DNA from: a virus
Length of the DNA stretch: 40,443 nt
Virus record (IMG/VR): IMGVR_UViG_3300043427_000269
Coordinates: 1 to 40,443 of that record
Strand: one strand, 5' to 3'
Shown: piece after piece, positions 1 to 40,443 of the stretch
Layout: every line of letters starts with the position of its first letter
Numbering within the stretch: the stretch's first letter is position 1
Made by a program: the position numbers and the translations under genes
The notes under the pieces: generated by a model
The model's input: only the letters and a program-made list of their open reading frames with translations
Told to the model about the DNA's origin: nothing
The model's database searches: none

Positions 1-126
1 CTTTCGTCCTTGTCCTGTCCGAAGATGATGGATCTCAGACGGCGTATCGTCAAAGCCAAGTCTTCTGCATACCGAGCATCCGAGTCCCGCCACACGAGAG
101 AGATAATTTTTTTCATCTTTGGTCAC
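1..126 (-). CDS. Ref-like HNH nuclease, N-terminal fragment (runs off the contig)
   Basis: This is the first 42 codons of the gene that is complete at 38183-38461, cut by the contig start. It begins with GTG at 126 and shows the Cys-pair CSVC and the HHLR motif of the zinc/HNH fold. In this allele the methyltransferase stop (113-115) lies 14 nt inside it, and the stop of the overlapping alternative frame (127-129) touches the GTG directly. If the contig is circularised at 38336, the gene is intact, so the truncation is an assembly effect. Confidence 0.85.
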   Translation of the reverse strand, partial: MTKDEKNYLSRVAGLGCSVCRRLGFDDTPSEIHHLRTGQGRK

Positions 127-127
127 T
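1..127. repeat. 127-bp exact copy of 38336-38462 (left contig-end overlap)
   Basis: Every base from 1 to 127 matches 38336-38462; base 128 is c here and t in the other copy, so identity stops at exactly 127 bp. The block covers the start of the Ref-like HNH gene. The length equals the largest k-mer used by common short-read assemblers, so it is best read as the entry node of a graph bubble and not as a biological terminal repeat. Confidence 0.93.
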
Positions 128-1153
128 CAAGACTTCCCATGCTGTTCTAGCCACCTCTGAAACTTGTCCGTTTCCAATGGCTTTAAGTCTGTCCATTCTA
201 GAGGCCACCCCATCAACCACTCTACCCACGTCGGGTTCAATTTCCCACCAACTGACGCAGCCAGAGTTGGAGTGTTGCGTTCCGATTCCGATGGGGCGTT
301 TGTCTCTTTGGCATTGTGTGCCGTCGGTGTAGGAAATTTCTTTTTCCAAGTTCGGTGATTTTCCAACTTCGGAAGGCTCAACATTGCTTCCGCTTCTTCC
401 TTGGTAATCATTCCATCCTCTATCTTGGAGATCAAGTTTGATACCATCCCCTCCGACGCATGACCGTAACCCTTTGTTGCTGGAGTTGGCCACATCCGTT
501 TCTTGACTATTTCTTGAAGTCCTTGTTGCTTGCTGTTCGGCCCTCTTGGTTTCCAATCCGACGCAAGTGGAGTTGGCCACGTTTCCTGCCGCTTTTTTAA
601 TGCCTTCCGACTGTGACTCCCGCCATCCAAGCCGGTGCAGTTCGGCGTGTGGAAAAACGTGTCTCCATCCGGCAATCCAGATTCGATCGCGCTGGTGCGG
701 CGCTCCGACATCGGCTGCTCCCAACACGCCCCATCTCGCATCAAACCCCATCGAGGCCAAGTCTCCGAGAACTCGTCCAAGTCCCCTAGAAGTGAGCATT
801 GGTGAGTTTTCCACGAAGACGTATTTTGGTCGTACTTCGTGAATGATCCTTGCCATGTGTGACCACATTCCTGATCGCTCTCCGTCAATTCCTGCGCCTT
901 TTCCTGCGGCTGAGATGTCTTGGCATGGAAACCCGCCAGATACGACGTCAACAATCCCTCTCCACGGCCTTCCGTCAAAGGTTTGTACGTCATCCCAAAT
1001 CGGGAAAGTCGGGAGAAAGCCGTCATTTTGTCTGGCGCACAGTACGCTTGCTGGATACGGTTCCCATTCGACTGCACAGACTGTTCTCCATCCGAGGAGA
1101 TGTCCCCCAAGTATTCCTCCACCAGCGCCTGCGAAAAGAGCCAACTCATTCAT
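113..1153 (-). CDS. DNA (cytosine-5-)-methyltransferase
   Basis: Predicted to transfer a methyl group from SAM to cytosine C5 in DNA, probably protecting phage DNA from host restriction. The 346-aa frame shows the family motifs in order: FAGAGGG (motif I, residues 7-13), GGFPCQDIS (motif IV, catalytic Cys77), VENS (motif VI, 114-117), QRDRIWI (motif VIII, 154-160) and a C-terminal RLKAIGNGQV (motifs IX/X). The region between about 165 and 300 is low-complexity and would hold target recognition. ATG at 1153 follows a GGGGGA ribosome site 3 nt upstream; the next ATG, 4 nt on in another frame, opens a second 340-aa frame. The C-terminal residues LSDQR come from sequence shared with the other allele. 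The gene is absent from allele B, so it is a variable 'moron'. Confidence 0.93.
   Translation of the reverse strand: MNELALFAGAGGGILGGHLLGWRTVCAVEWEPYPASVLCARQNDGFLPTFPIWDDVQTFDGRPWRGIVDVVSGGFPCQDISAAGKGAGIDGERSGMWSHMARIIHEVRPKYVFVENSPMLTSRGLGRVLGDLASMGFDARWGVLGAADVGAPHQRDRIWIAGWRHVFPHAELHRLGWRESQSEGIKKAAGNVANSTCVGLETKRAEQQATRTSRNSQETDVANSSNKGLRSCVGGDGIKLDLQDRGWNDYQGRSGSNVEPSEVGKSPNLEKEISYTDGTQCQRDKRPIGIGTQHSNSGCVSWWEIEPDVGRVVDGVASRMDRLKAIGNGQVSEVARTAWEVLSDQR
127..1149 (-). CDS. Long same-strand ORF fully overlapping the methyltransferase (possible second protein)
   Basis: A 340-codon frame lies +1 to the methyltransferase and is open throughout. ATG at 1149 is 4 nt after the methyltransferase ATG (ATGAATG), and its spacing to the GGGGGA site (7 nt) is better than that of the methyltransferase. 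The stop at 127-129 abuts the GTG of the next gene. The product looks protein-like: SSWKTHQ and FSETWPRWGLMRDG (about residues 111-140), WPTP at 191 and 220, FPTP at 272, a helical stretch at 242-262 (KIEDGMITKEEAEAM...), and LNPTWVEWLMGWP at 304-316. I recall phage hypothetical proteins with the same motifs, but some of those may also be alternative-frame translations. Function unknown. It could be a real dual-coded gene, a frameshift partner, or a by-product of methyltransferase codon use. Confidence 0.5.
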   Translation of the reverse strand: MSWLFSQALVEEYLGDISSDGEQSVQSNGNRIQQAYCAPDKMTAFSRLSRFGMTYKPLTEGRGEGLLTSYLAGFHAKTSQPQEKAQELTESDQECGHTWQGSFTKYDQNTSSWKTHQCSLLGDLDEFSETWPRWGLMRDGACWEQPMSERRTSAIESGLPDGDTFFHTPNCTGLDGGSHSRKALKKRQETWPTPLASDWKPRGPNSKQQGLQEIVKKRMWPTPATKGYGHASEGMVSNLISKIEDGMITKEEAEAMLSLPKLENHRTWKKKFPTPTAHNAKETNAPSESERNTPTLAASVGGKLNPTWVEWLMGWPLEWTDLKPLETDKFQRWLEQHGKS

Positions 1154-1257
1154 TGTTCCCCCTTTATCCGTAGCCACACTAAAACTTCTTCCCAACTCAA
1201 CGGTGTCTCGTTTAAGTCTGGTTCACGCAGTCCAAACAGTTTGTAATCTATCTTCAA
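1150..1257 (-). CDS. 35-aa conserved-looking small protein
   Basis: TTG start at 1257 overlaps the NinB stop (TTGA) and sits 6 nt after GAGGAG. The stop lies inside the ATGAATG of the methyltransferase. The peptide begins LKIDYKLFGLREPD and contains a tryptophan-rich amphipathic stretch (SWEEVLVWLRIK). The tight coupling on both sides and the good ribosome site support translation. It is present only in allele A together with the methyltransferase. No family was recognised; it may serve mainly for translational coupling. Confidence 0.55.
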   Translation of the reverse strand: MKIDYKLFGLREPDLNETPLSWEEVLVWLRIKGEQ

Positions 1258-1625
1258 GCCAATCTCCTCGTATCTTCAGAAAACTTCACTTCATGTTCAG
1301 CAGCCCACTTAATCACCTTCTCTATATACTCCGAGAACTCGTTTACACGCAGTTCAGCAGTGCTAGGTTCTAGCATCTTCATGCTTCCGTCTGGTAGTTC
1401 GATGATGCGCTCAGGCAAGAACAGTCCTCGCAGGTACTCATGCCACACAGACTGCTCATACGCCTTACCAGGCACTACCTGTTCTGCTATATCACCGAGG
1501 ATAGACCAGTAGTAGCGATTCTGTTCTAGCGAGCGTTTGGTCTGTCTGATCTCTATGGTGTGGCCGTCAGGCGCAGCGTCTACCATCTGGTGAGCGATCT
1601 CACGGTTGTATTTGGTGAGGATCAC
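1254..1625 (-). CDS. ninB: NinB-like recombination protein (allele A copy)
   Basis: NinB (lambda Orf) binds single-stranded DNA and helps recombination-mediator steps, bypassing RecFOR. The 123-aa product carries the family pattern KRSLEQNRYYWSILGDIAEQV, split here only by description, then a WHEYLRGLFLPE segment and a C-terminal Ser-Glu-Tyr helix region ending in DTRRLA. GTG at 1625 overlaps the previous stop (GTGA), which fixes the start. It is nearly identical to the copy at 38448-38828, differing at scattered residues and at the last residues, where allele A ends LA and allele B ends LSDQR. Confidence 0.85.
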   Translation of the reverse strand: MILTKYNREIAHQMVDAAPDGHTIEIRQTKRSLEQNRYYWSILGDIAEQVVPGKAYEQSVWHEYLRGLFLPERIIELPDGSMKMLEPSTAELRVNEFSEYIEKVIKWAAEHEVKFSEDTRRLA

Positions 1626-2350
1626 TTCATATCCTCCTCTGCCATGTGACAGAAAATTCCGCACTCGATTGCTTGTTCTGTTGGGTAGTCACCAGCGTTT
1701 TTAGGCAAATCTGTTAGCCAAATACGTTCTCCGTTATGCTTGAGAATCTTGGCGTTTAGTGTGCGCTCCATCTTTGCCATTCGGTCAAACTGTTCTGGGA
1801 AATCGTGTCTGATTTTGTTCCAGTACCCTAGACCGCCTTTTACACAGCCTATGCAGTTGTTGTTCTGGTAGCCAAGTTTATACATTGCAGGTAGTTCTAT
1901 GCCAGCGCGTTCTAGGATTGCTAGGCAGTCCTGCTTTGTAAGGTTCTTCTCTATCAGAATCGACCACAGGTTTACGTCGTTGTTAGCGTCTATAAACCGA
2001 TCTACTCGGTCTTGCTCCTCTAGCGTGTAGCCAAATACTTGGCGATCACCAGCCTGCTCAAACTTCTTCCGCATCTCTTTCTTTAGAAGACGAGTGCATG
2101 GCGCACCTGCTACGCCTACAAGGTACTTTGTCTTTTCAAACACCTCATAGATACTTCCGTTGTACTTCTCATTACGAATAACCTTAATTTCTTGCCCAAA
2201 CCATTTCTCGCAGTCGTCCTTGAACCGCATATTGTCTGGATGTTCTTCGCGCACATGGCAGTACACAATTTCTACTGGCACTTCTGCAAGCGCAAGTTTT
2301 GTAGCCACAGCAGATGCAGCGCCACAGGAAAACCAGCAGATAGTTCTCAT
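1622..2350 (-). CDS. PAPS-reductase-family PP-loop protein
   Basis: Members of this superfamily adenylate or reduce sulfur-containing substrates; in phages the substrate is usually unknown. The 242-aa product has the PP-loop SCGAASAV (residues 8-15), a Cys in GAPCTRLLK (about 85), GYTLEEQDRVDRF (107-119) and a metal- or Fe-S-type pair CIGC (166 and 169) followed by KGGLGYW. ATG at 2350 overlaps the upstream stop (ATGA), and its TGA overlaps the NinB GTG. In allele B the same junction runs directly from the replisome gene into ninB, so this gene is a clean cassette of about 725 bp. A role in DNA or tRNA thio-modification is possible but not shown. Confidence 0.82.
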   Translation of the reverse strand: MRTICWFSCGAASAVATKLALAEVPVEIVYCHVREEHPDNMRFKDDCEKWFGQEIKVIRNEKYNGSIYEVFEKTKYLVGVAGAPCTRLLKKEMRKKFEQAGDRQVFGYTLEEQDRVDRFIDANNDVNLWSILIEKNLTKQDCLAILERAGIELPAMYKLGYQNNNCIGCVKGGLGYWNKIRHDFPEQFDRMAKMERTLNAKILKHNGERIWLTDLPKNAGDYPTEQAIECGIFCHMAEEDMK

Positions 2351-2853
2351 GCGGCCTTCATAGCGGCTCTCATAACCGCGATCTTAAAGTGTGGGAAGGT
2401 TTCAAAGTCGTCGGCACTTATGCCTAACTCTTGACCTTTTGCTACGATTCCTGATGCGGTCTCGTGCCACGGCTTCTCGTTGACTACGCCTGCTAGTTTC
2501 ACTTCCATTTCGTCGGCCCACCTATGGCCTCGCAACCATGAACCTGGTAGTGGCACATAACCTTCCATCCAAGTCTTGCTCTTAGACTGGTTCACAATTG
2601 CAGCGATTAGCACAGACAAACTCGGACGAGCGTCTATCGTTTGCTGCCAAGCCTTTTTTGCGTCTGGTTTGTTTTGTTTTTTAGGGAATGCTGTCCAGAA
2701 CTCGTCAAACAGTTTCATATCATCTGAGCGACGGTTTAGTTCTTTAGCGATAGCAGCGATTGCTTTCTCGCGCTTCGCTTCCCACTTAGTACGATCAACC
2801 TTTGTATAGACCTCTAAGTACTTCTTGAGATCCTCAAGTAACTTTTGCGACAT
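2347..2853 (-). CDS. Replisome-organiser/DnaT-like replication protein (allele A)
   Basis: Probably recruits the host helicase to the phage origin. The 168-aa protein has a charged N-terminal helix, then FDEFWTAFPKK and DAKKAWQQT (about residues 49-72), a pattern found in phage replication-initiation and primosome proteins, a WLRGHRW segment, and a C-terminal block from VVNEKPWHE to the end. That C-terminal block is shared with the allele B protein at 38825-39205, while the N-terminus is different and about 40 residues longer. ATG at 2853 has a GAGGAGG ribosome site. Assignment of the exact role is inference. Confidence 0.65.
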   Translation of the reverse strand: MSQKLLEDLKKYLEVYTKVDRTKWEAKREKAIAAIAKELNRRSDDMKLFDEFWTAFPKKQNKPDAKKAWQQTIDARPSLSVLIAAIVNQSKSKTWMEGYVPLPGSWLRGHRWADEMEVKLAGVVNEKPWHETASGIVAKGQELGISADDFETFPHFKIAVMRAAMKAA

Positions 2854-3202
2854 TGTTCCTCCTCAGAAAGTCTGACGCGATTTAACTTTACGGTACTACT
2901 ATAAACTGGTTTTTTGCATTGCGTTGGACAATAAAACGACCACCGACAAATTCGTAAATTTGTCGAACCTGCATGGAGATGTATCCCGTAACGACGGTAC
3001 TCTAGGTAGCCATGCCCACATCTAGACGGATCTCGCAGGTGTCGTCCCTCGCTCCGTGGCTACTTATTCCACGGCCTCGATCCCATCCCCGCCTTTTTCA
3101 ATACGCTGGCGTTTCGCGCATCGCAAGATACTGGTTGCGCCCACACACAAATTATAAGCAATCCACTAAAAAACTATTGGTAAGTTTTTCTTATGGATAA
3201 CC
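2854..3202. other. 349-bp spacer of allele A, no gene; possible origin/leader region
   Basis: No credible gene was found; the one plus-strand ORF here (3012-3200) has no ribosome site. It contains a perfect 9-bp hairpin (2944-2965), a 6-bp inverted repeat CCGTGG/CCACGG (3054-3059 and 3069-3074) and minus-strand TATAGT (2903-2898) and TATAAT-like boxes without good -35 partners. It lies directly upstream of the replisome-organiser-like gene, a usual place for a phage origin (inference). It is unrelated in sequence to the matching spacer at 39588-40048. Confidence 0.5.
2944..2965. repeat. Perfect 9-bp inverted repeat
   Basis: CGACAAATT (2944-2952) and AATTTGTCG (2957-2965) are exact inverse complements around a 4-base centre CGTA. 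No T run follows on either strand, so it is not a typical terminator. It could be an operator or an origin element. Confidence 0.7.
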
Positions 3203-3511
3203 CTAATTTAGTTCAACAGTTTTTAACGTCCAGCCAGCCTTCAGTTTTCCCCACCCGTGGACGTGAACCTTCCACCCAGATTTTATAAGTTCTGGATAGT
3301 ACTCGTTCTCCTCGATCTTCTTGACCCTGGCAGACACGTTCCCACGGCTGGTGGTCTGTACGCCTATCGTATGCCCGTGTCCGATAGCCAAAATGTCTAT
3401 GCAGTTCCACAGGTCTATGCGCTTACGGGAATATGGACACCAGCGCTCCACGATCCAGCAACGGTAGCCCTGCTCGCGCAGGTAGGCTAGGGATCTCTGG
3501 GTAGGACTCAT
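3203..3511 (-). CDS. Restriction-fold (PD-(D/E)XK-like) small nuclease, allele A copy
   Basis: The 102-aa product resembles small VRR-NUC/Holliday-resolvase-like phage proteins. Visible features are RKRIDLW (30-35), CIDILAIG (37-44, with Asp39), GVQTTS (50-55) and a following SARVKKI lysine pair, which together match the D...(D)...QxT...K layout of that fold. ATG at 3511 has no ribosome site and falls at about the predicted transcription start of the promoter at 3519-3548, so the message may be leaderless. The copy at 40049-40357 differs at three residues. Catalytic activity is inferred. Confidence 0.6.
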   Translation of the reverse strand: MSPTQRSLAYLREQGYRCWIVERWCPYSRKRIDLWNCIDILAIGHGHTIGVQTTSRGNVSARVKKIEENEYYPELIKSGWKVHVHGWGKLKAGWTLKTVELN

Positions 3512-3529
3512 ACAGTAGTTTATACAGTA
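3510..3529. promoter_or_regulatory. Direct repeat ATACAGTA x2 over the promoter (operator candidate)
   Basis: ATACAGTA occurs at 3510-3517 and 3522-3529, 12 bp apart and so on nearly the same helix face. It overlaps the -10 box and the start codon of the nuclease gene. The second copy extends to the near-palindrome ATACAGTAT. Position and spacing suit a repressor site. The same element recurs at the right end (40356-40375). Confidence 0.5.
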
Positions 3530-3548
3530 TAGGGTTATCCCTAGTCAA
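3519..3548 (-). promoter_or_regulatory. Sigma70-type promoter for the minus-strand early operon
   Basis: On the minus strand, -35 TTGACT (3548-3543) is followed after 18 bp by -10 TATAAA (3524-3519). Transcription would begin near 3512-3511, essentially at the nuclease ATG. Between the boxes is an inverted repeat AGGG-TTAT-CCCT. This is the best promoter match seen in the window. Confidence 0.65.
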
Positions 3549-3632
3549 ATTTCTTACAAAACCCACACAACCTTACAAAATAAATGTAAGATTCTGTTCA
3601 TGGCAATAACGCCAGGTTTGAAGGAGAAAAAA

Positions 3633-3818
3633 ATGCAAAACACAAATGTAAAAATTGATGGGTCTGTAAAGATTGGAAACGGCGCAAAATTACACAAAGC
3701 ATATAAAGACGAAAAAAATCATTTATGGATTTGCTGTGGATGCCCAGGCACACAACAAGGCAGCGCATATCATCGGGCAAGATTTTTTGTAAATGTTGAA
3801 CCAACTTGCAAAAACTAA
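3633..3818 (+). CDS. 61-aa Cys-containing small protein
   Basis: First gene of the plus-strand early run. ATG at 3633 is preceded by AAGGAG (3621-3626). The product is basic and AT-rich in coding, with a CCGC cluster in LWICCGCPG (about residues 34-42) and a last Cys near the C-terminus, so metal binding is possible. No family was recognised. Confidence 0.6.
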   Translation: MQNTNVKIDGSVKIGNGAKLHKAYKDEKNHLWICCGCPGTQQGSAYHRARFFVNVEPTCKN

Positions 3819-3823
3819 CCAAC

Positions 3824-3837
3824 GGGGCTTCGGCCCC
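3824..3837 (+). repeat. Stable GGGGC-TTCG-GCCCC hairpin between early genes
   Basis: A 5-bp G+C stem is closed by the very stable TTCG tetraloop, directly after the stop of the 61-aa gene and before the ribosome site of the next gene. No U run follows, so it may protect or process the transcript rather than terminate it. Confidence 0.6.
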
Positions 3838-3855
3838 TGCTCTGAGGAGGGCAAA

Positions 3856-4077
3856 ATGTTTAGACCAAATCCAGATGAGTACTACATCCCAGAAGACAAG
3901 AAGTATCCGTCCTGGGTGCAGAAGTTGTACGACGAGCAAGACAAGGCACAAGAGCGCCTAGATTGCTTAGAGAAGGCAGTAGTCCCAGAGCAGGACTGGC
4001 AAACCGTAGAAGACGAGATGACCAAACTCTACGACAGACTGAATGAGATTCGTTCTCAATTAGGGGACTACGCATGA
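3856..4077 (+). CDS. 73-aa acidic coiled-coil-like protein
   Basis: ATG at 3856 follows a strong GAGGAGG site (3844-3850). After a proline- and tyrosine-rich N-terminus (FRPNPDEYYIPEDKKYP) the rest is a charged helix (EQDKAQERLDCLEKA and EDEMTKLYDRLNEIRSQL). The stop overlaps the next gene by 4 nt (ATGA). Function unknown; helical assembly or protein binding is plausible. Confidence 0.65.
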   Translation: MFRPNPDEYYIPEDKKYPSWVQKLYDEQDKAQERLDCLEKAVVPEQDWQTVEDEMTKLYDRLNEIRSQLGDYA

Positions 4078-4346
4078 CCGCCGCCGAATACCACCAGCAG
4101 CAGTTGGAGCAGCAGGAGGAAGAAGAACTTGAATACCAGTCAGAAACAATAAAGAAAAACAGGGAGTTTCAATTCAAAGAAGCAATGTCAATCAAAGATG
4201 AGATGTCAGAAAACCACGCAAAAATGATTGCTTGTGCTCATACTATTAGGGACTCTAAGAATGACCATCAGTTTGTAAGAATTGCTATAAAATATTTATT
4301 AGAGGCTTTAGATGAGTACGAAACTTTAACGAGGAGAGTGAAATGA
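4074..4346 (+). CDS. 90-aa Gln/Glu-rich helical protein
   Basis: Coupled at both ends by ATGA overlaps. The N-terminus is dominated by Gln and Glu (HQQQLEQQEEEELEYQ), followed by Lys-rich helical sequence ending YETLTRRVK. It sits directly upstream of the annealing-protein candidate, so it may act with it. In other phages small helical proteins at this place are often of unknown function. No family was recognised. Confidence 0.6.
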   Translation: MTAAEYHQQQLEQQEEEELEYQSETIKKNREFQFKEAMSIKDEMSENHAKMIACAHTIRDSKNDHQFVRIAIKYLLEALDEYETLTRRVK

Positions 4347-4855
4347 ACACAGGTGTAGTCAATATCAGGGGCAAGGAGTACCAGACCGTAGCCTTGCGGG
4401 TGCAGAAGTTCCGCGAGGCGCACCCAGACTGGTCGCTGACCTCAGAGGTTCTGTTCCGTGATGAGGACTGCGTTGTTATGAAGTCAATCATTGCTGACGA
4501 GACTGGCCGCATCCTGGCTACAGGACACGCAGAGGAGTACCGCAAGTCCAGCCAAATCAACGGCACGTCTGCCCTTGAGAATGCAGAAACTTCAGCCCAC
4601 GGTAGATCGCTGGCGGCACTAGGGATTGGCGGTACTGAGTTTGCGTCTGCCAACGAAGTACAGAACGCCATTCATCAGCAAGCACCCAAGAAAGTCCAAA
4701 TCAACACGTTTGTAAAGAAAATAGAGGAATCGGAAAATGTTGAACAACTCAAAGCAAATTTCAAAGAAGCGTTTAGCGCAGCACAATCTGACGCAGCGGC
4801 AATTGCTGCTATCACCGTTGCTAAAGACAAGCGCAAGTCAGAACTGGCTGCTTGA
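4343..4855 (+). CDS. Putative single-strand annealing protein (Rad52/ERF/Sak-like)
   Basis: Such proteins anneal complementary single strands during phage recombination and pair with a 5'-3' exonuclease; here the YqaJ-type enzyme at 34911-35507 is the likely partner, although encoded far away on the other strand. The 170-aa product has a strand-rich N-terminus (EYQTVALRVQKFREAHPDW), LATGHAEEYR (about 66-75) and the motif SALENAETSAHGRSLAALG (about 81-99), typical of this superfamily. Its C-terminal third is Ala/Lys-rich. ATG at 4343 overlaps the previous stop and follows GAGGAG. The exact subfamily is uncertain. Confidence 0.65.
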   Translation: MNTGVVNIRGKEYQTVALRVQKFREAHPDWSLTSEVLFRDEDCVVMKSIIADETGRILATGHAEEYRKSSQINGTSALENAETSAHGRSLAALGIGGTEFASANEVQNAIHQQAPKKVQINTFVKKIEESENVEQLKANFKEAFSAAQSDAAAIAAITVAKDKRKSELAA

Positions 4856-4859
4856 GGGT

Positions 4860-4900
4860 CTGCCGTTCCTGGCAGTTTGCGTACTTGGCTATCTTATAAT
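4860..4900 (+). promoter_or_regulatory. Weak hairpin followed by a TATAAT box
   Basis: CTGCC (4860-4864) and GGCAG (4871-4875) can pair, and a consensus -10 TATAAT lies at 4895-4900. No good -35 box is present at the right distance. This could be an internal promoter for the mini-gene cluster that begins at 4910, or chance. Confidence 0.3.
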
Positions 4901-4909
4901 GGTGATGCT

Positions 4910-5188
4910 ATGACTGACCTACGCAAAGGAGCAGAGATGGCGTTGAAAAGGTTGGAGCGCAGAGAGAGCGAATTACACAAAGCGAGAGCAGAACTACGCC
5001 AAGCACTAGCAATGGAACTGTTCAGCGAGGTTAGCCAAGAGATTGAGGAGGCTCTGAAGCAACCAAAGCGTGAATGGGTTGGGTTGACTGACGAGGAACT
5101 TCAAGATATTGCTAAAAACTTTAGTGCATTTATGACATTTGGTTTTGCAAGGGCAATTGAAGCCAAACTAAAGGAGAAGAACACATGA
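4910..5188 (+). CDS. 92-aa helical protein with WVGLTDEEL motif
   Basis: The N-terminus MTDLRKGAEMALKRLERRE and the later REWVGLTDEELQDIA resemble pieces seen in many phage hypothetical proteins (recollection). I chose ATG 4910 for that N-terminus; ATG 4937, with AAGGAG 5 nt upstream, is better supported by ribosome-site spacing and would give 83 aa. The protein is a charged helix followed by a small C-terminal domain. Function unknown. Confidence 0.65.
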   Translation: MTDLRKGAEMALKRLERRESELHKARAELRQALAMELFSEVSQEIEEALKQPKREWVGLTDEELQDIAKNFSAFMTFGFARAIEAKLKEKNT

Positions 5189-5206
5189 ATAACATAGGAG
5201 GTACAA

Positions 5207-5380
5207 ATGTATGAGGCTGAACACGTTGTTAAACTCGGTGATATCGCTCGCGATCTCCAGCGCGAACTGGCTCACGCGTACGATCCGAACAGAAGCAGGA
5301 TTGTCCAACTTTGCCAAGAAGCCGAAAACCACATCCTTGCGGTCTACCGTTGGGCGAACGCGATCCATGAAGACGAATAG
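5207..5380 (+). CDS. 57-aa helical mini-protein
   Basis: ATG at 5207 follows AGGAGG at 5 nt, the strongest ribosome site in this cluster. The sequence is helical and charged: YEAEHVVKLGDIARDLQREL, then a DPNRSRIVQLCQEAENHI segment ending AIHEDE. Its 3' end overlaps the next gene by 14 nt. No family was recognised; size and site make translation likely. Confidence 0.65.
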   Translation: MYEAEHVVKLGDIARDLQRELAHAYDPNRSRIVQLCQEAENHILAVYRWANAIHEDE

Positions 5381-5615
5381 TGTTTCTAAGATCCTAGACC
5401 CAAACTGGTCTAAATTTCAGTACGTCCCCGCAGCCAAGACTGACTTGCGGGAGTCTATGGAACGCTACAAGAGGATGGTGGATGGTGGAAGCAGTCGAGA
5501 GGTACGTCCTGGAAAGGAAACGGCCAGTCACGAGCAAGCAGATCGCGGAGTACTTCTTGATTTCACGAAGTTACGCGAACCAGTTATTACGGAAGTCAAA
5601 AAACGTCGGGGTTAA
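5367..5615 (+). CDS. 82-aa protein with KTDLRE motif (overlaps downstream HTH gene)
   Basis: ATG at 5367 lies inside the end of the previous gene. The N-terminal half (LDPNWSKFQYVPAAKTDLRE...) resembles conserved phage mini-proteins with a V/A-P-A-x-K-T-D core (recollection). The last third (from about 5482) overlaps the winged-helix gene in another frame and looks less protein-like, so the true product may be shorter or linked to the next frame. Function unknown. Confidence 0.5.
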   Translation: MKTNSVSKILDPNWSKFQYVPAAKTDLRESMERYKRMVDGGSSREVRPGKETASHEQADRGVLLDFTKLREPVITEVKKRRG

Positions 5616-5667
5616 AAGAATTGGACGAGAGAACTATTACTCGGAAAGGTATCGAGGGGCAAGTTGA
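5482..5667 (+). CDS. 61-aa helix-turn-helix protein
   Basis: A compact DNA-binding fold is visible: VTSKQIAEYFLISRSYANQLLRK (described as residues about 16-38) reads as a helix-turn-helix, followed by a wing-like VKRIGRENYYSERY. ATG at 5482 has AGAGG 7 nt upstream. It overlaps the preceding gene by 134 nt in a different frame, an unusually long overlap. It is likely a small transcription regulator of the early region. Confidence 0.6.
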   Translation: MVEAVERYVLERKRPVTSKQIAEYFLISRSYANQLLRKSKNVGVKRIGRENYYSERYRGAS

Positions 5668-5824
5668 AAGGGCTGCGGTTCGGATCACGGGCGAGAAGTT
5701 TTGTAATTCCTGTCAGCAGTACAGAAACATAGAAAACGGTCGGCTTATACAACGCGGAGAGAGGATGCGGCAATGGAAATGTTATGGTTGCTTGTCGGAT
5801 GCGCGATTACGGCATGGGTTGTAG
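5621..5824 (+). CDS. 67-aa zinc-ribbon-like protein
   Basis: The second half carries two Cys pairs, FCNSC and WKCYGC, about 24 residues apart, the layout of a treble-clef or zinc-ribbon mini-domain. The only in-frame start upstream of the first pair is TTG at 5621, with no clear ribosome site, so the start is uncertain and a frameshift from the preceding HTH frame is conceivable. The 3' end overlaps the next membrane-protein gene by 52 nt. Confidence 0.5.
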   Translation: MDERTITRKGIEGQVERAAVRITGEKFCNSCQQYRNIENGRLIQRGERMRQWKCYGCLSDARLRHGL

Positions 5825-5952
5825 GGGGTATCTGGTTTGTATATACCTGCCGAAAAGCGCCAAGTTGCTGTGAGATTTTTGGAGATTGTAATCAAGGACG
5901 CAATTGTCCGATTAGAGGAAAGTGCAATGAAGAACACAACACGCATCTATGA
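5773..5952 (+). CDS. 59-aa single-span membrane protein with Cys-rich tail
   Basis: ATG at 5773 has GAGG 8 nt upstream. Residues 3-24 (MLWLLVGCAITAWVVGGIWF) form one transmembrane helix; the short tail has seven Cys including SCCEIFGDCNQGRNCP and GKC, likely a metal site or disulfide knot outside the membrane. The 'DCNQGR.CP' string is familiar from phage mini-proteins (recollection). It overlaps both neighbours. Function unknown. Confidence 0.65.
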   Translation: MEMLWLLVGCAITAWVVGGIWFVYTCRKAPSCCEIFGDCNQGRNCPIRGKCNEEHNTHL

Positions 5953-6157
5953 CTTTGTAACCAAATCGGGTACGCCTGTAACCCTAAAGCAGATTCAGGT
6001 GGCACTAGAGATGAAGCCAGGCATTGCAAGCGGTTCTCTGGCCTCCCTGATGTCTGCGAACAAAGTAGCCAGGGAACAGGTCAGCCGAGCCGAAGGTAGC
6101 ACCGGAAGAAAAATCCAATGGGCGTACAAACCTGTTGCAAATCCGCAACAAAATTGA
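5927..6157 (+). CDS. 76-aa winged-helix-like protein
   Basis: ATG at 5927 follows AGAGGAA at a normal distance. Residues about 5-50 (IYDFVTKSGTPVTLKQIQVALEM and SGSLASLMSANKVAREQV) fit a winged helix, with a basic wing (GSTGRKIQWAYK). It is the last gene before a terminator-like hairpin, so it closes the early plus-strand run. Likely a small DNA-binding regulator. Confidence 0.6.
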   Translation: MKNTTRIYDFVTKSGTPVTLKQIQVALEMKPGIASGSLASLMSANKVAREQVSRAEGSTGRKIQWAYKPVANPQQN

Positions 6158-6166
6158 TATGATTGT

Positions 6167-6252
6167 CGTCGGAGTAGTCCGTCCTCCTCCGGCGCTCCTT
6201 CAAGCCCAAGACCCCTGCATCGCCTCACGGCCTTGTGGGGGTCACCTTTTTA
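6167..6252 (+). terminator. Two hairpins, the second followed by TTTTT
   Basis: CGTCGGAG (6167-6174) pairs with CTCCGGCG (6187-6194) with one wobble. GACCCC (6210-6215) pairs with GGGGTC (6238-6243), and TTTTT follows shortly after. The loop is long (22 nt), so efficiency is uncertain, but position between the early genes and the next gene suits termination. Confidence 0.5.
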
Positions 6253-6262
6253 GGACTAGCAA

Positions 6263-6613
6263 ATGAAACCGACGATAGTTATTGGCCTTCTTGGTGGTGG
6301 AAAACACGGCAAGAAGATGGAAGGCGGTCTACTGGAGCCAGAGATGGAAATGCCAGAGGCTATGATGGACAAGGCAATGAACTCCGAGAACAAGGCCAAG
6401 GCGGTTATGAAGGCTTCCTACGGCCCCGCTACTGGCGCTGACAAGTGTAAGCATTGCGAGTACTTCAATACCGACATGGCTGAACTGAAGAAGGGCGACG
6501 GCTTCTGCGAACTGTGGGAGTTCACCTGTTCCGAAAAGAACACATGCGCTGCCTACGAATTCAAAGAAGAAGAAGAAGGGGAAGAAGAAGGCGAAGAAGA
6601 ATCCGAAGATTAA
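6263..6613 (+). CDS. 116-aa protein with a four-Cys-type metal site and acidic tail
   Basis: The N-terminus is hydrophobic and Gly-rich (TIVIGLLGGGKHGKK), then a Met-rich helix. The centre holds CKHC, GFC, TC and NTC within about 35 residues (KCKHCEYF ... GFCELWEFTCSEKNTCAAYE), resembling small Fe-S or zinc domains such as HiPIP-like folds. The last 20 residues are almost all Glu. ATG at 6263 follows TAGGA. It is probably a structural or redox accessory protein; function is not established. Confidence 0.6.
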   Translation: MKPTIVIGLLGGGKHGKKMEGGLLEPEMEMPEAMMDKAMNSENKAKAVMKASYGPATGADKCKHCEYFNTDMAELKKGDGFCELWEFTCSEKNTCAAYEFKEEEEGEEEGEEESED

Positions 6614-6702
6614 CAATTCCACCCACGCCTTCTGGCATGACGGATTACAATGCCGTCTGGAAGTCCAAGCGCACCAGGGTGGCTTCTATTTAGGAGTGTA
6701 AA
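6614..6702. other. Short spacer with CCACCC/GGGTGG inverted repeat
   Basis: The arms lie at 6619-6624 and 6677-6682, enclosing a second imperfect stem-loop. No U run follows. No gene was seen. Confidence 0.35.
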
Positions 6703-6864
6703 GTGCCGAGCGTATCCAAAGCCCAGAACCGTTTTATGCAAGCCGCAGCCTCTAGCGGCAAGATGGCCAAGAAGTTAGGTATTTCTCAGTCAGTTGCCAA
6801 GAAGTTTGTAAAGGAGACTGGCTCCATGAAGAACAAGCCTGAGTATAAGAAACCAAAGAAGTGA
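6703..6864 (+). CDS. 53-aa basic protein, DUF3008-like
   Basis: GTG at 6703 follows AGGAG at 7 nt. The product starts VPSVSKAQNRFMQAAA and is rich in Lys and Ser/Ala (KMAKKLGISQSVAKKFVKE, ending in a KKPKK tail), matching the 'SKAQQRFM' pattern of small DUF3008-type proteins found in phages. It is likely nucleic-acid binding. The last codons overlap the next gene's GTG (GTGA). Confidence 0.7.
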   Translation: MPSVSKAQNRFMQAAASSGKMAKKLGISQSVAKKFVKETGSMKNKPEYKKPKK

Positions 6865-7598
6865 CGTTCCAGAAACAAGGCTCTCCAAGGATCTATAAGG
6901 CTCTCTGGGAGGCTTGTAAGGCTAAGGTATACCCAGACATAGACCGTTACGAAGAATCGACTGGCTACCCCATAGACAAGGACTGGTATCACAACCTAGC
7001 CCTGCACACCCAGGTAGTGATGAAGGGATCAGAACTTTGCTATGAACACGGGCGTGTTTTATACAGTACTCTCCGACGGTTCTTGGAAAGCAGAGACTCT
7101 GTCCGAGTTGTTGAGACGGGAACGGCGCGAGGCTTCTCGGCGCTATGTATGGCAAAGGCGATCCAAGATTCAGGCAAGACGGGAAGCATCGTTACGCACG
7201 ACATCCTCCAGCACAATGTAAAGATGTACTGGAACTGCATAGACGACCACAACGGGCAGAAGACCAGAGCAGAACTTCTGGAACCGTGGTCAGACATTAT
7301 CAAATTTGTTAAGTTTGTAACCGGAGACAGTAAGGTTACATTCCAGCCACAGGAGTGCGACTTCGCATTTTTAGACGGAGCGCACACATACGAGGATGTA
7401 AGGAGCGAATATGCAAAACTTAAAAATCCGCGAGTGGTTGTCTTCGATGATTACACGCCTACGCAATTTCCTGGAATCTGTCGTGCTGTGGACGAAATCG
7501 GCAGTCAAAAAGGTCTTAGCAAAGTTTTCCTGAGATCTAATCGGGGCTATGTAATCTATGAAAATCAAGGAAGCGGCAAAGAGGTTCGAGGCTTATGA
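6861..7598 (+). CDS. Class I SAM-dependent methyltransferase (Methyltransf_24-like)
   Basis: The 245-aa product has the Rossmann motif VVETGTARGFSALCMA (about residues 78-93), an acidic loop THDIL, a DFAFLDGAHTYEDV stretch (motif IV region) and VVFDDYTPTQFPG, all typical of small-molecule or sugar methyltransferases of this clan. GTG at 6861 overlaps the preceding stop. Substrate unknown; modification of a glycan or capsid component is possible, given the glycosyltransferases elsewhere in the genome. Confidence 0.8.
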   Translation: MTFQKQGSPRIYKALWEACKAKVYPDIDRYEESTGYPIDKDWYHNLALHTQVVMKGSELCYEHGRVLYSTLRRFLESRDSVRVVETGTARGFSALCMAKAIQDSGKTGSIVTHDILQHNVKMYWNCIDDHNGQKTRAELLEPWSDIIKFVKFVTGDSKVTFQPQECDFAFLDGAHTYEDVRSEYAKLKNPRVVVFDDYTPTQFPGICRAVDEIGSQKGLSKVFLRSNRGYVIYENQGSGKEVRGL

Positions 7599-7902
7599 CA
7601 AACGGACAAACAAAAAGATGGCCGAACATAATCGGTCTGGTGGAGATGTTCGCTCGCCTGTTCGGACGACCAAAGGCGCAAGCCAAGGCGACCAGTACGA
7701 CCGAGCCAAGTTCATCTACCGCAAAGCCGCCCAAGCCCTTACTGCTGGACACAATCTGCAAGACAAGAGCGGAGCGCCTACTCCAGCAGCAATGCAATTC
7801 AAGCGCTGGGGAGCCAAAGTCCCCAAAAACCAAGAAGATCTCCGCTCGCTCAAAGCCCTCGGCCAAAGGCTCAAAGACCGCTACAAGCCGAAAGAAAAGT
7901 AA
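7558..7902 (+). CDS. 114-aa basic protein, DUF6321-like
   Basis: It overlaps the methyltransferase end by 41 nt. The C-terminal half has the order FIYRKAAQAL ... SGAPTPAAMQFKRWGAKVPKNQEDL ... LGQRLKDRY, which fits what I recall of the DUF6321 family ('GkPtr..a.WG..vP'). It is strongly basic, so it may bind nucleic acid. ATG at 7558 was chosen; the internal ATG at MAEHNR is possible. A second frame at 7595-7912 is a shadow. Confidence 0.6.
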   Translation: MKIKEAAKRFEAYDKRTNKKMAEHNRSGGDVRSPVRTTKGASQGDQYDRAKFIYRKAAQALTAGHNLQDKSGAPTPAAMQFKRWGAKVPKNQEDLRSLKALGQRLKDRYKPKEK

Positions 7903-7904
7903 GA

Positions 7905-9197
7905 ATGGCTGACCTATCCGCACCTCAACAAACCGAGTGGCTACGCAAGTTTGCGGCGCTTCTTAAGGGGCGAGAGGAAGTCCAGGCGCAGATGAATCCC
8001 ACAATGATGGGGGCGCTCATGGATCTGATCCTGCCGTCGTCCCAGTTCGTTGAGAAGGCTTCTTACGGCGACCCGTTGTTCCGTATGCCCCCGTCTGGGA
8101 CCGGCGGTTACATTCCTATCACGGCTGATAAGGAGTACGCAGCAGAGGCAGCCGGCCTTATTCCTGTGGCCGCACCTGGCGCAAAGAAGGCGTCCGACGT
8201 TGCCAGCAAAATTGTAAGAGAGATACAGAACCAGCCTCCTGTTGGGGCTATTGGTCCTCGGGTAACAAAGTTTGGCGACGTAAGTTATGACCAAAGGTTT
8301 GACCCAAGAATAAAAGAGCAGCCTCGGATTAAAGAAACAACCACTACAGTAGACGAGACTGTAAACCTAGATGTTCCGGCAATTCCGCTTACACAATTTG
8401 AGGGTTATCCGTTCATTACGAGTATGTCAGACCGTACCGCAGCAGGTGGGTTGCTGACGTCAATAAATGACGTTGCCTTGAAACGCCCAGTAAGGTTAGG
8501 TGGCGGTCAAGACTTCATGTTTGAAAATCCATTTGTATGGGCATCGGCAAAAGGTCCGGTAAAGCAGATCATGAACCAGGCCCAAGTACTGCGCGAAGTT
8601 ACTGGTAAAGACCCACTTTATATGCCGTGGCGCATGGCCCCAACAGGCGGAGACTTCGCCACTATGACTGGCGAAACAATGCTTTCATACGCTGAGAGCG
8701 CATTACCAAAGAGTATAAAAAAGCAGATGGACAAGGAAATTAAAAAGATTGTCCCTGACTGGAAAGGTATAGATTCACCGGAGAGCATTAAACAGTATCA
8801 ATCGTTCTCGGATGCAAACCGTAAAAAGATTAAGCAGACGTTGGACGTCGAGTTCAGGGATGTTGGCGGCTTAAACATTGGACAAGCCAGACTTGCGGTG
8901 TCAGATCCAAAGCAACTTGGCGGATTTGATGCCCAGATTATGAACATTGGAAGGATCTTCGCTGACAAACCAATGATTGAGGCTTCTGGTCACGCTTCTT
9001 ACCCAAAGGGAGTACCAGGCGAAGGATTAGGAAGGGTAGATAAAGACATCAACATATTTCAGTTGCTGCCTAAGGTTGTAGAGGAGCGCGGCATACCCTC
9101 TGCAACTTCCCCAAGACAAACCGACATTCGGGCGCTACAAATGAAGCCTTATGCCGGAATCCTGGATGAGGAAACTCTCAGGCTCCTCGGGTATTAA
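7905..9197 (+). CDS. 430-aa protein of unknown function
   Basis: Not confidently recognised. It begins ADLSAPQQTEWLRKFAALLKG with an amphipathic helix, has a mid-domain with FITSMSDRTAAGGLL and RLGGGQDFMFENP (about residues 170-210) and a C-terminal part with IEASGHASYPKG and a Pro/Arg-rich end. The 'GGQDF' region brings to mind domains of large polyvalent phage proteins, but this is weak. Its place just before the terminase genes suggests a virion or packaging accessory role. The 3' end overlaps the minus-strand gene 9178-9378 by 20 nt. Confidence 0.7.
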   Translation: MADLSAPQQTEWLRKFAALLKGREEVQAQMNPTMMGALMDLILPSSQFVEKASYGDPLFRMPPSGTGGYIPITADKEYAAEAAGLIPVAAPGAKKASDVASKIVREIQNQPPVGAIGPRVTKFGDVSYDQRFDPRIKEQPRIKETTTTVDETVNLDVPAIPLTQFEGYPFITSMSDRTAAGGLLTSINDVALKRPVRLGGGQDFMFENPFVWASAKGPVKQIMNQAQVLREVTGKDPLYMPWRMAPTGGDFATMTGETMLSYAESALPKSIKKQMDKEIKKIVPDWKGIDSPESIKQYQSFSDANRKKIKQTLDVEFRDVGGLNIGQARLAVSDPKQLGGFDAQIMNIGRIFADKPMIEASGHASYPKGVPGEGLGRVDKDINIFQLLPKVVEERGIPSATSPRQTDIRALQMKPYAGILDEETLRLLGY

Positions 9198-9378
9198 ACA
9201 AATACTTTGGGTCGAACTGATCTGCTAGTTTTTGGCTAAACCGCTTACTAATAAAGTTCTTGACCTGCTCTGTAGTCACGGAATCAATCCTACTGGCGAC
9301 GCAGAATGTTTCGTGAAGGGTCAAGGCTTCGAGCATTGACTTAGACATTTTTACATCTGTGTTTACAATTGGCGACAT
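9178..9378 (-). CDS. 66-aa minus-strand protein inside the late region
   Basis: ATG at 9378 has a strong GAGGAGG site 4 nt upstream, and an extended -10 promoter lies 34 bp further. The product (SPIVNTDVKMSKSMLEAL ... VTTEQVKNFISKRFSQKL) is helical and mildly basic. It is the only gene on this strand between 3.6 and 33.4 kb and runs against the long plus-strand run, so it has its own transcription. Function unknown; a regulator or early protein is plausible. Confidence 0.7.
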   Translation of the reverse strand: MSPIVNTDVKMSKSMLEALTLHETFCVASRIDSVTTEQVKNFISKRFSQKLADQFDPKYLFNTRGA

Positions 9379-9411
9379 AAAACCTCCTCATGGTTTGTAA
9401 GATTATACCAT

Positions 9412-9419
9412 TTATCTAA
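9412..9419 (-). promoter_or_regulatory. Extended -10 promoter (TGG-TATAAT) for the 66-aa gene
   Basis: On the minus strand TGG immediately precedes a perfect TATAAT (9417-9412). The -35 region at 17 bp (CAGTTT) is weak, as allowed for extended -10 promoters. Transcription would start about 25-30 nt before the ATG at 9378. Confidence 0.55.
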
Positions 9420-9478
9420 TAATCAAACTGTTGTAAACTAGCAACACACTTAACCGAACAACCTTAGAGGATTCGGAC

Positions 9479-9772
9479 ATGGAACAAAATAAACAAACGG
9501 AAGAAATTGGAACCGGAGCACCTGGCCCTGGCAGACCTAAGGGGTCAGTCAACAAGGCAACGGCAAAGGTTCGTGAAGCAATAGCAAGGATGGCAGACGA
9601 CAACGCAGATAACTTTGCGCTGTGGCTGTCACAGGTAGCGTCATCTAGCCCTGAGAAGGCTTGCGACATTTACCTGAGGGCGATTGAATACCACATACCT
9701 AAACTGGCTAGGACTGAGCATACAGGCGCAGAGAACGGCCCGATCACCCTCAAGGTGGTCACGGGTATATGA
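9479..9772 (+). CDS. Terminase small subunit (putative)
   Basis: Likely recognises the packaging site and loads DNA onto the large subunit. The 97-aa product has a Gly/Pro N-terminus (GPGRPKGSVNKATAKVREAI), a pattern common in phage small terminases and HTH-like packaging proteins, then a helical body. ATG at 9479 has AGAGG 8 nt upstream; the stop overlaps the large terminase start by 4 nt, and that direct coupling is the main evidence for the role. Confidence 0.7.
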   Translation: MEQNKQTEEIGTGAPGPGRPKGSVNKATAKVREAIARMADDNADNFALWLSQVASSSPEKACDIYLRAIEYHIPKLARTEHTGAENGPITLKVVTGI

Positions 9773-11040
9773 CAGAGCAGGTAGTTGAAACAGGATACAA
9801 GCCAAGACCACAACAGCGGCAGATTCATACCGCCGTGGCAGAGAACAGGTTTGTGGTGGTGGTCGCTCATCGACGTATGGGCAAGACTGTGGCTGCGATC
9901 AATCAACTTATTCACAGCGCACTCCAATGCGAAAGACCAAACCCACGGTTCGGCTACATCGCCAGCACCTACGGGCAAGCAAAGCGAGTGGCGTGGGATA
10001 TGCTCTGTGACTTCACGCGGCCACTTAACCCTACTGTCAACATCTCGGAATTGCGGGTTGACTTCTTCGGAAGGCGAATCCAACTCTACGGTTCAGACAA
10101 CGCAGAGACGCTCCGAGGGCAGTACTTCGACGGGATCGTGATCGACGAGATTGCCGATCAGAACCCGAAGACATGGAACGAGATTATCCGACCTGCATTG
10201 GCAGACCGGCACACGCCAGAGGCTCCAACGTGGGCGCTGTTTCTAGGAACGCCTAAAGGTGCAAACCACTTCAAAGACTTCCGAGATCGAGCAGAGAAAG
10301 AACCGAACTGGAAACTCCTTGAGTTCAAGGCAAGCGAGACTGGCTTACTACGCCAAGAGGAACTCGACGCGGCCCGTCTGGAAATGGGTGAGAGCAAGTA
10401 CAAGCAAGAGTTTGAATGTTCCTTCGATGCCCCAGTTGAGGGTGCGTACTACGCAGGGATCATCCAAACGCTCGCTGCCAACCGCTTCCAAGAGTTCCCA
10501 GAAGATCATCTGTGTAAGACTTACACCGCTTGGGACTTGGGTGTGGGCGATAGTACGGCTATCTGGGTTTGCCAGGTTGCTGGTCAGGAAAAGCGCCTAG
10601 TCAATTACTACGAGAACCACGGAGTCGGATTAGATAACTATGTCAGATGGATCAAAGAAAACGGTTACGCGACCGCTGAACACATCCTTCCCCACGACGT
10701 CGAAGTTAGAGAACTGGGAACAGGTAAGAGCAGAAAAGAGGCTTTACAGGATCTGGGACTCAACATTCAAGTGTGTCCGCGCATATCTGTCGATGATGGG
10801 ATTCAAGCGGTTCGAAGAACCCTCCCGTTTTGCTGGTTTCACCCAAGGACTAAACAAGGACTCGACGCGCTAAAGAACTACCGCAGAGAGTACGATGAGA
10901 AGCGCAATGTCTTCTACGACAAACCGCTCCACGACTGGTCAAGTCACGGCGCAGATGCTTTTAGATACTTAGCAGTAGGATTGAACACAACAAGTGACTG
11001 GGGCAAGCCCCTCGCAGTACCAACCAAATGGATCGTATAG
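9769..11040 (+). CDS. Terminase large subunit
   Basis: Packaging ATPase and nuclease. The 423-aa protein has Walker A AHRRMGKT (residues 33-40), Walker B GIVIDE (122-127) with the catalytic Glu, and the coupling motif LFLGTPKG. The C-terminal nuclease half contains TAWDLGVGDSTAIW (first Asp cluster) and a late Asp in HDWSSHGADAFRYL. Length is normal for the family. ATG at 9769 overlaps the small subunit stop (ATGA). Confidence 0.93.
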   Translation: MTEQVVETGYKPRPQQRQIHTAVAENRFVVVVAHRRMGKTVAAINQLIHSALQCERPNPRFGYIASTYGQAKRVAWDMLCDFTRPLNPTVNISELRVDFFGRRIQLYGSDNAETLRGQYFDGIVIDEIADQNPKTWNEIIRPALADRHTPEAPTWALFLGTPKGANHFKDFRDRAEKEPNWKLLEFKASETGLLRQEELDAARLEMGESKYKQEFECSFDAPVEGAYYAGIIQTLAANRFQEFPEDHLCKTYTAWDLGVGDSTAIWVCQVAGQEKRLVNYYENHGVGLDNYVRWIKENGYATAEHILPHDVEVRELGTGKSRKEALQDLGLNIQVCPRISVDDGIQAVRRTLPFCWFHPRTKQGLDALKNYRREYDEKRNVFYDKPLHDWSSHGADAFRYLAVGLNTTSDWGKPLAVPTKWIV

Positions 11041-11043
11041 GTC

Positions 11044-13113
11044 ATGAAAATGGACGAAATTCAACTCAAAGGAATGTTAGATAACGAGATCGACAACGCT
11101 CTCGGCTATCTGGACACCGAAACCACAGAGCAACGTCGTCAGGCTATCAAGTCCTACAACCGCGATCCTTACGGAAACGAGGTAGAGGGACGCTCTCAGA
11201 TCGTGACAGGCGAGGTGGCAGAGGCAATTGACGGGGCTATCCCTCAGTTGCTCCGCATCTTCACGCAGTCCGACGAGGTGGTGATGTTTGAGCCGAAAGG
11301 CCCAGGCGACGAGGAAAAGGCTAAACAGGCGACCGAGTACTGCAACTGGGTGTTCATGAACGAGAACCCAGGTGTCACCATCCTGCACGACTGGATCAAG
11401 GACGCGCTGATCTACAAGAACGGCATCATCAAGGTCTGGTGGGAAGATATGACCGAGGTGAACACCGAGTCCTACGAGAACCTGAGCCAAGACGAACTGA
11501 CCATGCTTCTGTCTGACGGACAGTACGAGATCGTCAGCCAAGAAGAAATCCAGATTGGAGAGGTTCCTGCGCCCGTACCGCCGATGATGCAGGGCGTGGC
11601 AGGGTTGGATATGCAGATGGGCATGGAACCCGCTATGGTTCCCGTATACGCCTACAACGTCAAGATCAAGAAGATCGACAAGAAGGGTCGCGTGGTCATT
11701 GAGAACCTAGCGCCCGAAGAATTTATCGTCAGCAAGAAGACACGTCTGCTTTCTGATAGCCCGTTCTGCGCTCACCGCCGTCTGGCTACCCGTTCAGAAC
11801 TGGTGGCTATGGGCTTCCCCAAGAAGGTCGTAGACGACCTGCCGACGTACAACGACTTGGAGTACACGACAGAGCGCGTGGCTCGCTTCTCTAACGGAGA
11901 GCAGCCGGACGATCCTAGCCTTGACCCGACCATGCAAGAGATCGAGGTCTACGAGGCTTACATGAAGGTGGACTACGACGGTGATGGAATCGCTGAACTG
12001 CGCCGTATCGTCTATGCTGGCCACGAGATCCTGGAGAACGAGGAGACAGACTACGTTCCGTTCTGCTCGCTCTGCCCTATCCCGATGCCGCACAAGTTCT
12101 ACGGCCACAGCCTTGCAGATCGTGTAACCGACCTCCAGTTAATCAAGACTACGATTACCCGTCAGATTCTGGATAACTTGTACCTGTCTAACAACGCTCG
12201 GATGATGGTTGTGGATGGTCAGGTAAACCTAGACGATATGCTGACCGTAACTCCTGGTGGCGTGGTGCGGGTCAAGAACCCCAATGCCGTGACACCGATT
12301 ACGGTTCCTCTGGTTGCCGGTCAAGCCTTCCCGATGCTGGACTACATGGATCAGATTCAGCAGAAGCGCACAGGCGTTACCCAGGCTTCTCAGGGCTTAG
12401 ACCCCAACATTCTGCAAAACACTACCGCGACAGCCGTGGCGATGATGCAAAACGCCGGAGCCGCAAGGATTGAACTGATTGCTCGTATCTTTGCCGAGAC
12501 AGGCATCAAAGACCTGTTCCGCAACATCCTGCACCTAGTCTGCAAGTATCAGGACAAAGAGCGCATCATCCGTCTGCGTGGCAAGTTCGTTGCTATCGAC
12601 CCACGAGAGTGGTCTAACGAGTACGACCTGTCCATCAACGTCGGTCTTGGAACCGGCTCCAAAGAGCAGCAGATGGCTATGATCGCAATGATTCTGGACA
12701 AACAAGAACGGATCATCCAGCAGTACGGCCCTGCCAATCCTCTGGTGTCCGTAGGTCAGTATCGGTCAACACTCGGCAAGATGATCGAAGCCGCAGGGTT
12801 CAAGGATTCGTCCGAGTTCTTCCGCGAGATCACTCCTGAGATTGACCAAGCCCTGTCAAACCCGCCGCCACAGCAACAGCAACAGGTTGACCCAATGGTC
12901 GAGGCAGTAATGGCTCAGACACAGGCTCAGATCCAAGCAATGATGGCTAAGGCCGAGGCAGATATTCAGGTCAAGCGCGAGAAGGCGATGGCAGATATTG
13001 CACTTGCACAAGAGAAGGCCGCAGCCGAGATCGAACTCAAGCGCCAAGAACTAGCAGCACAGACAAGCATTGATGCAACAGCCGCAGGTATTCGTGCGGT
13101 AAGGGGAATGTAA
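11044..13113 (+). CDS. Portal protein, P22-like
   Basis: Forms the dodecameric DNA channel at one capsid vertex. The 689-aa length and the N-terminal RQAIKSYNRDPYGNEVEGRS with SQIVTGEVAEAIDGAIPQLL are typical of the P22 portal family; the middle holds the clip/stem region and GVTQASQGLDPN. The last 90 residues are Gln-rich and then a long coiled coil (AQAQIQAMMAKAEADI...), comparable to the P22 barrel. It lies directly after the terminase. Confidence 0.92.
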   Translation: MKMDEIQLKGMLDNEIDNALGYLDTETTEQRRQAIKSYNRDPYGNEVEGRSQIVTGEVAEAIDGAIPQLLRIFTQSDEVVMFEPKGPGDEEKAKQATEYCNWVFMNENPGVTILHDWIKDALIYKNGIIKVWWEDMTEVNTESYENLSQDELTMLLSDGQYEIVSQEEIQIGEVPAPVPPMMQGVAGLDMQMGMEPAMVPVYAYNVKIKKIDKKGRVVIENLAPEEFIVSKKTRLLSDSPFCAHRRLATRSELVAMGFPKKVVDDLPTYNDLEYTTERVARFSNGEQPDDPSLDPTMQEIEVYEAYMKVDYDGDGIAELRRIVYAGHEILENEETDYVPFCSLCPIPMPHKFYGHSLADRVTDLQLIKTTITRQILDNLYLSNNARMMVVDGQVNLDDMLTVTPGGVVRVKNPNAVTPITVPLVAGQAFPMLDYMDQIQQKRTGVTQASQGLDPNILQNTTATAVAMMQNAGAARIELIARIFAETGIKDLFRNILHLVCKYQDKERIIRLRGKFVAIDPREWSNEYDLSINVGLGTGSKEQQMAMIAMILDKQERIIQQYGPANPLVSVGQYRSTLGKMIEAAGFKDSSEFFREITPEIDQALSNPPPQQQQQVDPMVEAVMAQTQAQIQAMMAKAEADIQVKREKAMADIALAQEKAAAEIELKRQELAAQTSIDATAAGIRAVRGM

Positions 13114-14405
13114 TGGATTACAACTCGTTTCTGATGGGCGCTTACCGAGACCAACTCGGACGGGAACCTGACCAGGGTGGATTGCAGTTCTACATCGACC
13201 AATTAACCAAAGGCGCGAAAACTCAAGAGCAGATCATTGCCGAACTCAACCAGTCGTTAGAAGGTCAGAATTACGACACTCAAGTCCTCACATCCGGCTA
13301 CCGTAGCCTGTTTGGGCGCAATCCTGAGCAAGAGGGTTACCAGTACTGGATGAGCCGCGTACAGACCGATCCTGCTATCTCTGCGGCAGTTGTGAACGAC
13401 TATCTCCGTGGTGGCGCTGCCGGTACGGACATTGTTGCGGCGCAAAGCCCGCAGACGTTTGATGCCATGATGGTTTCTGCACTAGAAGCAGACCCGTTCG
13501 GTGGCCGTCGCGCTACGCAGGACATCTACAACGTCCCGTCAGACGCGGCCAATATCTCCATGATGGGTCAACAACAGGTGGCTTTTGTAAACCCTGTCAC
13601 GCAGGCTCCGATCATCTCCACTTTTGACCCCGTTACCGGAACCTACACGTTCACCGAAGGTAACCGGACGCTATCGCCTGGTCGCGTAGCCGAGGCTATC
13701 TCTATCGCCCGTGGCTCTGGTGCGCTAAGTGGAGTCGAGGCAGACGGTCTGATGAACCAGTTACAGTTTGCTACGCCTGAGAACATTTATGACACCCTTG
13801 CCGCACCCCAGGCTGGTGTTGTTATCGACCCCAGATTCGGTATGCAACTAGGGGAAGACGCAAACATGGCTACAGCGCGAGCAGAAGCCGCAGAACGGGC
13901 TACGGTCTTGGCCGCTATGGATCAGTCCTACGCTCCTGCCTACGATCAGTTTGGCAACCAACTGGTAGCCGCCGGTCAACAGAACCCGTTTGCTCCCGGC
14001 AATTACGCCGCCCCGACGATGGTTCGTCAGGGTGACATCACGACACCGCAGAACTTTGGTCAGCAGTTAGGCCAGACGATTAACCAGTCCTTTGCTGGCT
14101 CTAACTTCTTGGGTGCGCCGGTAACGCCAGGGTTCTACTCTGAGCGCGGGTTCGAGCCGACCTATGTCCCGTTTGCCGCAGGTCAGCCCCAGTTCCGATC
14201 AGGTGTTGCAGGGTACGCGCAGAATATCCCGCAGGGCTTCCAGTTCGGTATGCCAGGGGTTGTGTCGTCATTTAACCAATTTATGCCTGGCCCGTTTGAC
14301 CGTGGGATTATTGACTCGGAAGGCAATTGGAAGCCAACGCCAAGTCCGGCGCAAGCGGCTTATGACGAGACGCAGAACATTGATTCTTCAGAATACGACG
14401 GATGA
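13113..14405 (+). CDS. DUF4214-containing virion-associated protein
   Basis: The first 100 residues hold two DUF4214-like repeats: YRDQLGREPDQGGLQFYIDQ (11-30) and GYRSLFGRNPEQEGYQYW (about 62-79). DUF4214 is usually found in secreted or surface proteins. The rest (residues 110-430) is rich in Gln, Ala, Pro and Phe, without clear domains and ending in an acidic tail. The start overlaps the portal stop (TAATG), so it is co-translated with head genes. It is probably a minor virion protein; its exact role is unknown. Confidence 0.7.
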   Translation: MDYNSFLMGAYRDQLGREPDQGGLQFYIDQLTKGAKTQEQIIAELNQSLEGQNYDTQVLTSGYRSLFGRNPEQEGYQYWMSRVQTDPAISAAVVNDYLRGGAAGTDIVAAQSPQTFDAMMVSALEADPFGGRRATQDIYNVPSDAANISMMGQQQVAFVNPVTQAPIISTFDPVTGTYTFTEGNRTLSPGRVAEAISIARGSGALSGVEADGLMNQLQFATPENIYDTLAAPQAGVVIDPRFGMQLGEDANMATARAEAAERATVLAAMDQSYAPAYDQFGNQLVAAGQQNPFAPGNYAAPTMVRQGDITTPQNFGQQLGQTINQSFAGSNFLGAPVTPGFYSERGFEPTYVPFAAGQPQFRSGVAGYAQNIPQGFQFGMPGVVSSFNQFMPGPFDRGIIDSEGNWKPTPSPAQAAYDETQNIDSSEYDG

Positions 14406-14638
14406 TCGAAAACCCACACCTACGGGCAGCAACCCTGCTCAACGATGACTTTTTCAAGGATGTTGTAAAAAAGCAACGAGAGTTGTATATTAACAACGTT
14501 CTAAACTCGGACGAAGATGCGGTGGATGTACGGGAGAGATCCCTGCAAAAACTGCGTGGATTAGACGAGTTTATCGCTTCGCTTCAATCCATGTCCGCAT
14601 CAGCGGAAATCAAGGAAAAGCGTTGGAAGATTTTTTAA
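14402..14638 (+). CDS. 78-aa small helical protein between portal and scaffold
   Basis: Coupled by an ATGA overlap. The sequence is helical: FFKDVVKKQRELYINNVL, then RERSLQKLRGLDEFIASLQS, ending KEKRWKIF. Proteins of this size with a 'ELY...R...LRGLDEF...KRWKI' outline recur at this place in related phages (recollection). Possible head-assembly or maturation helper; not proven. Confidence 0.65.
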   Translation: MIENPHLRAATLLNDDFFKDVVKKQRELYINNVLNSDEDAVDVRERSLQKLRGLDEFIASLQSMSASAEIKEKRWKIF

Positions 14639-14655
14639 CAACCTAAGAGGTCACA

Positions 14656-15612
14656 ATGGACGACACCAATCCGCAAGGAAGTGTTAAAACAGTAAGAGAT
14701 GCCGCTGGTGCATTTCTCGGAATGATGGAGCCAACGGAGCCGCAAGGCCAACCGGAAGCACCGCAGGAGGAAATCCAAGAGCAGGAGTACGAGGCTTCTG
14801 GAGAGTACGAAACCGAGGAAGCAGAGCAAGGCGAGGAATCCTACGAGGAACCTCAACAAACCCCCAAGTACCGCGTGAAAGTTGATAACGAGGAACTGGA
14901 GGTTGACGTTGACGAACTCATTAAAGGCTATTCCCGCACATCGGATTACACAAAAAAGACTCAAGCCCTCGCAGAACAACGCAAGGCAATTGAGGCTGAA
15001 AAGTCTAAGGTTGAAGAAGCCGCAAGACTCCGTGACCAATACGCCCAACGACTCCAAGTGATCGAGCAGATGCTCACACAGAGTCCGCAGGAAGATCTAG
15101 CCGCACTTAAAGAGACTGACCCCATTGGCTACGCCGTGAAAATGGCAGAGCAAGTGGAGCGCGAGAAGCAACTCTCTGCGGTTCGTCAAGAACGGATGCA
15201 ACTGGCACAACGCCAACAGGCCGAACAACAGCAACGCTTACAAAGCCACCTGTCACAGGAAGCGGAACGCTTACGCGCCGCCATCCCTGATATGGCAGAC
15301 GAGGTTAAAGGCGAGGTAGTTCGGAAGGAAATCAAAGACTTCGCGAGGTCGATTGGTTTCTCTGAGCAGGAGTTGTCGCAGGTCTATGACCATCGTGCAG
15401 TTCTGACTCTTTACAAGGCTATGCAGTACGACAAATTGCAGAAGTCCAAGCCAGCAACCGCCAAGCGTGTTGCCGAGGCTCCTAAGACTCTGCGCCCTGG
15501 AACGACTCAACAGAGCAATCCAGACCAAGATGCCGTCAAGAAACTTAAAGGTCAACTCAAAAAGACCGGCAAGCAACGAGACGCAGCCAAACTATTTGAA
15601 CGCTTTTTATAA
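14656..15612 (+). CDS. Scaffolding protein (putative)
   Basis: Directs capsid assembly and is then released. The 318-aa product is of the right size, with a very acidic N-terminal third (Glu-rich, about residues 30-72), a short region KYRVKVDNEELEVDVDEL (74-91) and then long charged coiled coils (from about 100 to 240). It lies immediately before the major capsid gene. ATG at 14656 follows AAGAGGT. The call rests on composition and position. Confidence 0.75.
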   Translation: MDDTNPQGSVKTVRDAAGAFLGMMEPTEPQGQPEAPQEEIQEQEYEASGEYETEEAEQGEESYEEPQQTPKYRVKVDNEELEVDVDELIKGYSRTSDYTKKTQALAEQRKAIEAEKSKVEEAARLRDQYAQRLQVIEQMLTQSPQEDLAALKETDPIGYAVKMAEQVEREKQLSAVRQERMQLAQRQQAEQQQRLQSHLSQEAERLRAAIPDMADEVKGEVVRKEIKDFARSIGFSEQELSQVYDHRAVLTLYKAMQYDKLQKSKPATAKRVAEAPKTLRPGTTQQSNPDQDAVKKLKGQLKKTGKQRDAAKLFERFL

Positions 15613-15621
15613 GGAATTATC

Positions 15622-16572
15622 ATGCCTACGTTTACAAGATTTGATGCAGTTGGAGCACGGGAAGATTTGGCGGATGTCATATACAATATCTCCCCACAAG
15701 ATACGCCCATTATGAGTTCCATCGGTAAGGGCAAAGCAACTGCCGTTTACCATGAGTGGCAGACGGACTCCCTGGCTTCTGCTAACACCTCCAACGCTGC
15801 TGTTGAAGGCGCAGACGCTTCTGCTGCAACCCTGACCCCGACGACCCGTATCGGTAACTACACCCAGATCGTTCAGAAGACCGTTCAGGTTTCTGGCACT
15901 CTGGAGGCTGTTGACAAGGCTGGCCGTAAGTCTGAGAAGGCTTACCAGTTGGCTAAGGCTTCTGCCGAACTGAAGCGCGACATCGAGGCAATCATCACCG
16001 CTAACCAGGGTCAGTCTGCCGGTAGTTCTGGCTCTGCTCGCCTGCTCGGTTCGCTCCTGTCGTACATCAAGACCAACACCAACAAGAACGCTGCAAGCAC
16101 GTTCTCTACTGACCCCACAACGATCGGTGTTTCGACTCGTGGCGACGGTGCTACCCGCACTTTCCAAGAGTCCATGCTCAAGGATGTGGTTCAGAAGGTG
16201 TTTTCGTCAGGCGGTACGCCCACTCTGTTGGTCGTTCCTCCCGCACTCAAGCAGGTTGTCTCTGGCTTCCAAGGTCTGTCGCAGCATCGCTATAACAGCA
16301 ATGCAACTGGCGACATCACCATTCTGGCTGGCGCTGACCTGTATCAGTCGGACTTCGGTGTTCTCCAGATCGTTCCGGATCGCTTTATGCGTAGCCGTGA
16401 CGCGCTGGTTCTCGATCCTGAGTACGCATCGCTCAACTATCTCCGTCCGTTCATGACCAATGATCTGGCTAAGACTGGTGACAGCGAGAAGACTCAGATC
16501 CTCGCCGAACTGACGCTGGAAGTGAAGAACGAAGCCGCTCACGGTATCGTTGCAGACCTTTCCGCTACCTAA
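15622..16572 (+). CDS. Major capsid protein, SU10/DUF5309 type
   Basis: HK97-fold coat protein. The 316-aa product has the N-terminal MPTFTRFDAVGAREDLAD and SPQDTPIMSSIGKG (about residues 30-43), then a beta-rich VYHEWQTDSL and QIVQKTVQVSGT, typical of SU10-like coat proteins. Codon use is notably regular, as in highly expressed genes. It is followed within 15 nt by a strong terminator hairpin, consistent with high-level capsid expression. Confidence 0.9.
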   Translation: MPTFTRFDAVGAREDLADVIYNISPQDTPIMSSIGKGKATAVYHEWQTDSLASANTSNAAVEGADASAATLTPTTRIGNYTQIVQKTVQVSGTLEAVDKAGRKSEKAYQLAKASAELKRDIEAIITANQGQSAGSSGSARLLGSLLSYIKTNTNKNAASTFSTDPTTIGVSTRGDGATRTFQESMLKDVVQKVFSSGGTPTLLVVPPALKQVVSGFQGLSQHRYNSNATGDITILAGADLYQSDFGVLQIVPDRFMRSRDALVLDPEYASLNYLRPFMTNDLAKTGDSEKTQILAELTLEVKNEAAHGIVADLSAT

Positions 16573-16585
16573 AAAGTAGAGTAGA

Positions 16586-16617
16586 ATGTGGGGCGGAGCA
16601 ATCCGTCTCACATTTTT
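16586..16617 (+). terminator. Rho-independent terminator after the capsid gene
   Basis: A 12-bp stem (16586-16597 with 16602-16613, two G-U pairs) with a GCAA loop is followed by TTTTT (16613-16617). It begins 14 nt after the capsid stop. Partial readthrough would be needed for the genes beyond. Confidence 0.85.
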
Positions 16618-16626
16618 GGGGCTAAT

Positions 16627-16944
16627 GTGAAAAAACTAGGTACAGACGTACACAAGGGTACGGTTAAGTCGTACTACGCAGACGGCGAGGGTGGGCTGGT
16701 AATCAAGTCCGAGACAGACATAACGCCGTTCATAGAGAAGAACAAAGCAGAATACGCACAGATCGACAACAAGGCGAAGTGGGGCGAACTTACAAAGATC
16801 GCTTCTATACCGTTTGCTGTGATCCAGATGCTGAACGAGAAAAAGATTCTGCGAGGATTCCACATCGTTGACCAGAAGGCTCTAAAGGCTTGGTTGAACG
16901 ATCCGGAGAATCAGTATTTCAGGACGCGCCCAGGGCGGGTGTAG
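16627..16944 (+). CDS. 105-aa hypothetical protein
   Basis: GTG at 16627 is chosen because an earlier in-frame GTG (16588) lies inside the terminator stem. The sequence has a beta-rich start (GTVKSYYADGEGGLVIKSE) and a helical end (MLNEKKILRGFHIVDQKALKAWL). A phage-conserved 'vKSyyadgegGLviks...' pattern is familiar to me, but no family can be named. It sits between capsid and glycosyltransferase genes. Confidence 0.6.
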   Translation: MKKLGTDVHKGTVKSYYADGEGGLVIKSETDITPFIEKNKAEYAQIDNKAKWGELTKIASIPFAVIQMLNEKKILRGFHIVDQKALKAWLNDPENQYFRTRPGRV

Positions 16945-16952
16945 GAGGTAGC

Positions 16953-17681
16953 ATGGCTAAAAAGAGGGTGGCCATCTGTATCCCTAGCAGGGGTGAGATG
17001 GAGATTGGCACAGCGTTTGACCTGGCCAATATGGTTGGGTTTGACAGTCGTTACCGCAAAGGAGACACGGTTCTCTACACGGTCAACGGCACATTGATAT
17101 TCGATCAGCGCGAGAAACTCGTAAAAGAGGCGCTGAATGACGGTGCGGATTACATTCTCTGGATAGACGCAGATATGCGTTTCCCAAAGGATACGATCCA
17201 AAGGTTGATCGCACACAACAAAGACATCGTAGGCGTAAACGCCACTACTCGCTCGATCCCTGTAAAGGCTACGGCAAAGAACCTGCTGGTTGACCAAGAG
17301 AACCGCGTCAACACATGGAATCAGGTATCGTCTAAGAACAAGACAGGACTAGAAAAGGTCACGGCCATCGGTTGTGGCGTGATGATGGTCAAGGCTGAGG
17401 TCTATAAAAAGACTCCGCAGCCGTGGTTTTGGTTCGAGATGCTTCCTGGCGACAAGTTACTAGGCGAGGACGTTTACTTCTGCGTTAAGGCGTATGACGC
17501 TGGTTTTGACACTTGGGTAGACCACGGGTTGTCCAACGAGATCGGGCATATCGGGTCTTACACCTTTGGATGGCACGACATTTCATTGGAAAACGAACAT
17601 GGCTCTGACCAATTACTCGGATCTAAAGACCACGGTAGCCAACTACCTGGGTCGAACGGATCTAACAAGCCAGATACCTGA
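16953..17681 (+). CDS. Glycosyltransferase family 2-like, inside the virion operon
   Basis: Would transfer a sugar from a nucleotide sugar to an unknown acceptor. The 242-aa product has an AICIPSRGEMEIG start, a GT-A-type metal motif YILWIDADMRFP (DAD at 72-74), and IGCGVMMVKAEVY with a later ED-containing FCVKAYDAGF. ATG at 16953 has a TAGGAGGT site. The last 83 nt overlap the adaptor gene in another frame, so the C-terminal tail is unusual low-complexity sequence. Position beside capsid genes suggests virion decoration (inference). Confidence 0.78.
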   Translation: MAKKRVAICIPSRGEMEIGTAFDLANMVGFDSRYRKGDTVLYTVNGTLIFDQREKLVKEALNDGADYILWIDADMRFPKDTIQRLIAHNKDIVGVNATTRSIPVKATAKNLLVDQENRVNTWNQVSSKNKTGLEKVTAIGCGVMMVKAEVYKKTPQPWFWFEMLPGDKLLGEDVYFCVKAYDAGFDTWVDHGLSNEIGHIGSYTFGWHDISLENEHGSDQLLGSKDHGSQLPGSNGSNKPDT

Positions 17682-18219
17682 CTTTATCTCTCTGGCCGAA
17701 CTTCGCCTGTCGCGAGACATCCGTACCCGTAAACTCCTGAAGTCAGTAACAACGACTATGACGGGTGGCGATCCTACTGTGGCCCTGCCTTCTGATTTCC
17801 TAGAATTACGAGACATCTACCTAGACGGAACCCCACGGATCTCCGTGTCGTATCTGTCGCCAAGTTCATTTACCCGTGATGCTCGCGCTACCGACGGTGG
17901 CCGTCCGGTGTTTTACACGGTGCTAGGGCAAGAGTTTGAGTTTGCTCCGATTCCTGACAGCAACTACACGGTAGAACTGCTGTACTACTTCAAGCCCACA
18001 GCAATGTCGGATTCTGTCGCAAGTAACGAGTTCCTGGCGAACTATCCAGACGCACTCCTGTACGCCAGTCTTGGTGAGGCCGAGCCTTATCTGATGAACG
18101 ATGCCCGTATCGGTACATGGGCAGCGATGTATGACCGCGCAATCGCCCGTATCAACACGTCTGACGAGAACTCAGAATATGCTGGCGCTCCCCTTTCAAT
18201 GTCCGTCACAACGAGGTAA
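17599..18219 (+). CDS. Head-tail adaptor protein
   Basis: The 206-aa product begins MALTNYSDLKTTVANYLGR and has DFISLAELRLSRDIRTR and a later YYFKPTAMSDS plus a C-terminal helix, the arrangement of P22 gp4/SU10-type adaptors that extend the portal. ATG at 17599 has only a weak GGAAAAC site and overlaps the glycosyltransferase by 83 nt. Position after head genes and before tail genes agrees. Confidence 0.72.
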   Translation: MALTNYSDLKTTVANYLGRTDLTSQIPDFISLAELRLSRDIRTRKLLKSVTTTMTGGDPTVALPSDFLELRDIYLDGTPRISVSYLSPSSFTRDARATDGGRPVFYTVLGQEFEFAPIPDSNYTVELLYYFKPTAMSDSVASNEFLANYPDALLYASLGEAEPYLMNDARIGTWAAMYDRAIARINTSDENSEYAGAPLSMSVTTR

Positions 18220-18221
18220 TC

Positions 18222-18608
18222 ATGTCTGAAATGTCGAACTACTTGGAGAATGGCCTACTTAACGCCGTTCTCCGCAATACTTCTTACACATCACCGTCAA
18301 CCGTTTTCGTGGCTCTGTACACGTCAGATCCAGGCGAAGGCGGCACAGGAACCGAGATCTCTGGTGGCTCTTATGCCCGTAAAGACGTGACTTTTGGTGC
18401 GCCTAGCAACGGTGTCTGCACGAACTCGTCTGCGGTTGAGTTTGCCCAGGCTACTGGCACATGGGGAACCGTGTCGCATATTGGTCTGCACGATGCAATT
18501 ACGACAGGCAATCTCCTGTTTTACACGGAACTCACGACTTCCAAGACCATTGAGTCTGGCGACATCTTCAAGATCGCTGCTGGTTCATTGAGCGTTACCC
18601 TTGCCTAA
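18222..18608 (+). CDS. Tail-fibre-associated virion protein (gp80-like)
   Basis: A 128-aa beta-rich product with YLENGLLNAVLRNTSY at the start, TVFVALYTSDPGEGGTGTEI, and a THIGLHDA-like segment (VSHIGLHDAITTGNLLFY). This outline is common in small phage tail/virion proteins of this family. GAGGT precedes the ATG, and the stop overlaps the next start (TAATG). Confidence 0.7.
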   Translation: MSEMSNYLENGLLNAVLRNTSYTSPSTVFVALYTSDPGEGGTGTEISGGSYARKDVTFGAPSNGVCTNSSAVEFAQATGTWGTVSHIGLHDAITTGNLLFYTELTTSKTIESGDIFKIAAGSLSVTLA

Positions 18609-19570
18609 TGCCGCTTACCTTAGAGCAGTTAGACCAGTTCGGCACTCTGGAGTCGATGCCGCAGTATTCGCTCGACCACGACTGGTACGCTGACAAGGTT
18701 TGCGGTAATTGGACGTTAGACGAACTTAACAATTTTGGTAACTTAGACACCATCCAGATCTCGCTAGATAGCGCGGTCTGGGGAACGGCGTGTATCTACC
18801 TAGACGCACCGGCGGCGGTAACGGCTAGTGCTAGTGTGGCGGCAAGTGCTGTACGGGAAAGAACCGGAGAGGGACTGATCGTCTCCTCTGCTACCGTATC
18901 TGCTGACGGCTTTGCGATTCTAGGCGGTTCTGCGGCGATTACAGCCGATGCTACGGTTTCGGCTAGTGGCACTAGGGTTCAGCAAGGTCAGGCCGTTATA
19001 GAGGCTTCTGGTACGGTTACGGCGAGTGCTATCACGGTCAAGTCCGGCGAGGCACTAATATCGTCTGCCGGCACTATGTCTGCCAGCGCCTTCCGTATTA
19101 CCGAGGGTGCGGCAAGTATTACTTCTGCGGCAACTGTTGTTTCTACGCCACAGAGGGTACGGACGTTTGAGGGATTGATCTCTGCCAGCGGGTCGATGGA
19201 AGGTAATGCAATCCGCTTACGCACCGGAACAGGCGACATCACGGCAAGTGCTACGGTGTCCTGTACGGCTGGATTTGAGGCGCAGGGTGAGGCAAACATT
19301 ACCGCTACCGCTACGGTGGTGGCTAACGCCAACGCGGTATTTGTTGCAAACGCACAAGTTACGGCAAGCGCAACGGTTTATGCCGATGGTCGGATTCTTG
19401 GTGACGAGTGGAACCCTGTAACGCCAGGGGCAAATACTTGGAACCCGATAGCGGTGGGAAGTGAGACATGGACGACGGTCGCAACAGACCCAAATACCTG
19501 GACGAACGTGCCGGTGTCGTCTAACACTTGGACAACTAAATCTGCTGGAAACAACACATGGCTCGCATAG
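18608..19570 (+). CDS. 320-aa repeat protein, tail or fibre component
   Basis: Residues 2-60 hold two copies of an L-x-x-(F)G-x-L-(E/D) module (LTLEQLDQFGTLES and WTLDELNNFGNLDT). Residues about 75-265 are roughly eight repeats of about 22 residues with a core of the type I-x-A-x-A-T-V-x-A. The last 55 residues are short Trp repeats (NTWNPI, ETWTTV, NTWTNV, NTWTTK). A beta-solenoid shaft with a Trp-rich cap is likely. It lies immediately upstream of the gp10-like gene, overlapping it by 13 nt. Confidence 0.7.
   Translation: MPLTLEQLDQFGTLESMPQYSLDHDWYADKVCGNWTLDELNNFGNLDTIQISLDSAVWGTACIYLDAPAAVTASASVAASAVRERTGEGLIVSSATVSADGFAILGGSAAITADATVSASGTRVQQGQAVIEASGTVTASAITVKSGEALISSAGTMSASAFRITEGAASITSAATVVSTPQRVRTFEGLISASGSMEGNAIRLRTGTGDITASATVSCTAGFEAQGEANITATATVVANANAVFVANAQVTASATVYADGRILGDEWNPVTPGANTWNPIAVGSETWTTVATDPNTWTNVPVSSNTWTTKSAGNNTWLA
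18820..19390 (+). repeat. About eight degenerate 22-codon repeats
   Basis: Each unit reads approximately G-x-A-x-I-x-A-x-A-T-V-x-A-x-x-x-R-x-x-x-G-x at protein level, for example SAAITADATVSASG and GEANITATATV. Base-level identity between units is moderate, with recurrent 'gctacggt' and 'gcaagtgct' words, so the array is old or selected for protein structure rather than freshly duplicated. Confidence 0.7.
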
Positions 19571-21000
19571 AATTTAAGGATTGGTTGCCCGATCAGCCTG
19601 GACTCACAGGGGTCGTCAAAGAGGCGCTAAATGTCGTCCCGCAAGCCGTGGGATATGGCCCTCTCAGGACTGCCGTGGACTATTCTCAGTCGGCCACAGA
19701 AGATCTGAACAACGTAGTTGCTGGCCGTAACCCGACAGACGGTAACACCGAGGTGTTTGCTGGCGGTGCTACCAAGTTATTCAAACTTGATTCAACAGAC
19801 CTCACCTTAGATGACGTTTCTAAGAGTGGTGGGTACGACACACCTCCGGAACAGAAGTGGAGATTCACCCAGTTCGGTAATGTCCTAATTGCAGCCAACG
19901 CCGACGAAAAGTTACAAGGCTGGACTCTAGGATCATCTACCGCCTGGGCTGATCTCTCCGCAGATGCTCCTACTGCTCGCTACCTGACTGTGGTGCGGGA
20001 CTTTGTGGTGGCCGGATACACGTCTGGAACCGATCCGCAGAAGGTGCAATGGTCAGGGATCAACGACGAGACCCAATGGACTCAGAGCGCGACCAATCAG
20101 TCCGACTATCAGATTATCCCTGACGGCGGCTCTGTCCAAGGCATTACGGGTGGTGAGTTTGGCCTAGTCCTGATGGAGAAGTCGATCTACCGGATGTCCT
20201 ATGTTGGAACTCCGGCGATCTTTCAGTTTGACAACATTTCCCGAAACCTTGGGTGCTTTGAGCCTAACTCCATCGTTCAGTACCAAGGTATTACCTACTT
20301 CCTGTCGGATGACGGCTTCTACGCCTGTAACGGCTCCGAGGTCATTGGAATCGGCAACGAGAAGGTGGATCGGTTCTTCTTCTCAGATCTGGACGAGGCG
20401 TACTCATTCCGGATGTCGGCTACGGTTGACCCGATCAAGAACCTGATCGTCTGGGCATACCCGTCGTCAGGTGGGTCGGGAACCGTAAACCGTCTTCTGA
20501 TCTACAACTTTGAGGTCAAGAAGTGGTCACGGGCTACGACATCGGTTTCGTTTGTCAGCCAGTCTGCAACACCTGCATTTACCCTAGAGGCGTTAGACGC
20601 TTTTGGGACGTTGGATAGCCTGACATCAAGCCTAGACTCCCGTATCTGGACTGGCGGTAAATCTCAGTTCGTAGGTGGCTCTGGAGCCAAGATTGTGACC
20701 TTCTCAGGTTCTAATATGACGGGTACAATCAACACAGGCGACCTAGAAATACCAGGTCAGTTTTCGACCATTAACATGAGCCGACCCCTAGTGGATGGCG
20801 GTTCAGGATCGGTGGCGGTTGCGACACGACGACTACTCTCAGACGCGGTATCTTTTGGCAGTTATACCGCAGCAGACGCAGAAGGACGAGCAGCGTTTCG
20901 TTCTACGGGGCGTTATCACCGGCTATCGGTTCAGCCGTCAGGCAACTGGACTACCGCCATTGGCCTTGACTTCGACATCGTTCCTCAGGGTCAGCGATGA
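19558..21000 (+). CDS. P22 gp10-like tail stabilisation protein
   Basis: Closes the portal after packaging and connects to the tail needle or fibres. The 480-aa size and a chain of beta-propeller-like pieces (KWRFTQFGNVLIAANAD, RYLTVVRDFVVAGYTSG, QGITGGEFGLVLMEKSIYRM, YFLSDDGFYACNG) are typical of gp10-type proteins. An insertion-like FTLEALDAFGTLDSL module (about residues 341-368) is shared with the preceding repeat protein. ATG at 19558 overlaps that gene's end. Confidence 0.82.
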   Translation: MARIEFKDWLPDQPGLTGVVKEALNVVPQAVGYGPLRTAVDYSQSATEDLNNVVAGRNPTDGNTEVFAGGATKLFKLDSTDLTLDDVSKSGGYDTPPEQKWRFTQFGNVLIAANADEKLQGWTLGSSTAWADLSADAPTARYLTVVRDFVVAGYTSGTDPQKVQWSGINDETQWTQSATNQSDYQIIPDGGSVQGITGGEFGLVLMEKSIYRMSYVGTPAIFQFDNISRNLGCFEPNSIVQYQGITYFLSDDGFYACNGSEVIGIGNEKVDRFFFSDLDEAYSFRMSATVDPIKNLIVWAYPSSGGSGTVNRLLIYNFEVKKWSRATTSVSFVSQSATPAFTLEALDAFGTLDSLTSSLDSRIWTGGKSQFVGGSGAKIVTFSGSNMTGTINTGDLEIPGQFSTINMSRPLVDGGSGSVAVATRRLLSDAVSFGSYTAADAEGRAAFRSTGRYHRLSVQPSGNWTTAIGLDFDIVPQGQR

Positions 21001-21794
21001 CATTTAGGGTTCTACCGTATCAGGGTGGCACACCTCGTGAGATTTCCGAGGTGGTCAATAACCTGATGAACGGTAAGACCAACAACACGGGATCGGTCAC
21101 GATTGCGACTGGTGGGGCAACTACCACAACAATCACGGATGCCCGTATCGGTCAGGACAGCGTTGTAATCTTGATGCCTACGTCGCAGACAGCGGCGAGC
21201 CAGGAGTTTCCTTACGGGTCGTTTAGTAGTACTGCTGACCAGACGATTGCTAGTACGACAACCGCTTATGCGATGACGTATGACACCACGGACTTTTCCG
21301 ACGGTGTGACGTTGTCTAACAATTCGCGCTTAGTAGCGGGTTACTCTGGGATTTATAACCTGCAATTCAGCGCACAGTTAAACAACGTAAATGTACAAAT
21401 TCAAGACGCAAGTATTTGGTTCCGTAAGAACGGCACAGACATTCCGAACAGTAACAGCGACTTCTCTATACCAAACAGTCACGGCGGTGCAGACGGACGA
21501 CTAATTGCCGCGCTAAATCTGTATGTAGATCTGCAAAAAGATCAATATATTGAGATCATGTGGTCTGCTACAAGTACAGATGTGACCCTGCAAGCATTGC
21601 CAACCAGAAGCAGCCCTACGCGACCTGCAACGCCATCCGTGATTGCGACAATGCACTATCTGTCTACCAACGGATATACGAGCAACATTTACTTTGACCC
21701 GTTTGTATCTGTGACGGGTAAGGGGACGGCGACCGTATCTCATGCGCCGAACACGATTGCTGGCAAGACCTTGGATTACGTCATAGTCGGATGA
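20997..21794 (+). CDS. Tail protein with C1q/TNF-like domain
   Basis: The 265-aa product starts FRVLPYQGGTPREISEVVNNLMNGK, a common attachment start of phage tail proteins. Residues about 110-220 look like a C1q jelly roll: GYSGIYNLQFSAQLNN, ASIWFRKNGTDI and QYIEIMWSATSTDV. Such domains form trimers on fibre or receptor-binding tips. Coupled to both neighbours by 4-nt overlaps. A structural or receptor-binding role is likely. Confidence 0.72.
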   Translation: MTFRVLPYQGGTPREISEVVNNLMNGKTNNTGSVTIATGGATTTTITDARIGQDSVVILMPTSQTAASQEFPYGSFSSTADQTIASTTTAYAMTYDTTDFSDGVTLSNNSRLVAGYSGIYNLQFSAQLNNVNVQIQDASIWFRKNGTDIPNSNSDFSIPNSHGGADGRLIAALNLYVDLQKDQYIEIMWSATSTDVTLQALPTRSSPTRPATPSVIATMHYLSTNGYTSNIYFDPFVSVTGKGTATVSHAPNTIAGKTLDYVIVG

Positions 21795-22189
21795 TCGATA
21801 TACGCGTAGTCCAGCCGACAGAACTTAAATCTTGGTGGCAGTTTGTCAAACCAGGACTAGAAACGATCCTTAAAAAGTCTCCTGAAGACTGGATTCCAGA
21901 AGATGTGTACGCGCAGGTGTTCTGCAAGAACGCGCTTCTGTGGGTGTTTGTAGAGGAAAACAGGCCACTAGGTTTTGTGGTGCTAGTGGTCAGACCAGAG
22001 ACAGTACACGTTTGGTGTCTGTGGTCTGCGGTGCGAGATCGCCTAGAGGAAGGCTCTGAAGTCTTCTGGAAGGCGCTAAAAGAAGCAAATATCAAGCGAG
22101 TGACATTCGATACCTGGCGTAGAGGTTGGGATCGTGTCGCAGTCAAATATGGTTTTTCACCCCGAACGTGGGTAAAGGAGTTGACATGA
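21791..22189 (+). CDS. GNAT-fold protein
   Basis: The 132-aa product carries a GNAT-like order: ALLWVFVEENRPLGFVVL (beta hairpin), VHVWCLWSAVRDR, and a C-terminal FDTWRRGWDRVAVKYGF that resembles the acetyl-CoA-binding end of the fold. T7-like phages carry a comparable protein (gp13) near internal virion genes, and this one also precedes ejection-type genes. It may be structural and not enzymatic. Confidence 0.65.
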   Translation: MIDIRVVQPTELKSWWQFVKPGLETILKKSPEDWIPEDVYAQVFCKNALLWVFVEENRPLGFVVLVVRPETVHVWCLWSAVRDRLEEGSEVFWKALKEANIKRVTFDTWRRGWDRVAVKYGFSPRTWVKELT

Positions 22190-23016
22190 GTGGTGGTGGC
22201 GGCGGTACGAATACCGTAACAAGGACAGAACTAGACCCGACGATGAAGCCGTTTGTCCAGTACGGACTAACGGAAGCACAGCGTCTATATTCACAGCCCG
22301 ATACCCTTCAGTATTACCCTGGACAGACCTTTGTTGGCCCTTCTCAGCAGACGCAACTGGCCCTGCAGGCGGCACAGCAACGCGCCTCTATGGGAAACCC
22401 TCTGACTCCCGCAGCGCAACAGACCGCGCTCAACACGATTCAAGGCGGTTTCTTAGGGCCGAATCCGTTTCTGCAACAGGCTCTCCAGCCTGGTTTTGAT
22501 GCTGCACAGCGTCAGTACGAGGGTTCCGTAAATCAAGCCCTGTCTAACTTCTCCCGCGCTGGTCGCTACGGTTCTGGCGCTATGACGGGCGCTCTAAATC
22601 AGGCAGGTGGCGAATACGCTCGCGCTCTGACAGGAGCCGCAGGGACTTTGGGTTACCAGAACTACGCAGATGAACGCGCTCGCCAACAGGCTATGCTCGC
22701 CGCTGCACCGCAACTGGCACAAGCAGACTACGCAGATATTCAGCAGATGGCTAATGTTGGCGCACAACAAGAGGCTTATCAGGAAATGGCGATGGCCGAT
22801 GCGGTCAACCGCTTTAACTTCCAGCAACAGGCTCCCTATACGCGTCTCCAGTCGTTCCTCTCAGCAGCCTACGGTGCTCCGTCAGGGATGCAACAGATCA
22901 CGCCTGTGTACCGCAATCAACTTGGAAGTGCAATTGGTGGCGCTCTTACTGGCTACGCTCTTGGTGGCGGCCCAGGCGCAGGGGTTGGCGCTATTGCTGG
23001 CGGTCTCTTAGGATAA
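22186..23016 (+). CDS. Ejection/internal-virion-like protein with Gly-rich C-terminus
   Basis: ATG at 22186 follows AAAGGAG and overlaps the previous stop. The 276-aa product has a Gly N-terminus, Gln/Ala-rich helices and a conserved-looking SNFSRAGRYGSGAMTGAL (about 125-142). It ends with a Gly/Ala hydrophobic segment (GSAIGGALTGYALGGG ... AIAGGLLG) able to enter membranes. Position and composition fit a DNA-ejection protein; no family name is certain. Confidence 0.6.
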   Translation: MSGGGGGTNTVTRTELDPTMKPFVQYGLTEAQRLYSQPDTLQYYPGQTFVGPSQQTQLALQAAQQRASMGNPLTPAAQQTALNTIQGGFLGPNPFLQQALQPGFDAAQRQYEGSVNQALSNFSRAGRYGSGAMTGALNQAGGEYARALTGAAGTLGYQNYADERARQQAMLAAAPQLAQADYADIQQMANVGAQQEAYQEMAMADAVNRFNFQQQAPYTRLQSFLSAAYGAPSGMQQITPVYRNQLGSAIGGALTGYALGGGPGAGVGAIAGGLLG

Positions 23017-23019
23017 GAC

Positions 23020-23802
23020 ATGAGTGGAATCGAGCCAATTATTGCCGCAGAAGCAGCAACGGCTACGGCGGCAGCGGCAAGCACAGAAGCCGCAGCGATA
23101 GCGGCTGCAGAAATTGCGGCAGCAGAAGCGGCTGCAGCGGCAGCGGCAGAAGCGGCGGCAACCGCAGCGGCGGCAGAGGCTGGCACAGCCGCAACAGCAG
23201 AAGCGGCTTTAGCAGAAGGAACAAAACAAGCGGCTTTGGAGCAGTTTGGAAGTAGCGCTGGTGAGTCTTTGTTGTCAGCAGAGATGGCTCCGCAAGACTA
23301 TATGGCCCGCGAATTAGCCAGAGAGTCCGCTCTTAATAGTTTTGGGGTTAGCACAGAGGCAATTCTTGAGCAAGAACTACTGAATCAAGAACTTGCTCGG
23401 CAAGGAGCGTTAGAGCGTTTTGGTCAAAGCGCATCAGAAATGCTACAAAGCCCAGAGCCAACATTGTTCGATCAGGCTTGGCAAAAGACTTTGACGCAAG
23501 GAATGGACGCTGACCTTCCTGGGGCAACTATGCGCTCGATTCAGGCTGGCCTTCAAAACAATGCATTAAACACGCTTGGAAGCCTCCCGCAGTACTTGGG
23601 TATGCCAGCACCTCCTCCTGGCGCAGGTAAGGCTTTACAGGCTGCACGACTGCTCTCTCCGCAACAACAAGGCGGCACACGCACAAGCGTTGCTCCTCCG
23701 ATGATGAACCGTGGCAAAGAAGTGTCTCTGGCCGCTCCCATTTACGGACTGCTTGGTGGCGGTGGACAGATGCCTAAGCGTCGTCGCTTATCACTTATCT
23801 AG
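23020..23802 (+). CDS. Alanine-rich internal-virion-like protein
   Basis: Residues 8-75 are almost only Ala, Glu and Thr (an extreme helical or coiled segment), followed by two copies of a unit of the kind ALEQFGSSAGESLLS and ALERFGQSASEMLQS (about 70-84 and 130-144) and a Pro/Gly/Arg-rich end (PKRRRLSLI). The order (helical, repeat, basic tail) suits an ejected protein that binds DNA or membrane. The role is inferred from the neighbourhood only. Confidence 0.6.
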   Translation: MSGIEPIIAAEAATATAAAASTEAAAIAAAEIAAAEAAAAAAAEAAATAAAAEAGTAATAEAALAEGTKQAALEQFGSSAGESLLSAEMAPQDYMARELARESALNSFGVSTEAILEQELLNQELARQGALERFGQSASEMLQSPEPTLFDQAWQKTLTQGMDADLPGATMRSIQAGLQNNALNTLGSLPQYLGMPAPPPGAGKALQAARLLSPQQQGGTRTSVAPPMMNRGKEVSLAAPIYGLLGGGGQMPKRRRLSLI

Positions 23803-23811
23803 GATACGCAC

Positions 23812-25098
23812 ATGGATGAATACGAACAAATAATGGGACTTCTCGGATTAGACCGAGACAAAGTTCGCCAACAGCAACAGACGCAAGGACTGTTAAACGC
23901 AGGTTTGCAACTTCTTGCTGGCTCTGGCTACTCTCCGGTTCGCAGAACCACAGGAGAACTGCTAGGACAGGCAGGGATGGCTGGTATGCAAGGCTACCAA
24001 CAGGCTGGCGAAAGTGCGATTGATCGTGCGATTAAGGGTATGCAAGTTCAGCAGATGGTGCAAAAGCAACGCGAAGCACAACGCCTCCAGCAACTTGGCT
24101 CACGGTTAGTGGAGCCTCAGAAGGCTATGGTTCCTTCTACGGACGCAGAAGCCCAAGAGGGTGGCCTTTACGGTCAGCAAGGCGTGAACGTGCTTCCTAC
24201 CCGTATGGGCATGAACCAAGACGTTGTTCGTCAGTTGATGTCAACACCTGCTGGCATGGATTATCTGAGCAATGTTGTAAAGACACAGCGTGAACTTGCT
24301 GGCAAGACAGAGGTTATTGAAATTTATAGCCCGTCTGGCCAGGCAATGAAGGTTCGTTACAACGTAGACACGGGTGAGTACACGCCAATCGGTAACGCAA
24401 AAGCGGAGCCGTTTGTTCAGGTTGACCGCGGAAATGTGATTGAACTTCGTAGTCCGTCAGGAAATCTAATTGGATCGTTGCCAAAAGGTGCTGCGCCTAC
24501 AGCGCCGTCATTTTCAATGACAGAGACAGGGCAGATTCTTAATACTAAGACAGGTCAATTAAGAACTCCTACAGACGAGCAAGGAAGGCCTATCATTATT
24601 GACCAGTCTGCAAAAGCAACAGAAGGCGAGCGTTTGTCGTCTGGCTTCTATATGCGTATGGCAGACGCGTCAAACACGTTCAGACAGCCTCTCAAAGGCC
24701 CAGATGGAAAGCCAATTACTAGAGGAAATAATGTCTTAACCTTAGAAGATGTGGCATCAAAGCCGGAAGTGTTTGCAGAAGTTGTTGGCGGAATTATTCC
24801 TGATTGGTTAGGTGGTAAGGCCGCACAACAGTTTGCTACTTCTCCATTGCGCGAACAATACGAACAGGCTCAAGAAAACTGGGTTACTGCAAATCTTCGC
24901 AAAGAATCAGGCGCTGTAATTGGCCCAGAAGAAATGAAAAAAGAAATTAGAAAATGGTTTCCTGTTGTTGGAAACTCGCCAGAGGTTATTGAGCAAAAAC
25001 GTAAAGCAAGACAGACCGCTGAAGAATCAATGCGTAAAAATGCTGGTCGAGCATTATCTGTTCAGCAAACACAGCGCAATGTAACCGTGGACTACTAA
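23812..25098 (+). CDS. 428-aa internal-virion/ejection-like protein
   Basis: An N-terminal helix with LLNAGLQLLAGSGYSPVRRTTGE (about 28-50, in parts) leads into a Gln-rich coiled region, a beta-rich centre with IEIYSPSGQAMKVRY and IELRSPSGNLIGSL, and a C-terminal helical block (QAQENWVTANLRKESGAVIG, about 350-369, and EEMKKEIRKWFPVVG). That last block is familiar from large internal virion proteins of podoviruses and cyanophages (recollection). Probably ejected with DNA. Confidence 0.65.
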   Translation: MDEYEQIMGLLGLDRDKVRQQQQTQGLLNAGLQLLAGSGYSPVRRTTGELLGQAGMAGMQGYQQAGESAIDRAIKGMQVQQMVQKQREAQRLQQLGSRLVEPQKAMVPSTDAEAQEGGLYGQQGVNVLPTRMGMNQDVVRQLMSTPAGMDYLSNVVKTQRELAGKTEVIEIYSPSGQAMKVRYNVDTGEYTPIGNAKAEPFVQVDRGNVIELRSPSGNLIGSLPKGAAPTAPSFSMTETGQILNTKTGQLRTPTDEQGRPIIIDQSAKATEGERLSSGFYMRMADASNTFRQPLKGPDGKPITRGNNVLTLEDVASKPEVFAEVVGGIIPDWLGGKAAQQFATSPLREQYEQAQENWVTANLRKESGAVIGPEEMKKEIRKWFPVVGNSPEVIEQKRKARQTAEESMRKNAGRALSVQQTQRNVTVDY

Positions 25099-25099
25099 A

Positions 25100-27049
25100 A
25101 TGCCATATTCGATTACTACGAAAGACGGGATAACGATTAACAATATCCCCGATGACGTTGCTCCTGACTCGCAAGAGTTGAAGGATCGCGTTGCTAGGAT
25201 TCGTGCTGGAGAAACAGAAGCGCCACGCGAGGCAAAGCCTGCCGCCCCTAGAGAAGCGCCTTCTGTTGCAAGCGTTTTGCGCCCTGAATTTATAAACCCA
25301 GAAGTTCAACGACAAGCAGGTTTGTTTGCTAGGACTATCCCTGGCGCTGCTGCAAATCTAGTTGGATTGGTTGGAGACCCATTAAACGCCTTGGTAAACC
25401 TAATTACCGGAAGCAAACTTCAGACAATTGGTGGCGCAACAGAAAACCTGATGACGCAAGCAGGGCTTCCTGAGCCGCGACCAGGGCTGGAGCGTGGTAT
25501 ATACAACATCAACACGGCTGCATTAGGAGCAGGTGCGCCAGCATCAATGATTGGTCGCGCTACAAGAGCAATTCCAACTCGCGCTCCAGCGCCACGAACC
25601 GAACCGTCATTTGCACAACAGAACGTGGTTCAACCACTTCAGCAAGCGTTTGGTGGAAATGTTGGGTTGCAAACAACTGGAGCCGCTGGCGCATCCTTGG
25701 CCTCTCAGTTGGCTGCACAGGCTGGCGCTGGCACGTTTGGTCAGATTGGCGCTGGATTGCTTGGCGGCGTTGTTGCCCCCACAACATTACAAACGGCTGG
25801 ATCAAGAACAACCGCTGGCGCAAGAGAGGCTGTACGTCCGTTTACTGAGGCTGGCAGAGAAGTCATCGCTGGTAATGTTCTTCGCCAATTGTCAGCGGAG
25901 CCTGATGTCGCAGCATTACGGGCAAGTTCATTTGAGCCTCGAGTCCAAGGTTATACGCCGACAACCGCACAGGCTACTAGAGATGTGGGTCTAATATCGG
26001 CAGAAACACCAATTAGATCGTTTGATGCAACGGGCCGGTTTGCCGCACAAGCAAGTCAAGCAAACCAAGCACGAATGACCGTTCTTGATCGCCTTGCAAA
26101 AGACAAAGACGCGCTTAATGCCGCAATTGCAAAACGTGACGAAATTTCCACGCCGTTGCGTGAACAGGCTTTTGCACAATCAGCGGTAACGCCAGAAGTA
26201 CTGCAAGCATCCGTAAATAATACGGTTGTAAAAACAATAGATAACATTCTTGCATCGTCTGCTGGGGCAAGACAGCCAGTTAAAAACGCAATGCAGTTTG
26301 CCCGTGAGCGTCTGCAAGACGGGACAACACCAGAACGCCTGTATGAAGTACGCAAGGATTTGCGCGATGCAGCACAAGGATTGCTAAACAAAGAAGGTTC
26401 TGCGTATAACCTAGCCAAGAAAGAACTTGAGTCTGTAATCAAGTCTGTGGACAACGTCTTAGAGGCAGAAGCGCCTGGATACAAAAACTATCTAAGCAAG
26501 TATGCTGCTTCTAGTCGTGGCATTGAAAGGTTAGAAGCGGTACAAGACTTTCGCAAAAAAGTTCTAACCACAACTCCTGATCCTGGTCGAGTGTCTGATT
26601 ATTTGATTTCACAGCCAGCGTTTACAAGGGCTATTCGAGCATTAAAAGACGACCCTAAACTTGGCGGTCTATCAAAAACACAGTTTGCAGTTTTAGAGCG
26701 CGTCAGCAAAGACTTAGATGACGGTGTTCTGGCTCGCGCCACAAAGGTTCCTGGCTCTGATACATTCAAAAATATGTCCACGGCAAATCTTATTGGCGGC
26801 ATTGTTGGAAAGCAATTGTTTGGTGAATTAAGCCCTGCTATGCAAAGCAAGATTAACCCGTTTAACTGGATGTACGGCGGTAGCGATGAAGCAATCAAAG
26901 AACTTCTTGTGGACGCTATGCTAGACCCCAAACTAGCCGCAAAACTTATGCAAAAAGCAACAACCACATCGGTTGAGCCAATTTCTAAAGAACTTCAACG
27001 CCGAGCCATCAACCTAGGCTACGGATCTATTTTCGGACTAACGGAGTAA
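25100..27049 (+). CDS. 649-aa internal-virion/ejection-like protein
   Basis: The N-terminus (SITTKDGITINNIPDDV, then LKDRVARIRAGE) has the short 'G..i..IPddv' motif common at the start of phage injection proteins. Residues about 55-145 contain a Gly/Ala hydrophobic region around AGLFARTIPGAAANLVGLVG. The rest is long helix, with ARQPVKNAMQFARERL and NLAKKELESVIKSV. It is the largest protein of the ejection group and the last before the tail-fibre genes. Confidence 0.68.
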   Translation: MPYSITTKDGITINNIPDDVAPDSQELKDRVARIRAGETEAPREAKPAAPREAPSVASVLRPEFINPEVQRQAGLFARTIPGAAANLVGLVGDPLNALVNLITGSKLQTIGGATENLMTQAGLPEPRPGLERGIYNINTAALGAGAPASMIGRATRAIPTRAPAPRTEPSFAQQNVVQPLQQAFGGNVGLQTTGAAGASLASQLAAQAGAGTFGQIGAGLLGGVVAPTTLQTAGSRTTAGAREAVRPFTEAGREVIAGNVLRQLSAEPDVAALRASSFEPRVQGYTPTTAQATRDVGLISAETPIRSFDATGRFAAQASQANQARMTVLDRLAKDKDALNAAIAKRDEISTPLREQAFAQSAVTPEVLQASVNNTVVKTIDNILASSAGARQPVKNAMQFARERLQDGTTPERLYEVRKDLRDAAQGLLNKEGSAYNLAKKELESVIKSVDNVLEAEAPGYKNYLSKYAASSRGIERLEAVQDFRKKVLTTTPDPGRVSDYLISQPAFTRAIRALKDDPKLGGLSKTQFAVLERVSKDLDDGVLARATKVPGSDTFKNMSTANLIGGIVGKQLFGELSPAMQSKINPFNWMYGGSDEAIKELLVDAMLDPKLAAKLMQKATTTSVEPISKELQRRAINLGYGSIFGLTE

Positions 27050-27052
27050 AAA

Positions 27053-27643
27053 ATGCCCAAGACCAAGATCAGCGAATACTCATCTACCGCAGCCGACAAT
27101 ACCGACATCGACGGTATTAACCTAGCGGAGGGTATGCTGCCCTCTGACGTAAACAATGCCATCCGTGAACTTATGGCGCAACTCAAGGACTTCGAGACAG
27201 GCGCTGGCGGTGATTCTTTGACTGTTGGTGGAAGTTTGGTGGTTGCTAATACTTCTACGCTAGGAGTGGTCACAAGTTCAATCATTAGCGGATCTGCTAA
27301 TACGCTGACCGTAGATGGTACGAACCCCGTAGGATTTAGGGACGTTCCTCCTGTTGGGACTAAGACATCTTCTTACACGCTCGCCGTTGGAGACGTAGGT
27401 AAGTATGTTCAGGTCGGAACTAGCGGGTCTATTACGATTCCTGATGCCACATTCTCTGAGGGTGACATTATCTCAATCTTCAATAACACTACCGGAAACG
27501 TAACGATTACCTGTACGATTACGACTGCTTACATAGCAGGTACGGACGCTGATAAGGCTTCTGTGACGTTGGCTACCCGTGGTGTTGCAACTATTCTGTT
27601 TATTTCTGGAACCGTCTGCGTTATTTCAGGGAACGTGTCATAA
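27053..27643 (+). CDS. Tail-fibre base protein
   Basis: The 196-aa product begins with the well-known fibre-base pattern KISEYSSTAADNTDIDGINL and SDVNNAIRELMAQLKDFETG (residues 4-50), which anchors fibres to podovirus tails. The remainder is beta-rich with repeating Thr/Gly/Ile strands. GGAG precedes the ATG. The next gene begins immediately after the stop, so both probably form one fibre. Confidence 0.8.
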   Translation: MPKTKISEYSSTAADNTDIDGINLAEGMLPSDVNNAIRELMAQLKDFETGAGGDSLTVGGSLVVANTSTLGVVTSSIISGSANTLTVDGTNPVGFRDVPPVGTKTSSYTLAVGDVGKYVQVGTSGSITIPDATFSEGDIISIFNNTTGNVTITCTITTAYIAGTDADKASVTLATRGVATILFISGTVCVISGNVS

Positions 27644-29248
27644 ATGGGTGGAATCATTCAAATGCTTCTGGCCTCTAAAGCGGCCATTGGCTCATACACA
27701 GTAGTCCAAACATTTACCGCTTCTGGTTCATGGACTGCGCCTACTGGGGTCACAGAGGTTGAATATCTCGTGGTCGCTGGTGGTGGGGGCGGTGGAACAG
27801 GACAAAACGTAAACCTACAAAGAAGCGGTGGTGGCGGTGGAGCCGGTGGTTTCCGAACAGGTACAGGTCTTTCTGTTACCGCTGGAACCACATACACAGT
27901 TACTGTTGGTGGCGGCGGCGCTGGCGGTTCTGCAAATGAAACACAGGGAACTAATGGATCAAATTCCGTATTTTCAAGCATTACCTCTACTGGCGGTGGT
28001 GGCGGCGGCTTAAATTTTGCTGTTGGAAGTAGTGGTGGGTCTGGTGGTGGCGGTGGGTCTGGCAATAAGGCTGGCGGCGCTGGAAATACACCATCAACAT
28101 CACCATCACAAGGAAACAATGGCGGTGCCTCTGGATCAAGTTCAAATTCTAGTGGTGGAGGCGGTGGCGCTGGTAGCGTTGGTGGGGCAGGAGTTAATTC
28201 CCCAGAAGTCGGCGGTGCTGGTGGAGATGGGACTGCATCCTCTTTGTCTGGATCGTCGGTGACATACGCTGGAGGTGGGGGTGGCGGTTCAATAACAGGT
28301 GGTGCTAGTGGTTCAAGCATTGGTGGAACTGGTGGTAGTCAAAACACTAATGGTACTAACGCATCTCCTGCAAATCGAGGAAGCGGCGGAGGTGGCGCTG
28401 GTGCTAATAGCGGAACAAATACAACTGGTGGAAGCGGATCTTCCGGTATCGTAATCATCAAATACACCGTTCCTGGCTCTACAAACGTAGCCACGTTTAC
28501 TACTTCTGGTTCATGGACTGCTCCTACGGGAGTGAGTTCTGTTGAGTATTTGGTCGTAGCCGGTGGTGGCGGTGGTGGCACTGGTCCAGCCGCAATAGGA
28601 GTCCGGTCAGGTGGCGGTGGTGGCGCTGGCGGTTATAGAACCGGAACAGGTTTGGCGGTGACGGCTGGTACAACGTATACAGTAACTGTGGGTGCAGGTG
28701 GTGCCGGTGGCGCATCAAACAACAATAATGGAGCCCCAGGAAGTAATTCTGTATTTTCTACCATCACCTCTGCTGGTGGCGGTTATGGGGCTAAAGGAAG
28801 CCCAGCCACACAGGGCGGAAGCGGCGGTTCTGGTGGTGGTGGTGCAAGCGTAGGCGGCACAGGCGGGTCTGGCAATACGCCATCTACTTCTCCAAGTCAA
28901 GGAAATAATGGCGGTGCAGGAGAAAACCAATGTGCCGGTGGTGGCGGTGGCTCTACTGGAACAGGCGGTAATGCTGTTGGCCCATCTCAAACCGGAGGCG
29001 CAGGCGGCGCCGGAACTGCTTCCTCTATATCTGGATCTTCTGTAACTTACGCTGGTGGTGGGGGTGGTGGTGGTGATACCGCTGGTGCTGCTGGAAGCGG
29101 TGGTGGAGGTGCTGGGGGTGGAGATAGTGCAAACGGAAGTTCCGGAACTGCAAACACCGGAGGCGGCGGCGGAGGTGGTGGTCAAGCAGACCCAACTCTT
29201 ACAACGGCTGGCTCTGGCGGCTCTGGCATCGTAATTATTAAGTGGTAA
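27644..29248 (+). CDS. Tail-fibre tip with two tandem Gly-rich domains
   Basis: The 534-aa protein consists of a 20-residue lead and two similar modules. Each begins with F-T-x-S-G-S-W-T-A-P-T-G-V and VEYLVVAGGGGGGTG, continues through strings of Gly with short motifs such as NTPSTSPSQGNNGGA, and ends GSGIVIIK. Gly-rich packs of this kind are known in phage adhesins, where polyglycine-II-type sheets carry receptor-binding loops. The loops between Gly strings are the parts most different between modules. Likely the receptor-binding protein. Confidence 0.8.
   Translation: MGGIIQMLLASKAAIGSYTVVQTFTASGSWTAPTGVTEVEYLVVAGGGGGGTGQNVNLQRSGGGGGAGGFRTGTGLSVTAGTTYTVTVGGGGAGGSANETQGTNGSNSVFSSITSTGGGGGGLNFAVGSSGGSGGGGGSGNKAGGAGNTPSTSPSQGNNGGASGSSSNSSGGGGGAGSVGGAGVNSPEVGGAGGDGTASSLSGSSVTYAGGGGGGSITGGASGSSIGGTGGSQNTNGTNASPANRGSGGGGAGANSGTNTTGGSGSSGIVIIKYTVPGSTNVATFTTSGSWTAPTGVSSVEYLVVAGGGGGGTGPAAIGVRSGGGGGAGGYRTGTGLAVTAGTTYTVTVGAGGAGGASNNNNGAPGSNSVFSTITSAGGGYGAKGSPATQGGSGGSGGGGASVGGTGGSGNTPSTSPSQGNNGGAGENQCAGGGGGSTGTGGNAVGPSQTGGAGGAGTASSISGSSVTYAGGGGGGGDTAGAAGSGGGGAGGGDSANGSSGTANTGGGGGGGGQADPTLTTAGSGGSGIVIIKW
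27702..29247 (+). repeat. Two tandem copies of a ~770-bp Gly-rich module
   Basis: Module 1 spans about 27702-28469 and module 2 about 28490-29247. Both open with matching 'tctggttcatggactgc' words and close with 'atcgtaatcatcaa'/'atcgtaattattaa'. Internal similarity is high at boundaries and lower within, as after a duplication followed by loop diversification. Confidence 0.75.
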
Positions 29249-29261
29249 TGAGGAGCAATAA

Positions 29262-29522
29262 TTGGAAACAAAGATTTATCGGTTTCACGGTATAGATACA
29301 GCAATGCAGTTACTTCGTCCTGGTGCTAAATGGGAATGGACAGGTGGTGTTGGCTTTACTCGTTGGGATGACCCAAGGCCAAAACCATCTGTTCAGGAAG
29401 TAGAAGAAACGATGGAAAAGGTGAAGGCATTTGAAGAATCCATCAAGACTATTTGGCTACCAGAGCAGATCGAAGAAATAACCAAGAACGCTGAAGTTAT
29501 CCGCAAGGCGGTGGAAGGGTGA
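29262..29522 (+). CDS. 86-aa protein after the tail fibre, possible fibre chaperone
   Basis: TTG at 29262 follows AGGAG at 6 nt. The start reads METKIYRFHGIDTAMQLLRPGAKWEW, then GGVGFTRWDDPRPKPS, then a charged helix. Small proteins with a 'LLRPgA.W.w' outline follow fibre genes in many phages (recollection) and may help folding. The stop overlaps the next GTG start. Confidence 0.6.
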   Translation: METKIYRFHGIDTAMQLLRPGAKWEWTGGVGFTRWDDPRPKPSVQEVEETMEKVKAFEESIKTIWLPEQIEEITKNAEVIRKAVEG

Positions 29523-30139
29523 TACATAACCTATTCCCAATACCGATAGGCAGATACGAGTTAGACCGTGATCTAACCGATAAAGAGTTGTCGTTTCTAA
29601 AAAACCAAGAAACGCGATCTAACATGGGAAATGTTACTAGCGTTAGTAATACGATTCTCAAGTCTGATGAATTAAGCGATCTAAAGTCATTTATAGACTC
29701 AAAGATCTCTGAGTACTTTGTTGAGGTATACAGACCAAAGACTAAAGTTGAGTTAAAGATCACTCAGTCTTGGGCTAACTACACAGAAAACGGCCAGTAT
29801 CACCACAAACACGCACACCCAAATTCGTTTGTCTCTGGTGTGTTTTATGTTCAGGCCGACAAAGAAAAAGACAAGATTTACTTTTACCAAGACAAGTATC
29901 AGCAGATCAAAATACCGCCGTCTGAATGGAATCTGTGGAACTCAGAATCTTGGTGGTTTGAAGTTGGAACAGGTGGATTAGTGCTGTTTCCGTCTAGCCT
30001 TACGCACATGGTTCAAACAGTAGAGTCTGATAAGACACGAATTAGTTTGGCATTTAACACGTTCCCAGTAGGTAATCTTGGTGACGAAACTGAATTAACA
30101 GGACTTAGTTTAGGAGATATAGATGGCGCATTTCGCTGA
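29519..30139 (+). CDS. 2OG-Fe(II) oxygenase-like protein
   Basis: Family members hydroxylate proteins or small molecules using 2-oxoglutarate and iron. The 206-aa product matches the PF13759-type pattern: SWANYTENGQYHHKHAHPNS (85-103, with the H-A-H pair at 98-100), SGVFYV (106-111), LVLFPSSLTHMV (154-165, distal His163) and an Arg before SLAFN (174-180) that would bind 2-oxoglutarate. GTG at 29519 overlaps the upstream stop. Target unknown; it follows tail-fibre genes. Confidence 0.8.
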   Translation: MIHNLFPIPIGRYELDRDLTDKELSFLKNQETRSNMGNVTSVSNTILKSDELSDLKSFIDSKISEYFVEVYRPKTKVELKITQSWANYTENGQYHHKHAHPNSFVSGVFYVQADKEKDKIYFYQDKYQQIKIPPSEWNLWNSESWWFEVGTGGLVLFPSSLTHMVQTVESDKTRISLAFNTFPVGNLGDETELTGLSLGDIDGAFR

Positions 30140-30503
30140 GTTAGACTCTAACAATGTTGTGCTACGAGTCATCGTAGTTGGCAACAAAGACACCGCAGAT
30201 GCTAATGGTGTTGAGAAAGAACATATTGGCGCTGCTTTTTGCGAGCGACTGTTTGGTGGAAACTGGAAGCAGACATCGTATAACGGCAACAAGCGTAAGA
30301 ACTACGCAGGGATTGGCTATACATACGACCCAGTACGCGATGCGTTCATACCGCCAAAACCGTTTAACTCATGGGTTCTGGTAGAAGATACCTGCCAATG
30401 GAAATCGCCAGTAGATATGCCAGCAGATGCCGGTACTGGTGAGCCACCTAAGCGATATACATGGGATGAGGCTACTGTCTCTTGGGTTGCAGTGGAGGCA
30501 TAA
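30123..30503 (+). CDS. 126-aa conserved phage protein
   Basis: Begins MAHFAELDSNNVVLRVIVVGN and includes AAFCERLFGGNWKQTSYNG and YAGIGYTYDPVRDAFIPPKPF, a pattern seen in many marine and freshwater phages near tail and structural genes. It has a beta-rich core and a Trp-rich end. GGAGATATAG precedes the ATG. Function unknown; usually assumed to be a virion protein. Confidence 0.75.
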   Translation: MAHFAELDSNNVVLRVIVVGNKDTADANGVEKEHIGAAFCERLFGGNWKQTSYNGNKRKNYAGIGYTYDPVRDAFIPPKPFNSWVLVEDTCQWKSPVDMPADAGTGEPPKRYTWDEATVSWVAVEA

Positions 30504-30677
30504 ATGGCACAGCACACGGAAGAAATTAAGCACATTGCAGACGGTCTTTCCATTATGACCGTCATTGGTACTCTGGCTGAAGTTCTACCCGCAATCGCAG
30601 CCCTTTTCACAATCATCTGGACTGGGTTTCGGATCTACGAGACCGAGACAGTAAAAGGCTGGCTTAAACGCAAATGA
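30504..30677 (+). CDS. 57-aa holin-like membrane protein (class II-like)
   Basis: One strong transmembrane helix (residues about 16-44: IMTVIGTLAEVLPAIAAL and FTIIWTGFRIYE) follows a polar amphipathic N-terminus (AQHTEEIKHIADGL) and ends in a basic tail KGWLKRK. This 'IADGLS...W..FRIYE' type is familiar among T7-like class II holins. The ATG overlaps nothing upstream, and the stop overlaps the next gene by 4 nt. It opens the lysis region. Confidence 0.72.
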   Translation: MAQHTEEIKHIADGLSIMTVIGTLAEVLPAIAALFTIIWTGFRIYETETVKGWLKRK

Positions 30678-31117
30678 CCACAATCGCCGCGAGAGTATCT
30701 ACGGGAGAAATAGCCGCAGACTCGATGGTAAGCGGCGATGATTCCTTCTACCTAGTCGAGAAACTCCGTAGGGGTAAGAACTCTATATATGGGGCTTGCG
30801 GAGACTGGGATAAATGTTTGAAAATGCTACAAGTGTTGGAGTCTGGAGGGGATCTAGACTCCGACATGGATGTGTGTGTTCTTGAACTCAGAAATGACGG
30901 CCTCTGGATTTATGAAGGGACTATCATTCCTGCGCGTATTAAGAACGACTTTTGGGCTATTGGGACTGGGGCTAACTTTGCCATTGCTGCGATGCACTGC
31001 GGCAAGTCTGTACAGGAGGCGGTGGAGATCGCGTGTATGTACGACACCAGTTCACATGGGCCGATTGACCTTATGCGACTGGGAGGCAGGGGTGGGAAAA
31101 CTAAAAGTAACCGATGA
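30674..31117 (+). CDS. HslV/proteasome-like N-terminal nucleophile protein
   Basis: The 147-aa product begins M-T-T-I-A-A-R, so Met removal would expose Thr1, the nucleophile in HslV. Asp15 and Lys29 (after Met removal) fall at places comparable to the HslV Asp17 and Lys33. AIGTGANFAIAAM (95-107) matches the HslV Gly-rich loop, and SVQEAVEIACMYDTSSHGPI its C-terminal helix. An active self-assembling protease or a structural relic are both possible. It sits between a holin-like gene and a metallophosphatase, an unexpected neighbourhood. Confidence 0.8.
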   Translation: MTTIAARVSTGEIAADSMVSGDDSFYLVEKLRRGKNSIYGACGDWDKCLKMLQVLESGGDLDSDMDVCVLELRNDGLWIYEGTIIPARIKNDFWAIGTGANFAIAAMHCGKSVQEAVEIACMYDTSSHGPIDLMRLGGRGGKTKSNR

Positions 31118-32033
31118 ACAACTGATAGAGGCGTTTAAAAGGTTAGGTAGTCCAACAAAGGTGGCGCAAGAATTTAACATAGAGGTCACCAGGGTTTACG
31201 CAAGACGGAGAATGATCGAAGCAAAGGGTATAAGCCTTCCGTCATTTAGCGCAAGACAGAAAACCGTATTTGAAACCGTAGTCCCAGAGAATCGCCGAGT
31301 AATTACGCACAACGTCACTAACGGGCATATTTTTGTTGCCTCTGACTGCCACTATTGGCCTGGGGAAGTTACTACGGCGCATAGGGCGTTCGTAGAACTA
31401 ATCACCGCCTTTAAGCCAAAGACCATCGTCCTAAACGGGGATGTGTTTGACGGGGCTTCTGTGAGCCGCCACCCGCCTCTGATGGGTCAGGTGAACCCTA
31501 CCCCCAAGCAAGAGATAGAAGCCTGTCAAGACCGTTTAGACGAGATTGGGAAGGCATCCAAGAACGCAGTCAAACTTTGGACGTTCGGCAACCACGATAC
31601 GCGGCTCTTTGCCAAGATCGCGGCAGTCGCTCCGGAACTTGTCGGAATGATGAGTTTGTTCGACTACTTTCCTGGTTGGCATACCGGCTGGCGAATAGAT
31701 GTAAATGACCACACAGTCATTAAACATAGATGGCATGGCGGCGTTCATGCGACGATGAACAATGCTATGAAGTCCGGCAAGAATATTGTCACCGGCCACC
31801 TGCACCAGTTAAAGGTAACGCCGTGGTCTGACTATAACGGGCGACGGTACGGAGTAGATACCGGAACCCTTGCGGAACCGTATGGCGATCAATTCGTGTA
31901 CACAGAGGGCAATCCGGTGAACTGGTGTTCCGGCTTTGCGGTGCTGACGATTAGAGACGGCAAACTACTGCCGCCAGAGTTATGTGAAGTAATTGATGGT
32001 GAGGCTTTCTTTAGGGGAGAGAAAGTGATCTAG
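31092..32033 (+). CDS. Calcineurin-like metallophosphatase with N-terminal HTH
   Basis: Metal-dependent phosphoesterase. Motifs are in order: SDCH (84-87), NGDVFDG (115-121), FGNHDTR (165-171) and GHLHQ (235-239). The first 50 residues (DEQLIEAFKRLG and TKVAQEFNI ... VYARRRMIEAKG) form a helix-turn-helix. GTG at 31092, 5 nt after GGAGG, starts inside the HslV-like gene (26-nt overlap). Substrate unknown; DNA processing is plausible because of the HTH. Confidence 0.83.
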   Translation: MGKLKVTDEQLIEAFKRLGSPTKVAQEFNIEVTRVYARRRMIEAKGISLPSFSARQKTVFETVVPENRRVITHNVTNGHIFVASDCHYWPGEVTTAHRAFVELITAFKPKTIVLNGDVFDGASVSRHPPLMGQVNPTPKQEIEACQDRLDEIGKASKNAVKLWTFGNHDTRLFAKIAAVAPELVGMMSLFDYFPGWHTGWRIDVNDHTVIKHRWHGGVHATMNNAMKSGKNIVTGHLHQLKVTPWSDYNGRRYGVDTGTLAEPYGDQFVYTEGNPVNWCSGFAVLTIRDGKLLPPELCEVIDGEAFFRGEKVI

Positions 32034-32035
32034 GA

Positions 32036-32476
32036 ATGACCGATGCAGTTCAGGGAGCAAGAGCAGCACTAGGTGGTATAAAAGAAGCAGTAAAAGTAGG
32101 TCGAGAAATAAAAGAAACAGCAGTAGAAGTAAACGCTTTCCTGGACGAAGAAGCAAGAGCAAGGGTAGCCTGGAAGAAGCGTCAGCAAGAGATTGCCCGT
32201 CGTGGAGATATGGTCTTCATAGACGCGGTAAAAGAATACCGAATCATCAGACAAATACGCGATGCGGAAGCGCAGATGTATCGCGACATCGAAGCAGAGT
32301 TTGGTCGCTCTGCTGTATCCGAAGTGAAGTCCTTAATCTCTCGGCTACGAAAAGACCATCTAGAGTTAAACGACGAGTTCTACCGCAAGCGCATGGAAGC
32401 CCGCAGAGAATGGGGAACCTTGCTTGCGTTGTCGTTGGTTATTTATGCTTTCTTTAAAATGACAGGGGTTTGGTAA
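32036..32476 (+). CDS. 146-aa coiled-coil protein with C-terminal membrane anchor
   Basis: The body is a long, charged helix (GGIKEAVKVGREIKETAVEVN ... RKRMEARREWG), ending in a hydrophobic helix TLLALSLVIYAFFKMTGVW (about residues 128-146). The topology (long periplasmic or cytoplasmic coil with one anchor) would suit a lysis regulator or spanin-like partner, but no signal peptide or lipobox is present. It sits between the phosphatase and the second holin. Role unknown. Confidence 0.62.
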   Translation: MTDAVQGARAALGGIKEAVKVGREIKETAVEVNAFLDEEARARVAWKKRQQEIARRGDMVFIDAVKEYRIIRQIRDAEAQMYRDIEAEFGRSAVSEVKSLISRLRKDHLELNDEFYRKRMEARREWGTLLALSLVIYAFFKMTGVW

Positions 32477-32982
32477 TGCTTTCTTTAATATCTACACTTG
32501 GCGGTCTTCTAGTATCCGGTCTTCCCAAACTTCTGGAGTTCTTCCAGAACAAGTCTGACCAGTCCCACGAGATAGCCCTTGCTAGGCTCCAAAACGAGAT
32601 GCAGATGCAGTTAGCAGCGCAAGGCTTTGCAGCCCAGGCAAAGATCGAGGAAATCCGCACCGACCAGGTGGCGATGGAGTCCGAGGCAAAGATGACCGAA
32701 GCGGCTCTGGCGCATGATGCCAAGGTCATGGAAAAGGCTAGTACCTGGGCGGTAAACTATGTGGCAACCGTCCGTCCTACCGTGACCTATATCTTCGTGC
32801 TGGAACTGGTTATGATTAACGCTGGACTGGCTTGGTTCTTGTTGTTCAAGGAAGGTCTAGGAACCCTGACGGTGGACGAGTTTATCCGCGCTACCGAAAT
32901 AGTGTTTAGTACAGACGAAATGGCTATGCTTGGCGGTATTATTGGATTTTGGTTCGGAAGCCGAGGCTGGAGCAAGAAGTGA
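32476..32982 (+). CDS. Holin, 3TM_holin type
   Basis: ATG at 32476 overlaps the previous stop (TAATG). The 168-aa product has a hydrophobic N-terminus (LSLISTLGGLLVSGLPKLLE), a Gln/Ala coiled stretch, a second membrane helix (YIFVLELVMINAGLAWFLL) and a third with GGIIGFWFGSRG, the C-terminal signature of 3TM holins of gene transfer agents and phages. It directly precedes the endolysin, which supports the role. Confidence 0.82.
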   Translation: MLSLISTLGGLLVSGLPKLLEFFQNKSDQSHEIALARLQNEMQMQLAAQGFAAQAKIEEIRTDQVAMESEAKMTEAALAHDAKVMEKASTWAVNYVATVRPTVTYIFVLELVMINAGLAWFLLFKEGLGTLTVDEFIRATEIVFSTDEMAMLGGIIGFWFGSRGWSKK

Positions 32983-33488
32983 GAACTTCGGACAAAGGCA
33001 TCCACCTAATGCACGAGTTTGAGGGATACAGGAATAAGCCGTACCTGTGTCCCGCAGCCCTGTGGACTGTCGGATGGGGGGAAGTCCTGTATCAGGATCA
33101 GATCCGTCTTCCGATGGTTCGCAAGGATGGTTATACTGGTTTGATTCGGAAGGAGTACCAGTTAAAAGATGCAGATAATCGAGTTTGGTCACGCGAGGAA
33201 CTGGAGACGCGCTTCAAGGCTCTGCTCATCAGTTTTGAACGTGGTGTTCTTCGACTTGCTCCCAATCTTGTTGGCAATCAAGGTCTCTTTGACGCTTGTG
33301 TCGCTCTATCCTATAACATTGGGGTAGGTGGCTTTCAGAGGTCTACGCTACGCCAACGGATTCTGCGGAACGAATCACCAGAGTTAATCGCTGAAGGCTT
33401 TATGCGCTACACGATGGGCGGCGGGAAAGTCCTGCCAGGTCTAGTCCGTAGACGTAAGGCCGAGGTTGCTCTTTTTCTGCCGACTTAA
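32979..33488 (+). CDS. Endolysin, GH24 lysozyme
   Basis: Hydrolyses peptidoglycan at lysis. GTG at 32979 overlaps the holin stop and follows GGAG at 6 nt. The catalytic region is HEFEG with Glu15, then Cys24 and Thr30, giving E-x8-C-x5-T, the Cys variant of the T4 lysozyme Glu-Asp-Thr triad. The C-terminal half includes ACVALSYNIGVGGFQRSTL and a TMGGGKVLPGLVRRR segment typical of GH24. No signal or SAR anchor is seen, so it relies on the holin. Confidence 0.92.
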   Translation: MRTSDKGIHLMHEFEGYRNKPYLCPAALWTVGWGEVLYQDQIRLPMVRKDGYTGLIRKEYQLKDADNRVWSREELETRFKALLISFERGVLRLAPNLVGNQGLFDACVALSYNIGVGGFQRSTLRQRILRNESPELIAEGFMRYTMGGGKVLPGLVRRRKAEVALFLPT

Positions 33489-33641
33489 TTCTAGTATCTT
33501 GGCCTTGAGTTCATCCGTGATCTCTGGGCCATGTTTCTCCTCAAACTCATAGAGCCACTTCCTGCGCTCTGCCAGAGTTTTCTTCTTCAGCACATGACGT
33601 GCTAGACCCTCTATCTTCGCTTCATGCTCTGACATCACCAT
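33441..33641 (-). CDS. 66-aa helical protein convergent with the endolysin
   Basis: ATG at 33641 with a GAGGAG site 9 nt upstream is preferred; the longer frame to 33752 would start with TTG inside the HNH gene and lacks a ribosome site. The product starts MVMSEHEAKIEGLARHVL and ends KKSNLGLTSTD. The 3' end overlaps the endolysin by 48 nt on the other strand. A phage family with 'E.....A..VL.K....R..wl..' is recalled, function unknown. Confidence 0.6.
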   Translation of the reverse strand: MVMSEHEAKIEGLARHVLKKKTLAERRKWLYEFEEKHGPEITDELKAKILELSRQKKSNLGLTSTD

Positions 33642-33663
33642 TGCGATCAACTCCTCACGGGAT

Positions 33664-34197
33664 CTATGTGTGACTAGCGAACTCCTTGTGGAGGGCTTCT
33701 CTGACTTCTTTGAGTCGTTTGATTGCGTCAGACTTCCGAATAAATCTTCCAAGATAGTACCGTTTATAGTTTGTGCAGACGTGCGCCTCGTAGTACTTGC
33801 CGTCTCTTAGGAACAGCCCCTTGACGTTTGTAGACGTTTGTCTTCTACGTCTGGAGTTCCACTTGTTCTCCATCTGTGTTGCGGCTCTAAGGTTTCCTAG
33901 CCGATTATCTGACGGATTTCCGTTCTTGTGATCTAGTGCCTCTGGGAGCCATCCTCGATGGTAGAGCCAGATCAGGCGGTGCGCCATGTAGTACTTCTTG
34001 TGTATAGCAATTTTGATATATCCGCGAGGGTTGCGATACCCTGCTTGCTTCTCTGCGTAGCGCTTATTCCACATGACATAAGCGGTATAGGAACGGAACG
34101 CGGAGGCCGGACGAGACCGCCAGTACAGGTGGCCTCTCCGGTAGTAGAACAGACTTCTAAGTTCGTCTTTAGAAGGGTACGTCAGAGTCGATGTCAT
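33664..34197 (-). CDS. HNH homing endonuclease with AP2 domain (first copy)
   Basis: The 177-aa product has a GYIKIAIHKKYYMAHRLIWLYH beta-beta-alpha-like stretch, then LPEALDHKNGNPSDNRLGNLRAAT (described as about 84-107) with the HNH core DH-N-DNR-N, and a C-terminal AP2-type DNA-binding part (TNVKGLFLRDGKYYEAHV). It overlaps the SSB-like gene by 29 nt. This family moves by cutting sites in relatives; its position between conserved early genes fits a freestanding intruder. Confidence 0.85.
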   Translation of the reverse strand: MTSTLTYPSKDELRSLFYYRRGHLYWRSRPASAFRSYTAYVMWNKRYAEKQAGYRNPRGYIKIAIHKKYYMAHRLIWLYHRGWLPEALDHKNGNPSDNRLGNLRAATQMENKWNSRRRRQTSTNVKGLFLRDGKYYEAHVCTNYKRYYLGRFIRKSDAIKRLKEVREALHKEFASHT

Positions 34198-34408
34198 CGA
34201 ACGTCACCGGCTTCTTCTCACCTTTAGCGCGAGGCTCCTGCACCTTCAGGCTCAGAAACTTACCCTTGCCTGACTTTGCTTCTCGCAGCCATGCGGCCAG
34301 TTCGTACTCCTTGCCGTCCACGTTGATCTTGCCCTTGTACGTTGGGGCTTTCTCGTTGTCGGTCTCGTTCTTAAACAGAACGCCAGAGTTAGTGTTGTCG
34401 TAGTCCAT
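34169..34408 (-). CDS. SSB-like OB-fold protein (DUF736-like) with acidic tail
   Basis: The 79-aa product has SGVLFKNETDNEKAPTYKG (8-26), INVDGKEYELAAWLREAK (28-45) and FLSLKV (51-56), the outline of DUF736-type OB folds, and ends FDDIDSDVPF, close to the DDDIPF tail by which SSB recruits partners. AAGGAG lies before ATG 34408. It probably coats single-stranded DNA in the same recombination module as the exonuclease. Confidence 0.7.
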   Translation of the reverse strand: MDYDNTNSGVLFKNETDNEKAPTYKGKINVDGKEYELAAWLREAKSGKGKFLSLKVQEPRAKGEKKPVTFDDIDSDVPF

Positions 34409-34601
34409 TTTTGCTCCTTACTTTGTACGCGGCAAAATGCTTGCCATTAGATTCGACCATCTTTCTGTCAACGGTATACCCGCTGTCTTTTAGGTCACGG
34501 ATTCTGGCGGCTAACCGCAAGCATCCGCATCCAAGGTAAGCATCCAACGGCGTGATCCATCTCCGCGACCCTTCCTTCAATACCCATTCAGTTTGACTCA
34601 T
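34389..34601 (-). CDS. 70-aa helix-turn-helix protein (HTH_39-like)
   Basis: ATG at 34601 (or 34604, in tandem) is preferred over the 84-aa extension because GAGG lies just upstream. The sequence SQTEWVLKEGSRRWITPLDA and CGCLRLAARIRDLKDSGYTV followed by KHFAAYKV has the 'T...AL..G..RLaaRI.dLr..Gy.I' pattern of HTH_39. Likely a small DNA-binding factor. It overlaps the SSB-like start by 20 nt. Confidence 0.68.
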   Translation of the reverse strand: MSQTEWVLKEGSRRWITPLDAYLGCGCLRLAARIRDLKDSGYTVDRKMVESNGKHFAAYKVRSKNGLRQH

Positions 34602-34756
34602 CATCCCCTCGCTGCTAAATAAAGCCCGACATTCCCAAGGCAATAGCCAACGAAAGCAATACCGAGACCGATATTGCCAGCGCGTAAAAGATCAACGGCC
34701 ACCACCGCATATACGACCCCCACTAAAGCGATCAGCCATGCCGCCACGATACCCAT
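34601..34756 (-). CDS. 51-aa two-span membrane protein
   Basis: ATG at 34756; the stop overlaps the next start. Two hydrophobic helices are separated by a short polar turn: IVAAWLIALVGVVYAVVAVDLL and NIGLGIAFVGYCLGNVGLYLA, ending ARG. Its two overlaps with neighbours support coding. It has no recognised family; a membrane-active or superinfection-related role is possible. Confidence 0.6.
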   Translation of the reverse strand: MGIVAAWLIALVGVVYAVVAVDLLRAGNIGLGIAFVGYCLGNVGLYLAARG

Positions 34757-34812
34757 CCAGCGAATATGACGACACCGATCAGATAAAAGAAAAACTGTCC
34801 TGCCTCAACCAT
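34732..34812 (-). CDS. 26-aa single-span membrane peptide
   Basis: ATG at 34812 follows a strong GAGGAGGA site. The peptide VEAGQFFFYLIGVVIFAGWV is hydrophobic and ends in SWRHG. Its stop overlaps the next membrane gene by 25 nt. The ribosome site is the main support. Confidence 0.45.
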   Translation of the reverse strand: MVEAGQFFFYLIGVVIFAGWVSWRHG

Positions 34813-34821
34813 ATTTCCTCC

Positions 34822-34911
34822 TCAGAAAAGTAGTCTAAGTACCAAGATTACACAGCCCCACACCAACACCACAGCACCCGCTAAAGCCATCTTGTATAGC
34901 AGGTCATCCAT
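34822..34911 (-). CDS. 29-aa single-span membrane peptide
   Basis: ATG at 34911 overlaps the exonuclease stop (TGATGG), with AAGGAG 8 nt upstream. It has one hydrophobic helix (KMALAGAVVLVWGCVILVLR) after a short acidic start. It lies between the exonuclease and another tiny membrane peptide. Confidence 0.45.
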   Translation of the reverse strand: MDDLLYKMALAGAVVLVWGCVILVLRLLF

Positions 34912-35507
34912 CACTCGCACTCCTTCTTCACTTCCGCTAGAAACTCCTGCACCTGCTCTAGCATTGCGTCCATGTCCTTCTGATCTGGCTCAAACCGCAC
35001 AATGAACAGTTGCTTGCTCTCAGGCAGTCTGGAATCAAAACTCACAAAGTCGCACCACTTCCGACCCGTACAGGCGATCTGGGCCATCATCTGATAGCGG
35101 TACTTAGCCGGCGCTTGGCCGGCCTTCCTGTAAGCCAGGTGCGTAGCGGAATTAGGGTTCTTGATCTCTACCAAACCGTCATCCCCCACAAGCCCGTCAG
35201 GAGACGCGCCAAACCATTCTAGGGTCGGGTGCTTAACAAACCCAATCTGGTCAACAAAATGACCACTATGGGCTTCGTAGGCGGCTCTGGCGATAGGTTC
35301 TTGCTCTGTGCCACGGATCATTGCCGCGTTTGGCGAGAAGGACTCCTGAATCTGTCCTGTAAGCCGTTCTGCTACCAGTTGCCAGAGATAGTTCTCCCTG
35401 GTGGCTGTTCCCTTCTTTGCCAGCGCGTCAGATACGCGACTGCCTGTTACATGGCCTAGGCGTTCTTCAAGCCACGCGGTTGACCCCTGCTCTGCTGAGT
35501 TGTTCAT
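34911..35507 (-). CDS. YqaJ-like viral recombinase (lambda-exonuclease fold)
   Basis: Would resect 5' ends of double-strand breaks for the annealing protein. The 198-aa product has WLEERLGHVTGSRVSD (13-28), NAAMIRGTEQEPIARAAYE (60-78), FGASPDGLVGDDGLVEIKNP with the D...E-x-K catalytic set, and KYRYQMMAQIACTG. Length is normal. ATG at 35507 has a GAGGAG site. It is the best-supported member of the recombination set. Confidence 0.88.
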   Translation of the reverse strand: MNNSAEQGSTAWLEERLGHVTGSRVSDALAKKGTATRENYLWQLVAERLTGQIQESFSPNAAMIRGTEQEPIARAAYEAHSGHFVDQIGFVKHPTLEWFGASPDGLVGDDGLVEIKNPNSATHLAYRKAGQAPAKYRYQMMAQIACTGRKWCDFVSFDSRLPESKQLFIVRFEPDQKDMDAMLEQVQEFLAEVKKECE

Positions 35508-35835
35508 GCACTCTTCTCCTCGCTACTGTTAATTCTGTTTCAAGCCTTTCGGTCGACATTCTTAATCTTTGCGCGACCGTATGTATAAGATTATAAGGAT
35601 AACTGACGTATCTGGCTTTCAATACTTGCCGACTAATACTAGGTAATTCCCTAATGGCGTTTTCTAGCAATTCGCCATCTACCATGTCTGGCTCATATCT
35701 AGGCTCTTCACCTTCCCAAACATCTTCCGATTCATAATTGCCTTCAGCAGAGGCGCAACGTGTACGCACTTCCGGCCCTAAGTGTCCGTATACGCAATAA
35801 AAAGCCCAATTACGAAGACGGTCTTCAGATATCAT
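35467..35835 (-). CDS. Sigma-like/antitermination-type regulator
   Basis: The C-terminal half of the 122-aa product (LLENAIRELPSISRQVLKARYV ... VAQRLRMSTERLETELTVARRRV, in parts) resembles sigma70 region 4 or ArpU/Q-like phage late regulators. The N-terminus has Trp and Tyr (LRNWAFYCVYGHLG). It overlaps the exonuclease by 41 nt. It is a candidate for switching on the long late plus-strand operon; no direct evidence. Confidence 0.62.
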   Translation of the reverse strand: MISEDRLRNWAFYCVYGHLGPEVRTRCASAEGNYESEDVWEGEEPRYEPDMVDGELLENAIRELPSISRQVLKARYVSYPYNLIHTVAQRLRMSTERLETELTVARRRVHEQLSRAGVNRVA

Positions 35836-35837
35836 AA

Positions 35838-36299
35838 CTATGAAAAATGAAGTTGTTTTTGCGCAACAAGATACGCTTGTCTTGCTTCTTCTGCCGTTTT
35901 GTATGAACCCAAATGGATTCCTTTTCGTTTTACAACAATTCTTGCATGAAACATTTTTCCAACCATGCTGTATCCACGAGCGTTAATTCTGTTTGTATTG
36001 TTTTGGGAGTACGTTGCACAGCGGATATTGCACAGCCTGTTATCTAATTTGTCGCCGTTTATGTGGTCTATTAGTTGTGGGGGCCATTCGCCATGCACAT
36101 ATAGCCAAACAAGGCGATGAGCAAGATAATCTTTTTTGTCTATTTTTATACTTCTATAACCTCTGGTGTTTAGTTTTCCGGCAACCGAGTTTATAGGTAT
36201 TCTAAAATTTGTCTGCACTTTCCAAGTGAAGACTCCTGTATCCGGATCGTAATCCAGAACTTCTTTGAGCCGTTTTTGGGTTATTTTTTCTTGAACCAT
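35838..36299 (-). CDS. HNH homing endonuclease with AP2 domain (second copy)
   Basis: The 153-aa product has GYRSIKIDKKDYLAHRLVW, then PQLIDHINGDKLDNRLCNIR (HNH core with DH and DNRL) and a C-terminal AP2 segment (KGIHLGSYKTAEEARQAYL). The start of 36299 lies 19 nt inside the preceding glycosyltransferase gene end. It is diverged from the copy at 33664-34197, so the two are separate arrivals rather than a recent duplication. Base composition is more AT-rich than its neighbours. Confidence 0.85.
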   Translation of the reverse strand: MVQEKITQKRLKEVLDYDPDTGVFTWKVQTNFRIPINSVAGKLNTRGYRSIKIDKKDYLAHRLVWLYVHGEWPPQLIDHINGDKLDNRLCNIRCATYSQNNTNRINARGYSMVGKMFHARIVVKRKGIHLGSYKTAEEARQAYLVAQKQLHFS

Positions 36300-36961
36300 A
36301 ATTCTGCGAGTTCAGGTCGATTCTTCTCTATCCACGGCTGCGCGTCTCTTACGCATTGCATTGCATTTTGCCCACACGTCTGGGAGCCAACGTGGTGGAC
36401 GTATGCCGTAGAGATAAAGTGGCGCTGGCCTGTTTGTTTTTGGTCTAGGCATTGGATATCGTCCGAATACCAGTTGATCGGCGGGAAGTCGATCCAGTCG
36501 TCTTTGTGTATATACGCAAATATAGGCGCGATCACGTCCACTTCTATAATCTTGCCCTCAGACTCGTACCGGAAGAAGGACATCGGCCCCTCACCGAGCC
36601 TCACGTTCTGGTATCCTCTAGCGTAATCGCTGCGGGATGCGACATAACCGAGGTCTCTGATTTGCCTTTTCAACTGTGAAACTTCTTTGGCAAGCGTAGG
36701 CCAGGTGTACGGTGTCAGCACAATATCGTCATTGGCGATCACCACCTCGTCGAACTCCTCAAACGCTCGGTGCATAACCGCGTTGTAAGCGTCTCCAAAG
36801 TTCTTGTGGGGGTTGGGTAGGTTCACGGTGCGGTGACGCGGTAGAACCATGTCAGAACCCGCTATAAAGACCGTTACGTCGGTCGGAACGTAGAATGTGA
36901 TAGAAGCCAGCATAACTGGCAGACACTTTGCGTTAGTCGTGCAGATGGCTATGGCTTGCAC
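36281..36961 (-). CDS. Glycosyltransferase-like protein (GT2/GT-A type)
   Basis: The 226-aa product has AICTTNAKCLPVMLASI (start of the nucleotide-binding fold), a DDI motif in VVIANDDIVLTPYTWP (about 73-88), and a C-terminal DDIQCLDQKQ-like acidic segment. GTG at 36961 overlaps the previous gene. Together with the next two genes it forms a block of three sugar-transfer proteins, possibly for glycan attachment to phage DNA, virion or host surface. Enzyme activity is inferred. Confidence 0.65.
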   Translation of the reverse strand: MQAIAICTTNAKCLPVMLASITFYVPTDVTVFIAGSDMVLPRHRTVNLPNPHKNFGDAYNAVMHRAFEEFDEVVIANDDIVLTPYTWPTLAKEVSQLKRQIRDLGYVASRSDYARGYQNVRLGEGPMSFFRYESEGKIIEVDVIAPIFAYIHKDDWIDFPPINWYSDDIQCLDQKQTGQRHFISTAYVHHVGSQTCGQNAMQCVRDAQPWIEKNRPELAELWFKKK

Positions 36962-37599
36962 TTCTTGTACTCCTCGATCCTGTGAGACGCATGGATTGTA
37001 AACAGGTCAGAGTCTAACATTTCTCTGTCACAGATATTTACCGTACTGTTGTTTTTGTGCAACACATAGGGCAGGGACACTTGATCTTTGATCCCCCACT
37101 TCAGAATTTCCCGCCACCACATCTCGCCGAGCGCCATGACCTCTAGGCTCTTTGTATTGCGACAAATCATGCCGCATGAATACAGACCGGCATTTAACGG
37201 CATACCGTCGTCTAGGTAATCCTGACCCTGCTCAAGCATGGGCTGGTCTGCGTACTTCTTCATTTCGTGGGCTTCTGCGATCTCCGCAAACAGGCAGTCA
37301 CGCCACGGGTGCTTGAACATCGCCCATGAGTCTTTCGCCTGGGAGACAAAGTACTCCGCAAAATTCGGCGACTCTATCCTGATAGACCCGTCTATCCAGA
37401 TCGTGTAGTCGTAGCCCATGCCGTTGCCTAGCAGCCGGTGCGGTAATAGTTTGTAGTACTTGGCCTGCAAACGTGGATTGTCGCCAAGTTCCTCGTGCGG
37501 CGAGGAGAACATTAGGAAGTCACAGTCTATATTTTGCTCAACGTGATCCTTTACGTCATCGTAATCACCGAAGATTGATGTATATACAAGAACCTTCAA
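36949..37599 (-). CDS. DUF616/TOD1-type glycosyltransferase-like protein
   Basis: TTG at 37599 is chosen: it overlaps the upstream stop (TTGA) and follows GGAGG at 5 nt. The 216-aa protein starts LKVLVYTSIFGDYDDVKDHV, the signature start of the TOD1/MUCI70 (DUF616) family, and has YDYTIWIDGSIRIES (a D-x-S-type metal site) and MPLNAGLYSCGMICR. The order of motifs supports the family. The acceptor is unknown. Confidence 0.78.
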   Translation of the reverse strand: MKVLVYTSIFGDYDDVKDHVEQNIDCDFLMFSSPHEELGDNPRLQAKYYKLLPHRLLGNGMGYDYTIWIDGSIRIESPNFAEYFVSQAKDSWAMFKHPWRDCLFAEIAEAHEMKKYADQPMLEQGQDYLDDGMPLNAGLYSCGMICRNTKSLEVMALGEMWWREILKWGIKDQVSLPYVLHKNNSTVNICDREMLDSDLFTIHASHRIEEYKKCKP

Positions 37600-38201
37600 A
37601 TACGCCTCCAGGGGAAACGCAAACAATGATGACTTCGACCTTTCTTGATTTTCTCGTAGTAGAGACCTTCATTGTTCGGTACTCTGGTGAGGACGCAATC
37701 TGCATCGTGTTGAGTGCACAGGATTGGGAGGGTGAACTCGACGATGCCAGCGCGTTGGAACAGATGCCGCAGATACGGGTCGTTGTATCCATAGAAACCG
37801 GCAAAGTCCTCGTCATAGCCGCCGACGGCCCAGTAGTCGAGTCTGTTCACTAACAGCGTTCCAGCCGTTCTAGGCCGGTTCTTGCGGGTGAACGAGTAGA
37901 ACTTACCGCGTTCTAGTTTGGTAGCCAGGATAGCGTCTATGCTTCCCTTGCTAAACGTCTGGTCTGTGTCGCAGAAAAGTATCCACTCTGTCGGGCAGAC
38001 GGTTGCGCCTAAGTTTCTAGCACCTGGGATATTCCACGGAATGTCTTGTTCTATCCGGTAGACGGGTACGTTAGCGTGAGGCGGTTCTAGACTGCCGTCA
38101 TCTATGATCTGCTTTTTGACGTAGGGGTAGGTATCCCATTCGTTTAGGTGTTTGTCTAGGTGTTCGTGGTCGTTGTAAAACGTCAGCGAGATAGTAAACA
38201 C
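37596..38201 (-). CDS. Glycosyltransferase family 2 protein
   Basis: The 201-aa product has ISLTFYNDHEHLD, QIIDDGSLEPP (32-42), PGARNLGATVCPTEWILFCDTDQ (59-81, metal motif DTD) and GGYDEDFAGFYGYNDPYL, typical of GT-A enzymes with an N-terminal galactosyltransferase-like part. GTG at 38201 follows GAGGAG. It is first of the three sugar-transfer genes and overlaps the HNH gene by 19 nt. Confidence 0.83.
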   Translation of the reverse strand: MFTISLTFYNDHEHLDKHLNEWDTYPYVKKQIIDDGSLEPPHANVPVYRIEQDIPWNIPGARNLGATVCPTEWILFCDTDQTFSKGSIDAILATKLERGKFYSFTRKNRPRTAGTLLVNRLDYWAVGGYDEDFAGFYGYNDPYLRHLFQRAGIVEFTLPILCTQHDADCVLTRVPNNEGLYYEKIKKGRSHHCLRFPWRRI

Positions 38202-38461
38202 TTTGTCTCCTCTAGTAACTCTAACTCGGTAAAGCCGTAGTGCTTGGCAAATCCTTTGGTTCCGAGTCCGTGTATTCCAGTATTACCTCGGTGGTGCTCT
38301 GGGCAAAGTGGAATCGAATCGTAGTGCGAAGCCCTCTTTCGTCCTTGTCCTGTCCGAAGATGATGGATCTCAGACGGCGTATCGTCAAAGCCAAGTCTTC
38401 TGCATACCGAGCATCCGAGTCCCGCCACACGAGAGAGATAATTTTTTTCATCTTTGGTCAC
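38183..38461 (-). CDS. Ref-like HNH nuclease (RecA-dependent nuclease family)
   Basis: Ref of phage P1 cuts DNA at RecA-made D-loops. The 92-aa product shows LGCSVCRRLG (15-24), EIHHLRTGQGRK (31-42), PLCPEHHRGNTGIHG (51-65) and FAKHYGF, the core of the Ref-type HNH fold. GTG at 38461 follows the NinB gene, whose last 14 nt it shares. It is one border of the variable locus: sequence upstream differs between alleles A and B from base 38463 on. Confidence 0.85.
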   Translation of the reverse strand: MTKDEKNYLSRVAGLGCSVCRRLGFDDTPSEIHHLRTGQGRKRASHYDSIPLCPEHHRGNTGIHGLGTKGFAKHYGFTELELLEETKCLLSR

Positions 38462-38462
38462 T
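38336..38462. repeat. 127-bp exact copy of 1-127
   Basis: Partner of the contig-start block. From 38463 onward the sequence follows allele B (NinB end) instead of the methyltransferase. Confidence 0.93.
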
Positions 38463-38828
38463 TAGCCTCCGTGTGTCTTCCGAGAACTTCACGTCATGTT
38501 CAGCAGCCCACTTAATCACCTTCTCTATGTACTCCGAGAACTCGTTTACCCGCAGTTCAGCAGTACTAGGTTCTAGCATCTTCAGGCTTCCGTCTGGTAG
38601 TTCTATGATGCGTTCAGGCAACAATAATCCCCGCAGGTACTCATGCCACACAGACTGCTCATACGCCTTACCAGGCACGACCTGTTCTGCTATATCACCG
38701 AGGATAGACCAGTAGTAGCGATTCTGTTCTAGCGAGCGTTTAGTAGGTCTGATCTCTATGGTGTGGCCGTCAGGCGCAGCGTCTACCATCTGGTGAGCAA
38801 CCTCACGGTTGTATTTGGTGAGGATCAT
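38448..38828 (-). CDS. ninB: NinB-like recombination protein (allele B copy)
   Basis: The 126-aa product is nearly identical to the allele A copy at 1254-1625, with small differences such as RPTKRSL, GLLLPE and EHDVKF. It ends LSDQR, sharing its last 14 nt with the HNH gene, whereas allele A places a peptide and a methyltransferase here. ATG at 38828 overlaps the replisome gene stop directly, with no PAPS-reductase gene between. Confidence 0.85.
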   Translation of the reverse strand: MILTKYNREVAHQMVDAAPDGHTIEIRPTKRSLEQNRYYWSILGDIAEQVVPGKAYEQSVWHEYLRGLLLPERIIELPDGSLKMLEPSTAELRVNEFSEYIEKVIKWAAEHDVKFSEDTRRLSDQR

Positions 38829-39205
38829 GCGGCCTTCATAGCGGCTCTCATAACCGCAATCTTAAAGTGTGGGAATGTTTCAAAGTCGTCAGCACTTATA
38901 CCTAACTCTTGACCTTTTGCTACGATTCCTGATGCGGTCTCGTGCCACGGTTTCTCGTTGACTACGCCTGGCAACACAACCTCATGCACGTCTGCCCAAC
39001 GCTCTCCACGAAGCCATGTAGCGGCGTGTGGGATAAACGACCCATTGTTCTTCATCCATTGTTCAGTCCTGCAAGCAGCCTTTATTGCGTGTAGAACCGT
39101 ATCTAGATCTGGCCGTATAGCCTCTGTCTGCTTCCATGCCTTACGAGCCTCTGCCTTTGCCACCTTGCGTGGGTAGGCTTCCCAGAATGTTTCGAATCCG
39201 TCCAT
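38825..39205 (-). CDS. Replisome-organiser/DnaT-like replication protein (allele B)
   Basis: ATG at 39205 has GAGGAG 6 nt upstream and is preferred over the longer frame to 39247, which would overlap the metalloprotein gene. The 126-aa protein has FETFWEAYPRK and EARKAWKQT (about 4-26), IPHAATWLRGERW and the same C-terminal block as allele A (VVNEKPWHE to the end). The N-terminal half differs from allele A, so the gene is a mosaic with a switch point about 140 nt from its 3' end. Confidence 0.7.
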   Translation of the reverse strand: MDGFETFWEAYPRKVAKAEARKAWKQTEAIRPDLDTVLHAIKAACRTEQWMKNNGSFIPHAATWLRGERWADVHEVVLPGVVNEKPWHETASGIVAKGQELGISADDFETFPHFKIAVMRAAMKAA

Positions 39206-39215
39206 GCGTCGCTCC

Positions 39216-39587
39216 TCAACGAACAAGCCCAAGAATGTAAGCCTCAATTTTTCTTACAACTTGATGTTCTTTTAAGTCTCTGTGTTTTTCTTTTAATTTC
39301 GGGCGGGAGATGTCCGCTAATAACAAATGCAAAACTTCATGCAAAGCATAATAATTTAAATCTTTTCTAGCCTGAGAACTAGCGGGTTTTGTGGTGTCTA
39401 CATTGAATGTTATAAGAGCGGCCCTGTTATCTATATCACGTCTACAAACGGCGGCGTAATCATCATCATCCTGGGTGTAACTAGTTCTAATTGCCCAGTC
39501 ATGCAAACCAAATGCTTTTTGCCAATAATAGACACGACCAGAAAAATAAGACATATCTGCATCAGTCCATTTTGTTTTGTATTTCAT
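39216..39587 (-). CDS. HExxH zinc-metalloprotein (putative peptidase)
   Basis: The 123-aa product has a HEVLH motif in ALHEVLHLLLADI (81-93) and a later charged helix with Glu115 that could give the third ligand. The N-terminus (TDADMSYFSGRVYYWQKAFG) and a run of Asp (DDDD, 40-43) are distinctive. ATG at 39587 follows GAGGAGG. It occurs only in allele B. Small phage HExxH proteins are often called SprT- or ImmA-like, but I cannot assign one of these. Confidence 0.65.
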   Translation of the reverse strand: MKYKTKWTDADMSYFSGRVYYWQKAFGLHDWAIRTSYTQDDDDYAAVCRRDIDNRAALITFNVDTTKPASSQARKDLNYYALHEVLHLLLADISRPKLKEKHRDLKEHQVVRKIEAYILGLVR

Positions 39588-40048
39588 CTAATCCTCCTCA
39601 GGATGTGATAGTTACATTGTAGTCTTACTTCTTACACAATCTACTAGGTATTTCTACTTACTTCCTATGTTTTAGGCATAGGTATCCCAAGGGTGATTAG
39701 CCCATCCCCAAGACTCCATGAAGGGAATCCCTAGGTGACCCGAAGGCAGCGATTCATTCGTCTACAGGTTTGTCTCACCACTTGCCCTGTAAACTACCTG
39801 AGTCCCTCGCTGACAGGCTCAGACCTAAACATGGGTGCAATGCTAGGTGTCTTTTCTTCCGAGCCACCGATTCAGGTGCGCTACTACGGGCGGAGTCCGG
39901 TCAGAAATGCAAAAACCCTCGTGTGGAGACTTGGGCTTGACAGGCCAGCACTCGATCTGAGTGAAGTGCATACAAGCCCCCACAGGAGGGTTCTATCTCA
40001 GATCAAACACCGGAGCGTCACTTCCGACACCGCTAGGATACCACGGAT
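39588..40048. other. 461-bp spacer of allele B, structured, no gene
   Basis: No credible gene: the plus-strand frame 39735-40052 has no ribosome site and unlikely composition. It contains a CCTATG/CATAGG hairpin (39664-39669 and 39677-39682) and the long paired region at 39915-40004. It lies between the nuclease gene and the metalloprotein gene, where allele A has an unrelated 349-bp spacer. Confidence 0.6.
39915..40004. ncRNA. Candidate structured RNA or DNA element with pseudoknot-type pairing
   Basis: Segments 39915-39939 and 39973-39991 pair over about 18 positions (ACCCTC, TGTGG, GGGCTTG with GAGGGT, CCACA, CAAGCCC), while GATCTGAG (39954-39961) is an exact match to CTCAGATC (39997-40004). 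The two helices interleave, as in an H-type pseudoknot. CACTC/GAGTG (39949-39953, 39959-39963) offers an alternative. The transcribed strand is unknown; the minus-strand operon would cross it. Confidence 0.45.
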
Positions 40049-40357
40049 CTAATTTAGTTCAACAAGTTTTAGCGTCCAACCAGCCTTCAGTTTTCCCCAC
40101 CCGTGGACGTGAACCTTCCACCCAGACTTTATAAGTTCTGGGTAGTACTCGTTCTCCTCGATCTTCTTGACCCTAGCAGACACGTTCCCACGGCTGGTGG
40201 TCTGTATGCCTATCGTATGCCCATGTCCGATAGCCAAAATATCTATGCAATTCCACAGGTCTATGCGCTTACGGGAGTATGGACACCAGCGCTCCACGAT
40301 CCAACAACGGTAACCATGCTCGCGCAGGTAGGCTAGGGATCTCTGGGTAGGACTCAT
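40049..40357 (-). CDS. Restriction-fold small nuclease (allele B copy)
   Basis: Near-identical to 3203-3511: the 102-aa products differ only at REH/REQ (residue 14), GIQ/GVQ (51) and TLKL/TLKT (98). It keeps IDILAIG, QTTS and the following Lys pair. Its promoter and start lie in the 127-bp identical block. In a circularised genome only one of the two copies would be present in each molecule. Confidence 0.6.
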   Translation of the reverse strand: MSPTQRSLAYLREHGYRCWIVERWCPYSRKRIDLWNCIDILAIGHGHTIGIQTTSRGNVSARVKKIEENEYYPELIKSGWKVHVHGWGKLKAGWTLKLVELN

Positions 40358-40443
40358 ACAGTAGTTTATACAGTATAGGGTTATCCCTAGTCAAATTTCT
40401 TACAAAACCCACACAACCTTACAAAATAAATGTAAGATTCTGT
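40317..40443. repeat. 127-bp exact copy of 3471-3597
   Basis: Ends at the contig end. Circular continuation is expected at 3598. Confidence 0.93.
40365..40394 (-). promoter_or_regulatory. Second copy of the minus-strand early promoter
   Basis: Identical to 3519-3548 (TTGACT, 18 bp, TATAAA), including the ATACAGTA direct repeat at 40356-40375. Confidence 0.65.

Follow-up and report, generated by a model that had tools for sequence, protein, structure and literature searches.

How should a kilobase of viral DNA be read when two long frames of the same strand are open across it? The question arises at the start of the window, by which we mean the whole 40,443-nt stretch of IMG/VR virus record IMGVR_UViG_3300043427_000269, where a gene for a C5-cytosine methyltransferase chain (alpha) shares its DNA with a +1 frame (beta). 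We consider it very likely, with a probability of about 0.88, that the two frames encode one obligate alpha/beta heterodimeric C5-cytosine methyltransferase. Both frames are conserved and under selection, and the methyltransferase motifs are divided between them. Expression and methylation activity are inferred, and translation from ATG 1149, formation of a dimer and the residence of specificity in beta are inferred from sequence alone.

Coordinates of the overlapping methyltransferase genes, their motifs and the adjoining sequence elements in the window
Feature	Position	Strand	Basis
Alpha: C5-cytosine methyltransferase chain, 346 aa, motifs I-VIII and X, without motif IX; ATG 1153 to stop at 113, 347 codons including stop	113..1153	(-)	
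Beta: 340 aa, +1 frame relative to alpha, putative target-recognition region and motif IX; ATG 1149 to stop at 127, 341 codons including stop	127..1149	(-)	
GGGGGA, Shine-Dalgarno-like, common to alpha and beta	1157..1162	(-)	Sequence; function inferred
ATGAATG, overlapping starts (alpha ATG 1153, beta ATG 1149)	1147..1153	(-)	
HNH-like ORF from GTG 126, cut by the contig end; a neighbour, outside the enzyme	1..126	(-)	Translation
Alpha motif I, LFAGAGGG	1115..1138	(-)	Invariant in alpha alignment
Alpha motif IV with catalytic Cys, GGFPCQDIS	911..937	(-)	Invariant G74, F75, P76, C77
Alpha motif VI, FVENSPML	794..817	(-)	Invariant E115, N116
Alpha motif VIII, GAPHQRDR	683..706	(-)	Invariant R155, R157
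Alpha motif X, DRLKAIGNGQV	161..193	(-)	Invariant G327, N328, G329, Q330, V331
Alpha codons 173-300, read as linker; beta-constrained DNA	254..637	(-)	Substitution ratios
Beta conserved block, FSETWPRWG	745..771	(-)	P132, G135 invariant in 109 sequences
Beta variable region, (W/F)PTP blocks at residues 191, 220 and 272	250..654	(-)	Inferred target-recognition region
Beta motif IX (inferred), LNPTWVEWLMGWPLEWTD	187..240	(-)	Profile match to RLTAAFPEWMMGWPAGWVT

The original prediction had described the two ORFs with their coordinates, codon counts and +1 relation, one GGGGGA ribosome site for both frames, and a second frame ending exactly where an HNH gene begins. The ORFs held exactly; GGGGGA does lie upstream of both ATGs, its role being inferred; and the beta stop (TGA, 129-127) directly abuts GTG 126. 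Since GGGGGA stands 7 nt upstream of the beta ATG and 3 nt upstream of that of alpha, its spacing fits beta no worse than alpha. The HNH identity of the neighbouring ORF was called by eye. This ORF lies in the beta frame directly after the beta stop, so that read-through would fuse the two.

Several other features of the window may be recorded in their own right. A PAPS-reductase-like gene (1625..2350, minus strand) adjoins NinB just upstream of the methyltransferase. Two glycosyltransferase-like genes (16890..17681 and 36949..37626) have Anp1-like and TOD1/MUCI70-like Pfam matches, and one of them adjoins an SU10-type adaptor gene. On the plus strand, the ORFs 30674..31117 and 30870..32033 have about 248 bases in common; the second shows a metallophosphoesterase domain only from residue ~150, and thus its true start is possibly further in.

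The chance of such an open frame had been put at the order of 1e-7, which proved too strong. When the amino acids of alpha were fixed and its own synonymous codons permuted, the +1 frame stayed open in 2.5e-4 of 20,000 shuffles. With the codon usage of the other window genes it was open in none of 20,000 (mean 9.7 stops), and the +1 frames of the ten largest other window genes contain 8-35 stops. The openness of alpha's +1 frame is still unusual against those genes, and the comparative evidence far outweighs any chance calculated on a single sequence.

Querying viral contigs with alpha only retrieved 80 loci of 55-69% identity, and the count of openness was restricted to these; several other loci of this clade (clade 1) came from beta queries, and the comparative set consists mostly of metagenomic contigs. 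The +1 frame was open across the gene in 79 of the 80 alpha-selected loci, where the +2 frame carried 8-29 stops. Beta lies in +1 in all 159 sequences (158 loci and the window), and its ATG is kept in 157 of them. The alpha start varies, being ATG, GTG or TTG 4 nt upstream of the beta ATG or elsewhere, and in some loci beta begins before alpha. Alpha codon 2 (Asn2) is AAT in 74/74 distinct alpha-selected loci, against a background share of 41% elsewhere in alpha and 45% in the genes flanking it; AAC at this codon would destroy the beta ATG. Two loci (L156 and L316) have a single in-frame stop each in an otherwise intact beta frame. We rejected two further candidate exceptions: L370 as a non-open beta, for it carries an HNH insertion after beta's end and failed the length criterion only, and L272 as a separate beta gene, which is actually an indel within a +1-overlapping locus.

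For the substitution analysis, 55 independent sequence pairs of 70-98% identity were used, and each difference received a two-letter class, the first letter (N or S) giving its effect in alpha and the second (N or S, or X for a stop) its effect in beta. Counts were divided by opportunities, and multiple hits were ignored. If beta were noncoding, dSN/dSS would be expected to be about 1, and 26 flanking genes from the same pairs gave 0.97 (0.78-1.22). At alpha codons 1-60, 61-120, 121-172, 173-300 and 301-346, the ratio was 0.25, 0.22, 0.25, 0.61 and 0.37, respectively. Among changes silent in alpha, those that would create a beta stop had, in the N-terminal half, a rate of 0.12-0.33 relative to the others (controls, 1.08). 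The +1 frame is thus a gene under purifying selection along its length and not a silent ORF.

The two frames share the constraint unevenly. Across alpha codons 173-300, dNN/dSN was 1.23 (1.15-1.32), which leaves no detectable constraint on alpha, while beta is constrained there (dNN/dNS 0.50, 0.42-0.59; dSN/dNS 0.40). In the catalytic part alpha leads and beta is constrained too, in the middle beta alone matters, and at the C-terminal end both are constrained. The original prediction had found the second frame the more ordered in the middle region, which held.

What, then, does each chain contribute? Alpha matches Pfam PF00145 (5.4e-33, residues 4-225), phrog_363 (4.6e-67) and the M.HhaI profile (2.5e-17, motifs I-VIII only), and motifs I, IV (PCQ), VI (EN), VIII (RxR) and X (GNxxV) of C5-cytosine DNA methyltransferases are all present; invariance was scored over 73 sequences. 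Motif IX was not found in alpha: the alignment to M.HhaI extends no further than motif VIII, and that to PF00145 no further than residue 225. In the usual monomeric PF00145 members, motif IX and the catalytic domain share one chain, whereas in the window motif IX is assigned to the +1 frame. An AlphaFold model of alpha was poor (pLDDT 49), and residues 165-319 had no structure in it.

Beta matched phrog_1008, labelled 'DNA methyltransferase' (1.1e-26), with no match in Pfam, NCBIfam or PADLOC and no significant one in a PDB profile search; AlphaFold modelled it poorly alone (pLDDT 58.8, pTM 0.25). Its variable region is indel-rich, most relatives having one to three (W/F)PTP motifs, and in single-chain relatives the beta-type variable region sits between motifs VIII and IX. 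At its C-terminal end beta carries LNPTWVEWLMGWP, which we infer, from sequence alone, to be motif IX by reference to single-chain and tandem-split actinobacteriophage methyltransferases. In a profile comparison, LNPTWVEWLMGWPLEWTD of the window aligned with RLTAAFPEWMMGWPAGWVT of those enzymes (probability 96.9%, E 1.5e-10). Because this type of element is positioned between motifs VIII and X, it would be motif IX, and the PTP-rich stretch that precedes it would then be the target-recognition region. PHROG family 116 spans both the alpha and the beta halves. The N-terminal half of beta is also conserved, including the first ~100 residues, which overlap the catalytic domain, and neither motif IX nor target recognition accounts for the conservation of those residues.

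The same parts occur in relatives in three arrangements. In Filuzino gp68, Leonard gp5 and prophi104-2 gp17, motifs I-VIII, the PTP repeats, motif IX and motif X follow one another in one chain. In TaylorSipht the first chain, gp40, has nothing beyond motif VIII; the PTP repeats, RLSPRFTEWMMGQPAGW and motif X are in gp41, which lies in +1. Zaka gp91/gp90 is a split of the same type with a +1 overlap, and motif X lies in the second chain in both phages. Natural fusions are standard evidence of joint function, and they indicate that the alpha and beta halves work together. The nested form was found in Acinetobacter phage ABMM1, on a Leptospira plasmid, in Mycobacterium phage Spikelee (with a shorter beta) and in many bacterial genomes, where the loci are probably prophages. 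Among 115 further loci, mostly retrieved with beta queries, beta overlapped alpha in +1 in 111; of the remaining four, two are the tandem splits and two have apparent frameshifts. A Bacteroides plasmid also has the nested layout, with two stops in alpha. In this locus (L252, NZ_OY725930.1, from Bacteroides finegoldii) they are in-frame TGA codons at 1002 and 1122 and the +1 beta is intact; possibly alpha is dead there, or TGA is read as a residue on that plasmid.

A divergent clade (clade 2), from Enterobacteriaceae and viral contigs, repeats the design, with beta open in 75/77 loci. In 25/47, a GGAG lies embedded within conserved alpha codons, 8 nt upstream of the +1 ATG. Clade 2 also supplies internal controls: dSN/dSS is 0.88 before beta and 1.47 after it (with a wide interval, 0.90-7.93), against 0.52, 0.40 and 0.28 inside, and constraint is thus absent outside beta both upstream and downstream. 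As a separate observation, L370 (IMGVR_UViG_3300010965_000208) of this clade has additional sequence, placed after beta's end and before motif X, that reads in +1 as HNH homing endonuclease-like, with the alpha frame open throughout, and it resembles the hidden HNH insertions of the ShiLan type (PMC11855218). In E. coli Ec1117 (L390, NZ_CP126602.1, 1496..2665), the annotation divides a C5-methyltransferase into two incomplete pseudogenes with a gap of ~107 bases between them, and this might be a hidden-frame insertion rather than decay.

Such evidence induces us to propose the following scenario. Ribosomes on a single Shine-Dalgarno sequence would start at either the alpha or the beta ATG, 4 nt apart, and thus both subunits would be made from one mRNA. 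Alpha would bring the catalytic domain (motifs I-VIII), followed by an unconstrained linker and motif X, while beta would bring the target-recognition region and motif IX, and the two would assemble into one enzyme, which neither chain could yield by itself. The large domain would be mostly alpha and the small, target-reading domain would be beta, the middle of alpha serving as a spacer, with beta determining its sequence. We infer that the phage most likely uses the enzyme to protect its own DNA from restriction by modifying it. Among the neighbouring genes of the window that were checked, none was seen to encode a restriction enzyme.

The original prediction had left three possibilities: a dual-coded partner protein, which is supported, and a frameshift product or an open but silent frame, which are disfavoured. 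It would have been refuted by stops scattered through the second frame of relatives, which were not seen (79/80 and 75/77 open), or by a lack of selection on that frame beyond what the first imposes. The check it had proposed, collecting homologues and comparing synonymous and nonsynonymous change in both frames, was run, and beta is clearly under purifying selection.

The rival that survives best holds that beta is translated but is a separate partner, such as a regulator or an anti-restriction factor, and no methyltransferase subunit. In its favour, beta belongs to no Pfam or NCBIfam family, and its N-terminal half is conserved beyond what motif IX and target recognition explain. Against it, beta-type sequence is fused between motifs VIII and X in the three actinobacteriophage methyltransferases named above and tandem-split elsewhere, motif IX lies in beta and is missing from alpha, and the +1 overlap recurs in 111 of the 115 further loci. 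We therefore regard a separate partner as very unlikely.

We would give even less credit to programmed +1 frameshifting from alpha into the C-terminal part of beta, yielding an alpha-beta fusion. The single-chain enzymes of related phages do indicate that such a fusion can be workable. However, a separate, conserved ATG for beta is present in 157/159 loci, constraint on beta sets in with its first codons, the fused product would lack motif X, which stays under selection in the alpha frame, and clade 2 has an embedded Shine-Dalgarno sequence and an internal ATG. The last rival, an open but silent frame maintained by biased codons, can appeal to the permutation result, by which the openness of a single sequence is not overwhelming, but the frame is conserved and stops in it are selected against, which together with the dual-frame ratios all but excludes this rival, and the substitution analysis refutes it in practice.

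Returning to the heterodimer, a conserved beta occurs in hundreds of phages and prophages, and the design is far commoner than annotation suggests. At nested loci usually only alpha is annotated. Stenotrophomonas phage SOVA965 (L250, 910..1410) has the opposite: the gene annotated 'DNA-cytosine methyltransferase' is beta, and the catalytic alpha is unannotated. On balance, we also lean towards a bolder reading, offered as a whole: that a large proportion of the 'single-protein' C5-methyltransferases of phages and prophages are alpha halves of dual-coded enzymes with their specificity in an unannotated +1 frame, that one ancient design can pass between nested, split and fused states, and that the long beta of the window has a further, as yet unassigned function in the part that overlies the catalytic domain. 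If the heterodimer reading is right, many of the phage methyltransferases that have been cloned or modelled as monomers would lack activity, the annotated protein would not reveal the specificity, and one half of a common enzyme would be missing from databases. With its nested, split and fused versions, the family provides a natural set for studying how overlapping genes originate and how two frames share constraint; at the window locus, alpha yields its middle to beta. Among the overlapping genes described, few have a selected overlap that runs the full length of ~1 kb and gives the two halves of one enzyme.

Finally, we would like to compare the locus with known systems. In the open literature searched, we found no report of phage genes that are dual-coded in this way, although this absence is weak evidence. 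The window shares its motifs, PTP-repeat region and type of motif IX sequence with Filuzino gp68 and Leonard gp5, where everything lies in one frame rather than two. Out-of-frame HNH insertions, the ShiLan domain, have been described in actinobacteriophage methylases (PMC11855218), and there, as in the window, a second-frame protein is hidden in a phage methylase gene. However, that protein is a homing endonuclease insertion, whereas beta is no insertion and, in our reading, forms part of the enzyme. That paper, published in 2025, deals with HNH frames hidden in related actinobacteriophage methylases, and its text has no mention of EcoHK31I or of 'target recognition'. M.AquI (CYCGRG) is a split C5-methyltransferase whose two polypeptides complement to one enzyme (PMC3404938). 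The actinobacteriophage splits, Zaka gp91/gp90 and TaylorSipht gp40/gp41, look M.AquI-like; motifs IX and X both belong to the small subunit of M.AquI, whereas the window has nested frames and carries motif X in alpha.

The closest precedent is M.EcoHK31I (YGGCCR), a two-polypeptide C5-methyltransferase whose large subunit has motifs I-VIII and X and whose small subunit has motif IX only, the predicted target-recognition domain being assigned to the large subunit (PMC3404938). Lee, Kam and Shaw reportedly showed in 1995 that its small gene lies inside the large one in a different frame; its beta has about 176 aa and a start internal to alpha. Our searches of Enterobacteriaceae and E. coli identified no EcoHK31I among the prophage methyltransferases and the divergent clade. 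The original prediction had missed both this precedent and a motif IX in the partner. In the window, too, alpha has motifs I-VIII and X, beta is assigned motif IX, and beta is nested in alpha in another frame, and the division of motifs between two polypeptides is thus already known. Unlike that of M.EcoHK31I, however, the beta of the window has 340 aa and spans essentially all of alpha, starts 4 nt after it on one ribosome site, from which co-initiation is inferred, and belongs to a phage gene, and selection places the functional variable region in beta rather than in the large subunit. We might conclude that the full-length beta, the inferred co-initiation and the functional variable region in beta are what is new in the window enzyme.
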